Shown here piece by piece: positions 1 through 64,000 of a stretch of DNA of 64,000 nucleotides (position 1 is the first letter of the stretch; each line of letters opens with the position of its first letter). The notes beneath the pieces are model-generated. The model had not been told where the DNA came from. It saw only the letters and a program-made list of their open reading frames with translations, and made no database searches. Location of the stretch: NCBI RefSeq assembly GCF_014208035.1, contig NZ_JACHMK010000001.1:1798001-1862000 (forward strand), in the 5' to 3' direction. This DNA comes from Schaalia hyovaginalis (GTDB taxonomy: Bacteria > Actinomycetota > Actinomycetes > Actinomycetales > Actinomycetaceae). Position numbers and translations under genes: made by a program.

Positions 1-1156
1 CTGAGACGATCGCTGGCCTGCCCCTGCACGTCTACCAGACCCGCTCCGATGGTGGGAAGGGAGAAGGCGGTCACCCATCCGCTTTACCGGTTGTTGCATG
101 ATGAGCCGAACCCGGAAATGACGAGCTTCGTGTTCCGGGAAACGCTCATGCCCCACCTGCTCTTGTGGGGTAACGCCTATGCGCCGGTAATCCGTAACGG
201 CCGCGGTGAGGTCATCGGCCTCTACCCCTTGATGCCGAACCGCATGAGCGTGGGTCGCGATAGTGCGGGCCAGCTCTATTACGAGTACCAGCGCACCACC
301 GAGGAACCACCTGCTGCCCAGTACGAGAAGGTGGTGCTCCCACCCTCGGAGGTACTGCATATTCCGGGGTTGGGGTTTGACGGGTTGGTTGGGTATTCCC
401 CGATTGCGATGGCGAAAAACGCGATCGGCATGGCGCAAGCCTGCGAAGACTACGGCGCTAGCTTCTTCGCTAATGGTGCAGCGCCCGGTGGCGTGTTGGA
501 GCACCCGGGCACGATCAAAGACCCCCTCGAGGGTGCGTGAATCGTGGACCGCGACGTTTGGTGGGGCGCGAAACGGCAACAAGATCGCCGTGTTGGAAGA
601 GGGCATGAAATACACGCCGATTTCGGTGTCTCCGGAGCAGGCACAGTTTCTGCAGACCCGTAAATTCCAGATGGGTGAGATCGCCCGGATTTTCCGTATC
701 CCACCGCACATGATCGGTGACCTCGACAAATCCAGCTTCTCGAACATTGAGCAACAATCCCTGGAGTTCGTGAAATACACGCTGGATCCGTGGGTGATCC
801 GGTGGGAGCAAGCCTTGACCAAGACCCTGCTCGACCCCAGAGACACCGGCGTGTTTGTGAAGTTTAACCTCGAAGGTCTCCTGCGGGGCGACTACGCCTC
901 GCGCATGCAGGGCTACGCGGTTGCCCGCCAAAACGGGTGGATGAGCGCGAACGACATCAGAGAGCTGGAAAACCTCGACCGCATCAAACCCGAGGACGGC
1001 GGAGACCTCTACCTGGTCAACGGCAACATGCTGCCGCTCTCCCTTGCCGGCGCATACGCCACCACCCAGCAGCAACCATCGACAACGTCTGAGGAGAACA
1101 GGCATGACAATCGGACTGCCAGCACAACACCTCGCCAGAGAGGCGGCACCCTATGA
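1..1156 (+). pseudogene. Phage portal protein (HK97 type), frameshifted twice, 5' end outside window
   Basis: The product would be the dodecameric portal that forms the DNA-packaging vertex of a tailed phage. The reading begins in frame 3 (ETIAGLPLHVYQTR), moves to frame 1 near base 58 (HPLYRLLHDEPNPEM) and to frame 2 near base 535 (KIAVLEEGMKYTPIS, then RIPPHMIGDLDKSSFSN). These are typical HK97-family portal segments in the right order. Each shift is consistent with one extra base. The stop overlaps the next phage start by four bases (ATGA), as expected in a head-gene operon. The family call is firm; the gene is inactive unless both shifts are sequencing errors. Confidence 0.85.
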
Positions 1157-1353
1157 GCGTTAAGCGTTTCTGGAACTGGGAGCAGCCCCCACACCCGCCC
1201 GGTGAGCATGACGCCCACCGGGTTTTGTGTATCGGCGGGGTCATCGCTGCGGATTCCTGGTTCGATGATGACGTCACCCCAGGTATTTTCCGCACCGAAC
1301 TAGAAGCCGGATCAGGCCCCATCCAAGTCTGGATCAACTCCCCGGGTGCCTGA
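1153..1353 (+). pseudogene. Truncated ClpP-like phage prohead protease
   Basis: This is the N-terminal 66 residues of a ClpP-fold serine protease that matures phage capsids and normally follows the portal gene. The visible segment RVLCIGGVIAADSWFDDDVTP runs into VWINSPGA, where ClpP proteases have an N-S-P-G-G turn. The rest, including the catalytic Ser and His, is missing because the reading runs into a transposase remnant at about 1350. The start overlaps the portal stop. The assignment rests on the N-S-P-G turn and on gene order. Confidence 0.65.
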
Positions 1354-2370
1354 TGGAACGCCGCAAGCGCGCCGAGTCCGCCCTGATCACGGTGGTGGCT
1401 GACTGCTACCTCGCCGGCGTCAGTACTCGCCGCATGGACAAGCTGGTCAAGACCCTGGGCATCGACAGACTCTCGAAGTCCCAGGTCTTCCGGATGGCCA
1501 CCGACCTCGACGAACACGTCGAGCAGTTCCGCCACCGGCCCCTGGGTGATGCCGGGCCGTTCACCTTCATCTCCGCAGACGCGTTGACCATGAAGGTCCG
1601 CGAGGGCGGCCGGGTGGTCAACTCGGTCGTGATGCTCGCGACCGGTGTCAACGCCGACGGTCACCGCGAAGTCCTAGGGATGCGTGTCGCCACCGCCGAG
1701 ACCGGACCGGCCTGGAACGAGTTCTTCGCCGACCTGGTCGCCCGCGGCCTGACAGGGGTCCGCCTGGTCACCTCCAACGCCCACACTGGACTCATGGAAG
1801 CGGTCGCGGCGAACCTGCCTGGAGCGTCCTGGCAGCGTTGTCGCACCCACTACAGCGCGAACCTGATGGCCATCACCCCGAAGAGCCTTTGGCCAGCGGT
1901 CAAGGCAATGCTGCACTCGGTCCACGACCAGCCCGACGCCGGCGCCGTCCAGGCCCAGTTCGACCGGCTGCTGGACGACACCGCCGACAAGCTTCCCGAG
2001 GTCACACAGCACCTCGATGTCGCGCGGGCCGACATCCTCGCCCTTCACGCAGTTCCCCGTCGGGGTCTGGCAGCAGATCTGGTCGAACAACCCCACCGAA
2101 CGGTTGAACCGGCAGATCCGGCGCCGCACCGACAGCGTCGGGATCTTGCCCAACAGGGCCGCCATTGTCCGGCTCGTCGGCGCTGTCCTGGCCGAACAGA
2201 CCGATGAATGGGCCGAAGGACGCCGCTACCTCGGCCCCGAAATCCTCGCCAAGAGCCGCCTCAGCCTCATCACCAACCAACCCGAACAGGAGACCACCAT
2301 GCCCGCCCTCGCCCGCTGACCCCGACCCCGCGATCACGAGCAGTTACACCACCTGCCGGAACTTGACCGG
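1350..2370 (+). mobile_element. IS256-family element, left end missing
   Basis: This is a remnant of an IS256 (Mutator-like) insertion sequence. The left terminus and roughly the first 100 codons of the transposase are absent, and the element is joined directly to the prohead protease gene. On the right, a segment reading as the reverse complement of GTTCCGGCAGGTGGTGTAA lies near 2345-2366. It looks like a family-type terminal repeat and is followed by interrupted phage sequence. Exact ends are uncertain. Confidence 0.7.
1353..2319 (+). pseudogene. IS256-family transposase, truncated and frameshifted
   Basis: The reading opens at LERRKRAESAL, internal in IS256 transposases, so the N-terminal DNA-binding part is gone. 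The first catalytic Asp is present (SADALTMKVREGG). At the usual second Asp (S-D-A-H) the codon is AAC at 1776-1778, giving S-N-A-H. The reading shifts frame near 2045 and continues as FPVGVWQQIWSNNPTERLN, which holds the catalytic Glu. The protein therefore lacks its start domain, has a substituted active-site acid and is frameshifted. It cannot be an active transposase. Confidence 0.85.
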
Positions 2371-2567
2371 CGAGCAACCGCGGCAGCACACATGCGGCGG
2401 GCCAGAGCAACGTTGGCTTCCACGTCTCCGGAATATGGTGAGCAGATGTAGGCCAAGGGGCGGTATCCGAACTGGGCGCGCTGCTCCCGTTTGAGTACTT
2501 CGAACACGGTCGGGTCTGGGCAGCCTGAGGCATTCAGGCGCGGAATCTTGGCCTCAGTGGGGATCAT
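2334..2567 (-). pseudogene. Phage protein with DUF4406/DUF7768-like N-terminus, 3' truncated by IS
   Basis: The segment RPLAYICSPYSGDVEANVALA matches the opening of small phage proteins with a nucleoside 2-deoxyribosyltransferase-like fold (DUF4406/DUF7768 type). After the segment ending near residue 60 the sequence becomes IS256-derived and stops. The start overlaps the stop of the antirepressor gene by four bases (ATGA), so the two were in one minus-strand phage operon. Function is unknown, and only about half the domain remains. Confidence 0.55.
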
Positions 2568-3365
2568 TCGGCCATCTCACGCTCGACGACGGGCAGTAGA
2601 CCACACTGATGCTTCAAGGTCTCGTAAATGAAGAGCCGACCCTTCTGAGTCCAGCACAGGTGGGTGCTGGTTTTGCCGGTTTCCTCGTCGTAAACGAAGG
2701 TCTTGGACTGGGCCAAGCCGGATTCAGCATGTTCTGCGTAGAGGTACCAGCGGCCCGACCGCTTGAAACTGCACGCCGAGCTCATGGAGCAGCTGGTTGA
2801 GCTTGCGGGCTGATAATCTATAGTCCTTGGCGATCTCGGTGGTGGTCAGCAGGCTTTCTGACTGCAGCACCATGTCGTAGTAGTTGACTTTAGGGCGGGC
2901 TTCGAGCAGCAGCTGAGCCTGTTGGTAGTTGTCTGCGAGGAGTTTCTCGCTGCGTTCTTTTTCGTCGATGTAGACCTGCAGCATGGCCATGATGACGCGC
3001 GGGTTGGTGCGGGTGTCCTCGATCAGGTGGTCAGTGGCATACATGCCGTGTTTGCGGATCGATGGGAGCACTTCGGCTACCACCCACTTCTCGAACTGCT
3101 GAGCTGCTGGCAGGTGGGAGGAGAAGATCAACCGATACAGGTCAGCTTCGGTGATGAAGCTGAATTCTTGTGTACCGCCGGGGGTTTCAAGGGGGTACCG
3201 TTTCGTTACCCCCTTGCAGTGATCCTTGATCGCCTTATTCGTGTTGGCATATCCCAGCGCCGTGGCGGCATCCTTGGCGCAGATATAGATGGTCTCGCCG
3301 TCGACGATGGTGCGTAGGTACCCGAAGTTGGGGTGGGTGAACAACAGTTCCAAATCGGTGCTCAT
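2564..3365 (-). pseudogene. Phage antirepressor (BRO-N plus KilAC), frameshifted
   Basis: The product would be an antirepressor that relieves phage repressor control. Residues 1-110 form a BRO-N domain (LLFTHPNFGYLRTIVDGE, then FITEADLYRLIF, then FEKWVVAEVLPSIRKHGMY). A KilAC/ANT DNA-binding domain follows (TTTEIAKDYRLSARKLNQLL). Within that domain the frame breaks near 2765: the reading through GVQF should continue as KRSGRWYLYAEHAE and on to VEREMAE, which lies in another frame ending at 2564. A purine-rich ribosome site (AGGAAGGCAG) precedes the ATG. One missing or extra base separates the halves. Confidence 0.85.
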
Positions 3366-3495
3366 GTCGAGCTGCCTTCCTGAGAGGCTCCCAATGGCGA
3401 TACACCGTGCACCGCTCTCTTTTCCTCTCAGGCCCTAGGCGGCGAGCCACCCGGTTTGATAACCCCCAGCCGAAAGAACGGCTATCGAGGCTTTC

Positions 3496-4751
3496 GGGTT
3501 ATAGGACGAAAGGGGGTCCGGACAGTTTCTTGGAGATTTTTAGGAGACTGTGATGAAGGTTGTTTACACTGATGAGCAGCGTCGGGAGGCGATGGCGTCG
3601 CCCCATCGGGGGATGGCACCGTTGGCGGCGTGCTCGCGTGAGGCCTGGTGCCAGGCGTCTTCGATCTGGGCGTCGGTTGGCATGGTTTTGAGGATCTGAG
3701 CCGCTGGCAAGGGGATGCTCGGTGTGCATGTAGCACCACCAGAAAACCGCCTTGATCCGCCGACTCAACCGCATGCCCCGGTGATCGCGCAGCACCTGAC
3801 GCAAGGGCGCGTTCGTGGCCCCTTCGATCCGGTTGTTCATCGCCGGCATCGCCCGCCCCCAGGTTGGATCCACGAACGTGAAGAGCACACCCCGACTAGC
3901 AAGTCGGTTCAAGCCGTTACGGGCCTTGACGAGGCGGGCGTGCGTGTACTCCCACCCACCGCCAGGCGTGGGGGTCTTCTCGGCGAGGAACGCCTCCCAG
4001 CGCACGCACCACGCCTGATACTCGCTCACCCATGCCTCAGCTTGCCCCAGATCGCAGATACGAATGAGCCGCTTGCCCAGGGCGTACAGCTCCTTGGACG
4101 CGGCAAGCTTCGGGCGGGTCGTCGTCGCCCGCGTGATCTGCCGAACACATGGAAGGTGCACCGCTGCACCCGCGTCTGCGGCCAGACGTTCTTGCGCGCC
4201 TTCTCGAACCCGCTGCCCCCATCGGTGACCACCAGCCCCGGCGGCGCGATCCTCTCCATGAGAGCCGCCCACGCCCGAGAGTTCTCACTGCGCGCCACAT
4301 GACCTGCCCAGCACGTGCTCCTCACTGCAGGCGATCAACACGACCGCTTTACGGCCCAAGTAAATCCCGTCGACGAACACGACCTCATGGACCTCATCGA
4401 TGAGCGGCGCCAAGGGCCACACTTCCCACAACTCCCTGGATCGGCGGCGAAACGACCTGCCACCACCAGGCATGTCCGCCTGACGCCGACCACTGAGCAG
4501 CCACGCCACAAACTCTTCGAGGTGCTTCGCTGAGGCGTCGATCCGGCCGACCTGGCTGATGTTGCACGGCCTGCACCGCCACCGTTGAGCTCCCGAGGAG
4601 GAATGGCCGTGACGGGTCATGACGCGCCCACACGACGGGCATTTCGGAGTGTTCACCCCTCACACGATGAAACACCCAACTTCAACACCGACTTTCCCGC
4701 ACCACACAGCCGAAAAGCCCCATCAAACCAACACGTTTTGTCCTTTAACCC
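3496..4751 (-). mobile_element. IS1249-like insertion sequence (IS256 group), degenerate
   Basis: Imperfect terminal inverted repeats bound the element. The left end reads GGGTTATAGGACGAAAG (3496-3512). The right end, read inward on the minus strand, is GGGTTAAAGGACAAAAC (4735-4751), matching at 14 of 17 positions. The transposase between them is on the minus strand. The 8-9 bases outside each end do not match, so no target duplication is visible. Length is about 1256 bp. Confidence 0.75.
3564..4656 (-). pseudogene. IS1249-like transposase with three frameshifts
   Basis: The GTG start gives MNTPKCPSCGRVMTRHG with a Cys-X2-Cys...Cys-X2-Cys zinc ribbon (second half RWRCRPC). Conserved family blocks follow: LIDEVHEVVFVDGIYL, the acidic block VVTDGGSGFEKA, then WEYTHARLVKARN and RIKAVFWWCYMHTEHPL. 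The frame changes near 4300 (before ARSENSRAW), near 4140 (before TTRPKLAASKELY) and near 3705. After the last shift the C-terminus AAQILKTMPTDAQIEDAW ends at a TAA at 3564. Each break is a single-base event. Transposition would need three repairs. Confidence 0.85.
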
Positions 4752-4860
4752 CCGCACGCACGGTTCCAACACACCGAAAACCGCACCAGAACAGCAAAAA
4801 CGCCACTCCGGATACGTCCCGGAAAACCCGAGAATCTTTGTATCCAGAGTGACGTGCAAA

Positions 4861-4934
4861 TGGAGCGGACGACGGGAATCGAACCCGCGTGATCTGCTTG
4901 GAAGGCAGAGGCTCTACCATTGAGCTACGTCCGC
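4861..4934 (-). tRNA. tRNA-Gly (TCC)
   Basis: The cloverleaf is complete: the acceptor GCGGACG pairs with CGTCCGC, the anticodon loop is CTTCCAA (anticodon TCC) and the T loop is TTCGATT. The 3' CCA is encoded (4861-4863). The 3' end faces the prophage remnant, which makes this gene the likely integration site. Confidence 0.95.
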
Positions 4935-5037
4935 GTCGCACTCGAAAGCGCGCAGGAACGATAGTAGCGGCAAGCGGTTCCGATTGCGAATCCACGTCCG
5001 TTGACCAGTATGATTCCCTCGTCGGCGACCCCGATGC

Positions 5038-5114
<77 letters not shown>

Positions 5115-5120
5115 CGAGAA

Positions 5121-5165
5121 AACGGCCTGATTGCAACGAAAAGTTGCAATCAGGCCGTTCTTCAC
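5121..5165 (+). terminator. Terminator of tRNA-Pro
   Basis: A perfect 17-bp inverted repeat, AACGGCCTGATTGCAAC (5121-5137) and its complement (5143-5159), surrounds a five-base loop and is followed by TTCTTC. It starts six bases after the tRNA. The symmetric stem could also stop transcription arriving on the minus strand. Confidence 0.85.
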
Positions 5166-5275
5166 CTCCCTCAATACGGGGCCCTGCGCCCATCTCTATA
5201 GCCAATCGGACGCGCGATCACGTGCCCAGAAGACGCGGGGCCGCCTTTTCAAGCGGGGCCGACGGGCAGCGCTTC

Positions 5276-6259
5276 TCAGGCGAAGACGCCCTCGATCCTG
5301 GCGCAGAGCTCCGGGGTGAGGCGGTCGAGGACTTCGAGCGCGCCGAGGTTCTCCTCGAGCTGGGCGACCGAGGAGGCCCCGAGGATCACGGAGGACACCT
5401 TCGGGTTCGACGCGGTCCAGGCGAGCGCCAGCTTCGCGGGGCTCGTCTCGGCCTCCCGCGCGATTGCGACGAAGGCGCGAACCTTCTCGATGAGCGCGGC
5501 ATCGCTCGCCTGCTTGGTGATGAAGCCGTAGCCGGAGAGGGATGCGCGCGAGCCCTCGGGGATCCCGTCGACGTACTTGCCGGTGAGGATGCCGGAGGCG
5601 AGCGGGCTCCACGTCGTCAGGCCGATGCCGAGGTCCTCGTAGAGGCGAGCGTACTCGACTTCGACGCGGGCGCGATGGATGAGGTTGTACTGGGGCTGCT
5701 CGACGACGGGCTTGCGGAGGTTGCGCTTATCGGCGATCTCCCAAGCCGCCCGGATCTCCTCCGCGCTCCATTCCGAGGTCCCCCAGTACAGGGCCTTGCC
5801 GGAGGCGACGATGTCGCTCATCGCGTACACGGTCTCCTCGATCGGGGTCTCGGGGTCGGGCCGGTGGCAGTAGAGGAGGTCGACGAAGTCGAGGCCGAGC
5901 CGTTCGAGCGAGGCATCGATCGCCTGCATGAGGTACTTGCGGTTGAGCGTGTTCTTCATGTTGACGACGCCCTCGTGGATGCCCCAGAAGAGCTTCGTCG
6001 AGATGACGTACTCGTGCCGCTTCCAGCCGAGGTCGCGGATGGCCCGGCCCATGATCGTCTCCGATTGGCCGTCGGAGTAGACCTCGGCGTTGTCGAAGAA
6101 GTTGACGCCGGCCTCGAAGGCGGCGGCCATCTGCTCCTTGGCGAGTCCGGTGTCGACCTGGCGGCCGAAGGTCACCCAGGAGCCGAAGCCGAACTGGGAG
6201 ACCTTGAGGCCGGCGGTGCCGAGTCGCTTGTAGCGCATGGGCGACAATGAATTTGTCAT
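5276..6259 (-). CDS. Aldo/keto reductase (Kv-beta/AKR6-like)
   Basis: This is an NADPH-dependent oxidoreductase of 327 residues with the (beta/alpha)8 barrel fold. Features of the family are visible: [17 protein letters not shown] at the start, the catalytic Tyr in [12 protein letters not shown], the Lys in VISTKLFWG, the His in [12 protein letters not shown], and the cofactor region [14 protein letters not shown] near the C-terminus. The order and spacing resemble the potassium-channel beta-subunit group. The substrate cannot be read from sequence. A -10-like TAGGAT (6266-6271) lies six bases before the ATG, so the mRNA is probably leaderless. It has no operon partner. Confidence 0.88.
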
Positions 6260-6308
6260 GCTTCGATCCTAATTGCTTCGCCCCGCCGGGGCGAGCAGGC
6301 CAGGCGAA

Positions 6309-7130
6309 TCAATGCGCGACGTCGACGCCCGCCCGCGAACGGGCCTCGGCCGCAGCGTCCTCCGTCGGCCGCATCGCCAGATAAGCGGCCGCGACGAAAA
6401 GCGCCCCGCCGACGATGTTGCCCGCGCCGACCAGCGCGAGGTTACGGGCCATAGCGCCCAGGGTCGCGCCCTCGACGCCGTGCATGATCCCGAGGGAGAA
6501 GGTCGTCATGTTCGCGACGACGTGCTCGAACCCCGAGCCGACGAAGGCCGCCAGGCACCACGCCATCGCGATGATCTTCGTCATCTCGCTCGAGGAGCGC
6601 GTCACGATCCAGATGGCCAGGCACACGAGGATGTTGCACAGGATCCCGCGGAAGAACAGCTCCCCCGCGGCGTAATGCCCCTTGCCCTCGATCATGAGGG
6701 CGAGCATCCGCCCGGCCCCGGTCCCCTCCTTCGCAATGCCCGAGCCGAAGACCAGGCCCGCGAAGACGACGGAGCCCACCAGGTTGCCGCCGAGCATCGC
6801 GAAGAGGACGCCTGCGCCCTTGACCCAGGTGATCGTCCTCTTCGCCGCGCCGATGGTGAAGGTCATCATCGCGCTCGTCGCCAGCTCTCCCCCGGCGAAA
6901 ACGCAGAGGATCAGGCCGATCCCGAAGACCGCGCCGCCGATGAGGGGCGCCCAGGGACTGTGCTCCGCCTTCAGGGGGCCCGCCGCCGCCATCATGAACA
7001 CGTCGGCGATGCCGATGAAGGCCCCGCCGAGCATCGAGGACACGAGGAAGGCCCAGGGCTTGGCCGCGCCGCCCGTCCGGGTCACGGCGTAGACGGATTG
7101 ATAGTCGAGGTTCTCGCTGATGGTGAGCAT
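6309..7130 (-). CDS. Formate/nitrite transporter (FNT) family channel
   Basis: This inner-membrane anion channel of the FocA/NirC family has 273 residues and six hydrophobic segments. The family signature GSGFEHVVANMTTFSLG includes the central His of the pore and sits near residue 195. AGGELATSAMMTF matches the other conserved half-repeat loop. The likely substrates are formate, nitrite or another small monovalent anion, and sequence alone does not separate these. No formate lyase or nitrite reductase gene is adjacent. It is transcribed alone. The upstream stretch 7131-7262 holds no gene. Confidence 0.88.
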   Translation of the reverse strand: MLTISENLDYQSVYAVTRTGGAAKPWAFLVSSMLGGAFIGIADVFMMAAAGPLKAEHSPWAPLIGGAVFGIGLILCVFAGGELATSAMMTFTIGAAKRTITWVKGAGVLFAMLGGNLVGSVVFAGLVFGSGIAKEGTGAGRMLALMIEGKGHYAAGELFFRGILCNILVCLAIWIVTRSSSEMTKIIAMAWCLAAFVGSGFEHVVANMTTFSLGIMHGVEGATLGAMARNLALVGAGNIVGGALFVAAAYLAMRPTEDAAAEARSRAGVDVAH

Positions 7131-7262
7131 GGTGAAATCTTCACCGATGCGCCCCGCCGCACTCCACTCGCGTTGTCTTCCTCACGTCCTGGACGGCCGG
7201 GCGCGCCCTCGTCAACATCCCTTCACGAGGGCGGGACTGCGGACGACGGCGGCACAGGCCCC

Positions 7263-9659
7263 TCAGCGGCCCGGACCGTCCAAGGCGCCATCGCGGAGCT
7301 CGGCGCCCTCGAGCGCGAGGGCCAGGTGATGCCCCGTCAGAGAACGGGAGCAGGATGCGAGATCCGCGGGCCTGCCCTCGAAGACGATCCGACCGCCCTG
7401 CGTCCCCGCTCCCGGACCGAGGTCGATCACCCAATCGGCTCGGGCGATCACGGCCGGATCGTGTTCGACCAGGATCACGGAGCGGCCCTCATCGACGATC
7501 CGGTCGAAGACATCGACGAGGGCGTCGACATCGGCAGGGTGCAGGCCCGTCGTCGGCTCATCGAGAACGAGGATCGGCGCATCGGAGCCGAGGGCGACGG
7601 CGAGCTTGAGCCGCTGACGCTCGCCTCCCGACAAGGTGGACAGGGGCTGGCCGATCCCCAAGTACCCGAGACCGACCGCGGCGATGCCTTCGGCGAGCCT
7701 CGCGGCCGCAGCGACCCTCGATTCCTTGCGCGCGAAGAACTCGGCCGCCCGGGCGGCCGAGAGGTCGAGGACGTCGGCGATCGACAGGCCGCCGAGACGG
7801 TATTCGAGGACCGCGGCGTCGAAGCGGCGCCCCTGACAGGCGTCGCAGGTTGCGGACACGGACTCCATGAAACCGAGCTCCGTGGTGATGACGCCCAGGC
7901 CCTTGCACTGCGGGCACGCGCCCTCGGAATTCGCGGAGAACAGGGCGGGCTTGACACCGTGGGCCTTGGCGAAGGCCTTGCGGATCGGCTCGAGCATCCC
8001 CGTCCACGTCGCCGCATTCGAGCGCGCCGAGCCCTTGATCGCCTCCTGGGTGATGACCGTGGCATCAGCCCCCTTGGGAAGGGAGCCCGGGATGAGCGAG
8101 GACTTGCCCGAGCCCGCGACCCCGGTGACTGCGACGAGCATCCCCAGGGGCACATCGACGCTGACTCCGTCCAGGTTGTGCGTGCGCGCCCCCTCGATCC
8201 GCAGCGCGCCTCCGGGCTCGCGCAGCGCCGCAGCCCCTTTCAGGCGTGCGGGCACGGCGAGGTGGGCGCCGGTCTTCGTCCCCGATGCCGCCAATCCCGC
8301 GACATCGCCCTCGTAGACGACCCGCCCGCCCGAAGCGCCCGCGCCCGGCCCCATGTCGACGACGTGGTCCGCGATCGCGATGGTGGCCGGGTCGTGCTCG
8401 ATGATGAGGACCGTGTTCCCCTGATCGCGCAGCCCCTTGAGCAGAGTGTTCATCCGCGCGACGTCATGGGGGTGGAGGCCGGTGGTCGGTTCGTCGAAGA
8501 CGTAGGTGAGGTCGGACAGGGACGAGCCCATCTGCCGGACGAGCCGGACGCGCTGGGATTCCCCGCCGGACAGGGACCCGGTCGAGCGCGAGAGGCTGAG
8601 ATATCCGAGCCCGATCGTCACCATCGCGTCCAGGGCCGTGCCGAGGCGCGCGAGGAGCGGGCCCGCCTCGGGGATGTCGAGCGAAGCGACCCAGGCCGCG
8701 AGGTCGCTCACCTGCATCGCCGAGGCGTCCGCGATGGACAGGCCCCCGATTCTCGAGGTGCGCGCCCCCTCGGACAGGCGGGTCCCCGCGCATTCGGGGC
8801 AGGTCTGGAAGGTCGCGAGCCGATCGACGAAGGCCCGCATGTGCGGCTGCAAGGACTCCGGGTCCTTCGACAGGAGTGACTGACGGACCCTGGGGACCAG
8901 TCCCATGTAGGTCATATTGATCTCGGCGACGCGGACCTTCTTTCCCTCGGCGTAGAGGAGGTCCTCGAGCTGGCGGTTCGTGAAGCCCGCGATCGGCTGA
9001 TCCGCGGGGAACAGGCCCGATTCCGCGTACTGACGGACCGACCAGCCGCCGACCTTGAAACCCGGGATGAGGATCGCGCCCTCATTGATCGACAGCGTCT
9101 TGTCGTACAGGGCCGCAAGGTCGATATCGGAGACGGAACCGCGCCCCTCGCACCTCGGGCACATCCCTCCCGTGATCGAGAAGGACGCCCGGCTCACGAC
9201 TTCGCGTCCGCCCTTGACCTCTTTGATCGCGCCCGCGCCCGACACCGAGGGGACGTTGAAGGAATAGGCCTTGGGCCCGCCGATCCTCGGCTCGGCGGCC
9301 CGTGAGAAGAGGACGCGGAGCATCGCATCGACATCGGTCGCCGTCCCGACGGTCGAACGCGGGTTGGCGCCCATCGGCTCCTGGTCGAGCTCGATCGTCG
9401 CCGTGATGCCCGTGAGCGAGTCGACGTCCGGGCTGGGCGGTGTGTCGAGCATCCCCTGGATGAAGGCCGTGTGGGTCGCGTTGAGCTGACGGGTCGCTTC
9501 GGCCGCGATCGTGTCGTGCACGAGCGAGGACTTACCCGAGCCGGACACCCCGGTGAAGACGGTGAGCCTGTGTTTGGGGATGTCGAGGTCGACGCTCTTG
9601 AGGTTGTTCTCGCGGGCGCCGCGCACGCGGATGAAGCCGGATCCGGCCGTGTCAGTCAT
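7263..9659 (-). CDS. UvrA2-like ABC ATPase (excinuclease subunit A paralogue)
   Basis: This is a cytosolic twin-ABC ATPase of the UvrA family, about 798 residues against roughly 940 in canonical UvrA. Two Walker A motifs (TGVSGSGKSSLVH, TGVAGSGKSSLIP), two LSGGE signatures and two EPTTGLHP Walker B regions are visible. Two zinc modules are present (CPRCEGRG with CPECAGTRL; CPQCKGLG with CDACQGRRF). The segment between the first Walker A and the first zinc module is short, so the UvrB-binding domain is probably missing, as in class II UvrA2/DrrC-like proteins linked to drug tolerance. The start at MTDTAG was chosen; an ATG three codons upstream (9668) is equally possible. A repair role is not established. 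Confidence 0.85.
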   Translation of the reverse strand: MTDTAGSGFIRVRGARENNLKSVDLDIPKHRLTVFTGVSGSGKSSLVHDTIAAEATRQLNATHTAFIQGMLDTPPSPDVDSLTGITATIELDQEPMGANPRSTVGTATDVDAMLRVLFSRAAEPRIGGPKAYSFNVPSVSGAGAIKEVKGGREVVSRASFSITGGMCPRCEGRGSVSDIDLAALYDKTLSINEGAILIPGFKVGGWSVRQYAESGLFPADQPIAGFTNRQLEDLLYAEGKKVRVAEINMTYMGLVPRVRQSLLSKDPESLQPHMRAFVDRLATFQTCPECAGTRLSEGARTSRIGGLSIADASAMQVSDLAAWVASLDIPEAGPLLARLGTALDAMVTIGLGYLSLSRSTGSLSGGESQRVRLVRQMGSSLSDLTYVFDEPTTGLHPHDVARMNTLLKGLRDQGNTVLIIEHDPATIAIADHVVDMGPGAGASGGRVVYEGDVAGLAASGTKTGAHLAVPARLKGAAALREPGGALRIEGARTHNLDGVSVDVPLGMLVAVTGVAGSGKSSLIPGSLPKGADATVITQEAIKGSARSNAATWTGMLEPIRKAFAKAHGVKPALFSANSEGACPQCKGLGVITTELGFMESVSATCDACQGRRFDAAVLEYRLGGLSIADVLDLSAARAAEFFARKESRVAAAARLAEGIAAVGLGYLGIGQPLSTLSGGERQRLKLAVALGSDAPILVLDEPTTGLHPADVDALVDVFDRIVDEGRSVILVEHDPAVIARADWVIDLGPGAGTQGGRIVFEGRPADLASCSRSLTGHHLALALEGAELRDGALDGPGR

Positions 9660-9756
9660 GTGGAACATTCAAGCACGAGGGCGGGGCCGCGCCGTCGGCG
9701 CGGATGGCGCGAAAAGGGTGAGAAAACCCCGAAGCTCATCGCTCCGGGGATCTCGG

Positions 9757-9830
9757 GGTGGCTGACGGGACTCGAACCCGCGACGTCCTGGACCACAACC
9801 AGGTGCTCTACCAACTGAACTACAGCCACC
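9757..9830 (-). tRNA. tRNA-His (GTG)
   Basis: The anticodon loop TTGTGGT gives GTG. The acceptor GTGGCTG pairs with CAGCCAC, and an extra 5' G (-1) faces a C discriminator, the histidine identity pair. CCA is not encoded. Confidence 0.93.
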
Positions 9831-9950
9831 ATCATTGCGCGTCGCGCAACGAAGGGAACTGTAGCAAAGATCAGGCGCGGGAGAAAATCGTCGGCGCGCT
9901 TCCGACGGTGGCGCGCGCCACCTTCCGAGCGCGGGCGAGCGCCCTTGCGA

Positions 9951-10304
9951 TCATGCCCAGCCGAGTTCGTGCAATTCCTCGTCGTCGATCCCGAAGTAGT
10001 GGGCGACCTCGTGGAAGACGGTGGTCCTCACCTCGTCTGCGACCTCCTCCTCGGTCTCGCAGATCGCGAGGGTCGGATTGACGAAGATGAGGATCCGATC
10101 GGGCAGGACGCCCGCGTAGTCGCCGCGTTCGGTCAGGGCGACGCCGTCGTAGAGCCCGAGAAGATCGGGCTCCATGTCCTCGCCGGGCTCGTCCTCGACG
10201 ATGAAGACGACGTTGTCGAGACGCGCCCAGAACTCCTCGGGGATCTCATCGAGGGCGTCGGCGACGAGCTCCTCGAAGGCCTCGCGGCTCATCTCAACGC
10301 TCAT
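9951..10304 (-). CDS. Small zincin-type metallopeptidase family protein
   Basis: This 117-residue protein carries the minimal zinc-protease motif HEVAHYFGIDDEELHELGW at its C-terminus. The two His and the Glu of HExxH are intact, and an acidic stretch supplies a likely third ligand. This is the Zincin_1 (DUF1025) family, common as a single short gene in actinobacteria. Acidic residues dominate the rest (EDEPGEDMEPDLLGLYDG). There is no signal peptide, so it should be cytosolic. Proteolytic activity is presumed from the motif only. Confidence 0.85.
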   Translation of the reverse strand: MSVEMSREAFEELVADALDEIPEEFWARLDNVVFIVEDEPGEDMEPDLLGLYDGVALTERGDYAGVLPDRILIFVNPTLAICETEEEVADEVRTTVFHEVAHYFGIDDEELHELGWA

Positions 10305-10347
10305 CGCGCCTCACCCGTCCTTCGAAGGCCCGCACACGCGGAGCGGA

Positions 10348-11265
10348 TCACCAGTGCGCGCGCACCGCGATCGCGTCGGCGAAGTTGCCGAGCGCATCCG
10401 GGGTCGCGCCGAGGTAGAGATCCGCATCCACCAAGGACACCTCCATGACGAGGAAGGAGCCCCTGCCGTCGGGGACGATGTCGACCCTGTTGAAGAGGAA
10501 CTGCTCATCGCGGCCGAGGCGCTCGCGCACGTAGGCGTGGAGGACCTGTCGGATCTTCTCCCCCCACTGCCAGGCGACCGTATCGGCGGGCTCTGCCGTG
10601 ACGACCGCTTCATGCATGGTCGCCTCGGTCACCGACGCCGGGTGGAGGACCGCCCGCTTCTCGACGGCATGGGAGACGAGGCCGTTGAAGAACACGAGGG
10701 AGATCTCGCCGTGAGTGTCGATCTCCTCGACGTAGCGCTGGAGCATGACCGCGCGCCCCTCATCGAGGAGGTTCCTCACCTGGGTGATCGCGGCCTGGCG
10801 CTGCTGGGTCGACACGGTCGTGTAGCGGCCGATGTCGCGCACGCCGGAGGAGACCGCGGGCTTGACGATGAACTCGCCCGATGCGGGGAAGCGCGTGTGG
10901 ATCTGATGCTTCGAGAGCTTCTGCTCCGGCTCCAGCCAGATCGTCGGAATCGTCGGCAGCCCGCGCTTGGCGAGGGAGCGCAAGTAGGTCTTGTGCGAAT
11001 TCCATTCGAGGATATCGGGGTGGTTCAAGATCCTGGGGACCCGCTTCGACCATTCGAGGAAGGCGTCGCGCTGGAGCGGGTAATCGGACACGGAACGCAC
11101 GACCACCATCCCGGCCTGCGCCCAATCGACCTCCGGGTCGTTCCAGACCTTGATCTGCGGATCGCAGCCGCGCTCGGCGAGCGCATCGAGAATCCCCTCC
11201 TCACCGCGGTACAGGTGCGGCATTGCGGATGAGGTTACGAGGGTGACCTTCGGCTTCATCGTCAT
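10348..11265 (-). CDS. ATP-grasp domain protein, substrate unknown
   Basis: This 305-residue ligase-like protein has ATP-grasp features: RILNHPDILEWNSHKTYLRSL before the fold, GEFIVKPAVSSGVRDIGRY at the lysine and glycine-rich nucleotide loop, VMLQRYVEEIDTHGEISL, and RVDIVPDGRGSFLVMEVS carrying the metal-binding acids. It resembles RimK/DcsG-like carboxylate-amine ligases. The start chosen is MTMKPKVTLV; the reading frame is open 16 codons further upstream with no ribosome site. It lies just downstream of ddl on the same strand (60-base gap), but a role in wall synthesis is only suggested by position. Confidence 0.78.
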   Translation of the reverse strand: MTMKPKVTLVTSSAMPHLYRGEEGILDALAERGCDPQIKVWNDPEVDWAQAGMVVVRSVSDYPLQRDAFLEWSKRVPRILNHPDILEWNSHKTYLRSLAKRGLPTIPTIWLEPEQKLSKHQIHTRFPASGEFIVKPAVSSGVRDIGRYTTVSTQQRQAAITQVRNLLDEGRAVMLQRYVEEIDTHGEISLVFFNGLVSHAVEKRAVLHPASVTEATMHEAVVTAEPADTVAWQWGEKIRQVLHAYVRERLGRDEQFLFNRVDIVPDGRGSFLVMEVSLVDADLYLGATPDALGNFADAIAVRAHW

Positions 11266-11325
11266 GAGGAACACGATACCGCGATCAGGGCGGGCATGGG
11301 CCCTCCGGCCCATGCCCGGAAGCGT

Positions 11326-12459
11326 TCAGCGAAGACCGGGCGGCCGCAGCAGCGCTTCTTCAAGGAGCACGTCGATGAGCCTCGTGTAGTCGAGGCCCGC
11401 TGCGCCCCACATCTGCGGGAACATTGAAACCGGCGTGAAGCCCGGCAGGGTGTTGACCTCGTTGATGATGATCCGGGACGAATCCTCGTCGTAGAAGAAG
11501 TCGACTCTGGCCAGGCCCTCGCACTCCAGAGCCTCGAAGGCCCTCGCGGCCGTCTCCCGGATCAGCGCCTCGTGCTCGGGCCGCACCCTGGCGGGGCACA
11601 CCAGGCCGATCGCCTCGGTGTCGACGTACTTGAGCTCGTAGTCGTAGAACTCGCCCTCGGGGAGCTCGATCTCCCCGAGAGGCGCTGTCCGGGGATGCGA
11701 CGACGAGGACCCGAGGACGCCGCACTCGATCTCGCGGCCCGGAAGCATCGCCTCGACGATCACACGGGGATCGTGATTCTGCGCCTCCTTCATCGCGACC
11801 GCGAGTTCGGCCTCGTCCTCGACCTTGGAAATGCCGATCGACGAACCCGCGCGGCACGGCTTGACGAACACCGGGTAGCCGAGGGCGCCGATCCGCTCGG
11901 TCACCGCCGTGGGATCCTCCTCCCACTCCACACGGGTCACGAGCTCCCACGAGCCCACATCGATGCCCGCGGCCGCGAGGACCGTCTTCGTGAGGTGCTT
12001 GTCCATGGAGATCGCGCTCGCGGTCACGCCGCAACCGACATAGGGCACATTCGCCATCTCGAAGAGGCCCTGGATCGTCCCGTCCTCGCCGTAGGGGCCG
12101 TGCAGCAGCGGCAGGACGACGTCGACCCTCCCCAGATCCTCCACCTCGCGGACACTCGCCTCACCGGAAGCGGGATCGCCCTCGTAGGAGACGTTGAACA
12201 GAGCCCCGCCGGAGGCGAGGATGACGCGCGAATCGCCCGCCGTCACCGACTGGCCGTGACCATCGCGGAATTCGAGAGCGGAGGGATCATCCGCGACGCG
12301 GACCCATTCGCCGTCGCGCGTGATGCCCACGGGAACGACATCCCATTTGCTTCGATCAATGGCCTTCAGGATCCCCGCCGTCGTCGCGCACGAAACCTCG
12401 TGCTCGCTCGAACGGCCACCGAAGACGATGAGGACGCGGCGCGTGGAAGTCGATGTCAT
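11326..12459 (-). CDS. ddl: D-alanine--D-alanine ligase
   Basis: The enzyme makes the D-Ala-D-Ala dipeptide for peptidoglycan in the cytosol. Its 377 residues show the N-terminal VLIVFGGRSSEHEVS motif, LPLLHGPYGEDGTIQGLFE, the lysine and serine loop FVKPCRAGSSIGISKV, the family block FYDYELKYVDTEAIGLVCPA, and the metal-binding DFFYDEDSSRIIINEVNTLPGFTP. All active-site blocks are intact. A TACTCT hexamer (12467-12472) seven bases before the ATG suggests a leaderless mRNA. It precedes the ATP-grasp gene and follows gpsA on the same strand; murA is 3.6 kb upstream in the same block. Confidence 0.95.
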   Translation of the reverse strand: MTSTSTRRVLIVFGGRSSEHEVSCATTAGILKAIDRSKWDVVPVGITRDGEWVRVADDPSALEFRDGHGQSVTAGDSRVILASGGALFNVSYEGDPASGEASVREVEDLGRVDVVLPLLHGPYGEDGTIQGLFEMANVPYVGCGVTASAISMDKHLTKTVLAAAGIDVGSWELVTRVEWEEDPTAVTERIGALGYPVFVKPCRAGSSIGISKVEDEAELAVAMKEAQNHDPRVIVEAMLPGREIECGVLGSSSSHPRTAPLGEIELPEGEFYDYELKYVDTEAIGLVCPARVRPEHEALIRETAARAFEALECEGLARVDFFYDEDSSRIIINEVNTLPGFTPVSMFPQMWGAAGLDYTRLIDVLLEEALLRPPGLR

Positions 12460-12519
12460 GGGGAAAAGAGTAGACCCCTCGGGCGCCCCGGCCGGGCCTC
12501 GCGCCCCGCGCGCCCGCCC

Positions 12520-13551
12520 TCAGACCAGGTCGATCCTCCACCCGTCCCTCTTCTGCGGCCTGTCCAGGAGCATCCGCCCCATCTCCTCGATCGTCGCGCC
12601 GTCGCGGATCACGGAGACCACCGCACCGGTGATCGGCATCTCCACGCCGAGCTCCCCGGCGACCTGGAGGATCGGTTCAGCCGAATGAGCGCCCTCGACG
12701 ACGCCCGGTGAAAGGGAGAGCGCCTCGGCGACGCTCATCCCCGAGCCCACCCTGTGCCCGAAGGAGAAGTTGCGCGACAGGCGCGAGGAGCAGGTGGCCA
12801 TGAGGTCGCCGATGCCGGCCAATCCCGCGAAGGTCTCCGGATCGGCCCCCATCGCCGTGCCCAGGCGCGTCATCTCGGCCAAACCGCGCGTCACGAGGGT
12901 CGCACGCGTGTTGTGCCCCAGACCCATGCCCTCCGCCGCGCCGATCGCGACCGCGATGACGTTCTTCGTGGCGCCCGCCAGCTCGCATCCCACGACATCC
13001 GCCGAGACGTAGGGGCGGAAGTAGTCCGTCCGGCAGGCCTTCGCGATAGCGACCGCGAGCTCCGGGTCCTTCGACGCGACCACCGTCGCAGTCGGATTGT
13101 GCTCGGCGATCTCGCGCGACAGGTTCGGCCCCGACAGGACCGCGATCCGCGCGGGATCCACTCCGGCGGCATCCGCGATGATCTCATCGACCCTCAGCCG
13201 CGTCTCGAACTCCAACCCCTTCGCCAGCGACAAGATGACCGCGCCCTCGTCGATGAAGTCCCGACAGGCCCCAAGAGTCGAGCGGATCGCCCGCACCGGA
13301 ACGGCGACGACGACGAGATCAGCGCCTTCGACCGCCTCCCGCAAGGACGTCGACGCGCAGATCACGTCCGACAGTTCGATCCCGGGCAGGTAGGTCGGAT
13401 TCTCACCGGAGTTGATGAAGTCGCAGATCGTCTCCTTGCGGCCCCACATATGCACGCGAACGCGCGCATCGGCGAGGACCTGGGCGAAAGTCGTTCCCCA
13501 GGCCCCCGTTCCCAGGACTGCCGCGCGTGAGAAGGAACGTTCAGCACTCAT
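12520..13551 (-). CDS. gpsA: Glycerol-3-phosphate dehydrogenase [NAD(P)+]
   Basis: The enzyme reduces dihydroxyacetone phosphate to sn-glycerol-3-phosphate for phospholipid synthesis. Its 343 residues have the Rossmann start AAVLGTGAWGTTFAQVLA, SLAKGLEF, VLSGPNLSREIA, the catalytic lysine region GATKNVIAVAIGAAEGMGLG, and the substrate block NTRATLVTRGLAEMTRLG. The start MSAERSF at 13551 is preceded by TAGGCT (13559-13564) with a seven-base spacer, a leaderless arrangement. The reading frame is open further upstream, but that part is antisense to the lipoprotein gene. The plsC acyltransferase nearby consumes the product. Confidence 0.95.
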   Translation of the reverse strand: MSAERSFSRAAVLGTGAWGTTFAQVLADARVRVHMWGRKETICDFINSGENPTYLPGIELSDVICASTSLREAVEGADLVVVAVPVRAIRSTLGACRDFIDEGAVILSLAKGLEFETRLRVDEIIADAAGVDPARIAVLSGPNLSREIAEHNPTATVVASKDPELAVAIAKACRTDYFRPYVSADVVGCELAGATKNVIAVAIGAAEGMGLGHNTRATLVTRGLAEMTRLGTAMGADPETFAGLAGIGDLMATCSSRLSRNFSFGHRVGSGMSVAEALSLSPGVVEGAHSAEPILQVAGELGVEMPITGAVVSVIRDGATIEEMGRMLLDRPQKRDGWRIDLV

Positions 13552-13602
13552 GTGTGAGAGCCTACTCGTAAGCGATGAGATCCACCCCACAAGGAGTCCG
13601 AG

Positions 13603-14274
13603 ATGTTCCACCTCCGGCGCAGCGCAGCGCTTCTCGCCCTCGTCCCCCTCGGGCTCCTCGCGGCGTGCACGGGCTCCGGGGCGGACGCCCCCGACGCCCC
13701 CGCCCCCTCGAGCGCCCAATCCGCCCCGAAGGGCAAGGACGCTCCCCGGAGCACCGACAGCGGGCAGTCCGCAGCCTCCCCGTCGGGCGCGGAGACCTCG
13801 GGAGCGAAGGACGCCGCTCCCCTGACCCCCATCAACGGTGACGCCTGGGTGAACGCCCTCGATCCGCTCGCCCCCCGGACGACCGACGCCCCCATGGTCT
13901 TCACCGATCTGCGCGGCGGCGAGCACCCCGCCTTCTACCGGGTCGTCGTCGAATTCAGCGGCGAAGGACGCCCCGGCTATTTCCAGAACTGGCCGGACAC
14001 CCCCGTCGAACAGGGCCGAGGGCAGGCGCTCGGCGTCGCAGGCTCGGCATTCCTCGAATTCATGGTGAACGGCACGTCCATGCCCATCGGCGCCGAACTC
14101 GCAGGCCTCGAATACACGGGCCCCGACACCCTTGCGATCGGCCCCCTCGAAGTGCGCGAAGACGGCACCTTCGAAGACACCACGCACATCGTCATCGGCA
14201 TGGACCGGGCGCGCGAATTCCAAGTCGGTTTCTTGGACGATCCGGTGCGGATGGTCATCGACATCAAGAAATAG
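13603..14274 (+). CDS. AMIN-like domain lipoprotein
   Basis: This 223-residue secreted lipoprotein has the signal peptide MFHLRRSAALLALVPLG with the lipobox LLAAC (Cys at residue 22). A low-complexity linker rich in Ala, Pro, Ser and Gly covers residues 23-75. A folded C-terminal domain follows (YRVVVEFSGEGRPGYFQNW...VRMVIDIKK), typical of the actinobacterial AMIN-like domain thought to bind the envelope. A good ribosome site (AAGGAGTCCGAG) precedes the ATG. It is divergent from gpsA and convergent with plsC. A cell-envelope role is inferred. Confidence 0.8.
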   Translation: MFHLRRSAALLALVPLGLLAACTGSGADAPDAPAPSSAQSAPKGKDAPRSTDSGQSAASPSGAETSGAKDAAPLTPINGDAWVNALDPLAPRTTDAPMVFTDLRGGEHPAFYRVVVEFSGEGRPGYFQNWPDTPVEQGRGQALGVAGSAFLEFMVNGTSMPIGAELAGLEYTGPDTLAIGPLEVREDGTFEDTTHIVIGMDRAREFQVGFLDDPVRMVIDIKK

Positions 14275-14315
14275 GTGTCGAGGAGCAAGACCCCTTCAAC
14301 GTCGCCGAGGCGCCG

Positions 14316-15104
14316 TCACTCGCCGCGACGGCGCCCCCTGCGGGCCGCCTTCTTCTCCTTGCGGGCGCGCTCCTTGAGCTCGGCCTCCCACCAGGGGCCG
14401 GTCCGAGTGCCCGCCCGCCAGATCGTTTCAGGAGCCGGAAGCCCGCGAAGCCCCTCCACACCGGTGGTCACCTCACGGTGCATGCGCGACACGGCCTGCG
14501 CAACCGCCTCGCGATCCTGCGATCCGGCCTGCGTCCTCAGGTCCGAAAGATCGAGGGCCGGACGGAAGGCGTACCGCACCCGGCGGCCCGGACGCAGATC
14601 GATGCCGGGCTCGTAACGGTCCATGATGTCCTGCGGGCCCCACTGGGCGACGGGCACGATCGGCGCCCCCGTGTCCAGGGCGAGCCGCGCGGCGCCGGTC
14701 TTGAAGGACATGGGCCACATGTCCGGCTCCTGGGTGAGCGTGCCCTCGGGCATGATGACGATGACCTCCCCGCGGGCGAGCGCCTCCTTCGCCGCGTCCA
14801 AGGAGCGCGCGGCATCGCCCTCGCGGTCGACGGGGATCAGTCCCATCGCCGAGATGATGGAGCCGAAGACCGGCACTTCGAACAGCGACTTCTTCGCGAG
14901 GAAGCGCACCGGCAGATCCCTCTTCATGAAGAACCAGCACACGCACAGGGGGTCCACCTCGGACAGGTGGTTGAACACCAGGATGGCCGGACCGCGTTCG
15001 GGGATGTTCTCCTCCCCCGTGGCCTCGATGCGCACCCACGGCGTCATGATCGGGCGCAGGACCGCGCGCGCGAAGCGGTACATGCCGTGCAATGAGGAGC
15101 TCAT
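14316..15104 (-). CDS. plsC: 1-acyl-sn-glycerol-3-phosphate acyltransferase family protein
   Basis: This membrane-associated acyltransferase converts lysophosphatidate to phosphatidate. The catalytic HX4D motif is NHLSEVDPL near residue 45; the substrate motif is VIVIMPEGTLTQEPDMWP, and GAPIVPVAQWG follows. The 262 residues end in a strongly basic tail (KKAARRGRRRGE) that may contact the membrane. TAGACT (15113-15118) lies eight bases before the ATG. The gene follows the lipid-kinase gene by 23 bases and sits near gpsA, forming a phospholipid block. Acyl specificity is not readable. Confidence 0.88.
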   Translation of the reverse strand: MSSSLHGMYRFARAVLRPIMTPWVRIEATGEENIPERGPAILVFNHLSEVDPLCVCWFFMKRDLPVRFLAKKSLFEVPVFGSIISAMGLIPVDREGDAARSLDAAKEALARGEVIVIMPEGTLTQEPDMWPMSFKTGAARLALDTGAPIVPVAQWGPQDIMDRYEPGIDLRPGRRVRYAFRPALDLSDLRTQAGSQDREAVAQAVSRMHREVTTGVEGLRGLPAPETIWRAGTRTGPWWEAELKERARKEKKAARRGRRRGE

Positions 15105-15127
15105 GGTTTCGGAGTCTAGCCGCGCCT

Positions 15128-16075
15128 TCAGAGGAGGACGTCAACGACGTGCGGCGCACGCGTCGTCGTGAAGGGCACCTCGGCGACACGATCGCCGTCG
15201 GCCATGGCGACCAGGCCGACCGGCTCGAGCACCTCGACGGTGTCGGCGGTCTCCACGGCGATCTCCTCGTGGCCGCGCGAACGCCCCGCCACGACGGTGA
15301 CGAGGGCGGAGACGACGGTGCGCAGGGGAACCGTCCCGACGTGGCAGACCTCCATGAGCCCGTCGTGAAGATCGGACTGAGGGACCAGGTGGATGCCGCC
15401 GCCGATCCGGCCCGAGTTGGAGATCGACGCGAGCCAGCCGGTGAGATCCCGGTCCTCGCCGTCGATGCGGGCCTTGACCGGCACGGGCCTGAAAGAGGCG
15501 AGCGCCGCGAAGGCTCCGTAGCCGTAGGCCAGGGGCCCGCTCGTCAAGAAGGACTCGTTGGCCAGGACATTCGCCCTCGCATCGATGCCCATGGACACGA
15601 CCCCGAGGACCAGGGTGCGCCCTTCGGCGCCTTTTTCCCTCACCCACATGCCGTCGAGCGGCTTCGTGCGCTGCGCGATCAGGAGATCCGTCTCGTCGGT
15701 CGACAAGCCCAATTCCGCCAAGGACCTGGCCCTGGCGAGGGGATCCGCACCGATGCCCAGAGCCCGGCACAGGTCATTGCCCCTCCCGCCCGGGATCGGG
15801 GCGAACAGGGAGGCGGACTCGTGGCAGCCGCGCGCGATCGCGGAGATGAAGCCGTCCCCGCCGAGGCCTGCGATGACATCGGCCCGCGCTTGCCCCGCGA
15901 GCGCCGAAGGATCGTCGGACTGCGTCGTCAGCGTGACCGACACGCGCCAGCCGCCCGCGCGAAGCGCGCGCACGACCGAGGGCCCGACCGACACGGAGCG
16001 CCCGCCCGCCGACATCGAGGAGACGAACAGGTGGATCGAACGCGCGCCCTTGCGCGCCGCGGGCGCGGAGGTCAT
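15128..16075 (-). CDS. Diacylglycerol kinase catalytic domain family protein
   Basis: This 315-residue lipid-kinase-like protein has the nucleotide loop VIAGLGGDGFISAIARG (a GGDGx motif), APIPGGRGNDLCRALG, VSMGIDARANVLAN and SNSGRIGGGIHLVPQSDLHDG. These are the conserved blocks of the DagK/YegS family in order. The start MTSAPAARKG overlaps the murA stop by four bases (ATGA), indicating translational coupling. Candidate substrates are diacylglycerol or another lipid alcohol. The coupling to murA ties wall and lipid synthesis together in one transcript. Confidence 0.85.
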   Translation of the reverse strand: MTSAPAARKGARSIHLFVSSMSAGGRSVSVGPSVVRALRAGGWRVSVTLTTQSDDPSALAGQARADVIAGLGGDGFISAIARGCHESASLFAPIPGGRGNDLCRALGIGADPLARARSLAELGLSTDETDLLIAQRTKPLDGMWVREKGAEGRTLVLGVVSMGIDARANVLANESFLTSGPLAYGYGAFAALASFRPVPVKARIDGEDRDLTGWLASISNSGRIGGGIHLVPQSDLHDGLMEVCHVGTVPLRTVVSALVTVVAGRSRGHEEIAVETADTVEVLEPVGLVAMADGDRVAEVPFTTTRAPHVVDVLL

Positions 16076-17397
16076 GCGTCGACGTACTCGACCCGGGCGT
16101 CGAGCTGGTGGAGTTTCGTGGTGAAGTGCTCGTAGCCGCGCGAGATGACGTCGATACCGGACACTGTCGACGTGCCCTCCGCGGCCAGGGCGGCGATGAG
16201 GTGCGAGAAGCCGCCCCGAAGATCGGGGACTTCGATGTCGGCGGCGCGAAGCGGAGTCGGCCCGGAGATGGCGGCCGAGTGGAAGAAGTTCCTCTCGCCG
16301 AAGCGGCAGGGGGTCCCGCCGAGGCATTCGCGGTACACCTGGATGTTCGCCCCCATCTTCCGCAGCGCCTTCGTGAAGCCGAAGCGGTTCTCGTACACGG
16401 TCTCATGCACGATCGACAGGCCCTGCGCCTGGGTGAGCGCCACGACGAGCGGCTGCTGCCAGTCCGTCATGAAACCGGGATGCACCGCGGTTTCGAGGGC
16501 GATCGAACTGAGTTCACCGCCCGGGTGGTAGAAGCGGATGCCGTCGTCCTCGATGTCGAAGGCGCCGCCGACCTTCCGGAAGGTGTTGAGGAAGGTCGTC
16601 ATATCGGGCTGATGGGCCCCCAGGACCCGGATGTCCCCGCCGGTCGCCAGGGCCGCGGCCCCCCACGAGGCCGCTTCGATCCTGTCGGGGAGGGCCGTGT
16701 GGCGATAGCCGTGAAGGACGGGGACCCCCTCGATCCGGATCGTCCGATCCGTGTTCACCGAGATGATCGCGCCCATCTTCTGGAGCACGTTGATGAGGTC
16801 CATGATCTCGGGTTCGACCGCCGCGCCCTTCAAGGTGGTGACGCCCTCGGCCATGACGGCGGTGAGCAGGGTCTGCTCGGTCGCCCCGACGGAGGGGAAG
16901 GGCAGATCGATGACGGCGCCGTGAAGACCTTCAAGCGGCTTCGTGATGTGGATGCCGTCGCTCCGCTTGTCGACGACCGCACCGAAGCGGCGCAGGGTGT
17001 CGAGGTGGAAGTCGATCGGACGGCCGCCGATGTTGCATCCTCCGAGTTCGGGGATGAAGGCCTCGCCGATCTGGTGCAGGAGCGGACCGCAGAAGAGGAT
17101 CGGGATCCTCGAGGCCCCGCCGAGGGAATCGATGTCCGTGCGCGATGCGACCGTCACGTTCCTCGGGTCCAAGGACATGACGCCGGTCCGCTGGTCGAAC
17201 TCGACCGCGACGCCGTGCAGGGACAGCAGGTCGGAGACGACGTCGACGTCCCGGATCAGGGGGACGTTCGACAGCTGCGAGGGCCCGTCGCCCAGCAGCG
17301 AGGCGACCATGGCCTTCGGCACGAAGTTCTTCGCGCCCCTCACCGTGATGGTTCCCTGAAGCGGATGACCGCCTTCGACTCGAAGCACGGAGTGCAT
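16072..17397 (-). CDS. murA: UDP-N-acetylglucosamine 1-carboxyvinyltransferase
   Basis: This enzyme catalyses the first committed step of peptidoglycan synthesis, transferring enolpyruvate from PEP to UDP-GlcNAc. The 441 residues include the RGAKN motif (Lys23, Asn24) and the active-site loop ELGGCNIGGRPIDF with Cys121, the residue alkylated by fosfomycin in sensitive enzymes. VGATEQTLLTAVMAEG and TALPDRIEAASW are family blocks. GAGGAG lies before the ATG. A possible -35 (TTGAGC, minus strand, 17470-17475) is the only promoter hint. The stop overlaps the lipid kinase start. Confidence 0.94.
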   Translation of the reverse strand: MHSVLRVEGGHPLQGTITVRGAKNFVPKAMVASLLGDGPSQLSNVPLIRDVDVVSDLLSLHGVAVEFDQRTGVMSLDPRNVTVASRTDIDSLGGASRIPILFCGPLLHQIGEAFIPELGGCNIGGRPIDFHLDTLRRFGAVVDKRSDGIHITKPLEGLHGAVIDLPFPSVGATEQTLLTAVMAEGVTTLKGAAVEPEIMDLINVLQKMGAIISVNTDRTIRIEGVPVLHGYRHTALPDRIEAASWGAAALATGGDIRVLGAHQPDMTTFLNTFRKVGGAFDIEDDGIRFYHPGGELSSIALETAVHPGFMTDWQQPLVVALTQAQGLSIVHETVYENRFGFTKALRKMGANIQVYRECLGGTPCRFGERNFFHSAAISGPTPLRAADIEVPDLRGGFSHLIAALAAEGTSTVSGIDVISRGYEHFTTKLHQLDARVEYVDA

Positions 17398-17565
17398 AGG
17401 GTGTGTCTCCTCGGTCGACTGTCGCGCTGGACGCGAAGGTACGGGCCGGTAGTCTCATCGGCCCACTGGGCTCAACTGTAGGGCAAGGCGCGCCGCCCTC
17501 GCGGAGCAAGGAGAGTCTTGTCCCCCACAGGCGAGAGCGGCGCGTGACGTGCGGAGCGCGATGAT

Positions 17566-18225
17566 TCAGCGAATCGAAGGGGCGGGGAGCGCCGCCGGAC
17601 GGGCGGGCGTCACCTCTTCCTTCGGAAGGTGCTTCGCGGGCAGGGTCTTGGGCTTGAAGGAGGGGCGCTTCGCCTCGTACTCGGCGATGGCGTCCTCTTC
17701 GCGAAGGGTGAGCGCGATGTCGTCGAGGCCCTCCATGAGCGTCCAGCGGACGTAGTCGTCGATCTGGAAGGAGCAGGTCACCGGCCCTGCGCTCACGGTC
17801 TTCGTCTCGAGACAGACCGTGACCTCCGTGCCCGGATCATTCTCGAGCACCTTCCACAGCTGCTCGCAGTCCTCCTGGGAGATGACGCCCGCGACGAGTC
17901 CCTGCTTGCCCGCGTTGCCGCGGAAGATGTCGGCGAACTTCGGGGCGAGGACGACGCGGAAGCCGTAGTCCTTGAGCGCCCATACGGCGTGCTCGCGCGA
18001 GGAGCCCGTACCGAAGTCGGGACCGGCCACGAGCACGGAGCCCGCACGATAGGCGTCCTGGTTGAGGATGAATTCGGGATCGTTCCTCCATGCGGCGAAG
18101 AGCGCGTCCTCGAAGCCCGTGCGCGTGATCCGCTTGAGGTAGACGGCGGGAATGATCTGGTCGGTGTCGACGTTCGAACGACGAAGCGGAACGCCGACGC
18201 CGGTGTGGGTCGTGAACTTCTCCAT
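17566..18225 (-). CDS. leuD: 3-isopropylmalate dehydratase small subunit
   Basis: LeuD joins LeuC to isomerise 2- to 3-isopropylmalate in leucine synthesis and, with citramalate, works in the alternative isoleucine route. The 219 residues contain the swivel-domain signatures [37 protein letters not shown] and [14 protein letters not shown]. An AAAGGAG ribosome site precedes the ATG. It lies 22 bases after leuC, so leuCD is an operon. The C-terminal tail from about residue 195 is rich in Ala and Pro and is not part of the fold. Confidence 0.96.
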
Positions 18226-18247
18226 GATGTGCTCCTTTGTCGTCGTC

Positions 18248-19648
<1,401 letters not shown>

Positions 19649-19740
19649 GGTTCCTCCCTTGCGATGCGAGGGCTGCGTCGCACCTGTCATGCCCTCTTCC
19701 ACGACCATCGTCGATCGTTCCACAATGCGAGGACTTGCAG

Positions 19741-19755
19741 TCTCACTGACTGAGA
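19741..19755. promoter_or_regulatory. Possible operator between leuCD and its IclR regulator
   Basis: TCTCA-N5-TGAGA is a perfect inverted repeat (19741-19745 and 19751-19755), 18 bases before the regulator start and 93 bases before leuC. Its position in the divergent promoter region suits an IclR-family site. Binding is inferred only from position and symmetry. Confidence 0.4.
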
Positions 19756-19772
19756 TGGCACACTTTTGAGGC

Positions 19773-20507
19773 ATGGAGGACTCGACATCTAGCGGAGTCG
19801 GCGTATTGGACAAGGCGGCGCTGGTTCTCGGCGCCCTCGAGGCCGGTCCCGCCACCTTGGCCCAACTCGTCTCGACGACCGGTCTGGCTCGTCCCACGGC
19901 GCACCGCCTCGCGGTTGCCCTCGAGTATCACCGCATGGTCGCCCGCGACATGCAGGGCCGTTTCGTCCTCGGCCCCCGCCTTCAGGAGCTCGCGTCGTCC
20001 GCCGGCGAGGACAGGCTCCTCGCCGCCTCGATGCCCGTCCTTCAGGCCCTTCGCGATCACACGAAGGAATCCTCCCAGCTCTTCCGCCGGCAGGGCGACT
20101 ACCGCGTGTGCGTCGCCGCTTCGGAACGGGAGATGGGCCTTCGCGACTCGATCCCGGTCGGCGCCGCCTTGTCGATGTCGGCGGGTTCGGCCGCACAGGT
20201 CCTCCTCGCCTGGGAGGAGCCCGATCGTCTGCACCGGGGGCTTTACGGAGCCTCCTTCAATGCGACGATGCTCTCCCAGGTGCGTCGGCGCGGCTGGGCC
20301 CAATCCGTCGGTGAGCGCGAACCCGGCGTCGCCTCCGTGTCGGCCCCCGTCCGCGGCCCCTCGGGCCGCGTCCTCGCCGCCTTGTCGATCTCCGGACCGA
20401 TCGAGCGCATGGGCCGCCAGCCCGGCCGCCAGCACGGCCCCTCGGTGGTCGCCGCCGCCAATCGCCTCTCGGACTTCCTGCGCAGCGTCGAGGACGTCGA
20501 GCTCTGA
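19773..20507 (+). CDS. ltbR: IclR-family regulator, LtbR-like
   Basis: This 244-residue DNA-binding protein has an N-terminal winged helix ([22 protein letters not shown], residues about 29-50) and the IclR effector domain ([18 protein letters not shown], then [21 protein letters not shown], then [23 protein letters not shown]). Its divergent position beside leuCD is the conserved actinobacterial arrangement of LtbR, the leucine and tryptophan biosynthesis regulator. The symbol rests on this context. The ATG lies eight bases after CACACT, so the transcript may be leaderless. Confidence 0.8.
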
Positions 20508-20890
20508 GGCGTCTCGGAATGACGCCTCGGGATGGGGCGGGACTCTCGGAGACGGACCCGTTCCGCTCAGAGATGGACCCGCTCCGCTCCGGGCTCGTTC
20601 GCGCTTGAGCGCCCCTGCTCTGTTCTGGGCGACAAGTCGGACACGCCGTCTTGCGGCCCCGGCAACAACCCGCACACACCCCCTTCCGACCTCGGCACCA
20701 ACCCGGACGCACCCTGTTCCAGGAGTGACAACAACTCGGACGGAGCGAGCTGACGCTCCGACTGTATTCGCAGGTCAGCGATTACGGCCGCTTCTCACGG
20801 GGACAGCTCTGTCCGACTTGTGACCGCCTACCAGTAATCCGCTGTCCGACTTGTCGCCACCCGCGCGGGCCCGCACCCCCCCGCATACGC
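20508..20890. repeat. Intergenic array of degenerate 33-nt repeats
   Basis: No credible gene lies here. Copies starting at 20661, 20694 and 20727 (GGCAACAACCCGCAC, GGCACCAACCCGGAC, GACAACAACTCGGAC) are exactly 33 bases apart. A shorter copy, GACAAGTCGGAC, starts at 20631. The core ACAAGTCGGACA recurs in reverse orientation at 20810-20821 and 20843-20854, again 33 bases apart. A short plus-strand frame reads through the first array as 11-residue units, but it lacks any other sign of coding. Confidence 0.55.
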
Positions 20891-20929
20891 GAGAAGCGGA
20901 GGAACCCGATGGGCTCCTCCGCTTTTCTC
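20891..20929 (-). terminator. Terminator of the tRNA-Gln/Glu/Glu transcript
   Basis: GCGGAGGA (20896-20903) pairs with TCCTCCGC (20915-20922). The outer GAGAA and TTCTC extend the stem. It sits immediately after the last tRNA-Glu in the direction of transcription and could also stop the convergent ltbR transcript. Confidence 0.75.
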
Positions 20930-20930
20930 G

Positions 20931-21003
20931 TACCCCCAACCGGATTTGAACCGGTGTTAACGCCGTGAGAGGGCGTCGTCCTAGGCCGCTAGACGATGGG
21001 GGC
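20931..21003 (-). tRNA. tRNA-Glu (CTC), copy 2
   Basis: The anticodon arm is ACGCC-CTCTCAC-GGCGT with anticodon CTC. The acceptor GCCCCCA pairs with TGGGGGT, the discriminator is A, and CCA is not encoded. It is identical to the copy at 21050-21122. Confidence 0.94.
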
Positions 21004-21049
21004 GTATGACTCGCGAGCGAGTGTTTGTCGACCGCCGAAGCGATCTGCG

Positions 21050-21122
21050 TACCCCCAACCGGATTTGAACCGGTGTTAACGCCGTGAGAGGGCGTCGTCC
21101 TAGGCCGCTAGACGATGGGGGC
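21050..21122 (-). tRNA. tRNA-Glu (CTC), copy 1
   Basis: This tRNA is identical in all 73 bases to the next copy downstream, which starts 119 bases away. The 46-base spacer is not duplicated. It is transcribed from the gltX side, after tRNA-Gln. Confidence 0.94.
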
Positions 21123-21151
21123 CTGATGAGCACAAGCAATGCCTGTGATCG

Positions 21152-21223
21152 CTGGGGTACCAGGACTCGAACCTAGAATGGCTGAACCAGAATCAGCTGT
21201 GTTGCCAATTACACCATACCCCA
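21152..21223 (-). tRNA. tRNA-Gln (CTG)
   Basis: The anticodon loop TTCTGGT gives CTG. The acceptor TGGGGTA pairs with TACCCCA, with a G discriminator and no encoded CCA. It is the first tRNA of the Gln-Glu-Glu transcript. Confidence 0.93.
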
Positions 21224-21269
21224 TTGGGCATCACCCTCGACTCCGTCGAGTCGCTGGCGACAAGAGAAG

Positions 21270-21299
21270 ACATTAGCCGAGCAGCATGCCCACTGACAA
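21270..21299 (-). promoter_or_regulatory. Promoter of the tRNA-Gln/Glu/Glu operon
   Basis: On the minus strand TTGTCA (21294-21299) is followed after 18 bases by TAATGT (21270-21275), about 47 bases before the tRNA-Gln 5' end. Both match sigma-70-type elements well. A small hairpin (CGACTC/GAGTCG, 21238-21253) lies in the leader. Confidence 0.55.
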
Positions 21300-21724
21300 A
21301 TCGAGAGAGAGTGCTCCCGATCACGCCCGCCTGGGGCGGAAAGCCCACCCCGGAAGTGCCCGAGAACGCCTCCCGGCAAGGGCCAGGGCCCTCTTGGGCG
21401 CCTTCGGGGGTTCTGGACGCCCTCGCGGACGCGCATGGGAACCAAAACGCCCCGATGCGCCTGGAGCTCACGCACTCCAGGAAGGGACTCACACGCCTCT
21501 AGACGGGCCCGCACGCTCCGACAAAGGCACGAGCACCCCAGACACGCGAGAGGTCCGAAGGGCCCGCAGCATCGCCGGACAGCACTCGCGGGGCGAAGCC
21601 TGACAAGCCCTCCAAACAGCACTCCTGTAGGGAGGACGAAATCGACGGAGCCCCGCCCGAAGAAGCCCTCCGGACAGCATTCGCGGGGCGGACCCGAAGG
21701 CCCGCCCCGCAGCACGATTCCGGA
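21300..21724. repeat. Gene-free stretch with degenerate repeats downstream of gltX
   Basis: No gene is supported. In the part nearest gltX a motif of the form AGCCCTCC-RRACAGCAYTC recurs: CGGACAGCACTCGCGGGGCG at 21575-21594, AGCCCTCCAAACAGCACTC at 21608-21626, and AGCCCTCCGGACAGCATTCG followed by CGGGGCG at 21664-21690. A related GGCCCGCCCCGCAGCA follows. The rest shows nothing I recognise. Confidence 0.45.
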
Positions 21725-23230
21725 TCACCCCAACCGTTCGATGAGCCGATCGATACGGGTGAGCACCTCATCACGTCCGAGGATCGCCATGGAATCGACG
21801 ACCGGCAGCGAAACGTTCGATCCGGTCATCGCGACGAAGAGCGGGCCGAAGGCGAAACGGGGCTTCACACCGAGCCCCTCGACGAGGGCCTCATCGAGCG
21901 CGAGCTTGATCCCCTCGGCCGAGAAGTCCTCGAGACCGGCCAGGACCTCGCGGGCCTTGGCGAGAACCGCCGGCGCAGTGTCCTTCAGCTTGCCGAGCGC
22001 CTTCTCGTCATAAGCGATCTGAGAAGCGTCGACGAAGAGGAAGCGCATGAGCGGACCGGCCTCGCCGAGCAGCTGGATGCGCGTCTGCGCGAGCGGCGCC
22101 GCGGCGTCGAGAACCCGCCGATCGCCCTCGGCGAGCTCCTCGTACGAGTCGGCGGGCACCAGGCCCTCGCGCGCGAGGAAGGGCACGAGGCGGGCCCGGA
22201 AGTCATCGCCCTGGAGCAGGCGGATCTGCTCTGCGTTGATCGCCACGCACTTCTTCTGGTCGAAACGCGCGGGATTGGGGTTGACCGCGGAGATGTCGAA
22301 GGCCTCGGCCAGCTCGGCCATAGAGAAGATGTCGCGGTCGGGGGCGATCGACCAGCCGAGGAGGGCGAGGTAGTTGTTGAGCCCCTCGGGGATCATGCCC
22401 GCCTCCTTGTGCAAGAGCAGATTCGACTCGGGGTCGCGCTTGGACAGCTTCTTGTTCCCCTCCCCCATGACGTAGGGAAGATGGCCGAAGCGCGGCATGA
22501 ACTTCGCGATCCCGAGCTCCTCGAGGGCCCTGTAGAGCACGATCTGGCGCGGCGTCGACGACAGGAGGTCCTCACCGCGGAGGATGTGCGTGATCTCCAT
22601 CAGGGCGTCATCGATCGGGTTGACGAGCGTGTACAGCGGATCGCCGTTCGCGCGGACGATCACGTAATCCGGCACCGACCCCGCCTTGAAGGTGATCTCC
22701 CCGCGGATGAGGTCGGTGAAGGTGATGTCCTCATCGGGCATCCGCATGCGCAGGACCGGTTCACGCCCCTGCGCCTTGAAGGCGGCGATCTGCTCGTCCG
22801 AGAGGTCGCGGTCGAATCCGTCGTACCCGAGTTTGGGGTCCTCGCCCTTGGCGCGGTGGCGCTCCTCGATCTCGGCGGGGGTCGAGTAGGACTCGTAGGC
22901 GTACCCGCCCTCGAGCAGCTTGGCGGCGACGTCCCTGTAGATGTCCATGCGCTCGGATTGGCGGTACGGGCCGTGGGGCCCGCCCTTGTTCACGCCCTCA
23001 TCCCAGTCCAGGCCGAGCCACGACAGGGAGTCGATGATCTGATCGAAGGACTCCTGAGAGTCGCGCGCCGCATCGGTGTCTTCGATGCGGAAGACGAAGG
23101 TGCCGCCTGTGTGGCGCGCGTACGCCCAGTTGAACAGGCAGGTGCGGACCATCCCCACGTGAGGGGTTCCGGTCGGGGACGGGCAGAATCGGACGCGCAC
23201 ATCGGCGCCGGAGGCAGTCGTTTCACTCAT
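21725..23230 (-). CDS. gltX: Glutamate--tRNA ligase
   Basis: This class I aminoacyl-tRNA synthetase of 501 residues has the HIGH-equivalent [14 protein letters not shown] near the start and the KMSKS-equivalent [27 protein letters not shown] is the glutamate-binding region. The start MSETTASG at 23230 was chosen; TAGAAT lies ten bases upstream. The genes downstream are tRNA-Gln, tRNA-Glu and tRNA-Glu. In many actinobacteria GltX also charges tRNA-Gln with Glu, and GatCAB then amidates it, which fits this neighbourhood; whether that holds here is not shown by the sequence. Confidence 0.96.
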
Positions 23231-23345
23231 GATGCGGCCGATTCTACTCGCCCGAAGCGGACAGTTCGGCCCTCGTCGGCAGGTTCTGGCCCCCTGGGAC
23301 GATCGAAGGATAGCCTGTGGACGTTTGGACGAGTAAGGAGCATCG

Positions 23346-24530
23346 ATGACCTTGAGGATCTTCTCGCCGGAAGAGGCGCGCAGGACGGGCACCTTGAAGT
23401 GGACGGGGATCACGCGCAAGGACGGTTCGCCGACGATCGGCGCGTGGGTCGCTGAAATGGACTTCGGCACCTCGCCCGCGGTCGCCGCCGCCATGAAGGC
23501 CGCGATCGATGAGGGTCTGCTCGGTTATCAGCCCAAGTGGCTCGCCTCGGCGATTGCGGATGCAACGGCGTCCTTCCAAGCGGAGCGCTTCGGCTGGTCG
23601 CTCGAGCCCGCCCAGGTGCGCCTGGTCGCCTCGGTCCTTCCGGCGCTCGAGGCGGTGATCCGGAATCTCGTCCCCGAGGGCGCGCCCGTGATCGTGCCGA
23701 CCCCCGCGTACATGCCCTTCCTCACGATCCCGGTCGACCTCGGCCACCCGGTGATCGAAGTGCCCTCACTGCGCGGCGGGGCCGCCGGCGGGCGGGGCTG
23801 GGCCCTCGACCTCGAGGGGATTCGCCGGGGCCTGGAGGCCGGCGCGGGACTCGTGATCCTGTGCAACCCGTGGAATCCGACGGGGCGCGTGCTCTCCGAG
23901 GCAGAGCTCCGCGCCTTCGACGCGGTGCTCAACGGCTCGGACGCCCTGGTCTTCTCCGATGAGATCCACTCCCCTCTCGTCCTCGATGACCTCCCCTTCA
24001 TCTCCTACGCGCGGGTGAGCCAGGCCGCGGCGGCGAGGACGGTCACCGCGACTGCGGCCTCCAAGGGCTGGAACATCGCGGGCCTGCCGTCGGCCCAGGT
24101 CATTCTCCTCGACGATTCCTTGGCGAAGCGCTGGGACTCCTTCGGTCAGCGCCTGGCCTTCGGAGCGAGCGTCATCGGCACGATCGGGCAGATCACGGCC
24201 TACACTTCGACGGATTCATGGCAGAGCGAGGTGCTCGACTACATCCGCCTCAACGTGGACGCGGTGGAGCAGGCCCTGGCGAATTCCCCGATCGCCTTCA
24301 CGAGGCCGGAGGGCACCTACCTGACCTGGTGGGGATTCGAGGGCCTTGGTCTGGAGCCCTCCCCCGGAGTGGCGATGCGCGAGCTGGCGGGCATCGGGGT
24401 GAACGACGGCAAGGATCTCGGCGCCGACTACTCGCAGTGGGCGCGGGTGAATCTGGCGACTTCGCACGAGGTCGTCGCCGACATCATCGAACGGACTCTC
24501 GCCCTGATCTCGGGCGCGAGCCTGCGCTAG
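23346..24530 (+). CDS. MalY/PatB-type PLP enzyme (probable cystathionine beta-lyase)
   Basis: This fold-type I PLP enzyme has 394 residues. The cofactor lysine is in [18 protein letters not shown]. Other blocks are [34 protein letters not shown] and [12 protein letters not shown], the last carrying the PLP-binding Asp. The early WVAEMDF motif is characteristic of the MalY/PatB group rather than ordinary aspartate aminotransferases. The likely reaction is cleavage of C-S bonds in cystathionine or cysteine conjugates. AAGGAG lies upstream of the ATG. It is divergent from gltX and transcribed alone. Confidence 0.85.
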
Positions 24531-24550
24531 TCCGGGCTGCGGCCCCCGCC

Positions 24551-24676
24551 CGCGCACGAGCACGGGGCGCTGCGCGAAGAAGTGCCGGATGCGCGGGATA
24601 TGTGCGGGATGTGCGCGAGAAGCAGCGTCCGCGCACGAGCGCGGGGTGCTGCGGCCGCATGGCCGCAGCACCCCGC
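24551..24676. terminator. Bidirectional terminator hairpin with a flanking direct repeat
   Basis: GCGGGGTGCTGCGGCC (24641-24656) and its exact complement (24661-24676) form a 16-bp stem with loop GCAT between two convergent genes. The sequence GCGCACGAGC-rCGGGGyGCTGCG occurs twice, at 24551 and 24631, 80 bases apart. Only the second copy builds the full hairpin. Confidence 0.75.
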
Positions 24677-24701
24677 GTCCTTCGTTCGGGCCAGCTGCGT
24701 C

Positions 24702-25514
24702 TCAGTCGGCCGCGAGGACCGTTTCGATGCCGATCCGGACCGTTTCTCCGGCGCGGGCGGCGGCCTCCACGACCGCGCCCGGGTCGGTCGGCGCTTCGGC
24801 GAAGGAGAGGTCGGAGACGACGCTCATCCCCGCGACGCGGATACCGAGGCCGTGCAGGCAGATCGCCTCCATGATGGTCGACATGCCGACGCAGTCGATC
24901 CCGAGCGCGGCGAGGATCCTCGTCTCCGCCATCGTCTGGTACTCGGGTCCCCTGAGGATCGCGTAGGAGCCGGAGCGTTCGCACACGCCCTCGAGGAGGG
25001 CCGTGAACCCGGGATCCCACGTGCCCATGACGTCGGTGAACAGGGGCCCGTCGAAGGGCGAGCTCCCGGAGAGGTTCACGTGGTCGCGGATCGCCATGAC
25101 GTCGCCGAGCTCCCAGTCGCGCAGGCACCCGTTGGCATTGGCGAGCACCGCGCGGTCGATTCCGGCTGCGACCGCGATACGGGCGAGGGCCGTCACCTGC
25201 GCGGGGGCCGCGCCCTCGTACAGATGCGTGCGGCCGAGGGCGACGAGGACGCGTCGGCCGTCGATGTCGTAGGAGCGCAGCTCATCGAGGTGGCCGTCCG
25301 CCACCGGGGCGAGGACGCCCGGCAGATCGGAGAGGCGCATCCGGGCGACGGCTTCGCCCCAGCGCTCGGCGGAATCGAGGGACCCGGCCAGGCCCGAGCC
25401 GAGGACGACGAGGGCGTCATGGCGGTCCGCGCCTGTGAGCTCGGCGAGGCGGGCCGCGCCTTCGCGCGTCCTCTCATCGAGGAGCGCCTCGGCGAAACGC
25501 GGGTCGGCCGTCAT
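24702..25514 (-). CDS. punA: Purine-nucleoside phosphorylase
   Basis: This cytosolic salvage enzyme of 270 residues phosphorolyses purine nucleosides to base and pentose-1-phosphate. The trimeric PNP blocks are visible: VVLGSGLAGSLDSAE, GRTHLYEGAAPAQV, LANANGCLRDWELGDVMAIRDHVNLSG, YAILRGPEYQTMAETR (phosphate and base contacts) and GIDCVGMSTIMEAICL. The start is one base after the stop of the NCS1 permease gene, so the two are translationally coupled as an uptake and salvage pair. Confidence 0.9.
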   Translation of the reverse strand: MTADPRFAEALLDERTREGAARLAELTGADRHDALVVLGSGLAGSLDSAERWGEAVARMRLSDLPGVLAPVADGHLDELRSYDIDGRRVLVALGRTHLYEGAAPAQVTALARIAVAAGIDRAVLANANGCLRDWELGDVMAIRDHVNLSGSSPFDGPLFTDVMGTWDPGFTALLEGVCERSGSYAILRGPEYQTMAETRILAALGIDCVGMSTIMEAICLHGLGIRVAGMSVVSDLSFAEAPTDPGAVVEAAARAGETVRIGIETVLAAD

Positions 25515-25515
25515 G

Positions 25516-27000
25516 TCAGGCCTCCTCGAAGGAGCGGGAGGGCTGGAGTTCCTGGTTGCGCACGCGCTTGGCGGAGGTGAGCCAGTATCCGAGGAAGCCG
25601 ATGATCATCGCGACGAGGACTCCGAGGTTCGAGTAGGCCCATGCGCCTTCGCGTCCGCCGAGCGGGCCGAGGAAGTAGCCCTGCCACGAGAGCCATCCGG
25701 CGTAGGTGTTGACGACGAGGCCCCAGCCGACGAAGGATCCGAGGAGGAGCGAGGCGATCGCGCCCCAGTTGACCGATCCGTATCGGCCGTCGGCGACGAA
25801 GAGCGAGGGCTCGTCGTAGTCCTTCTTCCGCAGCGCGATGTCGGCGAGCATGACGCCGCCCCAGGCCGAGATCACGACGCCGAGGGTGATGAGGAAGCCC
25901 TGGAAGGGGCCGAAGAAGGAGTCGGAGAAGAAGACGACCACGACGGTGCCGACCAGCATGATCGTGCCGTCGATCGCGGTGGCGACCGGGCGGATCACGG
26001 GAAGGCCGGTGGCGAGGAGGGAGAGCCCCGAGGAGTAGATGTCCATGACGATGCCGCCGATGAGGCCGAGGATGGCGACGAGGGCGAAGGGGACGAGGAA
26101 CCAGGTGGGAAGGATCGTCGTGAGCGCGCCGATCGGGTCGGCGCCGATGGCCTCGCCGAGCTCCGCGTTGGAACCGACGAGGAGCAGGCCGAAGAAGACA
26201 AGGATCACGCAGGGCAGGGCCGCGCCGAAGGTCGTCCAGCCGACGACGCCCTTCGTGGACGCCGCGCGGGGCAGGTAGCGCGAGTAGTCGGCGGCCGCGT
26301 TGATCCAGCCGAAGCCGAAGCCGACGAGGAGCATGATGCCCGCGCCGATGACTGCGGTGGCCGGGCCGGCCGGGATGGCCATGACCGCTGCGAAATCGAT
26401 CGAGGGGAAGACGAGGACGAGGTAGATGATCGTGAGGACGGCGGTCGCCCAGGTGATCCAGGTCTGGACCTTCATGATCGTGTCGAAGCCGAGGATGCCG
26501 GAGCCGGCGGCGAGGACGAGGACGAGGATGAGGGCGATGATCTGCGCGAGGAGATGGTTCTCGAAGCCGAGGGCGCCCATGACGGTCGCAGTGGCCTGAA
26601 CGGCCATGACGCACAGGAACATCTCCCAGCCGACCGTGAGGATCCATGAGATGACCGCTGAGATCCGGTTGCCGTTGTAGCCGAAGGCGGCTCGGGAGAG
26701 CACGAGGGTGGGGGCCGAGCCGCGCTTGCCCGCGATCGCGATGAGGCCGCAGACCCCGAAGGAGAGGACGACGCCGATGACCGACACGATGACGGCCTGG
26801 ATGAAGGAGATGCCGAATCCGAGGACCCATGAGCCCCACGAGATTCCGAGGACCGAGATGTTGGCCGCGAACCACGGCATGAACAGGTCGGCGGGGCGGC
26901 CTTTGCGCTGGGACTCGGGGATGACATCGAGTCCGGCCATTTCGACAGCAGTTGCAGTGTCGGCGCCGCCTGGCGCCGGGGACGAAGTCGTCGTCGACAT
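25516..27000 (-). CDS. NCS1-family nucleobase permease (cytosine/purine type)
   Basis: This 494-residue membrane transporter has about twelve hydrophobic segments. Family features include FMPWFAANISVLGISWGSW near the start, the SRAAFGYNGNRI loop, and GFGFGWINAAADYSRYLPR in the middle. A ribosome site (GAGGAAG) precedes the ATG. Coupling to the purine phosphorylase gene argues for a purine or cytosine base, or a nucleoside-related compound, as substrate. The substrate is an inference. Confidence 0.87.
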   Translation of the reverse strand: MSTTTSSPAPGGADTATAVEMAGLDVIPESQRKGRPADLFMPWFAANISVLGISWGSWVLGFGISFIQAVIVSVIGVVLSFGVCGLIAIAGKRGSAPTLVLSRAAFGYNGNRISAVISWILTVGWEMFLCVMAVQATATVMGALGFENHLLAQIIALILVLVLAAGSGILGFDTIMKVQTWITWATAVLTIIYLVLVFPSIDFAAVMAIPAGPATAVIGAGIMLLVGFGFGWINAAADYSRYLPRAASTKGVVGWTTFGAALPCVILVFFGLLLVGSNAELGEAIGADPIGALTTILPTWFLVPFALVAILGLIGGIVMDIYSSGLSLLATGLPVIRPVATAIDGTIMLVGTVVVVFFSDSFFGPFQGFLITLGVVISAWGGVMLADIALRKKDYDEPSLFVADGRYGSVNWGAIASLLLGSFVGWGLVVNTYAGWLSWQGYFLGPLGGREGAWAYSNLGVLVAMIIGFLGYWLTSAKRVRNQELQPSRSFEEA

Positions 27001-27151
27001 TTCGTTACTTCCTCAAATGGTGACGGGTTTTCCGCAGGACCCGCGGAGGCATGATTTTACCTCCGCGGCGGGCGCTCGCGTGCCTCGCAGGAGCAGGCGG
27101 GGGTTCCCGTGCGCGGCGTCGGCGCCTTCCCCGACGGGCCGAGAGCGGGCC

Positions 27152-27946
27152 TCAGGCGTCGACGACCGGGTTGGACAGGACGCCGATGCCTTCGATCTCG
27201 ACTTCGACTCGTTGTCCGGCTCCGATCGGGCCGACGCCGGCCGGGGTCCCGGTGATGATGACGTCTCCCGGCAGGAGGGTGAAGACGGAGGAGACGTAAG
27301 AGATGAGCTCGCGGACGGGCGTGATCATGTGCGCGGTGGTGTCGTCCTGGCGGGGCTGCCCGTCCACGCGCGTCGTCACGCGCAGGTCGTCGACGTTGAG
27401 CCGGGGGTCGGCGGTGATCCAGGGGCCGAGCGGGCAGGCGGTGTCGAAGCCCTTCGCCCTCGTCCACTGCGCGTCGGTCCGCTGAATGTCCCGCGCCGTC
27501 ACGTCGTTCGCGATCGTATAGCCGAGGACGACCCGGTCGGCCTCTTCGACGGGAACGTCCTTGGCGAGGGTCTTGATGACGACGGCGAGTTCGCCCTCGT
27601 GGTGGACTTCGTCGGACCATGCGGGACGGATGATGGGGTCGTCGGGCCCGATGATCGAGGTGTTCGGCTTGAGGAAGATCACCGGCTGGTCCGGGGCTTC
27701 ACCGCCCATTTCGCGCGCGTGATCCGCGTAGTTCTTCCCGATGCCGATGATCTTCGAGGGCGCGGCCACCGGCGCGAGAAGGCGCGCGGAGTCGAGGGCG
27801 TAGGCGCGACCGGTCGTTACGGCCCCGGAGGGGAAGGGCGCCGAGGCGAGTTCGAGGATGTCTTCGGAGCCCTCGGCCAGCACGCCGAAACGGGGCTCAT
27901 CCTCGCCCTCGATGAGGAATCTGAGGTAGCGCTCCGCGGCGCTCAT
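27152..27946 (-). CDS. Fumarylacetoacetate hydrolase family protein, second of a tandem pair
   Basis: This 264-residue hydrolase or isomerase has the FAH C-terminal fold. KIIGIGKNYADHAREMGG, VIFLKPNTSIIGPDD, the metal-binding HHEGELAVVIKTLAKDV (acidic ligands in EGE), GYTIANDVTARDIQ and FTLLPGDVIITGTPAGVGP are all conserved. Members hydrolyse C-C bonds of acylpyruvates or decarboxylate oxaloacetate. The start overlaps the stop of a close paralogue by four bases. It differs from the paralogue mainly in the loop after GYT and in its C-terminus. Confidence 0.88.
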   Translation of the reverse strand: MSAAERYLRFLIEGEDEPRFGVLAEGSEDILELASAPFPSGAVTTGRAYALDSARLLAPVAAPSKIIGIGKNYADHAREMGGEAPDQPVIFLKPNTSIIGPDDPIIRPAWSDEVHHEGELAVVIKTLAKDVPVEEADRVVLGYTIANDVTARDIQRTDAQWTRAKGFDTACPLGPWITADPRLNVDDLRVTTRVDGQPRQDDTTAHMITPVRELISYVSSVFTLLPGDVIITGTPAGVGPIGAGQRVEVEIEGIGVLSNPVVDA

Positions 27947-28716
27947 CGGCGCAGCACCGGGTTCGTGAGGCGGCCGATCTCGGGGATCTCGAAAGAGACG
28001 GTGTCGCCGTCAGTGATCGGACCGGAGACTCCCGGGCAGCCCGTCGTGATGACGTCGCCGGGGAGGAGGGTGAACAGGGTCGAGCAGTAGGCGACGAGTT
28101 CCCGGACCGTGTGGAGCATGTAGGCGGTTGACCCTAAGGCGTGCGCGTCGCCGACACGGCCGGAGATCGTGAGGTTCTGGACGTCGAGCTTCGGGTCCAC
28201 GACGATCCAGGGGCCGAGCGGGCAGGCGGTGTCGAAGGACTTGCCCTTGAGCCAGGGGCCGCCGTCCATCGCATCGCGCGCGGTCACGTCGTTGCACAGG
28301 GTGTAACCGAGGATGACCTGGTCGACCTCGTCGAGGGGCACGTCCTTGGCGAGGGATTTGATGACGACGGCGAGCTCGCCCTCGTAGATGACGTCCCGGC
28401 TCCATTCGGGCAGGACGATCGGGTCGTCGGGGCCGATGACGGAGGTGTTCGCCTTGAGGAAGACCGGGGGCATCGTCTCGGGTTCGGGCGAGCCGGGGGC
28501 GCGGACCTGATCTGCGAAGTTCGTGCCGATGCCGATGACCTTCGACCTGGGGATCACGGGTGAAAGGAGGCGGACCTCGTCGAGTTCGACGATGCGCCCG
28601 TCGGGTTCGATCTCGTTGAAGAGCGGGTCGCCCTTGAGGACGACGATGCGGGTCGAGCCCTCCTCGAGGGCGCCGTAGCGGGGGGAGTCTCCATCGGAGA
28701 AGCGCACGATTCTCAT
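27943..28716 (-). CDS. Fumarylacetoacetate hydrolase family protein, first of a tandem pair
   Basis: This 257-residue paralogue of the following gene has the same layout: KVIGIGTNFADQVRAPG, VFLKANTSVIGPDDPIVLP, YEGELAVVIKSLAKDV with the acidic metal ligands, GYTLCNDVTARDAMDGG and FTLLPGDVITTGCPGVSGP. Both copies keep the ligands, so both should be active, perhaps as a heteromer. TAGGCT (28723-28728) lies six bases before the ATG, a leaderless arrangement that makes this the first gene of the transcript. No aromatic-ring degradation genes are nearby, so the substrate is unknown. Confidence 0.87.
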   Translation of the reverse strand: MRIVRFSDGDSPRYGALEEGSTRIVVLKGDPLFNEIEPDGRIVELDEVRLLSPVIPRSKVIGIGTNFADQVRAPGSPEPETMPPVFLKANTSVIGPDDPIVLPEWSRDVIYEGELAVVIKSLAKDVPLDEVDQVILGYTLCNDVTARDAMDGGPWLKGKSFDTACPLGPWIVVDPKLDVQNLTISGRVGDAHALGSTAYMLHTVRELVAYCSTLFTLLPGDVITTGCPGVSGPITDGDTVSFEIPEIGRLTNPVLRR

Positions 28717-28804
28717 GCGGCCAGCCTAGTGCGCGCGGCGGCGAATCGGCACGCGGTCATCGCATCGGGGCGGCGGGCCTTCGAGCCCGTCGAGGCGAAC
28801 GCCC

Positions 28805-28832
28805 GGGGGCGGTGCCGGCCGGCACCGCCCCC
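28805..28832 (-). terminator. Terminator of the symporter gene
   Basis: A perfect 28-base palindrome, GGGGGCGGTGCCGG and its complement, lies 27 bases downstream of the symporter stop. There is no T-run, which is common for terminator hairpins in GC-rich actinobacteria. Confidence 0.65.
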
Positions 28833-28858
28833 GTCGCCTCAAGAGGCCGACGTCCCCC

Positions 28859-30337
28859 TCATCGATTGACGGATCCGGCCGCGGGCGCCCAGGAATCCGT
28901 CGGCACATCACCGGGGAGAAGCGGGTTGGAGACACCGACGAAGACAGGCGCCTCGATCCCTGCCTTGCGCTGCTTCTCGAAATCACGCAGCGCCCCGAGT
29001 CCCCACTTCGACAGGACGAGCAGGGCGACGAGGTTCGTCAGCGTCATGATCGCCATCGCGATATCGACCGTGTTCCACACGAGATCGAGGGATGTGAGGG
29101 CGCCGATGACGACCGAGGCAACCGAGATGATCCGCACCGCCCAGGTGGCCGCCTTGGAGTCGGTCACGAAGGTCATGTTCGTCTCGGAGTACACGTAAGC
29201 GGCGATGATCGACGAATAGGCGAGCACGAAGATGAGGACGGCCATCGGCATGATGGTCCAGGCGCCGAGTTCCTCGGCGACGGCCAGGCTCGTGAGATTC
29301 GCGGGGTTCACGCCCTCGGCGCCCCACACCTCGGGGCCTGCGATGAGGATGACGAAGGCGGTCGCCGTGCAGACCACGATCGTGTCGATGAACACGCCGA
29401 GCGATTGGATCATGCCCTGGCTGACCGGATGGGGCAGGGTCGCCGTTGCGGCCGCGTTGGGAGCCGTGCCCTGGCCCGCCTCGTTGGAGAAGAGGCCGCG
29501 CTTCGTGCCGTTGATGAGCGCCGCGAGGATGCCGCCTCCCAGGCCCCCGACGAGGGGTTCGGGGGCGAAGGCGCCCTCGAGGATCTGACTGAGGACGGCG
29601 CCGAACTGGCCGATGTTCATGATGACGATGATCGCGACCATGATGACGTAGATCGTCGCCATGATCGGGGCCATCCACTCGGTGACGCGCGCGACCGTGC
29701 GGATGCCGCCGAAGATCACCATCGCGGAGAAGACGAAGAGGAGGGCCGCGATGATGAGCTGCGCCTGGGACAGGCCCCAGAGCACCGGCGTGGTCCCGGT
29801 GTCGCCGAGGGCGGACAGCAGGGTGCCCGCGATCGCGTTCGACTGGACGGAGGTGATGACGAAGGCGCAGGTGACGACCGTGATGATCGCGAAGACCGAG
29901 GCGAGGACCCTGTTCTTCATGCCGAGTTTGATGTAGTAGGCGGGGCCGCCGCGGAAGGAACCGTCGCCGGCGCGGACCTTGAAGATCTGCGCGAGGGTGG
30001 CCTCGAAGAAGGCGGTCGCCATGCCGACCAGGGCGACGACCCACATCCAGAAGATCGCGCCGGGCCCGCCCATGAGGAGGGCCGCCGCGACGCCGAAGAC
30101 GTTGCCGACGCCGACCCTGGCGGCCAGGGAGATCGTGAAGGCCTGGAAGGAGGAGATCCCGCCCTTGGCGCCCTGGCGGGACCCCGTCACGGTGCGGATC
30201 ATCGTTCCGAAATGGCGCAGCTGGAGGCCGCGAGAGGCGACCGTGAGGAACAGGCCGGTGCCGACGAGCACCCACACGGTGACGTGAAGGGTGAGCCAGT
30301 CCGCGACCGTCAGGATTCCATTCGCAAGATCCTCCAC
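28859..30337 (-). CDS. Sodium:alanine symporter family (AGCS) protein
   Basis: This 492-residue membrane symporter takes up alanine or glycine with sodium. Family blocks are HFGTMIRTVTGSRQG, SSFQAFTISLAARVGVGNVFGVAAAL, GGPGAIFWMWVVALVGMAT, GGPAYYI and NGTKRGLFSNEAGQGTAPNAAATA. About ten to eleven hydrophobic helices are visible. The GTG start was chosen because GAGGAAGGAG lies seven bases upstream; the frame is open further, into the upstream repeat. It is divergent from the helicase and terminated by a strong hairpin. Confidence 0.9.
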   Translation of the reverse strand: MEDLANGILTVADWLTLHVTVWVLVGTGLFLTVASRGLQLRHFGTMIRTVTGSRQGAKGGISSFQAFTISLAARVGVGNVFGVAAALLMGGPGAIFWMWVVALVGMATAFFEATLAQIFKVRAGDGSFRGGPAYYIKLGMKNRVLASVFAIITVVTCAFVITSVQSNAIAGTLLSALGDTGTTPVLWGLSQAQLIIAALLFVFSAMVIFGGIRTVARVTEWMAPIMATIYVIMVAIIVIMNIGQFGAVLSQILEGAFAPEPLVGGLGGGILAALINGTKRGLFSNEAGQGTAPNAAATATLPHPVSQGMIQSLGVFIDTIVVCTATAFVILIAGPEVWGAEGVNPANLTSLAVAEELGAWTIMPMAVLIFVLAYSSIIAAYVYSETNMTFVTDSKAATWAVRIISVASVVIGALTSLDLVWNTVDIAMAIMTLTNLVALLVLSKWGLGALRDFEKQRKAGIEAPVFVGVSNPLLPGDVPTDSWAPAAGSVNR

Positions 30338-30425
30338 GTCGTTCTCCTTCCTCGCCGCAAGCGGCTCCTTCCGGGACCCGCACAGGATGTCACAACTCAG
30401 GCGGCCCTTCCCCGCGGATCCACCA

Positions 30426-30518
30426 AGTGGGCACCCGCGATCCGGGATAATGGAGGTTCCGGCCCGCACGCTCGGACAGGTACCCGAGTGGGCACCCGCG
30501 ATCCGGGATAATGGAGGC
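30426..30518 (+). promoter_or_regulatory. Duplicated 31-bp promoter segment before the helicase gene
   Basis: The segment at 30426-30456 is repeated exactly at 30487-30517. Each copy contains CCGGGATAATGGAGG. In the second copy GATAAT (30507-30512) lies six bases before the helicase ATG and can act as the -10 of a leaderless mRNA. The first copy has no start codon after it and could be a second start site or a regulator-binding copy. Confidence 0.65.
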
Positions 30519-33182
30519 ATGACGGCTCCGCTCAACTCCCTGCTCGACGACCTCGAGGACGATGGACTCCTCGACGACGCCGACGCCCTGTACACGGCCT
30601 TCTCCTCGTGGGCGGAGTCGACGGGCAGGCCTCTCTACCCCCACCAGGACGACTCTTTCCTCGAGATCCTCGACGGCAAGCACGTCATCGCGGCCACGCC
30701 GACGGGTTCGGGCAAGTCGATGATCGCCCTCGCCGCTCATTTCGTCTCGATGGCGCACGGCGGCCGCTCCTACTACACGGCTCCGCTGAAGGCCCTCGTA
30801 TCCGAGAAGTTCTTCGACCTCGTCGCCCTGTTCGGCGCCGACAACGTCGGGATGGTGACCGGCGACGTGTCCTTGAACGCGGCGGCTCCGATCATCTGCT
30901 GCACGGCGGAGATCCTCGCGAACCAGGCGCTGCGGGAAGGGGCGAATCTGGACGCGGACATGATCGTCATGGACGAGTTCCATTTCTACGGCGATCCTCA
31001 GCGCGGGTGGGCGTGGCAGGTGCCGCTGCTCGAACTGAAGAAGGCGCAATTCGTCGCGATGTCGGCGACCCTCGGGGACACCTCGCGTTTCGAGAAGGCG
31101 TGGAAGGAGCGGACCGGCCGCGATGCCGCCCTGGTCGATGATGCCGAGCGCCCCGTCCCTCTCGAGTTCGAATACGTCGTCGACCGCCTGCCCGACACGG
31201 TTGAACGCCTCTTGAAGGAGGGCCGTTGGCCCGTCTACATCGTGCATTTCGCCCAGAAGGACGCGGTCGAGACAGCGCAGTCCTTCGACAAGGCGAAACT
31301 CATCGACGCCGAGAAGAAGGAGCGGATCGCGAAGGAGCTTCGGGGGGTCTCCTTCGGGCGCGGGTTCGGCCAGACGCTCCGCTCGCTGCTGTCGCAGGGG
31401 ATCGGCGTTCATCACGCGGGGATGCTCCCCCGCTATCGCAGGCTCGTCGAGCGCCTCACCCAGCAGGGCCTCCTTCCGATCGTCTGCGGGACCGACACCC
31501 TCGGTGTCGGCATCAACGTCCCGATCCGCACCGTGCTGCTCAGTTCGCTCGTCAAGTTCGACGGCGAGCGGATGCGGCACCTGTCCGCACGCGAATTCCA
31601 TCAGATCGCGGGGCGCGCGGGGCGCGCGGGCTTCGACACGGTCGGTTTCGTCCGGGTGCTCGCTCCCGAGCATGAAGTCGAGGCCGCCCGCGAGCGCGCG
31701 CGTTTGACCGCGGCGAAAGAAGCGGCGAGGGACGCCCGCGATCTCAAACGCGCGAAGAAGAAGCAGGCGAAGAAGCGCAGGGGTCCGGCCGAGGGGACGA
31801 TCTCGTGGACGAAGGGGACTTTCGATCGTCTCGTCGCCGAGTCGCCCGAGCAGCTCCGTTCTCATTTCGGCTTGACGCACGCGATGGTGCTCAACGTCCT
31901 CGCGGGTGCGGGCACCGCGAATCGGGATCCGGGCGAGCACCTCGTCGATCTCGCGAGGAACAACGACGATCCCGTGACGGCCGCGAATCCGCATCTGCGC
32001 CGCCTCGGGGAGATCTATTCCTCGATGCGCGCCGCCGGCGTCGTCGAGCACGTGTCCTCCGAGCAAGCCGCCCTAGACGGCCTGCCCCGTCTGCGCGCCG
32101 CCACGGACCTGCCCGATGAGTTCGCTCTCAATCAGCCCCTCTCCCCCTTCGCTCTGGCGGCGATGGAGCTCCTGGATCCGGAGTCGCCGACTTTCGCCCT
32201 CGATGTCGTCTCGGTCGTCGAGTCCGTCCTCGAGGATCCCAGGCCCCTGCTGTACGCCCAGCGGTATGCGGCCAAGTGTGAGGCCGTGAACGCGATGAAG
32301 GCCGAGGGCCTCGACTACGAGGACCGGATGGAGGCCTTGGAGGAGGTCACCTGGCCCCGGCCGCTGGCTGAACTCCTCGAGTCGGCTTTCGCGACCTATG
32401 TGCGGGCGAATCCCTGGGTCGGTTCGCTCGAGATCTCCCCGAAGTCGGTCGTCAGGGAGATGGTCGAGAATGCGATGACCTTCACCGAGCTCGTCTCCCG
32501 CTACGACGTCGGGCGCTCTGAGGGCGTCGTCCTCCGCTACCTCACCGACGTCTACCGGGCGATGCGCCAGGTGATCCCCGATTCGGCGATGACCCCGGAG
32601 GTCGAGGCGATCATCTCCTGGCTGGGCGCCCTCATTCGCGCGGTCGACTCGTCCCTCCTCGACGAGTGGGAGGCGCTCGCCGAGGGCCGTGAGATCTCCG
32701 CCGATGCGCAGACCGTCGGCTCCGAACTCGCCTACGGCGCCGACGAGGACGGGACGGTCTCCTTCACGGCGAACCTCCACGCCCTGCGCACCGCAGTGCG
32801 GACGGCGCTCTTCCACCGCGTCGAGCTCATGAGCCGCGACGCCGTCGAGGCCCTCGGGCGCGAGGACGGGGCTTCCGGCTGGGACGAGTCGAAGTGGGAC
32901 GAGGTCCTCGGCCGCTACTGGGCCGAGTACGACTGGATCGGCATCGATCAGGCGGCGCGCTCCGCGTCCCTTAGCGCCCTCGACGAGTCGCCCTCGCAGG
33001 CGGACCTGGCCGCCAATGGCGCGGACGTCGACGCGGCGTCGGGCCGCTACTGGCTCGCGACGCAGACGCTCCTCGACCCGAACGGCGATGGAGATTGGCG
33101 CATCGTCGCGCTCGTCGACCTCACCGAGTCCGATCGGCGCGGGAGCGTCGATCTGCGGATCCTCGACGTCGGGCCGCGGTGA
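30519..33182 (+). CDS. DEAD/DEAH-box helicase, Ski2-like with DUF3516-type C-terminus
   Basis: This 887-residue superfamily 2 helicase has motif I AATPTGSGKSMIAL, motif II IVMDEFHFYGD, motif III MSATLGD, a helicase C domain with HHAGMLPRYRRLVERL, and motif VI HQIAGRAGRAGFDTVG. A basic stretch near residue 410 (KRAKKKQAKKRRG) follows the motor and leads into a long alpha-helical region (DUF3516). Such proteins resemble Ski2/Mtr4 RNA helicases and are widespread in actinobacteria. An RNA-processing role is inferred. The start at 30519 follows the duplicated promoter. Confidence 0.88.
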   Translation: MTAPLNSLLDDLEDDGLLDDADALYTAFSSWAESTGRPLYPHQDDSFLEILDGKHVIAATPTGSGKSMIALAAHFVSMAHGGRSYYTAPLKALVSEKFFDLVALFGADNVGMVTGDVSLNAAAPIICCTAEILANQALREGANLDADMIVMDEFHFYGDPQRGWAWQVPLLELKKAQFVAMSATLGDTSRFEKAWKERTGRDAALVDDAERPVPLEFEYVVDRLPDTVERLLKEGRWPVYIVHFAQKDAVETAQSFDKAKLIDAEKKERIAKELRGVSFGRGFGQTLRSLLSQGIGVHHAGMLPRYRRLVERLTQQGLLPIVCGTDTLGVGINVPIRTVLLSSLVKFDGERMRHLSAREFHQIAGRAGRAGFDTVGFVRVLAPEHEVEAARERARLTAAKEAARDARDLKRAKKKQAKKRRGPAEGTISWTKGTFDRLVAESPEQLRSHFGLTHAMVLNVLAGAGTANRDPGEHLVDLARNNDDPVTAANPHLRRLGEIYSSMRAAGVVEHVSSEQAALDGLPRLRAATDLPDEFALNQPLSPFALAAMELLDPESPTFALDVVSVVESVLEDPRPLLYAQRYAAKCEAVNAMKAEGLDYEDRMEALEEVTWPRPLAELLESAFATYVRANPWVGSLEISPKSVVREMVENAMTFTELVSRYDVGRSEGVVLRYLTDVYRAMRQVIPDSAMTPEVEAIISWLGALIRAVDSSLLDEWEALAEGREISADAQTVGSELAYGADEDGTVSFTANLHALRTAVRTALFHRVELMSRDAVEALGREDGASGWDESKWDEVLGRYWAEYDWIGIDQAARSASLSALDESPSQADLAANGADVDAASGRYWLATQTLLDPNGDGDWRIVALVDLTESDRRGSVDLRILDVGPR

Positions 33183-33189
33183 TTGCCCG

Positions 33190-34232
33190 ATGACCGGCGA
33201 GACGCGGTTCGCGTACGACGTTCGCGAACTCGAGAGCGTCGCTCCGATCTTCCGCTCCGGCGCGCGCGGCATCTACGTCCTCGTCTTCGCGAACGGCGAG
33301 CGCTACGTCGGCCAGACGATCGACTTCACCCATCGCTTCGCGACGCATCGCCACGGGGGACGGCATCACCCGCCGTGGACGGACATCGTCGGCGTCGAAT
33401 TCCAACGCATTGACGAGGGCGACCTCACCCGAGTCGAGAGGGAGACGATCGCCCAGCAACGCGCGCTCGGTCACCTTCTGAGGAACAAGACCTGGAACTT
33501 CGACTTCGCGGGAGCGAGCGCACTCGATCACTGGATCCCGCCCCTCCAGCAGGAGCACTGGTCGACAGGCGGCGGAACTCACGACCTCCCGGCCATCGAA
33601 TCCGCGGCGCACCGGCCGCAAGGCTCCGAGCCGCGACTCTTCACCGAACGAGAAGGACGAGCATTGTGGGCGTTCAATGAGGGGGCCGAGAACGGACCAT
33701 CGCGGATGCCGTCGTCGCGGATCTCGCTGCCGTACTCGACACCATTCCCCAGGTCGTCGACCTCGAGAGGGAGTATTGGACGATCAGCGACTATCCGAGA
33801 ACCTCGGGCGGTCGTTTCGCAACGCTCAACGCGGGATCCCTCGAGCTTCTCTATATTCCGCGATGGGATGAGGAGCTGGGACAGGGGCCCGTGTGGACGA
33901 GGACGCCGTGCTCACGTCTCAATCTTCTCCCGGGAACTCTGATCACCGACGAGGGCGAGTGGAACCCCGCAGTTCCCAACGAGGACTTCGGGTGGATCGC
34001 CGCGGCTGACCGAGTCGAGTACCCCATGACGTGGATGGATCAGATCACCGTGCCCGTCGGCCTTCTGCCTGAGCTCATGGACATCGCGTTCATGCAGTCG
34101 GCGGTGCGACGAACGAGCCTCGCGCTCATGCGCAAGGGACCGTCATCGATGTTCAAGCGGTGGCATTCCCCCGAACTCGCCCGACGCGCCTACGAGGAGA
34201 TCCTCATCGCGTACGACGACCCTGTCGAATGA
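33190..34232 (+). pseudogene. GIY-YIG nuclease family protein, frameshifted at a G run
   Basis: The N-terminal domain begins MTGETRFAYDVRELESV and has the GIY-YIG pair ARGIYVLVFANGERYVGQT followed by FTHRFATHRHGG. The frame breaks near the G run at 33681-33685, after FTEREGRALWAFNEG. It continues one frame over with RTIADAVVADLAAVLDT, EREYWTISDYPRTSGGRFA and RRWHSPELARRAYEEI-like sequence to a TGA at 34232. Restoring one base would give a protein of about 347 residues. The second half has no start codon of its own in that frame nearby. It begins seven bases after the helicase stop. It may be a real mutation, a sequencing error or slippage. Confidence 0.65.
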
Positions 34233-34264
34233 CATAGAAAGTCCTCGTCACCTGCGACGACTAG

Positions 34265-34332
34265 CTCCTAGGGGAGGAATTGCAGACCTCCTAGGGGAGG
34301 AATTGCAGATGTTCTAGGGGAGGAGTCGCAGA
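34265..34332. repeat. Three tandem 23-bp repeats
   Basis: The unit CTCCTAGGGGAGGAATTGCA starts at 34265, 34288 and, in a degenerate form, 34311 (GTTCTAGGGGAGGAGTCGCA). The period is exactly 23 bases. The first two copies are identical over 22 bases. The array sits about 70 bases before the capA-like gene and contains the palindrome CTCCTAGGGGAG. Confidence 0.8.
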
Positions 34333-34390
34333 ATCCGCGTTCGAAACCGGGCCGCCCGGCGGGACGTATCGCACAACAGGTGAGCCCCGA

Positions 34391-34396
34391 TACCAT
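34391..34396 (+). promoter_or_regulatory. -10 element of the capA-like gene
   Basis: TACCAT lies six bases before the GTG start at 34403, so the transcript should begin at or next to the start codon. Confidence 0.5.
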
Positions 34397-34402
34397 GGGC
34401 CC

Positions 34403-35758
34403 GTGACCCGGCACGGACGGAATCTCCGAGGCCGTCTCGCGCGCGGCCTCCCGCTCGTCCTCGCGACGGGCGCCCTCATGGTGGCCTGCACCCCGTCCCT
34501 CGCACCGGACGGGGCTCCCTCCGCATCCGAGGGCCGATCCGACGCCTCCGAGCCCGGCCCCGCCCTCGTCCCCCAGTCCGCGACGTCCGAGCCGGAACCC
34601 GAACCCGCGCCCTCGCGCACGGCGACGGTGGTGATGAGCGGCGATCTCCTCTGGCACTCGGGGCTGTGGGAGACCACGGCGGCGGTCGGAGCCCGGACCG
34701 GTCGCCTCCCCTACGACTTCTCCGAACTGTTCGCCGGGATGCGCCCCGTCATCGAGGGCGCCGACCTCGCGATCTGTCACGAGGAGGTCCCTCTCTCCCC
34801 CGACGACCAGACCCCCTCGGGCTACCCCGTCTTCGGCGCGCCGCAAGAGGTCGCCCCGGCGATCGCGGAGACCGGATGGGACCTGTGCACGACCTCGTCG
34901 AATCATTCGATCGACCGCGGATTCGCCGGGATCGAGACGACGCTGCGGGAATTCGACGAGGTCGGCGTCCTCCACACCGGCACCTTCCGCAGCCCCGAGG
35001 AGCGCGCGATGCCCACGATCTCCACGACCGCCGAGGGCGTGAGGATCGCGGTCGTCTCCGGCACGTACTCGACGAACGGGATCCCCCTTCCGGAGGGGCG
35101 CGAATGGTCGGTCGCGATGCTCGACGCCGCCGACATGATCGCCCGGGCCGAGGCGGCGAAGGCCGCCGGAGCCGACATCGTCCTCGCTGCCGTCCACGCC
35201 GGCGAGGAGTACGTCGCCGAGCCGAACGCCCAGCAGATCGAGCTCTCCGAGGCGCTCACCGCATCGGACGCCATTGACCTCGTCTACGGCCACCACGTGC
35301 ACGTCGTCCAGCCCTGGGCGATCGTCAACGGGAAGTGGGTCGTCTACGGGCTCGGGAACATGATCGCCACTCCCCCGGTCGACTACCGGCGCTCTCATGA
35401 GGGCGTGACGGCGCGCTTCACCTTCGTCGAACAGCCGGGCGGCGGGTTCGCGGTCGCCCGCGCGCATTACATTCCGACGCTCATGGATTCGTACTGGACG
35501 GGTCAGACGCCGCTTCTTCGGCACGTGACCTCGGCTCTCGGCGCGGGCGAGGGGGTCGCCGCCGACCTCGAGACGGCCCTTGCCGTCACGCACGACGTCG
35601 TCTTCTCGCTCGGCGTGCCCGAGGCTCCGCCGATGAGCGAGGATCCGGGTCCGGGCGCGCCGCCCGCCACGGGTCTGTCTCGAAGAGGGCTGATCGGCCG
35701 CGAGCGCGGAGCTTCGCCTCAGGCGTGCCAGCGCCGAAGGGCGCCCGCCTATTCCTGA
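34403..35758 (+). CDS. CapA-family lipoprotein (metallophosphatase fold)
   Basis: This 451-residue lipoprotein starts with the twin-arginine-rich n-region MTRHGRNLRGRLARG, a hydrophobic core and the lipobox LMVAC. A Pro/Glu/Ser-rich linker follows to about residue 70. The PGA_cap/CapA domain then runs from VVMSGDLLWHSGLW through CHEEVPLSP, TTSSNHSIDRGF, AAVHAGEEYV and VYGHHVHVVQPWAIVNG, which hold the His, Asp and Asn metal ligands of this calcineurin-like fold. Family members include the poly-gamma-glutamate capsule protein CapA, but no capsule synthesis genes are near, so a capsule role is not supported. The 3' end overlaps ybaK by ten bases tail to tail. Confidence 0.82.
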   Translation: MTRHGRNLRGRLARGLPLVLATGALMVACTPSLAPDGAPSASEGRSDASEPGPALVPQSATSEPEPEPAPSRTATVVMSGDLLWHSGLWETTAAVGARTGRLPYDFSELFAGMRPVIEGADLAICHEEVPLSPDDQTPSGYPVFGAPQEVAPAIAETGWDLCTTSSNHSIDRGFAGIETTLREFDEVGVLHTGTFRSPEERAMPTISTTAEGVRIAVVSGTYSTNGIPLPEGREWSVAMLDAADMIARAEAAKAAGADIVLAAVHAGEEYVAEPNAQQIELSEALTASDAIDLVYGHHVHVVQPWAIVNGKWVVYGLGNMIATPPVDYRRSHEGVTARFTFVEQPGGGFAVARAHYIPTLMDSYWTGQTPLLRHVTSALGAGEGVAADLETALAVTHDVVFSLGVPEAPPMSEDPGPGAPPATGLSRRGLIGRERGASPQACQRRRAPAYS

Positions 35759-36258
35759 GCGGTGAGCGGCGCGACCTCGGCGCCCGAGACCTCGAGGAAG
35801 TCGAGGGGCGAGAGCCTCACCGACAGGCCGCGCCTGCCGCCCGAGACGATGAGCTCCTCGTGGTCGAGGCACGACTCGTCGATGAAGAGCCGATGCGGCG
35901 TCGTCTGCCCGAGCGGGGAGATCCCGCCGACGACGTAGCCCGTGCGCCGCTCGGCGACCTTCGGGTCGGCCATCTCGGCGGACTTCGCGCCCGCCGCCTT
36001 CGCGATGAGCTTCATCGAGAGGTGGGAGAGGACTGGGATGATGCCGAAGACGTACTCCTCGGGCGTCGTGCGCACCATCAGCGTCTTGAAGGTCGCGGCG
36101 GGATCGACGCCGAGCTTCTCGACGGTCTCCGCGCCGAAGGCGCGGGCGCGGGCCGAGTGCTCGTACTCGAGGACCTCGAAGTCGACGCCCGCGGCGGTCA
36201 GGGCCTCGATGGCGCGGGTCGGCCCCGAGCCGTGCTCGTCGTGCTTCTTCTTCGCCAT
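35749..36258 (-). CDS. ybaK: YbaK/EbsC-type Cys-tRNA(Pro) deacylase
   Basis: This 169-residue editing protein hydrolyses Cys mischarged on tRNA-Pro. It shows the central TFKTLMVRT with the conserved lysine, RRTGYVVGGISPLGQTTPHRLFIDES with the family G-x-x-P loop, and DHEELIVSGGRRGLSVRLSP. The start MAKKKHDEH overlaps the yccF stop by one base, so they share a transcript. Confidence 0.88.
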   Translation of the reverse strand: MAKKKHDEHGSGPTRAIEALTAAGVDFEVLEYEHSARARAFGAETVEKLGVDPAATFKTLMVRTTPEEYVFGIIPVLSHLSMKLIAKAAGAKSAEMADPKVAERRTGYVVGGISPLGQTTPHRLFIDESCLDHEELIVSGGRRGLSVRLSPLDFLEVSGAEVAPLTAQE

Positions 36259-36647
36259 CAGAGGATCGAGGCGGTCGGGTCGGTGACGACGGCCTTCCCG
36301 AAGGGGAAGCACGTCACGGGAATCATCATGATGTTCGCGATCGCGACGGGGATGCCGACGATCGTCAGGGACTGCGCGAGGGCCGTCGCGACATGCCCGA
36401 TCGCGAGCCAGAGGCCGGCGACGAAGAACCACACGACGTTCATGAGGGCCGAGCCCGCGCCGGCGGTCGGCAGTTCGACGACGCGCTTCCCGAAGGGCCA
36501 GACGACGTACTGGGCGATGCGGAAGCACGCGACGCCCGCGGGGATCGTCACGACGAAGAGGCAGGCGAGGACGCCGAAGAAGATGTACGCCAACCACAGC
36601 CAGAACCCTCCGAAGAGGAACCAGATGATGTTGAGCAGGGTGCGCAA
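36258..36647 (-). CDS. yccF: YccF-domain inner-membrane protein
   Basis: This 129-residue membrane protein consists of two YccF repeats. Each begins NxxWF (LLNIIWFLFGGFWLWL; LMNVVWFFVAGLWLAI) and ends in a P-G-x-A-like turn followed by PFGK (VVWPFGKRV; TCFPFGKAV). About four hydrophobic segments are visible. The function is unknown. It is coupled to ybaK by a one-base overlap and divergent from the yggS-like gene. Confidence 0.85.
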   Translation of the reverse strand: MRTLLNIIWFLFGGFWLWLAYIFFGVLACLFVVTIPAGVACFRIAQYVVWPFGKRVVELPTAGAGSALMNVVWFFVAGLWLAIGHVATALAQSLTIVGIPVAIANIMMIPVTCFPFGKAVVTDPTASIL

Positions 36648-36808
36648 TGCGTTCTCCTTGAAGAGGCGATGCCGGCGGTCGCCGGAACCCTCAATTATCT
36701 CTCGCCGCCGCTCTCTCCGCTCATCGGCGTCCCCCGATCCTCCCCTGATTCGACCCGATCCCGCGGGCCGCTCTCGGCTCTCCCTGAACCCGGTCGACGT
36801 CGGGGCCG

Positions 36809-36814
36809 TAGGAT
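36809..36814 (+). promoter_or_regulatory. -10 element of the yggS-like gene
   Basis: TAGGAT lies exactly six bases before the ATG at 36821, predicting a leaderless mRNA. Confidence 0.5.
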
Positions 36815-36820
36815 CGGACC

Positions 36821-37519
36821 ATGACGATTCGCGAAGGGATCGAGCGTGTGCTCGAGAGTATCGAGTCGGCCGCCGACGCCGTCGGACGCTCGGGTGAGGT
36901 GGACCTTGAGCTCGCCGTGAAGACCCGGACGCCCGAGGAGTGCCGCGAGGCCGCGCAATGCCTCAAGGACTTCGGCCGCCCGATCCTCCTCGGGCACAAC
37001 CGCGTCCAGGAGGCGCGCGACACCGCCGCCGCGATCCGCGAGGTCGAGGGCGCCTCGATCCGCCTCATCGGCCCGCTCCAGTCGAACAAGATCAATCAGG
37101 CCCTCGCCTGCGTCGACGCCATCGAGTCGATCGACTCCCCCGGCCTCGTCGCCAAGCTCGACGCGCGACTCGACCGGCGCCTCCCCGTCCTCGTCGAGGT
37201 CAACGTCTCTGGCGAATCCTCGAAGCACGGGTGCGCACCGACGGAGGTCGTCGCCCTCGTCGACGCTGTCGTCGGCTCGACGAACCTCGATCTCGAGGGC
37301 TTCATGACGGTCGGCCTCAATTCCCCCGTCGAGAAGGACGTGCGCGCCGCCTACGCGCTCCTGCGCCGCATCCGCGACGACGCCGAGGTCGCGACCGGGA
37401 TCGGCGGCCTTGCGCTGTCGATGGGCATGTCGAACGACCTCGAGTGGGCGATCGACGAGGGCGCGACCCTCGTCCGCATCGGGACGGCGGTCTTCGGACC
37501 CCGCGCCCCGCGAGTCTGA
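36821..37519 (+). CDS. YggS/PROSC-family PLP homeostasis protein
   Basis: This 232-residue fold-type III PLP-binding protein is thought to control free pyridoxal phosphate. The cofactor lysine is in ELAVKTRTPEECREA (about residue 34). LLGHNRVQEARDT, IRLIGPLQSNKINQAL, VNVSGESSKHGC, EGFMTVGL and LSMGMSNDLEWAIDEGATLVRIGTAVFG complete the family pattern in order. It is first in a two-gene plus-strand unit with the SWIM protein ten bases downstream. Confidence 0.9.
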   Translation: MTIREGIERVLESIESAADAVGRSGEVDLELAVKTRTPEECREAAQCLKDFGRPILLGHNRVQEARDTAAAIREVEGASIRLIGPLQSNKINQALACVDAIESIDSPGLVAKLDARLDRRLPVLVEVNVSGESSKHGCAPTEVVALVDAVVGSTNLDLEGFMTVGLNSPVEKDVRAAYALLRRIRDDAEVATGIGGLALSMGMSNDLEWAIDEGATLVRIGTAVFGPRAPRV

Positions 37520-37529
37520 GGAGAACCCG

Positions 37530-39269
37530 ATGAGCACTGCGCCCCACCCAGGATTGAGCGAAACCGCCCTCAGGCTCTCCGCCGGCGACGTCGTCTTCGC
37601 GCGCGGCAAGCGCTACGTCGACCGCGTCGTCGGACTCGACATCGGGGCCACGAGCGCGAGCGCGATCGTCACGGGCACGCACCCCTACGCCGTAGAGCTC
37701 CTGTGGGAGGAGGAGGGAGCGTTCGACGCCCGGTGCACGTGCCTGCACTTCGACTCGGGCTTCTTCTGCAAGCACCTCGTCGCGGTCGGGCTCGCGGCCC
37801 TCGAGGTCCTCGACGGCGACGGATCCGCCCCCTCGGGGTCTCCCGACGGCGCAGCGACGGAGGTGGGTTCCGCGACGCCCGATCAGGTCCGCTCCTATAT
37901 CGAGTCCCTCGACCGCGCCTCCCTCGAACGCCTCGTCCTCGACTTGGCCGGCTACTCCGACGAGGCGATGACCGCCCTCATGCGCACCGCATCGATCGCG
38001 GCCGGAGACATCGGCGACGTCCTCGATCTGCTCGACCAGACCTATTCCTCCCTCCTCTCCACGCGGCGCGGCATCGACTGGAGGGAGGCGATGGACTTCG
38101 CCCGAGAGGCCGACGCCTTCATCGAGCAGATCGATGCTCTTCGCGAGCACGGCTACGCGAAGGAGGTCCTCCCGCTCGCGCGCAAGACCCTGCTCCGGAT
38201 GCAGAAGATGCTCTTCTCGAACGTCGACGATTCCGCGGGGGCCTTCGGCAGTTCATGCCAGTACGCGTGGGAGGTCTACGCCCGCGCGCTTCACGACTCA
38301 GGTCCGCACGGCGCGGTCCTCGGCAAGTGGTTCGCGAAGTTCCAGCTCGAGTCCCCCGGCTGGCCGGAGCCGTCTCTCGGAGAGCTCGCCGGGGCGCTCG
38401 ACGAGAAGGGGCTTGCCGCGTATCGGAAGGCGATCGAGAAGGCGCACGCGGAGTCGCTCGCCCATCCGGCGGAGGGGTACGACTTCCGCGCGTCGACGAT
38501 CCGCGGACTCCGACTTGAACTCGCCGATCTCGACGGCGACGTCGACGCCGCCGTCGCGATCCTCTCGGAGACCGAACACATCGACTTCGACGCGATCGTC
38601 TCGCGCCTCATGACCGCGAAGCGCGAGCGCGAGGCGATGAGCTGGGTCGACCGCGCCCGCGCCAGGATGGACGCCCAGATCGCGCGGCGCGCCTTCAATC
38701 CCCTCGTCCTCCCGATGAACGTCGACACGATGGTCGGCCTCTACCTGAACGACGGACGCGGCGAAGAAGCCCTCGACGTCGCGAAGCTCGTCTTCTCGTA
38801 TCGTCTCGACCCGCCCGACTTCGACCGGGTCCTGCGCGCCGGCAAGGAACTCGGAGTCGCCGAGCAGATGCGCGCCTGGGCCGTCGACCTCGCCGAGAGG
38901 GCCGTTCGCACGACCGGCGAGAAGCCGATCGCCCTCGCCCTCCACGAGGGCGACGTCGAGCGCGCCTGGGAGTACGCGAAGGGCTGGGGCGCGGGCTACA
39001 CATGGCGGGACCTCGTCGCGGCGAGCGGCCCCGACCACGCCGCCGAGGCCGTCGCCCTCTTCCGTCCTTGGGTGCTCGAGTCGCCGAAGCAGAAGGCGGG
39101 ACGCGAGGGCGCGGCCGAGGTCGTCAAGCGCCTGAAGGCGATGGCGAAGGAGGCGAAGCGCCTCGATCCCGCGCAGCTCGTGCAGGTCGAGGAACTCGTA
39201 AGTCGTATCCGCTCCGAATACACGAACCGGCCGAGGCTCCTCGAAGCGCTCGACCGGGCCGGGTTCTGA
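37530..39269 (+). CDS. SWIM zinc-finger protein
   Basis: This 579-residue protein has a SWIM zinc finger at residues about 68-85: CTCLHFDSGFFCKHLVAVG, giving the C-x-C-xn-C-x-H pattern. The rest is alpha-helical, rich in Ala, Glu and Arg, and may form TPR-like repeats (for example RMQKMLFSNVDDS and YLNDGRGEEALDVAKLVFS). GAGGAG precedes the ATG. SWIM domains bind DNA or proteins, but here there is no attached helicase or transposase. Function is unknown. Confidence 0.8.
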   Translation: MSTAPHPGLSETALRLSAGDVVFARGKRYVDRVVGLDIGATSASAIVTGTHPYAVELLWEEEGAFDARCTCLHFDSGFFCKHLVAVGLAALEVLDGDGSAPSGSPDGAATEVGSATPDQVRSYIESLDRASLERLVLDLAGYSDEAMTALMRTASIAAGDIGDVLDLLDQTYSSLLSTRRGIDWREAMDFAREADAFIEQIDALREHGYAKEVLPLARKTLLRMQKMLFSNVDDSAGAFGSSCQYAWEVYARALHDSGPHGAVLGKWFAKFQLESPGWPEPSLGELAGALDEKGLAAYRKAIEKAHAESLAHPAEGYDFRASTIRGLRLELADLDGDVDAAVAILSETEHIDFDAIVSRLMTAKREREAMSWVDRARARMDAQIARRAFNPLVLPMNVDTMVGLYLNDGRGEEALDVAKLVFSYRLDPPDFDRVLRAGKELGVAEQMRAWAVDLAERAVRTTGEKPIALALHEGDVERAWEYAKGWGAGYTWRDLVAASGPDHAAEAVALFRPWVLESPKQKAGREGAAEVVKRLKAMAKEAKRLDPAQLVQVEELVSRIRSEYTNRPRLLEALDRAGF

Positions 39270-39306
39270 CCGGCGGGTTATCCGTCGGCCAGAGGGGAAG
39301 GATCCG

Positions 39307-40365
39307 TCAGGGGATCCGGTAGGTCCATTCCGGCGTCGCGAACTTCGTCCGGCAGCGCTCCTCGGCGACCGCGATGTCCTCGGCGGTGATCTCGCCGGGA
39401 GTCGCGTGGTACTTCTCCTTGAAGTGGTCGTAGAAGGCGTCGAGGATCTGCTCGCGCGGAAGACCCGTCTGCGAGCGCATCGGGTCGACGCGTTTGACCG
39501 CTGAGCGGGTGCCCTTGTCGCGGATCTTCTCCATGCCGATGCGCAGGACCTCGTTCATCTTCTCGGCGTCGATGTCGTAGGCCATCGTCACGTGGTGGAC
39601 CATGTAGCCGTTCGACCAGCGCTTCTGCGCGGCGCCGCCGATCTTACCGACCTCGGAGGCGATGTCGTTGAGCGGCACGTACTTCGCCTTGATCCCGACC
39701 TTTTCGAGGACCTCCATCACCCACTGGTCGAGGAAGGGGTAGGACTGCTCGAAGCTCATCCCTTCGACGAGGGCCGTGGGGATGACGAGGGAGTAGGTGA
39801 CGCAGTTGCCGGGCTCCATGAACATCGCGCCGCCGCCGGTGACGCGGCGGGACACCATGATCCCGTGCTTCTTCTGCCCCTCGGGCTGGATCTCGTTCTG
39901 ATACGACTGGAAGGAGCCGATGACGACCTGAGGGGCGTTCCACTCCCACAGGCGCATGAAGGGCTTGCGACGCCCCGCGGCGACGTCCTCGACGAGTGTC
40001 TCGTCCATCGCGACGTTCACCATCGGGTCGACGACGGGCCCGTGGATCACCTCGAAGTCGATGTCGTCCCAGGACAGAGCGTGGCCGAGTGCCCTGCGGA
40101 CGGCGACGCCGACCGCGGCCGGCGTGATCCCCATGAGGATGTCTGAGGGAACGAGGGACTTCTCGACGAGGACGGCGATCTCTTGGCCGCTGGCGGACGC
40201 GGGCGCCCCTTCGAGAGCCGCGGTCATCCGGGTGAGGGCGTCGTCCGGATCGAGGAAGAAGTCGCCCGAAAGGGTGACGTCGACGAGGGCGTCGCCGTCG
40301 ACCTCGCAGTCGACGACGACGAGCTTTCCACCGGGAACCTTGTACTCACCATGCATGGCGCTCAT
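39307..40365 (-). CDS. Lipoate--protein ligase A family protein with N-terminal accessory domain
   Basis: This 352-residue ligase attaches lipoate, or octanoate, to 2-oxoacid dehydrogenase subunits. The catalytic domain lies at residues about 110-330, with PFMRLWEWNAPQVVIGSFQ, the RRVTGGGAMF loop, and KIGGAAQKRWSNG holding the catalytic lysine. Residues 1-90 (GGKLVVVDCEVDGDALVDVTLSG) look like the lipoate-ligase accessory domain that in E. coli LplA is at the C-terminus. In some archaea it is a separate LplB protein. The order is therefore reversed. It is transcribed alone, and no lipA or lipB is near. Confidence 0.82.
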   Translation of the reverse strand: MSAMHGEYKVPGGKLVVVDCEVDGDALVDVTLSGDFFLDPDDALTRMTAALEGAPASASGQEIAVLVEKSLVPSDILMGITPAAVGVAVRRALGHALSWDDIDFEVIHGPVVDPMVNVAMDETLVEDVAAGRRKPFMRLWEWNAPQVVIGSFQSYQNEIQPEGQKKHGIMVSRRVTGGGAMFMEPGNCVTYSLVIPTALVEGMSFEQSYPFLDQWVMEVLEKVGIKAKYVPLNDIASEVGKIGGAAQKRWSNGYMVHHVTMAYDIDAEKMNEVLRIGMEKIRDKGTRSAVKRVDPMRSQTGLPREQILDAFYDHFKEKYHATPGEITAEDIAVAEERCRTKFATPEWTYRIP

Positions 40366-40438
40366 TGTCTCTCACCTGCGGGTCCGACTCCACCAGAGCG
40401 CCAGAATCCACGTACCCGAAAGGTCGTGTCTTCCGCCA

Positions 40439-41494
40439 TCAACAGCGCTCGATCAGTGTGCGATAGGTCCGAGACTCCCCCGGGTCGAGGTGAACAAGTT
40501 CGCCCTGCACCCGCGCGTCGGCGCGGCCGCCGTCCCGGGACGTCGACGGTTCAACCGCTAGGACGTTTCTACCAGGCGACGGGTCACGCCAGAGTATGAG
40601 TATCTTCCAATCTTCCGAATCGAATGACACTCTTACCTTCCCTACCTCTGCGGCTTCGACGTTCACCACGCATGCGCTACCGTCACTAGGCGGCAAGAAG
40701 TAGCTCACACCTTCAGGCGCAGGCTCCTCGCGGAGCTGAACTGGAAGCACATCAATTGCGCTAGGCGAGGATTCCCGAACCCCAAGAAACACCGCATTAG
40801 ACGAAACCGTCGTACCTTCCTGCACCAATGGATACCCGAGGTTAATATGATGCCGAAACATGTGTTCAACACTTTCGAAGCCATCATTTGTTACGGTGTC
40901 GATAATCTCGATCAAGGGACGGTCTAGAGCGAATCGCAATTCGCGCTGAAGTCGCAGCCACTCTCCCCCAAGGGAATACTCAACGACCTCGCCGCGAACC
41001 CGGAGTGACAAGCGTGACCGCCAATCACAGCACTCCAACTCTTCACAGGTGCGCCCAGCATTCATAACAAGCTCAGCAACAACATTTGAAGAGGGAAGGG
41101 CGCCAACCCTACCGTGAAGTCCGAACTCCCGCCCCATGTCGACGCTGGGCATACCGGTAGCGAGCATGCCACACGTCGTCAGGAGACCTCCTCCGAATGA
41201 GCGAACCCAGTCAGAACCCAAACTGCTCGTGCGCGCTGAGGCTACCCGCCCACATCCACTAATCCACGAAATGGGAAGGTTCGCGGCCGAGGCCCGACCG
41301 ATATCCAGACAGCGATCGATTTCAAGTTCGACAGAGAAACCTTGCGGGTTCGAAACTAGCAGAAGATCCTCACCCTCTGCCAAGCCATCTGCCGCTTTCA
41401 CTCGACTCACGTCGATCAGCTGCTCAATCGCACCGAGGCGGCCCCCCACTTCCGACCGAAGCAGCGCTCTCGCTTCGTTAGAAATCTGCAGCAC
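40439..41494 (-). CDS. DUF4432 family protein (aldose 1-epimerase-like)
   Basis: This 351-residue protein has a galactose-mutarotase-like beta fold. FSVELEIDRCLDIGRAS, LPISWISGCG, GGGLLTTCGM, GREFGLHGRV, MFRHHINLGYPLV and ILILWRDP are the conserved stretches of DUF4432. The GTG start overlaps the TAG stop of the permease by one base (TAGTG), making it the last gene of the sugar operon. It probably equilibrates or traps anomers of the imported sugar. The base composition is richer in A+T than in the flanking genes. Confidence 0.75.
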   Translation of the reverse strand: MLQISNEARALLRSEVGGRLGAIEQLIDVSRVKAADGLAEGEDLLLVSNPQGFSVELEIDRCLDIGRASAANLPISWISGCGRVASARTSSLGSDWVRSFGGGLLTTCGMLATGMPSVDMGREFGLHGRVGALPSSNVVAELVMNAGRTCEELECCDWRSRLSLRVRGEVVEYSLGGEWLRLQRELRFALDRPLIEIIDTVTNDGFESVEHMFRHHINLGYPLVQEGTTVSSNAVFLGVRESSPSAIDVLPVQLREEPAPEGVSYFLPPSDGSACVVNVEAAEVGKVRVSFDSEDWKILILWRDPSPGRNVLAVEPSTSRDGGRADARVQGELVHLDPGESRTYRTLIERC

Positions 41495-42498
41495 TACTCG
41501 CTCCTAAGTGGAACGGCACGTTGCCGCACAGTGCCGATGGAGATCGCAACGATGAGAACGACACCCGTCACGACATACTGCCAATACGACGGCACCCCGA
41601 GGAGATTGAGAGCATTTCCCAGAATTGTAAACAGGAGAGCACCGATCACGGTACCCCATATCGTTCCAGAGCCACCCCGCATGCTCGTTCCGCCGATAAC
41701 AACCGCAGCAATCACGGTCATTTCATACCCGATCGACATGTTTCCTTCGGCCGATGACAGGCGTCCACAAATGAACATCGCACTCAGCGCGAAACAGAAT
41801 CCAGCGAAGACAAATGCGAGCGTCTTTACGCGCGGAATTGAGATCCCCGCTAAAGCCGCAGCCCTCTCATTCGAACCCACTGCGCGAATCTCGCGACCAA
41901 AATACGTATGTTGGAACAGGAGGTACGTCAAGACGGCCAAACACGCGAACACAATGAACGCAATCGGCACCACTGAAATCGAACCGGTTGTAAACGCTCG
42001 AAAATAATGCGAGCTAATCGGAACAACGTTTCCATCGGTGAAGATAAACGCCGCGCCCAGGAAAAGATAAAGCGACCCGAGTGTCGCGATGAATGGCGGA
42101 ATCCTCAGGCCCGCCACCAGCAGACCATTTACCAGACCCATGATCACACCGAGAACGAGCGCGAGAGCGAAGGCCGCTCCAATGGTCATGTGTGGCAAAG
42201 CAACCGCCACCACAATCGAACATATCGCAATCTGACCGGCAACCGAAAGATCAATTAAGCCACCCGCAATGAGGACTGTCATTCCGCATGCAGCTATTCC
42301 CGCAAAAGCACTCTGAGCCAAGATATTCGCGATATTTCCGGCCCCAAAGAACGAACGGCTACACAATCCGAGCAGCACGCAAACAACAATGAGCGTCGCC
42401 GTTAAGTATTGCGCCTTCAGTAGGCGCCATAAGGCACCTGACGCCGGGGAATGTTCATCAGATGAGGGCTTCAACATCTCAGGATTCTTGTCGTTCAT
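41494..42498 (-). CDS. Sugar ABC transporter permease (RbsC-like), second copy
   Basis: This 334-residue inner-membrane permease is of the ribose/galactoside CUT2 type with about ten helices. The family blocks are ILAQSAFAGIAACGMTVLIAGGLIDLSVAGQ, GLVNGLLVAGLRIPPFIATLGS, GREIRAVGSNERAAALAGI and MTVIAAVVIGGTSMRGGSGTIWGT. Its start overlaps the upstream permease by four bases (ATGA). Together the two permeases form the channel used with the ATPase at 43.5-45.1 kb. Confidence 0.9.
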   Translation of the reverse strand: MNDKNPEMLKPSSDEHSPASGALWRLLKAQYLTATLIVVCVLLGLCSRSFFGAGNIANILAQSAFAGIAACGMTVLIAGGLIDLSVAGQIAICSIVVAVALPHMTIGAAFALALVLGVIMGLVNGLLVAGLRIPPFIATLGSLYLFLGAAFIFTDGNVVPISSHYFRAFTTGSISVVPIAFIVFACLAVLTYLLFQHTYFGREIRAVGSNERAAALAGISIPRVKTLAFVFAGFCFALSAMFICGRLSSAEGNMSIGYEMTVIAAVVIGGTSMRGGSGTIWGTVIGALLFTILGNALNLLGVPSYWQYVVTGVVLIVAISIGTVRQRAVPLRSE

Positions 42499-43541
42499 CG
42501 ACTCGCCTTCCCACCTAGGAACGCCTTCTTCACGACCGCGCGCTGGAGAGAGTCCAATGAAAGCGCGAAGACCAGTAGCGCGCCGAGCGCGATGTACTGA
42601 TAGAACGAAGAGACGTTGAGCAGATTCAACGCTGCATAGATCATCGACAGTAGAAGGGCACCAATCAGCGTGCCCACGATCCGTGGGCGTCCGCCCATCA
42701 TCGACGTGCCACCGAGCACAACGATCGCAATCGCCTTCAACTCAAGACCCGTCGACACGGTTCCATTAACAATTCCCAACTGACTCGCCAGCAGCACACC
42801 GGCGACGCCCGCCATCAACCCGCAGAGAACGTATGCAGAGACGACCATGCGCGAAACCGAAATACCCGAATCGGTCGCAGCAGCCGGCGCATCGCCCACC
42901 GCGATCAGATGTCGTCCAAAGCGCGCTCTCGCCACGACGAGCCACCACGCAAACCCGATAGCCATCGCCACAATGAACGGTAACGGCAGGCCAATGACAG
43001 AGGTCGTCGCGAATCCCTTGAACCCGATACTACTGATCACCACCGGAGCACCTCCCGTAATGAGAAGCACTGCGCCGCGATATACGCTCATGGTCGACAA
43101 TGTCGCAATAAAGTCAGGAACTCTAAGTTGTGTCACCAGCAGTCCATTGATGAGGCCTGTAATCAAGCCGACGCCAATACCGCAAACCACTCCAGCAAGC
43201 GCTCCACCATGTGCCATGGCTATTGCCGTGGAACACGCAACGAGCGCCTGAGCAGAACCAACCGACAGATCAATACCTCGAACGCCGATTACGACTGTCT
43301 GACCGAGCCCAATGATGCCAAGGATCGCTGAACCAATCAAGACATTCGTAACATTTGATGCCGATAGGAAATTGGGCACAAACGCGACGCAGAGCCCAAG
43401 GATCAATACAAACGGAATCAGAACTCCAGCATTCTGCATGAGCGATCGCAAGCGGAGCGCCCGCTTCGAATCACGCTCTGATTGAACTCTCGCCTGCTCC
43501 TGAAGCGAATCAATCGAGCCCTGTGACACAATCTCACTCAC
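42495..43541 (-). CDS. Sugar ABC transporter permease (RbsC-like), first copy
   Basis: This 348-residue CUT2 permease starts with GTG overlapping the ATPase stop (GTGA). Blocks include IGLGQTVVIGVRGIDLSVGS, GLINGLLVTQLRVPDFIATLST, GRHLIAVGDAPAAATDSGI and KAIAIVVLGGTSMMGGRPRIVGTLIGA. It is a divergent paralogue of the next gene, so the channel is probably a heterodimer. Most RbsC systems use one permease. Confidence 0.9.
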   Translation of the reverse strand: MSEIVSQGSIDSLQEQARVQSERDSKRALRLRSLMQNAGVLIPFVLILGLCVAFVPNFLSASNVTNVLIGSAILGIIGLGQTVVIGVRGIDLSVGSAQALVACSTAIAMAHGGALAGVVCGIGVGLITGLINGLLVTQLRVPDFIATLSTMSVYRGAVLLITGGAPVVISSIGFKGFATTSVIGLPLPFIVAMAIGFAWWLVVARARFGRHLIAVGDAPAAATDSGISVSRMVVSAYVLCGLMAGVAGVLLASQLGIVNGTVSTGLELKAIAIVVLGGTSMMGGRPRIVGTLIGALLLSMIYAALNLLNVSSFYQYIALGALLVFALSLDSLQRAVVKKAFLGGKASR

Positions 43542-45061
43542 TCGACATCGCCCCCTTCCATCCCCTGACCCACGGCCGCAGCAATAATCGCCTCTTCAGT
43601 ATTATCGGCACCAGATATCTCAGAAATTATCTTGCCAGAGAAGTAGACGAGACAACGATCGCAAATCGCGGCCAATTCCGGCGCATCAGAACTTGAGATG
43701 ATCACAGATACACCACGATCCGCAAGCTCCTTAATCAGCTGATATATTTCGACCTTCGCCCCAACATCCACTCCTCGCGTGGGCTCATTGAGAATCAAGA
43801 TTGGGCATCCGGAAAGAAGCGCCCGACCAAGCAGAACTTTCTGCTGGTTTCCTCCTGAGAGCGATGCAATGAGCTGGCGCGAATTTGCGACACGGATCCT
43901 CATCGACTCTCGCAGCTTGCCAAAGGCCCCACTCTCCATCGCACCAATCGGAAGATAGCGCCCAACGGACTTCAAGTTCTTTCGATCTTTCGACACCAGG
44001 GCATTTTCGAGCACCGACAGATGCGGGAAGATGCCTTCCGCCTTTCGGTCTTCAGACAACATGAATATGCCATTCCGAATTGCTGATCGACTGTCCCTAA
44101 TTCTGACATTCTTTCCGCCAACAATGACGCTGCCCGCGATGATGGGAATTGCGCCAAATAGCGCACGAGTCATTTCAGATCTGCCAGATCCAACGAGGCC
44201 CGCAAGGCCTAGGATCTCCCCATTTCTCAACTTAAAGTTGTGTCGATTAGCATTTCCCGGGAGCAGAACGTCCTGGACTTGAAGTGCAAAGACAGCACCG
44301 GAATCAAGCTTTGCTTCACGCGAGAACTTCTCAGGCTTGCGCCCAAGCATCGCCTCAATGAGCTCATCCTGACTAATGTCTGATGGACGCACTTCGGCAA
44401 CGAGGGCTCCATCACGCATCACCGCAACGTTCGAACAGATTTCGAATATCTCATCAAGATGATGCGAAACATAGATGACTGCTTTGCCCGCCTTTGCGAG
44501 GCGACGAACAATGACATGAAGATTCGCAATTTCTGCATCATTTAGCGCCGCAGAGGGCTCATCCATGATTATTACAGAAAAGTCGTACGATAGCGCCCGC
44601 GCGATTTCGACGAGTTGCTGGTCTCCGACGGTTAGGGTCGATACCAGGCGGTTCGGATCCAGCTCGAGGCCGAGTTGCTTGAGAAGTTCGCGTGCCTCTT
44701 TGAGTGTGGTCGCGCTTTTTACGAAGGGACCCTGTGTCAGTTCGTGGCCGAGGAATATGTTGTCGGCGATCGAAAGATCTGGGACCAGCATAAATTCCTG
44801 GCTTACAACGGCAATACCTGCCGCTTGGGAATCACTTGAAGAGCCGAACTGAACCTCGGCGTCACGAACAACGATACGGCCCGAATACGGACGCTCAATC
44901 CCTCCTAGCATTTTGATCAGCGTGGACTTTCCAGCGCCATTTTCGCCAACAAGTCCCAGGACCATTCCTTCTTGAATGGTGAGCGTGACGCCCTTTACGG
45001 CGTGTACTCCCGGGTATTTCTGATGGAGTTCCTCCACCCGCAGGATTTCTGAATTGTCCAC
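43538..45061 (-). CDS. Sugar ABC transporter ATPase (RbsA-like)
   Basis: This 507-residue fused double ATPase powers sugar import. The first domain has Walker A GLVGENGAGKSTLIKML, signature LTVGDQQLVEIARAL and Walker B VIIMDEPSAAL. The second has GLVGSGRSEMTRALFG in the degenerate position, LSGGNQQKVLLGRAL and LILNEPTRGVDVGAK, the usual RbsA/MglA pattern. The GTG start lies after a strong hairpin that separates it from the binding-protein gene. Confidence 0.92.
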   Translation of the reverse strand: MDNSEILRVEELHQKYPGVHAVKGVTLTIQEGMVLGLVGENGAGKSTLIKMLGGIERPYSGRIVVRDAEVQFGSSSDSQAAGIAVVSQEFMLVPDLSIADNIFLGHELTQGPFVKSATTLKEARELLKQLGLELDPNRLVSTLTVGDQQLVEIARALSYDFSVIIMDEPSAALNDAEIANLHVIVRRLAKAGKAVIYVSHHLDEIFEICSNVAVMRDGALVAEVRPSDISQDELIEAMLGRKPEKFSREAKLDSGAVFALQVQDVLLPGNANRHNFKLRNGEILGLAGLVGSGRSEMTRALFGAIPIIAGSVIVGGKNVRIRDSRSAIRNGIFMLSEDRKAEGIFPHLSVLENALVSKDRKNLKSVGRYLPIGAMESGAFGKLRESMRIRVANSRQLIASLSGGNQQKVLLGRALLSGCPILILNEPTRGVDVGAKVEIYQLIKELADRGVSVIISSSDAPELAAICDRCLVYFSGKIISEISGADNTEEAIIAAAVGQGMEGGDVE

Positions 45062-45088
45062 CGGTCACCAGTCCTCTGCTCGGGCGCC

Positions 45089-45120
45089 GGGGGGCGGATA
45101 TCTAAAGATATCCGCCCCCC
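45089..45120 (-). terminator. Intra-operon hairpin between binding protein and ATPase genes
   Basis: GGGGGGCGGATATC (45089-45102) pairs perfectly with its complement (45107-45120) around a TAAA loop. It follows the binding-protein gene by eight bases, with no T-run. It probably acts as a partial terminator or mRNA stabiliser that lets the binding protein be made in excess. Confidence 0.7.
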
Positions 45121-45127
45121 GAGCGCA

Positions 45128-46162
45128 CTACTTCTGCTCGGCGCGGCTCGCTCGGAAGTCGGCGAGCGTGCTGCTGTCAACCATCTGCACAGGGAAGAAG
45201 ATCGTCTTTGCCGACGGATCGTCAAATCCGGGATCATTACCCTTGAGAAGCGCCAGGACCGTCTCAACGGCCTTCTTGCCCTGGCCATACGGATCCTGAG
45301 CGACAGTCGCGCTCATCTTTCCCTGTTCGATCAGGTCAAGTGCGGAGCTCGAACCATCGAAGCCGATGAGCACAAAGCCATCTGCAACAGACTTCCCCGC
45401 TGTCTCCATTGCCCTTTGCGCACCAATGGCCGAGTCATCGTTCGCTGCGTAAATGACTTCGAGATCCGGATTCGCAGAGAGCATGTCCTGCGCCGCAGAG
45501 AAGCCGCCATCAACGGTGTCGTTGCCGTCAAGTGAGGCCACGATCTTCAAGTTGTCCTGCGACTCAATCTTCTTGACGAATCCACCAACTCGTTCCTCAC
45601 CGACAACCGAGCCTGCATGAAGTTCGATCACACCAACCTTGTGAACGCCCTCTTTACCCGCAAACTTGTCAATGACGTACTGTGCAGCCAACTCACCACC
45701 GTTGGCGTTGTTCGACTGGATGTACGCATCGTAGTTGCCGCCGGTTCCAATATCGCCAATGACGACGGGAATCTTCGCAGCGTGCGCTGCGTCCACCGTC
45801 GACGGAAGCGCCGTGGGCTGAACGGGAGTGATGATCAATCCTGAGATGTTCTGATTGATCAGGTCAAGGGAACCGGAGACTTGCTTGGCCTGATCCGACT
45901 TTTGGTCCACCACAGTCACCTTGACTCCCGCGTCGGCAGCACCTGCCTTGACACCTGCCGCATACGACTGCCAGTACGGATTTTGAAGGTCATAGACCGA
46001 GTAGCCAAGGGTAAGTGGGTCTTTCGCTTCGAATTGAACAGCCGCACTGGACTGTGCTGTCTCGGCTGATCCGGGCGCTGCAGTATCGGCACCGGAGGCG
46101 CATGCCGCCATCGTGAGTGCAGCTGCTCCTGCGATAGCTGAGAACTTGATGAGTGACTTCAT
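45128..46162 (-). CDS. Sugar-binding lipoprotein of the ABC importer (RbsB-like)
   Basis: This 344-residue lipoprotein has the signal peptide MKSLIKFSAIAGAAALTMAAC, where Cys21 is the lipidated residue, and a linker to about residue 45. The two-lobe periplasmic-binding fold follows: LTLGYSVYDLQNPYWQSYAAG, NQNISGLIITPVQPTALP, IPVVIGDIGTGGNYDAYIQSNN, VIYAANDDSAIGAQRAME and LIGFDGSSSALDLI. A strong AAAGGAGAG ribosome site precedes the ATG. It is anchored on the outer face of the membrane. The ligand is a pentose or hexose of unknown identity. Confidence 0.9.
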   Translation of the reverse strand: MKSLIKFSAIAGAAALTMAACASGADTAAPGSAETAQSSAAVQFEAKDPLTLGYSVYDLQNPYWQSYAAGVKAGAADAGVKVTVVDQKSDQAKQVSGSLDLINQNISGLIITPVQPTALPSTVDAAHAAKIPVVIGDIGTGGNYDAYIQSNNANGGELAAQYVIDKFAGKEGVHKVGVIELHAGSVVGEERVGGFVKKIESQDNLKIVASLDGNDTVDGGFSAAQDMLSANPDLEVIYAANDDSAIGAQRAMETAGKSVADGFVLIGFDGSSSALDLIEQGKMSATVAQDPYGQGKKAVETVLALLKGNDPGFDDPSAKTIFFPVQMVDSSTLADFRASRAEQK

Positions 46163-46200
46163 GAATCTCTCCTTTGAAATCCTTGAATGTGCTTCGTCGA

Positions 46201-46950
46201 TCAGATGATCTTGGTAATGAGTCGGCCAGCGTTCGCCGCAGGCGCAAGGAAGGTGTTGTCGTGCACGCCGCGCCAGGCCTCGAGGGGAACTGGCTTGTCG
46301 TGCGCAGCCTCTGTGGGTTCATGGCTGTAGGTCGACACCTCGCGCACAACCAAAGGCACCTTGGCGTCAGGCGGGCAGCGGAATGCGTGCAGATGCTTCC
46401 GGTGCATCACGAACTTCGGGTCACCCGCTTCGAGACGAACATAGCTCGTAAGCTGCGAGTACGACTCTTCACGCCCCTTCGGGAGCTCAACGCCCTCGGG
46501 CCACGACTCGCCAGAAGGCATCTTCTCGAATTCGAGCAGCTCCTCGTCGCGCGGATTTAGCCCCTCGGCTCCATAGAAGACGTCCATCGAACCGAGAACG
46601 ACCTCGTAGCTCTCCGTCTTACGCAGATGGTAGTGGGAGGCGCAGTACTTGCCTGGATGGAGAATCATCAGTTTGTCGCAAAGCCCAGAATACTCAGAGT
46701 AGGGGGCTCCGGCAGCCGGGAGCCCGTCGACCGCAGCTTGGTTGAGCGACTCGAAGATGATCATGATCTCGTAAGGATCCGGACACCAAAGCCCCTTCTC
46801 GAAGGCCTCATACTGATCGTCACCGTAAACAATGCCAGCGCTGTCATTGATCATCGACTCAGTGATCGGGTACCGAAGCGCGCGGGCGAGGCTCGCAGCA
46901 CTCAGGATCCAGTCGTCATATTCCTTGCGAGTGATGAATGTTCTAGTCAT
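46201..46950 (-). CDS. D-lyxose/D-mannose isomerase-like cupin protein
   Basis: This 249-residue cupin-fold protein resembles D-lyxose ketol-isomerases. The metal site is GKYCASHYHLRKTESYEVVLG (two His and one Glu) with a fourth ligand in VMHRKHLHAFRCPP. The preceding CDKLMILHPG matches the C-x-K-x-M-I stretch of the family. The start MTRTFITRK was chosen because GGGAGG lies upstream. It is the first structural gene of the operon, just after the double LacI-type operator. The reaction suggested is an aldose-ketose conversion of the imported sugar, for example D-lyxose to D-xylulose. The exact sugar is not proven. Confidence 0.65.
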   Translation of the reverse strand: MTRTFITRKEYDDWILSAASLARALRYPITESMINDSAGIVYGDDQYEAFEKGLWCPDPYEIMIIFESLNQAAVDGLPAAGAPYSEYSGLCDKLMILHPGKYCASHYHLRKTESYEVVLGSMDVFYGAEGLNPRDEELLEFEKMPSGESWPEGVELPKGREESYSQLTSYVRLEAGDPKFVMHRKHLHAFRCPPDAKVPLVVREVSTYSHEPTEAAHDKPVPLEAWRGVHDNTFLAPAANAGRLITKII

Positions 46951-46988
46951 CGGACCTCCCACGCAGACTCACGGCTCCATCGCCGCAT

Positions 46989-47016
46989 TGAACCGGTTCA
47001 GCTCTGAACCGGTTCA
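46989..47016 (-). promoter_or_regulatory. Double LacI-type operator of the sugar operon
   Basis: The perfect palindrome TGAACCGGTTCA occurs twice, at 46989-47000 and 47005-47016, with 16 bases between centres. It lies 39-66 bases before the isomerase start, directly downstream of the LacI gene. A related site lies in front of the regulator. Confidence 0.85.
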
Positions 47017-47091
47017 AGAATATGACGTAAGGCGCATCACAGGGAACGTTGAATAGATCTCGATTCGGTAACGTTTCGAGCTGAGGGAGTA

Positions 47092-48138
47092 TCAGTCGCG
47101 AATTGACGTCGGGACACCGGTGGAGTCGCGAGCGACGAGTTTCGGAGCCAGCATCGTCGCATCGACTTCATAGGCGCGCCCTAACAGTCGGCACGCGGCC
47201 GCGACTCCAATCTCGAATGACGGCTGATGGACGGTCGTTAGTGAAGGTCGGAGAGCCGGAGCGAAGTCGACATCGTCGTACCCAACGACGGAAAGATCCT
47301 GAGGAATAGTGACACGCGCCTCATCACAGGCAAGGATGACGCCAAGCGCCGTGACATCGTTCGCACATAGGACTGCTGTCGCTTCACCTTCGGCAAGAAT
47401 CCGCTTCGCTGCGATCTTGCCTTCTGCAACGGTTAGATCAGCAACGCTGATCTCCTTGAGGACCTTTGAGGGTCTAAGGCCTCTTGCTTCGATTGCTCGG
47501 CGCACGCCCTCAAGACGATTCGCGCACCAAGGAACGAAGTGCGGACCGTTGATGAAGCAGATCGACCTATGACCCAGCTCGAGAAGGTGCTCCATCGCCA
47601 ACCGCGCGCCCGTCACGTCATCAGATCCAACAGCAGCCCTGTCAGTTCCCTGTTCAGCGGGTTTGATAGTGACGATCCCGTAGGTGCATCTTTCAAACTC
47701 CTGCCATTCCATCGCGGACTCGGAGATGGGGACGTGGATAAGACCGTCAACCCCCTGACTTCGATGCGCACGAAGGATCGATCGTTGGCGCTTTCGATCT
47801 TGGTGCGTCGAACTGACAAGCATCGACAGTCCTTCTGCCTCGATAATTGACTCAACGCCTCGCAGAACCGATGCCCAATAGGGGTTTCCTACATCTGGCA
47901 CGACAACACCGATCTGCTTGGATCGATGTCCCCTCAACTGACCCGCGGCAATCGATGGCACGAATCCCAGAGCATCGATCGCGCCCTGGACTCTCAACCG
48001 CGTCTGTTCACTGACAGTCTCGGGGCGATTTAGAACGTTGGAAACGGTGCCTGTGGATACACCAGCAGCAGCGGCAACTTGCCGAACGCCGACGAATTGA
48101 AACCCTTTGCCACCCCCACTGGACTTTCGAGCATTCAT
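47092..48138 (-). CDS. LacI-family transcriptional regulator of the sugar operon
   Basis: This 348-residue repressor has an N-terminal helix-turn-helix (VGVRQVAAAAGVSTGTVSNV, residues 16-35) followed by the hinge helix region (LGFVPSIAAGQLRGHRSKQIGVVVPD). The sugar-binding domain follows (NPYWASVLRGVE, DGLIHVPISES, VGSDDVTGARLAMEHLLELGHR, AVLCANDVTALGVI, SVVGYDDVDFA). It should release the operator when a sugar binds. Palindromes of the same core lie before the operon and in its own promoter, so autoregulation is likely. It is transcribed in the same direction as the operon it controls. Confidence 0.88.
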   Translation of the reverse strand: MNARKSSGGGKGFQFVGVRQVAAAAGVSTGTVSNVLNRPETVSEQTRLRVQGAIDALGFVPSIAAGQLRGHRSKQIGVVVPDVGNPYWASVLRGVESIIEAEGLSMLVSSTHQDRKRQRSILRAHRSQGVDGLIHVPISESAMEWQEFERCTYGIVTIKPAEQGTDRAAVGSDDVTGARLAMEHLLELGHRSICFINGPHFVPWCANRLEGVRRAIEARGLRPSKVLKEISVADLTVAEGKIAAKRILAEGEATAVLCANDVTALGVILACDEARVTIPQDLSVVGYDDVDFAPALRPSLTTVHQPSFEIGVAAACRLLGRAYEVDATMLAPKLVARDSTGVPTSIRD

Positions 48139-48160
48139 GCCGTATCCCCCGCGCCGATTC

Positions 48161-48173
48161 TAAACCGGTTCAA
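48161..48173 (-). promoter_or_regulatory. LacI-type operator before the regulator gene
   Basis: TAAACCGGTTCAA is one mismatch from the TGAACCGGTTCA palindromes of the sugar operon. It lies 23 bases before the regulator start, suited to autorepression. Confidence 0.7.
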
Positions 48174-48216
48174 CGATAGTGGACACGAGGCATCATTGAA
48201 GACACGGCCGCGCCTT

Positions 48217-49833
48217 CTACTCCTGAAGGAGCGAGGTCGCCCCGGAGTGGAGCAGCCCCCACCAGTAGGCGTTGAAGAGCGCCTCCCAGGATGCCTCGAT
48301 GACGTCGGTGCCGATGCCGACCGTCGACCATGCGCGCCGGCCGTCCGTCATCTCGATGAGGACGCGGATCGTCGCGTCCGTGCCCGCGCGGTCCTCGTCG
48401 AGGATGCGGACCTTGAAGTCGGTGAGTTCGAAATTCGCGCACACCGGGTAGTCGCGGGTCATGACGTGGCGCAGCGCGCGGTCGAGGGCGTTGACCGGGC
48501 CGTTGCCCTCCGCGGTGCGGATGTGGCGCCGATCCGTGTGGATCTTCACCGTCGCCTCGGTCGCAGCGTAGGGCTCGCCCTGCACCTCGGCGATCTCCTG
48601 GGTCGTGACCTTCCACGACTCGACGCGCAGGAACCTCGGAAGGCGTCCCAATTCCGACAGGGCGAGGAGCTCGAAAGAGGCGTCCGCCGCATCGTAGGTG
48701 TAGCCCTCGGCCTCGCGCTCCTTGACCTTCTGGGCGAGGATCGCCGCCGCGTTCGGCACGGAGGTGAGGTCGATGCCCAGTTCCTCGGCCTTGAGCTCGA
48801 TCGAGGACCTGCCCGCCATCTCCGAAACGAGCATCCGCATCCCGTTCCCGACGACCGCCGGATCGATGTGCTGATACAAGTCGGGGTCGACGCGGATCGC
48901 GGAGGCGTGAAGCCCCGCCTTGTGGGCGAAGGCCGACTGCCCGACGTAGGGGTCGCGCGCGAAGGGCGGGATGTTGACGAGCTCGGCCATGCGATGCGAC
49001 ACGGAGTCCAAGGACCCCATCGAAGCGGGCGGAATGACGTCGTATCCGAGCTTGAGCTGGAGGTTCGCCGCGCAGGTCAGGATGTTCGCGTTGCCCGTGC
49101 GCTCACCGTAGCCGTTCACCGTGCCCTGGACGTGCCGCGCCCCGGCCTCGACCGCCGCGATCGCATTCGCGACCGCGCAGCCGGTGTCGTTGTGGGTGTG
49201 GATCCCGAGAACGCACCCGGTGGAACCGGCCTCGTCGAGGAGGCTGCGGGCGCGCCGCGTCACCTCGCCGATCACGGAGGGCAGGTTCCCGCCGTTCGTA
49301 TCGCAGGGGATCACGGCGACGGCCCCGGCCCGGGCCGCCTCGAGCATGACCGTCATGCCGTAGTCCGCATCGAAGGCCAGGCCGTCGAAGAAGTGCTCGA
49401 GGTCGACCATGACGTCCACGCCCTCGGCGGTGAGGTACTCGACGGTGTCGCGGACCATCCGGAGGTTCTCCTCGACGGTGGTGCGCAGGGCCCTCGTCAC
49501 GTGCCGCGGGTCCGACTTCGCGACCAGGGTGATCACGGAGGCGCCCGATCGCAGCAGCGCCGCGACCTGAGGGTCCTCGGCGGCCCGGACACCGGCCTTG
49601 GTCGTCGCGCCGAAGGCCGCGAGCCTCGCGTGGTGGAGCTTGACGTTGCGGGCCCGCTCGAAGAAGGCCGTGTCCTTCGGGATCGCGCCCGGCCAACCGC
49701 CCTCGATGTAGTCGACGCCGAGGTCGTCGAGGATCGCGAGCGCGGCGATCTTGTCGGAGACCGTGAGGGAGATGCCCTCCTGCTGGGCGCCGTCACGCAG
49801 CGTGGTGTCGTAGATGGCGACGTGGTCCTTCAC
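48217..49833 (-). CDS. cimA: Citramalate synthase
   Basis: The enzyme condenses pyruvate and acetyl-CoA to (R)-citramalate, the entry to threonine-independent isoleucine synthesis. Its 538 residues contain YDTTLRDGAQQEGISLTV, VDYIEGGWPGAIPKDTAFF, HTHNDTGCAVANAIAAVEAGA with the metal-binding His pair, VNGYGERTGNAN, and a C-terminal LeuA-type regulatory domain from about residue 390. EGGWPG and the overall pattern point to CimA rather than 2-isopropylmalate synthase. It lies 12 bases after ilvD on the same strand. LeuCD and LeuB, also in this window, would carry citramalate to 2-oxobutyrate. Confidence 0.9.
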   Translation of the reverse strand: MKDHVAIYDTTLRDGAQQEGISLTVSDKIAALAILDDLGVDYIEGGWPGAIPKDTAFFERARNVKLHHARLAAFGATTKAGVRAAEDPQVAALLRSGASVITLVAKSDPRHVTRALRTTVEENLRMVRDTVEYLTAEGVDVMVDLEHFFDGLAFDADYGMTVMLEAARAGAVAVIPCDTNGGNLPSVIGEVTRRARSLLDEAGSTGCVLGIHTHNDTGCAVANAIAAVEAGARHVQGTVNGYGERTGNANILTCAANLQLKLGYDVIPPASMGSLDSVSHRMAELVNIPPFARDPYVGQSAFAHKAGLHASAIRVDPDLYQHIDPAVVGNGMRMLVSEMAGRSSIELKAEELGIDLTSVPNAAAILAQKVKEREAEGYTYDAADASFELLALSELGRLPRFLRVESWKVTTQEIAEVQGEPYAATEATVKIHTDRRHIRTAEGNGPVNALDRALRHVMTRDYPVCANFELTDFKVRILDEDRAGTDATIRVLIEMTDGRRAWSTVGIGTDVIEASWEALFNAYWWGLLHSGATSLLQE

Positions 49834-49845
49834 GATCGGCTCCTT

Positions 49846-51717
49846 TCAGCGGAGCACCCGCGACACGTCGCGCGCCGCGCCCTTGGAGGCCGACATCGCG
49901 GTGGCCGCGTAGAGCTGGAGTGCGGGGGAGACGACGCGGTCGCGGTTCCTCGGGGTCCACGGGTGCTCGCGCGCCTCCTGGGCGATGCGGCGGGCTTCGA
50001 TCTCGTCTGCGGGGACGTCGAGTTCGAGGCGCCCCTCGTCGACGTCGATGATGATGCGATCGCCGTCCTCGATGAGGCCGATGAGCCCGCCGTCCGCCGC
50101 CTCCGGGGAGATGTGCCCGACGGAGATGCCCGAGGTGCCGCCCGAGAAGCGGCCATCGGTGATGAGCGCGCACGCCTTGCCCAGGCCGCGGCCCTTGAGG
50201 AAGGAGGTCGGGTAGAGCATCTCCTGCATTCCGGGGCCCCCGGCGGGGCCCTCGTAGCGGATGACGACGACGTCGCCGGCCTCGACCGTCTTGTCGAGGA
50301 TCTTCTCGATGGCCTCCTCCTGGGATTCCATCACGCGGGCGGAGCCCTCGAAGTGGAAGAGCTCCGGATCGATGCCGGCGGCCTTGATGATCGCGCCCTC
50401 AGGGGCGAGATTGCCGAAGAGGACCGTCAAGCCGCCGTTCGCGGTGTAGGCGTGCTCGACGTCGCGGATGCAGCCCTTCTCGGCGTCGAGGTCGAGTTCG
50501 GCCCACTTGTTCGAGGTCGAGAAGGCCTCGGCGGTCCGCACGTCGCCGGGCGCCGCCCTCCACAGTTCGATCGCCTCGGGGGCGACGCTCGGAGACTTCG
50601 GATCCCAGCGCGCGAGCCATTCCTCGAGGGAGGGCGAGTGGATCGAATGGACCGAGTGGGTGAGCAGTCCGGCCCGGTCGAGCTCGCCGAGGATGCGGGG
50701 GATGCCGCCGGCCCGGTGGACGTCCTCCATGTGGTAGTCGTTGTGATTCGGCGCGACCTTCGACAGGCAGGGGACGGTCTTGCCGAGTTCGGCGATGTCG
50801 CCGAGGTCGAAGCCGACCCCGCCCTCGTGCGCGACGGCGAGGAGGTGGAGGACGGTGTTCGAGGAGCCGCCCATCGCCATGTCGAGGGTCATCGCGTTGC
50901 GGAAGGCGTCGACGCTCGCGATCGAGCGCGGCAGAACCGAGTCATCCTCCTCCTCGTAGTAGCGCCTGCACAGGTCGACGATGAGTTCGCCCGCGCGGGT
51001 GAAGAGGGCGCGGCGCGCCACCTGGGTGGCCAGCGTCGAGCCGTTGCCCGGGAGGGACAGGCCGAGGGCCTCGGTGAGGCAGTTCATCGAGTTCGCGGTG
51101 AACATTCCCGAGCAGGAGCCGCAGGTCGGGCACGCGGCCTTCTCGATCGCGAGGAGGTCCTCGTCGGAGACCTCGTCATTCGCCGTCGCGTTCATCACCG
51201 TGATGAGGTTGCCGTGACCGGTGGTCGCCGGTCCGATGATCGCCGCGGGATCGATGTTCTTCCCGGCCTCCATCGGCCCGCCGGAGACGAAGACGACGGG
51301 GATGTTGAGGCGCATCGCGGCGATGAGCATGCCGGGTGTGATCTTGTCGCAGTTCGAGATGCACACCATCGCGTCGGCGCAGTGGGCGTTCACCATGTAT
51401 TCGACCGAATCGGCGATGACCTCGCGCGAGGGCAGCGAGTAGAGCATGCCCGTGTGCCCCATCGCGATGCCGTCGTCGACGGCGATGGTGTTCATCTCCT
51501 TCGCCACGCCGCCCGCGGAGCGGATCGCGTCGGAGACGAGCCTGCCGACGTCGCGCAGGTGGACGTGGCCGGGAACGAACTCGGTGAAGGAGTTGACGAC
51601 CGCGATGATCGGCTTGCCGAAGTCCTCATCGGTCATCCCGGTCGCCCGCCAGAGCGAGCGTGCGCCCGCCATGTTGCGTCCCTGCGTCGATGTCGCCGAG
51701 CGAAGCTGCCTGCTCAT
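49846..51717 (-). CDS. ilvD: Dihydroxy-acid dehydratase
   Basis: This Fe-S enzyme dehydrates dihydroxy acids in valine and isoleucine synthesis. Its 623 residues show [30 protein letters not shown] and [25 protein letters not shown] with the cluster cysteines, then [12 protein letters not shown] and [23 protein letters not shown]. The start MSRQLRS was chosen because of the AGGAGG ribosome site a few bases upstream. cimA follows in the same transcript. The upstream gap 51718-51904 must hold the promoter, but no clear leader was found. Confidence 0.95.
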
Positions 51718-51904
51718 GAAAGTCCTCCTGAGTTCATCCGGGCCCCAGCCTAGGAGTTGGGAAAAGGGCTTCGCCGAAGGCTCCGGAAGATGGACGGGGC
51801 TCCGCGATTCTGTTGCAATCGTCCCGAGGGCGGACAGCCGCTTTCGCGAGGGCACCGGGGACGTAGTCTTCGAGCAACGCGGTCGTCCCACGAAAGGTCC
51901 AGCG

Positions 51905-53098
51905 ATGACAATCCGCACCACGCATGTCGGCTCCCTGCCCCGCACCGAGCGCCTCATCGAGGCCAATCGCGAGCGTCGAGCCGGTTCTCTCGACGAACAG
52001 GGGTTCACCGCTGTCCTCCAGGAGGAGGTCAACGGCGTCGTGGCCCGTCAGGCCGGGCTCGGCCTGACGATCCTCAACGACGGCGAGTACGGGCACGCCA
52101 TGATCGACAACGTCGACTACGGCGCCTGGTGGACCTACTCCTTCTCCCGCTTCTCGGGGCTCTCCCTCGAAGACATCGCCCGCTTCGACGTCAAGCCCCC
52201 GGCCGGCCGTGAAGGCCGTCTCTCCTACTCCTCCTTCGCCGAGCGCCGCGACTGGAACCTGTTCGCCGATGCCTACTGCGACCCCGAGTCGGGCATCCAC
52301 ATCGCGAACAAGAACCCCGTCGCGTTCCCGACGATCACCTCCGCGATCGCCTACATCGGCGAGGAGGCCGTCGATCGGGACATCGCCGGCACGAAGGCCG
52401 CCCTCGAGGCCGCGGACCGTCCGGTCTCGGACGGCTTCGTCGCCGCCCTCTCCCCCGGTTCGGCCGCCCGCATCGCCAACGCCCACTACGAGGACGATGA
52501 AGCCGTCGTCTGGGCCTTCGCCGAGGGCCTGCGCGAGGAGTACAGGCGGATCACCGATGCGGGCCTCACCGTCCAGATCGACGCCCCCGACCTCGCCGAG
52601 GGATGGGACCAGTTCGCCGTCGAGCCGGCCCTCGAGGACTACCGCGCCTTCCAGCGGGTCCGCATCGAGGCCCTCAATCACGCCCTCGAGGGCATCGACC
52701 CCGCCCTCGTCCGCTACCACGTCTGCTGGGGATCCTGGCACGGCCCGCACACGACGGACATCCCCTTCAAGGACATCGTCGACCTCGCCCTCGAGGTGAA
52801 CGCGAACGGCCTGACCTTCGAGGCCGCGAACGCGCGCCATGCTCACGAGTGGACGATCTGGAAGGACATCGATCTGGCCGAGGGCAAGTACCTCATCCCC
52901 GGGGTCGTCTCGCATTCAACGAACGTCGTCGAGCACCCCGAGCTCGTCGCGCAGCGCATCCGCCAGTTCGCAGACATCGTCGGGGACGAGCGCGTCGTCG
53001 CGTCGACCGACTGCGGTCTCGGCGGGCGCATCTACCCCTCGATCGCCTGGGCGAAGCTCGCCGCTCTCACCGAAGGGGCTCGCCTCGCCTCGAAGTGA
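51905..53098 (+). CDS. MetE C-terminal-like protein (cobalamin-independent methionine synthase II family)
   Basis: This 397-residue stand-alone protein has the fold of the catalytic half of Met[14 protein letters not shown] is the family start. The zinc and substrate region appears as [19 protein letters not shown], and [19 protein letters not shown] carries the late Cys ligand. [19 protein letters not shown] lies in the substrate pocket. The N-terminal half of MetE is missing, as usual in this family, whose members act on methyl or alkyl transfers to thiols. The exact acceptor is unknown. It overlaps the ABC exporter gene tail to tail by 32 bases. Confidence 0.8.
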
Positions 53099-54914
53099 GG
53101 CTCTCACGAGCGTCTTCAGGACCGTCCTGCCTCGCGACGAGCGCGGCAAGAGCCCCGTCCCCTGCGATGAGCTCCTCGTAGGTCCCGGATTCGACGACCC
53201 GCCCGGAGTCCATGACGATGATCTGATCGGCCCCGACGACCGTGGAGATCCGGTGGGCGATGACGATGAGCGTGCGTCCGCGCGTCGCCTCCCGGATCCC
53301 TTCGAGGACGAGCCGTTCCGTGCTCGCATCGAGCTGCGATGTCGCTTCGTCGAGCAGGGTGATCGGGGCCTGCCGCAGGAGGGTGCGTGCGAGTGTGAGG
53401 CGTTGGCGCTGCCCGCCGGAGAGTCGTTCCCCCATGTTGCCTACGACGGTGTCGATCCCTTCGGGCTCTTGGGCGATCCAGTCCGACAATCCGGCCATTC
53501 GCAGCGCCTCGTGGAGCTCCTCCTCGGAGGCCTCGGGTTCGGCGAGGAGGAGGTTGGCCCGCACCGTGTCGTTGAAGAGGTAGGGGCGCTGGGTCGCCGA
53601 GGCGATGACTGAGCGGAGGCTCGCGAGCCCGATCCGGCGCGCATCGACTCCCCCGATCCGCACGGCGCCCGAATCCGGATCCCACGTGCGAGTGAGGAGG
53701 CCCGCGATCGTCGACTTCCCCGAACCCGATGCGCCGACGATCGCGGTGAAGGAGCCCGGGGCGATCGAGAGCGAGACCGCGTGGAGCACTTCGGGCCGAC
53801 GGGCCCCCTCGTTCGGCTCGTCGAGGAGGGGGTACGTGAAGGAGACCGAGTCGACCTCGATTCCCGTGTCCGCGCCCGCCTCACGGTGATCGGGGGCGTC
53901 GACGACGAGGGGCGTCCGCTCGGTGATGGCGAAGACCCGTTCGGCCGAGGCGAAGGCCTGGTCGAGGTCCGCCATGAAGTCCTCGACCGCGATGACCGAT
54001 GCGAAGGAGCCCAGGGCGATGCCCAGGGCGAGCCCCAGGCTGTCCAGCTCGAGCCGTCCCTGGGAATGCAGGCTGATCCCGGTCATTGCGAGAACGATCA
54101 TGGACAGGGCGAGCACCGTCTGGTTGAGGCCGCGTCGCGCGGCGATCCTTCGGCCGATGATGCCGGTCTGTTCGCCGATTCGCTCCTCGATGCGCTCCAT
54201 CTCGCGGAGCCGGGGATCCTCGATTCCGAAGGCGAGGACCTCGCGGACGCCCTGAACGGAGTCTGCGACGTGGGCTGCAAGTCGGCCTCGTTCGGCGCGC
54301 AGCTCGCGAGCAGCGGCATCGGTGCGCCCGACGCCGAGACGGGGCACGATGAGGCCTGCGAGGACGAGGAAGGGGAGGAGGACGATGGCGAGCCACCAGG
54401 AGGTCGCGACTCCCATCCATGCCAGGGCGATGGCCGGGACGAGGATCGCGGTCGTCGCGGGCGCGAGGGTGTGCGCGAAGAAGACCTCGATCCTATCGAT
54501 GTCCTTGGTGACTCGATTGAGCAGGTCTCCGGAGTCTCGTCCTTCCGTGAAGGCGGGAGCCTGGGGTTCGAGACGGTCGTAGAAGTGGTTGCGCAGGATC
54601 GCGAGCGAGTGGAAGGCGACGAAATGCCCCGCGAACTGTTCGAGATAGCGTGCCAGTCCTTTGAGAAGCGAGAGCGCGATCATCGCTCCCGCGATCGGCG
54701 CGAGGCCCTTCAAGGGGGTGGTCCCGGTGGGGATCGCGACGACGGCCCATCCCGCGAGCCCGAAGATCCCAATGCCGAGGAGCAGGAAGAGCGTTCTGGC
54801 GAGGATCGAGAGTCCGAGAGGGGCGAGGACGCGCCGCGTGACGCGGAGGAGTTTCCTCGCGAGGGCGGGTCGGCTGAATCCTTCTCGCCCCGATGATGCG
54901 TGCGTCGGCGTCAC
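53067..54914 (-). CDS. ABC exporter half-transporter, second of a heterodimer
   Basis: This 615-residue protein has six membrane helices fused to an ATPase. The membrane domain contains SGDLLNRVTKDIDRIEVFFAH. The ATPase has Walker A IVGASGSGKSTIAGLL, signature RLSGGQRQRLTLARTL, Walker B ITLLDEATSQLD and IAHRISTV, all intact. It resembles CydC and siderophore-type exporters (IrtAB/YbtPQ group). The start overlaps the partner's stop by four bases. The substrate is unknown; a possible iron box lies before the partner gene. Confidence 0.8.
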   Translation of the reverse strand: MTPTHASSGREGFSRPALARKLLRVTRRVLAPLGLSILARTLFLLLGIGIFGLAGWAVVAIPTGTTPLKGLAPIAGAMIALSLLKGLARYLEQFAGHFVAFHSLAILRNHFYDRLEPQAPAFTEGRDSGDLLNRVTKDIDRIEVFFAHTLAPATTAILVPAIALAWMGVATSWWLAIVLLPFLVLAGLIVPRLGVGRTDAAARELRAERGRLAAHVADSVQGVREVLAFGIEDPRLREMERIEERIGEQTGIIGRRIAARRGLNQTVLALSMIVLAMTGISLHSQGRLELDSLGLALGIALGSFASVIAVEDFMADLDQAFASAERVFAITERTPLVVDAPDHREAGADTGIEVDSVSFTYPLLDEPNEGARRPEVLHAVSLSIAPGSFTAIVGASGSGKSTIAGLLTRTWDPDSGAVRIGGVDARRIGLASLRSVIASATQRPYLFNDTVRANLLLAEPEASEEELHEALRMAGLSDWIAQEPEGIDTVVGNMGERLSGGQRQRLTLARTLLRQAPITLLDEATSQLDASTERLVLEGIREATRGRTLIVIAHRISTVVGADQIIVMDSGRVVESGTYEELIAGDGALAALVARQDGPEDARESLTSRRGEPLR

Positions 54915-56530
54915 CGCAGTGCTCCTTCGTGCAGTTCGACGCGTCGGTCCGCGTTGTCGATGGTCGCCTGCCGGTGGGAGATCGTGAGCGCGGTGCGCCC
55001 GCGCGTCGCCGCCTCGAGTGCGGCGAGGATCGCCTGTTCGCTCGCGAGATCGACGTGGGCGGTGGGCTCGTCGAGGATGAGGATCGGCGCATCCTTGAGC
55101 AGTGCTCTCGCGATGGCGACGCGCTGCGCTTCACCTCCGGAGAGCGCCAGGCCCCTCGACCCGACGCGGGTGTCGAGTCCTTCCGGCAGCCTCGCCATGA
55201 GGTCATCGAGCTCGGCGGTCTTCAGAGCGGCGAGCAGTTCTTCGTCGGCGGCGTGGGGGGACGCGAGGAGGAGATTGTCTCGGAGGCTCCCGCTGAACAG
55301 GTAGGTCGTCTGTTCGACGACTGCGATGCGCGAGCGCGCCCAGGAGAGCGGCACCTTCCTGAGGTTCTCGCCCTCGATGAGGATCCGTCCCGAGTCCGGG
55401 CGGCGATCGCCCTGGAGGAGCGCGCTGAGGGTCGATTTTCCTGCGCCGGAGGGGCCCGCGAGCGCGACTTTCTCCCCTGCGCGAAGCTCCAGGTCCGCAT
55501 GTTCGAGGATCGGGATCTGCCCGTCGTAGCTGAAGGAGACGTCGTCGATTCGCAGTGCGCCGGGGTCGGACGGACGGGTGGGGGCGCGGACGCCGGCCTC
55601 GTCCACGGATGCGGGGACGAGTGCGGTGAAGCGGGAGATCTCCTTGCCCGCCGCGATGCCGCCCATTCCGATGTAGAAGAACTGGCCGATCCGGTCGAGG
55701 GGATCGAGCATGATCGTCGAGAGGAGGACGAGGGCGAGGCCTTGGCCGGGTGAGAGGGCCCCCAACGAGGACCTCGCAAGAGCGAGGAGGGTCGCTCCGG
55801 TGATCATTCCGAGGGTGAACACGGAGTCGATGACGAGGAGGACGAGTTGGTTGCCGGCGAGGTAGCTCATGACTTTCGAGCGGACCTCTTCCGCGGCTCG
55901 CGCGAGTTCCTCCCCCATTCGTCTGCCCGCGTTCATGAGGACGAGGGAGCCGAGTCCTTGGATGGCGTCGAGCTCTTGGGCGGCGAGTGCGCGCGATGCG
56001 TTCCGGTAGCGGCGTGAAACGGGCCTGAAACCCCTGTGGAATGCGAGGACGGATGCGGGGACGAGGGGGATCGAGAGGGAAAGGAGGCCTGCGCTCAGGG
56101 GATCGAGGAAGAGCGCCACGATGATGACGATCAGGACGGGGGTCGTGAGCGAGGCGATCATCGAGGCGATGAAGGTCGCGCGGTAGACGGCATTGCGCTC
56201 GACTCCGTCGGTCGCGGTGTTGATGATCCTTCCCGCGCGTGCGCCGGCGCGTTCCGAGGGGCCGAGGGCGAAGACATGGGCGATGATCGATCGGCGGGTC
56301 TTCGCCTCCTGCGGGGCGATCGCCGCCGCGCCGAGCGAGGATGCCGCCCAGGCGCACAGGCCGGTAAGGAGAGCCGCCGCGATCGCCTCGGGCACGCGGT
56401 TCCAGGGCTCGCCTTGGAGTGCGGCGTCGAGTCCTCCGCCGAGGATCAGGTAGACGCCGGCGAGGGCGAGGGACGAGGACCATGACAGGATGACAATCAG
56501 GCTGTTTCGCACCCGGACCACCTTCCGCAT
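54911..56530 (-). CDS. ABC exporter half-transporter, first of a heterodimer
   Basis: This 539-residue membrane-plus-ATPase protein has GRIINTATDGVERNAVYRAT in the coupling region, Walker A LAGPSGAGKSTLSALL, signature ALSGGEAQRVAIARALL, Walker B ILILDEPTAHVD and TISHRQATI. Both ATP sites of the pair look functional. The layout resembles CydD. It is the first gene of the pair. CTTAGGTGCAACTAAG lies eight bases upstream and could tie expression to iron, which would favour a siderophore or metal role. No cytochrome bd genes are near. Confidence 0.8.
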   Translation of the reverse strand: MRKVVRVRNSLIVILSWSSSLALAGVYLILGGGLDAALQGEPWNRVPEAIAAALLTGLCAWAASSLGAAAIAPQEAKTRRSIIAHVFALGPSERAGARAGRIINTATDGVERNAVYRATFIASMIASLTTPVLIVIIVALFLDPLSAGLLSLSIPLVPASVLAFHRGFRPVSRRYRNASRALAAQELDAIQGLGSLVLMNAGRRMGEELARAAEEVRSKVMSYLAGNQLVLLVIDSVFTLGMITGATLLALARSSLGALSPGQGLALVLLSTIMLDPLDRIGQFFYIGMGGIAAGKEISRFTALVPASVDEAGVRAPTRPSDPGALRIDDVSFSYDGQIPILEHADLELRAGEKVALAGPSGAGKSTLSALLQGDRRPDSGRILIEGENLRKVPLSWARSRIAVVEQTTYLFSGSLRDNLLLASPHAADEELLAALKTAELDDLMARLPEGLDTRVGSRGLALSGGEAQRVAIARALLKDAPILILDEPTAHVDLASEQAILAALEAATRGRTALTISHRQATIDNADRRVELHEGALR

Positions 56531-56537
56531 CAGTCAG

Positions 56538-56553
56538 CTTAGGTGCAACTAAG
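56538..56553 (-). promoter_or_regulatory. Possible iron-box-like palindrome before the ABC exporter
   Basis: CTTAGGTGCAACTAAG is an inverted repeat (CTTAG...CTAAG). It shares TTAGGT and CTAA with the DtxR/IdeR consensus but misses the centre. It overlaps the presumed start region of the exporter transcript. Confidence 0.35.
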
Positions 56554-56665
56554 TAAGTTTATGACATTATGTCTGATCCTGCTCCCCTTCGCCCCTGACT
56601 CGAAAACGATCCCCGTTCATCCGATTCTCCCCAGTCGTCGGGAAGGGCCTCCATCGGCCGATGAA

Positions 56666-56697
56666 GGAGCACCCCCACCCGATGGCGGGGGCGCTCC
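56666..56697 (-). terminator. Terminator of ilvE
   Basis: GGAGC-A-CCCCC pairs with GGGGG-C-GCTCC around a short loop, 19 bases after the ilvE stop. No long T-run is present. Confidence 0.65.
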
Positions 56698-56715
56698 TCG
56701 TCGCGCGATGCCCGA

Positions 56716-57861
56716 TCAGTCGATCCGGTACATCCAGCCGTAGGGATCCTCCGCACGGCCGAGCTGGATATCGGTGAGACGCTGATGGATGCGCTTCGTC
56801 CGCTCCCCGACCGGCAGCTCGACATCGAAGTCGTCACCGGCCAGGCGGGTGATCGGGGTGACCACTGCGGCGGTGCCGCAGGCAAAGACCTCGGCGACCT
56901 CCCCGGAGCGCATCCCCGCGACCAGCTCGTCCAGGGCGATCCGCTCCTCGCGGACGTCCACGCCCTCGTCCCTCAGGAGCCGGCAGATCGCAGAACGCGT
57001 CCCGCCCTCGAGGATGACCCCGGTGAGCTCGGGCGTGCGCACCGAACCGTCGGCCATGACGACGAACATGTTCATCCCGCCGAGCTCCTCGAGGTACTTC
57101 TCCTCATAGGAGTCCAGGAAGCAGACCTGCGAGAAGCCCTTCTCAGCGGCCCGGGTCTGCGGCATGAGCGAGGCCGCGTAGTTGCCGCCGCACTTGGCCG
57201 AACCGGTCCCGCCCGGACCCGCGCGGTGATAGCCCTTCACCACCCAGATCGGCACGCCGGTGAAACCGGAGGTGAAGTACGGGCCCGAAGGCGAGCCGAT
57301 GACGTAGTAGTCCACGACCCCCGCCGGGTGAACGCCCACGAACTCCTCGGAGGCGAACATGAAGGGCCGCAGGTACAGGCTGGTGCCGTCGCCCTCGGGA
57401 ACCCACTTCGCATCCGCCCGCACGTAGTCGACCAGCGAGGCGACGAAATCCTCGACGTCCATCTCCGGCAGAGCCAGGCGCCTCGCCGAATGATTCAGGC
57501 GCGCCGCGTTGTAGGTCGGACGGAAGGTCCAGATGGAGCCGTCGGCGTGACGGTAGGCCTTGAGGCCCTCGAAGACCGACTGCGCGTAGTGGAGGACGGA
57601 GGCGCCGGGGGTGAGGGTCAGCGGACCGTAGGGGATCACGCCCCGGTCCTCCCAGCCGCCGTCCCGGGTCCAGCGCATGTGGGCCATGTGATCGGTGAAC
57701 TCACGGCCGAAGGCGAGCTCGCTCATCACCTTCTCGTAGCGTTCCGCTGATGCGGGATGCGCGCTCGGAGTGAGCGGGAAACGACCCGCGAGTTCGGAGG
57801 CGGGGGCGATCGGCTTGCCCGAGAGGGCCTCGAGTTCCGTCGGGACGTGTGTGGTCGCCAT
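56716..57861 (-). CDS. ilvE: Branched-chain amino acid aminotransferase
   Basis: This fold-type IV PLP enzyme of 381 residues carries out the final transamination of valine, isoleucine and leucine. The cofactor lysine is in TGSAKCGGNYAASLMPQ. Other blocks are VLHYAQSVFEGLKAYRHADG, RPTYNAARLNHSARRLALP, SYEEKYLEELGGMNMF and VAEVFACGTAAVVTPI. An AGGAGGAG ribosome site precedes the ATG. It follows leuB on the same strand, but a hairpin lies between them, so it probably has its own promoter. Confidence 0.94.
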   Translation of the reverse strand: MATTHVPTELEALSGKPIAPASELAGRFPLTPSAHPASAERYEKVMSELAFGREFTDHMAHMRWTRDGGWEDRGVIPYGPLTLTPGASVLHYAQSVFEGLKAYRHADGSIWTFRPTYNAARLNHSARRLALPEMDVEDFVASLVDYVRADAKWVPEGDGTSLYLRPFMFASEEFVGVHPAGVVDYYVIGSPSGPYFTSGFTGVPIWVVKGYHRAGPGGTGSAKCGGNYAASLMPQTRAAEKGFSQVCFLDSYEEKYLEELGGMNMFVVMADGSVRTPELTGVILEGGTRSAICRLLRDEGVDVREERIALDELVAGMRSGEVAEVFACGTAAVVTPITRLAGDDFDVELPVGERTKRIHQRLTDIQLGRAEDPYGWMYRID

Positions 57862-57911
57862 GTTCTCCTCCTGGTCGGTTCATGTGCTCACAGGATATGA
57901 CCCGGATGGGC

Positions 57912-57967
57912 CTCGCCCGCCCGGGTTCCGTCATGTGGCCTTCCGGCCGGGAACGAGGGCGGGCGAG
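57912..57967 (-). terminator. Terminator of leuB
   Basis: CTCGCCCGCCC (57912-57922) pairs exactly with GGGCGGGCGAG (57957-57967), and an inner GTTCC/GGAAC pair extends the stem. It lies 18 bases after the leuB stop. Confidence 0.65.
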
Positions 57968-57985
57968 ATGAACGGAGGGCGCCGA

Positions 57986-59044
57986 TCAGCCGAGGGCCGC
58001 GACCAGGGCGTCACCGATCTGCGAGGTCGAACGCACCAGGGGCTCGCCCGCGGCAGCGGCCCGCGCACGGGCCGCCATGTCCGCCTCGATCGCGGCGTCG
58101 ACCTTCGCGGCCAGGTCGGGGCGCCCGATGTGATCGAGGAGCAGGGCGACCGAGGCGATCGTCGCGGTCGGATCCGCCTTGCCCTGGCCCGCGATGTCCG
58201 GCGCCGATCCGTGAACCGGCTCGAACATCGAGGGGAAGGCCCCGTCGGGGTTGATATTGCCCGAGGCGGCCAGGCCGATGCCGCCGGTGACGGCGCCCGC
58301 CTCGTCGGTCAGGATGTCTCCGAAGAGGTTGTCGGTGACGATCACGTCGAAGCGCTGCGGATCGGTGACCAGGTAGATCGTCGCGGCATCGACGTGGCAG
58401 TAGTCGACCCGGACCTCGGGGTATTCGGCGCCCACGGCCTCGACGGTCCTGCGCCAGAGGTGACCGGCGTTCACGAGGACGTTGTGCTTGTGAACGAGGG
58501 TGAGGTGCTTGGCCGGACGCGCATTCGCCTTCTCGAAGGCGTAGCGGACGAGGCGTTCCACGCCGAAGGCCGTGTTCACCGAGACCTCGGTCGCGATCTC
58601 CTGCGGCGTGCCGACGCGGAGCGCGCCGCCGTTGCCCGCGTAGAGGCCCTCGGTCCCCTCGCGCACGACCACGAAGTCGATGTCGCCGGGTGCCGCCAAG
58701 GGACTGGGCACGCCCTCGAAGTACTTCGAGGGGCGCAGATTCACGTAGTGGTCCAGGGCGAAGCGGAGTTTGAGCAGAAGGCCTCGCTCGAGGACGCCGG
58801 AGGGGACGGAGGGATCGCCGACCGCGCCGAGGAGGATCGCGTCGTGCTTCTTGATCGCCTCGAGGTCCTCATCGGTGAGGGTCTCCCCCGTCCGGTGCCA
58901 GCGCTCCGCGCCCAGGTCGTAATGGGTGGTGCTCAAGCCGATGCCGCTTCCCTCGAGAACGGCTTGAAGGACTTTGAGCCCCTCGGGCACGACCTCCTTA
59001 CCGATGCCGTCGCCGGGGATTACTGCCAGATCAAGTGTCGTCAT
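57986..59044 (-). CDS. leuB: 3-isopropylmalate dehydrogenase
   Basis: This NAD-dependent decarboxylating dehydrogenase of 352 residues has [101 protein letters not shown] and [21 protein letters not shown]. Besides leucine it could serve the citramalate route. The start MTTLDLAV was chosen; two in-frame ATGs lie 9 and 27 bases upstream, and no ribosome site favours either. CACAAT seven bases before the chosen ATG suggests a leaderless mRNA. Confidence 0.94.
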
Positions 59045-59123
59045 AGGGCCCATTGTGTGCCCGGTCGGCATCGGCGCCGAGGGCGCGTCCGCCCACTGGG
59101 CGGCTCGTCCGAGGAACGAGAAA

Positions 59124-59153
59124 CGGGGCCCGCGCCGTGCGGCGCGGGCCCCG
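59124..59153 (-). terminator. Terminator of ilvBNC
   Basis: CGGGGCCCGCGCC (59124-59136) pairs exactly with its complement (59141-59153) around GTGC. It lies 21 bases after the ilvC stop, so leuB must be transcribed separately. Confidence 0.75.
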
Positions 59154-59174
59154 AGGGCTCATTCGGGATGAGGC

Positions 59175-60200
59175 TCAGCGGGCGGCGGAGCCGTCCGTGT
59201 AGTCGGCATCGCCGCTCGTCCAGCCGAAGGCCGCGCGGAGCTTCTGCCCGGTCTTCTCGATCGGGTGGTTCTCGCCCTCGGCGCGCAGCGCCTTGAACTC
59301 GAGGCCGCCGTTGTCCTGGTCGGTGATGAAGCGCTTGGCGAAGGTGCCGTCCTGGATGTCGGTGAGGACCTCCTTCATGGCCTCCTTCACCTGCGGTCCG
59401 ATGACGCGCGGGCCCGAGACGTAGTCGCCGTACTCGGCGGTGTCCGAGCAGGACCAGCGCTGCTTGGTCAGGCCGCCCTCGTTGATGAGGTCGACGATGA
59501 GCTTCATCTCGTGGCACACCTCGAAGTAGGCCATCTCCGGCATGTAGCCGGCCTCGGTGAGGGTCTCGTATCCGTACTGGATGAGGCGCGAGACGCCGCC
59601 GCAGAGCACGGCCTGCTCGCCGAAGAGATCCGTCTCGGTCTCCTCGGTGAAGGTCGTCTTGATGACGCCGGCGCGGGTGGAGCCGATGCCCTTCGCGTAG
59701 GAGAGGGCCAGCTCCCAGGCCGCACCGGACGCGTCCTGCTCGACGCAGACGAGGGCGGGGACGCCCTTGCCCTCGAGGAACTGGCGGCGCACCGTGTGAC
59801 CCGGGCCCTTCGGGGCGACCATGCAGATGTCGTGGCCCGCCTCGGGGGCGATGTAGCCGTAGCGGATGTTGAAGCCGTGCGCGAAGAAGAGCGAGGTGTC
59901 GGGCTTGAGGTTCGGGGCGATCTGCTCGGCGTAGACCGTGCGCTGCACCTGGTCGGGAAGGAGGATCATGATGACGTCCCCCTCCTTCACCGCCTCGGGG
60001 ACGTCCTTGACCGCGAGTCCGGCGGCCTCCGCCTTCTCCCACGAGGACGAGCCGGGGCGGAGGCCGACGACGACCTCGACACCGGAGTCCTTGAGGTTGA
60101 GCGCATGGGCGTGGCCCTGGGAGCCGTAACCGATGACGGCGACCTTCTTGGACCGGATGATCGACAGGTCCGCCCCGTCGTCGTAGATGATCTCGGCCAT
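59175..60200 (-). CDS. ilvC: Ketol-acid reductoisomerase
   Basis: This class I enzyme of 341 residues performs the rearrangement and NADPH reduction in valine and isoleucine synthesis. [21 protein letters not shown] is the cofactor fold, LRPGSSSW the phosphate loop, [20 protein letters not shown] a substrate block, and [10 protein letters not shown] with [14 protein letters not shown] hold the metal-binding acids. The start MAEIIYDD at 60200 is spaced eight bases from AAGGAG. An ATG two codons earlier is too close to that site. It begins two bases after ilvN. Confidence 0.96.
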
Positions 60201-60202
60201 TG

Positions 60203-60715
60203 TCATTTCTCCTTCAGTTGATCCGTGATCGAGCGAGGACCGCGGCCGATCGCCACGGCGCCCGACTGGACGATTTCGGTCACGCCGTACGGCTCGAGGG
60301 CCGCGACGAGCGCTTCCAGTTTGGACAGCGAGCCGATCGACTCGATGACGACGGATTCGGGCTGCACGTCGACGACGTGGGCGCGGAACAGGTCGACGAC
60401 CTGGAGGACGCCGGTGCGGCGCTCCTCATCGGCGCGGACCTTGATGAGCAGGAGGCGGCGCTCGACCGAGTCCTCGGCGGCCAGTTCGACGACCTTGAGG
60501 ACGTTGACGAGCTTGTTGAGCTGCTTGGTCACCTGCTCGAAGGGCTGCTCGTCGGCCTTGACGATGATCGTCATCCGCGAGACCTCGGGGTGCTCGGTCT
60601 CACCGACGGCGAGGGACTTGATGTTGAAGGCGCGGCGCGCGAAGAGGGCGGCGACCCGCGTGAGGACGCCCGGCTTGTTCTCCACGAGCACGGACAGCGT
60701 ATGCGTCTGGGTCAT
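60203..60715 (-). CDS. ilvN: Acetolactate synthase small (regulatory) subunit
   Basis: This 170-residue regulatory subunit has an N-terminal ACT domain ([28 protein letters not shown], then [11 protein letters not shown]) that binds valine for feedback control. A C-terminal domain ends in [20 protein letters not shown]. The start is three bases after the ilvB stop, so translation is coupled. It sits in the middle of ilvBNC. Confidence 0.96.
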
Positions 60716-60718
60716 CGC

Positions 60719-62488
60719 TCAGTCCTCCACATCCCAGTCGGGCGCCATTCCCTTGGCGTAACGGATCTCGTCGTTGGACACTCCCGCGGCGACCATCGGC
60801 CACACCATCGAGTCCTTCGAGACCCTGAAATCGATGAGAACCGGCCGGTCGTTGATGGACATCGCCCATTCGATCGCCTCATCGACCTCGTCGATCGAGC
60901 GGACGGTGCGCGCCGCCATCCCGTAGGCGGTGGCGAGCATCTCGAAGTTGGGGATCTGCTCGCCCTCGACGGGGTTGAGCGTCGTGTTCGAGTAGCGCTT
61001 CCCGTAGAACAGGGACTGCCACTGGCGCACCATGCCGAGCACGGAGTTGTTGATGAGGCAAACCTTGATCGGGATGTTGTTGACGGTGCAGGTCGCGAGC
61101 TCCTGGTTCGTCATCTGGAAGGAGCCGTCGCCGTCGATCGCCCACACGACCTTGTCCGGCTGCCCGACTTGCGCGCCCATCGCGGCCGGGATGCAGTAGC
61201 CCATGGTGCCCAGGCCCGAGGAGGAGATGAAGTGCCGGGGCTTCTCGTATTCGATGAACTGCGCGGCCCACATCTGGTGCTGGCCGACGCCGGTCACGTA
61301 GACGGCTTCGGGGCCGACGATCCTCGACAGTCGCGTGAGGACGTCCTGCGGGGCCATCATTGCGTCTTCGGAGTCCGTCCAGCCCATCGGGTATCGCTCC
61401 TTGAGCCGGTCGAGGTAGCGCCACCAGCCGGAGAGGTCCTGCGCCCCGTCCTCGTCGCGCATCTTCTCGACCTCGTCGGCGAGGATCGGCAGGGCGGTGG
61501 CCAGGTCGCCGACGATCGGAACATCCGCGTAGCGGTTCTTCGAGATCTCCGCGGCGTCGATGTCGATGTGGACGACGCGGGCCCTGGGGGCGAAGGAGTC
61601 AAGGCGTCCGGTCACGCGGTCATCGAAACGCGCGCCGAGGGCGACGATAAGGTCGGACCTCTGCAGGGCGCCGACTGCGGCGACCGTGCCGTGCATCCCC
61701 GGCATGCCGAGGTTGTGGCGGTCCGAATCGGGGAAGGCTCCGCGCGCCGGCAGGGTCGTCACGACGGGGGCGTCGCTCGCCTCGACGAGGCGGGCGAGGG
61801 CGTCGGAGGCTCCGGAGCGGATGAGGCCGCCGCCCACGTAGAAGACCGGCGCCTGGGCGCGCAGGATCGCCTCCGCCGCGGCCTTGATCTGCTTCTTATG
61901 CGGCTTGCCGGCCACCTTGTAGCCGGGCAGGTCCATGACGGGCGGCCACGAGAATTCCATCGTCGCCGTCTGCGCGGACTTGGTGATGTCGACGAGGACA
62001 GGGCCGGGGCGCCCGGTGGAGGCGATTTCGAAGGCCTCTGCGAGCCGGGAGGGGATCTCGGCGGCATCTGTCACCAGGAAGGAGTGCTTGGTCAGCGGCA
62101 TGGCCGCGCCGACGATGTCCGCTTCCTGGAAGGCGTCGGTTCCGATGAGGGAGGCGCCCACCTGGCCGGAGATCACGACCATCGGCACCGAATCCATGTT
62201 GGCGTCCGCCAAGGCGGTGAGCACGTTGGTGGCCCCGGGGCCGGAGGTGACGATCGCGCACCCGGTCTTGCCCGTCGCCAGGGCGTAGCCTTCAGCGGCG
62301 TGTCCGGCGCCCTGCTCGTGGCGCACGAGGATGTGCCGCAGGGACGAGCTCATCAACGGGTCGTAGGTGGGAAGGATCGCGCCGCCGGGCATTCCGAAGA
62401 CATCGGTCACGCCGATCGCCTCCAGGCTGGCGACGATGGCCTGCGCGCCGGTCATCGTCCGGGGCTGGGCAGTGGGTGTGTCGTTCAC
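60719..62488 (-). CDS. ilvB: Acetolactate synthase large subunit
   Basis: This thiamine-diphosphate and FAD enzyme of 589 residues makes acetolactate or acetohydroxybutyrate. [16 protein letters not shown] and the catalytic Glu in [16 protein letters not shown] are present, as are [32 protein letters not shown] and [15 protein letters not shown] with the ThDP metal motif. The GTG start was chosen because AGAGAGGA lies seven bases upstream. The preceding 160 bases contain a leader peptide and attenuator, so expression responds to branched-chain aminoacyl-tRNA supply. Confidence 0.95.
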
Positions 62489-62509
62489 CGCGTGGTCCTC
62501 TCTTGATGT

Positions 62510-62602
62510 GGATGGATCCCAAGAAAAAATCCCCAGCCGCCGGTGCGAGTTGGGGAGGGGCGTGCGATCCATCCGTTGTCACGCGGCAGGAATCGCACGC
62601 CC
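62510..62602 (-). promoter_or_regulatory. ilvBNC transcription attenuator
   Basis: Three stems compete on the minus strand. Stem 1 pairs 62592-62602 with 62558-62568 (11 bp, GGGCGTGCGAT). Stem 2 pairs 62566-62574 with 62510-62518 (9 bp, GGATGGATC) and would disrupt stem 1 and enclose the terminator. The terminator hairpin pairs CCCCA with TGGGG across 62531-62555 and is followed by ATTTTTTC (62523-62530). Stem 1 lies partly in the leader peptide codons. Confidence 0.8.
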
Positions 62603-62650
62603 GGGTACGAGGACCGAGGCGAGAATTCCAACCGAGAGAATGTCGAGCAC
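62579..62650 (-). CDS. ilvL: ilvBNC leader peptide
   Basis: This 23-codon frame starts with GTG and reads MLDILSVGILASVLVPGRAI then PAA. Eleven of the 23 residues are Ile, Leu or Val. The last Ile codon lies within the 5' arm of the first attenuator stem, so ribosome stalling there would change the RNA fold. TACGGT (62657-62662) lies six bases before the GTG, so the mRNA would be leaderless and no ribosome site is needed. Too short to be found by length alone, it is supported by composition, position and the RNA structure behind it. Confidence 0.8.
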   Translation of the reverse strand: MLDILSVGILASVLVPGRAIPAA

Positions 62651-62656
62651 GCTTCT

Positions 62657-62662
62657 ACCGTA
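62657..62662 (-). promoter_or_regulatory. -10 element of the ilvL-ilvBNC promoter
   Basis: TACGGT on the minus strand, six bases before the leader GTG, repeats the spacing seen at several other starts in the window. Confidence 0.5.
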
Positions 62663-62838
62663 GGCCCCGCGGCTTTCACGACTCGTGATGTCTCACACTT
62701 CGGAACTTGCGCGTCCTCGCCGATTCCGTCGGCCCGCCCTCGGTGCTGCGAGTCGAGTGACGGGCCGCACAGCCCTTCGTCCTTCGAGGGGCCGGGGTCC
62801 TGGGACGATGGGCCAACTCGGAGACGAAGACGATCCCG

Positions 62839-62844
62839 GATAAT
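62839..62844 (+). promoter_or_regulatory. -10 element of the AspT-like gene
   Basis: GATAAT sits in CGATCCCGGATAATGAGAGG, closely resembling the promoter segment duplicated before the helicase gene. It lies 43 bases before the GTG start, so this mRNA would have a short leader. Confidence 0.4.
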
Positions 62845-62886
62845 GAGAGGGATTCGTCGACAACACGAGACTTGGAGTCCACGACT

Positions 62887-64000
62887 GTGGAAACGGTTTT
62901 CACCCTACTGGCAGAGCAGCCGGTCCTCTTCCTGTTCATCCTCATCGGCATCGGCATGGCCTTCGGCCATATCAAGATCAAGGGCATCGGCCTCGGCGCC
63001 GCCGCCGTGCTCTTCCTCGCGATCATCCTCGCGGCCTGGGCCCAGTCCTACGGTGTTGAGCTGCGCGTGACCCCGCAGCTGGGCACTCTCGGCCTCACGC
63101 TCTTCACCTTCGCGATCGGCATCAACTCCGGTTCCTCCTTCTTCCACAATCTGAAGACGGCGATCGGTCCGATCCTCGCGGTCGTCGTGCTCTACATCCT
63201 CGCCGCGGGCGCCGGCCTCGCCATCGGCAAGGCCATGGGCATGGACATCGCCCTCATCGCCGGCACCTTCGCGGGATCCGTGACGAACACTCCCGCCCTG
63301 GCGGCAGCCGGTGACGCGAGCGGTCAGCTCGACCGCGCCACGGTCGGCTACTCGATCGCCTACCTCTTCGGCGTCATCGGGATGCTCGCCGCATCGATGG
63401 CGGCGCTATCCTACGGCAAGAACGACCGCGACACCCCCTCGCCGCTGGCGAACCGCACGATCCGCGTCGAACGCGACGATCACCCCTTCGTCGGCGACAT
63501 CTACGAGAAGCTCGGCTCGAAGGTCACCTTCTCCCGCCTCCGTCGCGGTGAGACCGGCCCGATCACCCGCCCCTCGATGTCCGACACCCTGGACGCCGGA
63601 GATCTCGTCACCGTGGTCGGCCCGCGCGAGCTCGTCGCCCGCGCCGCCACGGAGCTCGGCCACGCCTCTTCGCACTCGCTCATGCAGGACCGCTCCTACC
63701 TGGACTTCCGCCGCATGACCGTTTCGGATCCGAAGGTCGCCGGCCGCACGGTCGCTGAACTCGATCTCGCGAAGAAGTTCTCCGCGACGATCTCGCGCGT
63801 CCGCCGCGGCGACGTCGACATGATCGCCGAGCCGGGCCTGGTCCTCCAGCAGGGCGACCGCGTCCGCATCGTCGCACCGACTTCGAAGATGAAGGCGATC
63901 ACGAAGTTCTTCGGGGACTCGGCCCGCGGCCTGTCCGACCTCAACCCGATCGCCCTCGGCATCGGCATGGCCATCGGCATCGCGATCGGCGAGCTCCCGA
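62887..64000 (+). CDS. AspT/YidE/YbjL-type transporter, 3' end outside window
   Basis: This member of the aspartate:alanine exchanger family is visible for 371 codons. The first membrane domain (residues about 10-180) contains FTFAIGINSGSSFFHNL and FAGSVTNTPALAAAGD, the G-S-x-T-N-T-P-A-L signature. Two TrkA-C (RCK_C) domains follow, ending GDLVTVVGPREL and GDRVRIVAPTSK. The second membrane domain is just starting (NPIALGIGMAIGIAIGELP) at the window edge. GTG start; GGAG lies about nine bases upstream. Substrate unknown, possibly a dicarboxylate or amino acid. Confidence 0.85.
   Translation, partial: METVFTLLAEQPVLFLFILIGIGMAFGHIKIKGIGLGAAAVLFLAIILAAWAQSYGVELRVTPQLGTLGLTLFTFAIGINSGSSFFHNLKTAIGPILAVVVLYILAAGAGLAIGKAMGMDIALIAGTFAGSVTNTPALAAAGDASGQLDRATVGYSIAYLFGVIGMLAASMAALSYGKNDRDTPSPLANRTIRVERDDHPFVGDIYEKLGSKVTFSRLRRGETGPITRPSMSDTLDAGDLVTVVGPRELVARAATELGHASSHSLMQDRSYLDFRRMTVSDPKVAGRTVAELDLAKKFSATISRVRRGDVDMIAEPGLVLQQGDRVRIVAPTSKMKAITKFFGDSARGLSDLNPIALGIGMAIGIAIGELP

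Follow-up and report, generated by a model that had tools for sequence, protein, structure and literature searches.

A well-conserved leader-peptide attenuator probably controls ilvBNC in Schaalia hyovaginalis

The ilvBNC operon of Schaalia hyovaginalis is preceded by an ordinary yet well-conserved actinobacterial ilvB leader-peptide attenuator. A short open reading frame (ORF) rich in codons for branched-chain amino acids (BCAA), together with an intrinsic terminator, probably turns on ilvBNC when valine, isoleucine or leucine is scarce. The leader, the first stem (P1) and the terminator are all kept in the 34 ilvB orthologues of the genus. We consider it highly likely, on the basis of sequence and conservation, that the element attenuates ilvBNC transcription by way of a translating ribosome, in the layout of the ilvB leaders of other actinobacteria. 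A known regulatory layout is thereby extended to another actinobacterial genus.

Methods

The window is the whole stretch of 64,000 nucleotides that was analysed, and positions refer to it. The genes ilvB, ilvN and ilvC were named by NCBIfam models, each scoring above the cut-off of its model. The genus set comprised 35 genomes, 34 of them with an ilvB orthologue; the remaining genome (G129), which carries only paralogues of at most 27% identity, was left out. Family matches were found in 121 genomes, and the loci used were 30 (7 from the genus and 23 others) plus 56 further family regions, with the remaining lower-ranked ilvB matches left out of the locus set. The stretches used were the best 80 of 595.

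Genus counts for folds, GTA codons, stem distance and spacing used leaders from a first rule, which scores a -10 hexamer. A second rule, blind to the -10, accepted ORFs with at least four Ile, Leu or Val residues in six codons and a stop 10-110 nt before five T. Under this blind rule 128 of 194 loci qualified, leaving 104 distinct leaders once duplicates were removed. Of the 66 loci dropped, 63 lacked such an ORF, among them two genus loci (L132 and L133) in which a leader is present by alignment; the other three had little upstream sequence or low identity. The blind rule also mispicked in places, taking another frame at L128, a start too far upstream at L131 and, at loci such as L099 and L100, ORFs other than those of the first rule. 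The counts over 104 leaders, and over the 83 leaders from outside the genus, thus contain some wrong picks, which are expected to dilute a real signal.

Covariation was assessed on alignment A1 (34 genus sequences, 33 distinct). Partition-function folds were computed for all 34 leaders with the ribosome placed before the stem, at GUA or at the stop codon.

Results and Discussion

A conserved leader, stem and terminator

An earlier note on this DNA had described a complete ilvBNC attenuator, and most of its parts are in place (Table 1). The GTG frame of 23 codons runs from 62650 to 62579 on the minus strand, an 11-bp stem starts in its last codons, a terminator hairpin with a T-run lies before ilvB, and TACGGT (62662-62657) stands six bases before the leader GTG. 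The peptide is MLDILSVGILASVLVPGRAIPAA if its GTG start stands for Met. Ile, Leu and Val then make up 10 of the 22 residues after the start, and the difference from the 11 counted in the note is that GTG codon. A BCAA-rich leader precedes ilvB at 34 of 34 genus loci, and the frame, whose loss in relatives the note had named as telling against its reading, is kept at every one of them.

Table 1. Features of the ilvBNC leader region and operon (positions in the window)
Feature	Position	Strand	Basis or remark
TGAGA block, possible operator (putative)	62691..62695	-	34/34 genus loci
-10-like hexamer TACGGT	62657..62662	-	TANNNT conserved; six bases before GTG
Leader ORF, GTG start, 23 codons + TGA (62581-62579), V(M)LDILSVGILASVLVPGRAIPAA	62579..62650	-	sequence; conserved
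Codon 15, GTA (Val), proposed key stalling codon	62606..62608	-	conserved; rare in ilvB, ilvN, ilvC and leuB
P1 5' arm, codons 17-21	62590..62602	-	pairing, covariation
P1 3' arm	62558..62570	-	pairing, covariation
Intrinsic terminator, TCCCCA (62556-62551) / TGGGGA (62535-62530) + six T (62529-62524)	62524..62556	-	sequence; conserved
GATCCATCC, 3' arm of 9-bp match, judged outside the switch	62510..62518	-	partner 62574-62566
GAGAGGA, Shine-Dalgarno-like site of ilvB	62496..62502	-	sequence; between terminator and ilvB
ilvB, acetolactate synthase large subunit	60719..62488	-	NF005860, 983.7 bits vs cut-off 881; GTG start at 62488
ilvN, acetolactate synthase small subunit	60203..60715	-	NF008864, over its cut-off
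ilvC, ketol-acid reductoisomerase	59175..60206	-	NF004017, over its cut-off

ORFs of 8-40 codons with a TANNNT hexamer 6-7 nt upstream number four on the two strands of the 64-kb window, and only the ilvB leader among them has at least 40% Ile, Leu or Val; it also has a T-run downstream. The combination of leader, -10 hexamer and Ile/Leu/Val content exceeds chance. A search of 61500-64000 with Rfam covariance models returned no match up to an E-value of 1. On the plus strand, a divergent frame with a TTG start (62872-63999) carries an AspT/YidE/YbjL antiporter duplication domain and runs off the window end; it shares its intergenic region with the ilvBNC promoter.

Watson-Crick pairing in P1 spans 11 bp (62602-62592 with 62568-62558) from codon 17 onwards, and with G-U pairs allowed the helix extends to 13 consecutive pairs (62602-62590 with 62570-62558), enclosing the stop codon in its loop. 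The stem is conserved with covariation. Across A1 its 16 pairs are formed in 94.1% of cells, as against 27-44% when one strand is slid by 1-3 columns. Four pairs are changed on both sides (shuffle mean 1.3; four reached by 9 of 500 shuffles), and none of 500 shuffles reaches the covariation score, with 9 of the 16 pairs uninformative because they never vary. By anchored counts, 27 of 30 distinct core sequences form 10 or all 11 of the outer pairs. Outside the genus, a contiguous helix of at least 7 bp spans the stop codon in 73 of 83 other leaders, and goes beyond the leader's own shuffles in only 43 of the 83. The terminator helix has 4 to 8 contiguous bp in the 30 distinct core sequences, a count made on anchored sequences because A1 is one column out of register there for the window row. 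A T-run of at least five follows at all 34 genus loci.

A GUA codon ahead of the stem

In all 34 genus leaders, GUA is the BCAA codon that comes last ahead of the stem, and 4 nt separate it from the GGCG arm. Each of the 30 distinct genus leaders carries one GTA or more, as do 68 of 83 other distinct leaders; codon usage in ilvB would give 2.4 and 9.4, respectively. Among the 37 other leaders that have both a GTA and a stem beyond their own shuffles, the distance from GTA to stem is 2-8 nt in 29. By comparison, GTA accounts for a single one of the 139 Val codons in the window's ilvB, ilvN, ilvC and leuB. A tRNA search of the genome (49 places, all scanned with ARAGORN) gave one gene each for tRNA-Val with the anticodons CAC, GAC and UAC. 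Ile codon choice is likewise shifted within the genus, with ATT at 63% in the leaders and 21% in ilvB.

Position by position, codon 15 is GTA in each of the 22 distinct genus leaders of 23 codons. Codons 18, 19 and 21 are also invariant but lie inside the stem, whereas GTA precedes it. Codon 14, the BCAA codon just before GTA, is variable (ATC in 13, CTC in 6, CTT in 3). Given this variation, and the place of GTA outside the stem, a constraint on the codon is likelier than an RNA-sequence constraint on the whole run. The rare Val codon GUA is thus a likely key stalling site, or sensor, as judged from codon conservation. Among the papers listed by a literature search on this subject, no title or abstract opening claims phylum-wide conservation of GUA, and the available parts of the cited papers do not state it either.

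Proposed mechanism and the search for an antiterminator

Under attenuation by a translating ribosome, transcription would start at or next to the leader GTG, and a ribosome would load on the free mRNA 5' end. Scarcity of charged tRNA (Val-tRNA UAC above all, and also those for Ile and Leu) would hold this ribosome at codons 13-15, where it would cover the P1 5' arm, so that termination would lessen and ilvBNC would be transcribed. With the A site at codon 15, an assumed downstream footprint of ~12 nt would suffice to cover that arm. Were amino acids plentiful, the ribosome would instead reach the stop codon in the P1 loop, covering the loop and part of the P1 3' arm, and the terminator would act. 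Such a geometry of ribosome and stem resembles that of trp-type leaders.

In the folds, the terminator has mean probabilities of 0.99, 0.97 and 0.97 with the ribosome before the stem, at GUA and at the stop codon, respectively. One leader alone, L114, drops below 0.8, to 0.44 in both the GUA and the stop-codon states. As long as GGGG has yet to be transcribed, the CCCC arm is paired at an average of 0.18, 0.23 and 0.33 in the same three states. A pairing of the Corynebacterium type, in which the P1 loop pairs with the 3' shoulder of the terminator (after Narunsky et al.), is unsupported across the genus: its nearest equivalent, GAUUCCUG with UGGGGAUU (CCUG:GGGG), is formed in 81.8% of cells, no better than the 82.0% of shuffled sequences. 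A pairing of GGA on the P1 3' side with UCC of the terminator was likewise set aside, as the folds show no consistent sequestering of the CCCC arm; the A1 count for this pairing is unusable, since the window row is misaligned in the columns concerned. None of the candidates tested is kept genus-wide as a classical trp-type antiterminator that would exclude the terminator. Equilibrium folds and conservation tests thus found no antiterminator holding across the genus, a search that a transient structure could escape.

This result speaks for a reading in which the leader is translated and the terminator is present, but control does not depend on alternative RNA structures: stalling would alter the coupling of ribosome and RNA polymerase, or RNA polymerase pausing, or else the terminator would be constitutive and partial, with a transcription factor acting at TGAGA. 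The motif TGAGA(C/T), mostly inside TRTGAGAY, is indeed invariant at -45 to -47 from the leader start at 34 of 34 genus loci. Of 52 other loci with a TANNNT hexamer, 13 have the start of TGAGA at -56 and 8 have the motif between -50 and -38; the two places, -45 to -47 and -56, lie about one helical turn apart, an offset that suggests a binding site for a regulator. Changes to the control codons of the Streptomyces coelicolor ilvB leader, as quoted in Seliverstov 2005 (PMC1262725), had no effect, which would also fit. Against it, unless stalling depends on the codon one can hardly account for an invariant GUA that keeps a constant distance to the stem, and leaders of two other actinobacteria are reported to respond to control-codon changes. 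In Corynebacterium glutamicum, Val-to-Ala changes in the leader remove valine-dependent expression and a change of the start codon lowers expression (PMC11857589), and for the Mycobacterium tuberculosis ilvB1 uORF, replacing LVVI by AAAA abolishes induction in reporters (PMC13236596). In a Corynebacterium ulcerans reporter, one Val codon changed to Glu made no difference (PMC10272879). Weighing these points, we regard control through coupling, pausing or a partial terminator as unlikely, and codon-dependent attenuation as the better account.

Probable leaderless translation of the leader peptide

The earlier note had inferred from the TACGGT hexamer that the leader peptide is translated from a leaderless mRNA, and this is well supported by the spacing of TANNNT and the rarity of an upstream Shine-Dalgarno (SD) site. 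In the genus, TANNNT lies 6 nt from the leader start in 23 loci and 7 nt in 11, a 34 of 34 count that is partly circular because starts were chosen by a score that includes the -10. Among the leaders picked blind to the -10, TANNNT stands 6-8 nt from an in-frame start in 67 of 104 distinct cases; shuffling the upstream sequence leaves 6.9 such leaders on average and 15 at most (200 rounds). Several of the remaining leaders, including those of Streptomyces, have a weaker -10-like hexamer in the same place (by eye, uncounted). An SD-like core precedes the leader start, within 12 nt, in 2 of 34 genus loci; around the ilvB start, where the stretch examined was a longer one of 36 nt, it occurs in 29 of 34.

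The leader thus has the sequence marks of a leaderless mRNA, namely a -10 hexamer 6-7 nt from the start and no Shine-Dalgarno site, and its peptide very probably starts at the mRNA 5' end. Under the strict TANNNT rule the same is probably true of most leaders examined (67 of 104 distinct). The alternative, an upstream transcription start with the leader ORF lying behind an ordinary 5' UTR, seems to us very improbable, given the -10-like hexamer at 6-7 nt in all 34 genus loci and an SD-like core before the leader in only 2 of them. The leaderless reading draws on conservation and also on published 5' ends: Streptomyces lividans TK24 ilvL is reported to be transcribed leaderless (PMC8079986), and the +1 of C. 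glutamicum ilvBNC is reported one nucleotide from the leader ATG (PMC11857589). Leaderless translation of the leader is already known for actinobacterial attenuators and is not a new situation. Leaderless mycobacterial polycysteine short ORFs are reportedly cysteine-responsive attenuators, to go by the title of a 2020 report by Canestrari; these are leaderless attenuators likewise, but for cysteine and in other operons.

The 9-bp stem

A 9-bp alternative stem overlapping the first had completed the switch in the earlier note. The match exists (62574-62566 with 62518-62510), but neither an antiterminator role nor genus-wide conservation holds up. Its 3' arm lies past the U-run, with its start 6 nt beyond the terminator's final U; at the moment of the termination decision it has yet to be transcribed, and it cannot compete before the terminator acts. 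Across A1 the stem is paired in 61.5% of cells; shuffled partners reach 60.3%, and a slide of one column still leaves 57.1%. All nine pairs form in 3 of 23 distinct sequences and at least eight in 8 of 23 (any register, within 36 nt after the T-run), and fewer than 5% of shuffles do as well in 5 of the 23. Position past the U-run and failed conservation across the genus rule it out as an antiterminator; it is common to some near relatives and is not a genus feature, as far as the aligned sequences go. That the stem is real and acts after read-through, for instance on mRNA stability or ilvB translation, is the least probable account we considered, with a very small chance of being right: its covariation score is matched in just 16, and its number of cells changed on both sides in 20, of 500 shuffles, and five sequences beat 95% of their shuffles, but its pairing barely differs from that of shuffled partners, slid versions covary more (0.094 and 0.125 vs 0.060) and 15 of the 23 distinct sequences fall short of eight pairs.

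The check that the note had proposed, folding and covariation in relatives, thus comes out in favour of P1, which covaries, and of the terminator, which forms, and against the 9-bp stem. Its description of the attenuator as complete finds no support, since the 9-bp stem fails and no other antiterminator was found.

Comparison with other actinobacterial leaders

Published systems are compared here as described in the parts of the cited papers that were available. The locus has the features of actinobacterial ilvB attenuators: a BCAA ORF, an intrinsic terminator and a conserved stem starting from the last leader codons. It shares with the predictions of Seliverstov 2005 the short ORFs with Ile, Val and Leu codons before terminators; that work names ilvB leaders for Corynebacterium, Mycobacterium and Streptomyces, calls the mode of ilvB regulation unclear and, in the part available, states no ilvB antiterminator (PMC1262725). 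A link from stalling to termination with no findable antiterminator is a gap noted for ilvB leaders in 2005 (PMC1262725). S. lividans ilvL/ilvBHC has the same BCAA leader upstream of ilvB, followed by hairpins and a U-rich stretch, and its ilvL has 13 residues, compared with 23 codons and a longer N-terminal part here (PMC8079986).

In the Corynebacterium ilvB-II leaders, the leader overlaps P1 and a terminator, P2, follows with a U-run (PMC10272879). The order of elements is the same here, by comparison with that paper's description alone, and in both the BCAA codons fall mainly at four positions. The ilvB-II leaders usually have 15-17 codons, as against 23, and their uORF spans most of P1, whereas here only the last codons enter the stem (PMC10272879). 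The antiterminator proposed for ilvB-II, in which the right shoulder of P2a pairs with the P1 loop (PMC10272879), has as its nearest counterpart the CCUG:GGGG pairing described above. In the C. glutamicum model a boundary GCC is shared by antiterminator and terminator (PMC11857589), whereas 3-5 nt separate the P1 GCC from the CCCC arm in the genus studied here. The M. tuberculosis ilvB1 leader likewise has a BCAA uORF, GUA drawn as a regulatory codon and a terminator; it differs in its control codons, LVVI, and in that anti-terminator and terminator are proposed to be mutually exclusive (PMC13236596).

A tentative possibility, on the doubtful side, is that a single rare codon does most of the sensing in actinobacterial ilv attenuators: a GUA kept just ahead of a long stem in much of the phylum and served by a single-copy tRNA-Val(UAC). 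In the genus studied here, the stalled ribosome would on this view govern termination with no classical antiterminator whose pairing excludes the terminator.

The leader attenuator may not be universal, because the blind rule found none before a T-run in 66 of 194 loci, a count to be read with the genus members that the rule also missed. Loci of Mycetocola, Microbacterium, Curtobacterium and Gryllotalpicola (for example L016, L017, L019, L025 and L028) are among those in which the automatic rule found no BCAA leader before the T-run, which may reflect loss, another form of control or a miss by the rule. Very short leaders of 8-11 residues, such as MEKILVVVM and MTTLLVVIN, occur in some relatives, at L149, L167-L170, L172 and L185. 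At two of these loci, L172 and L185, the stem begins only at or after the stop codon, so the geometry of leader and stem varies within the family.
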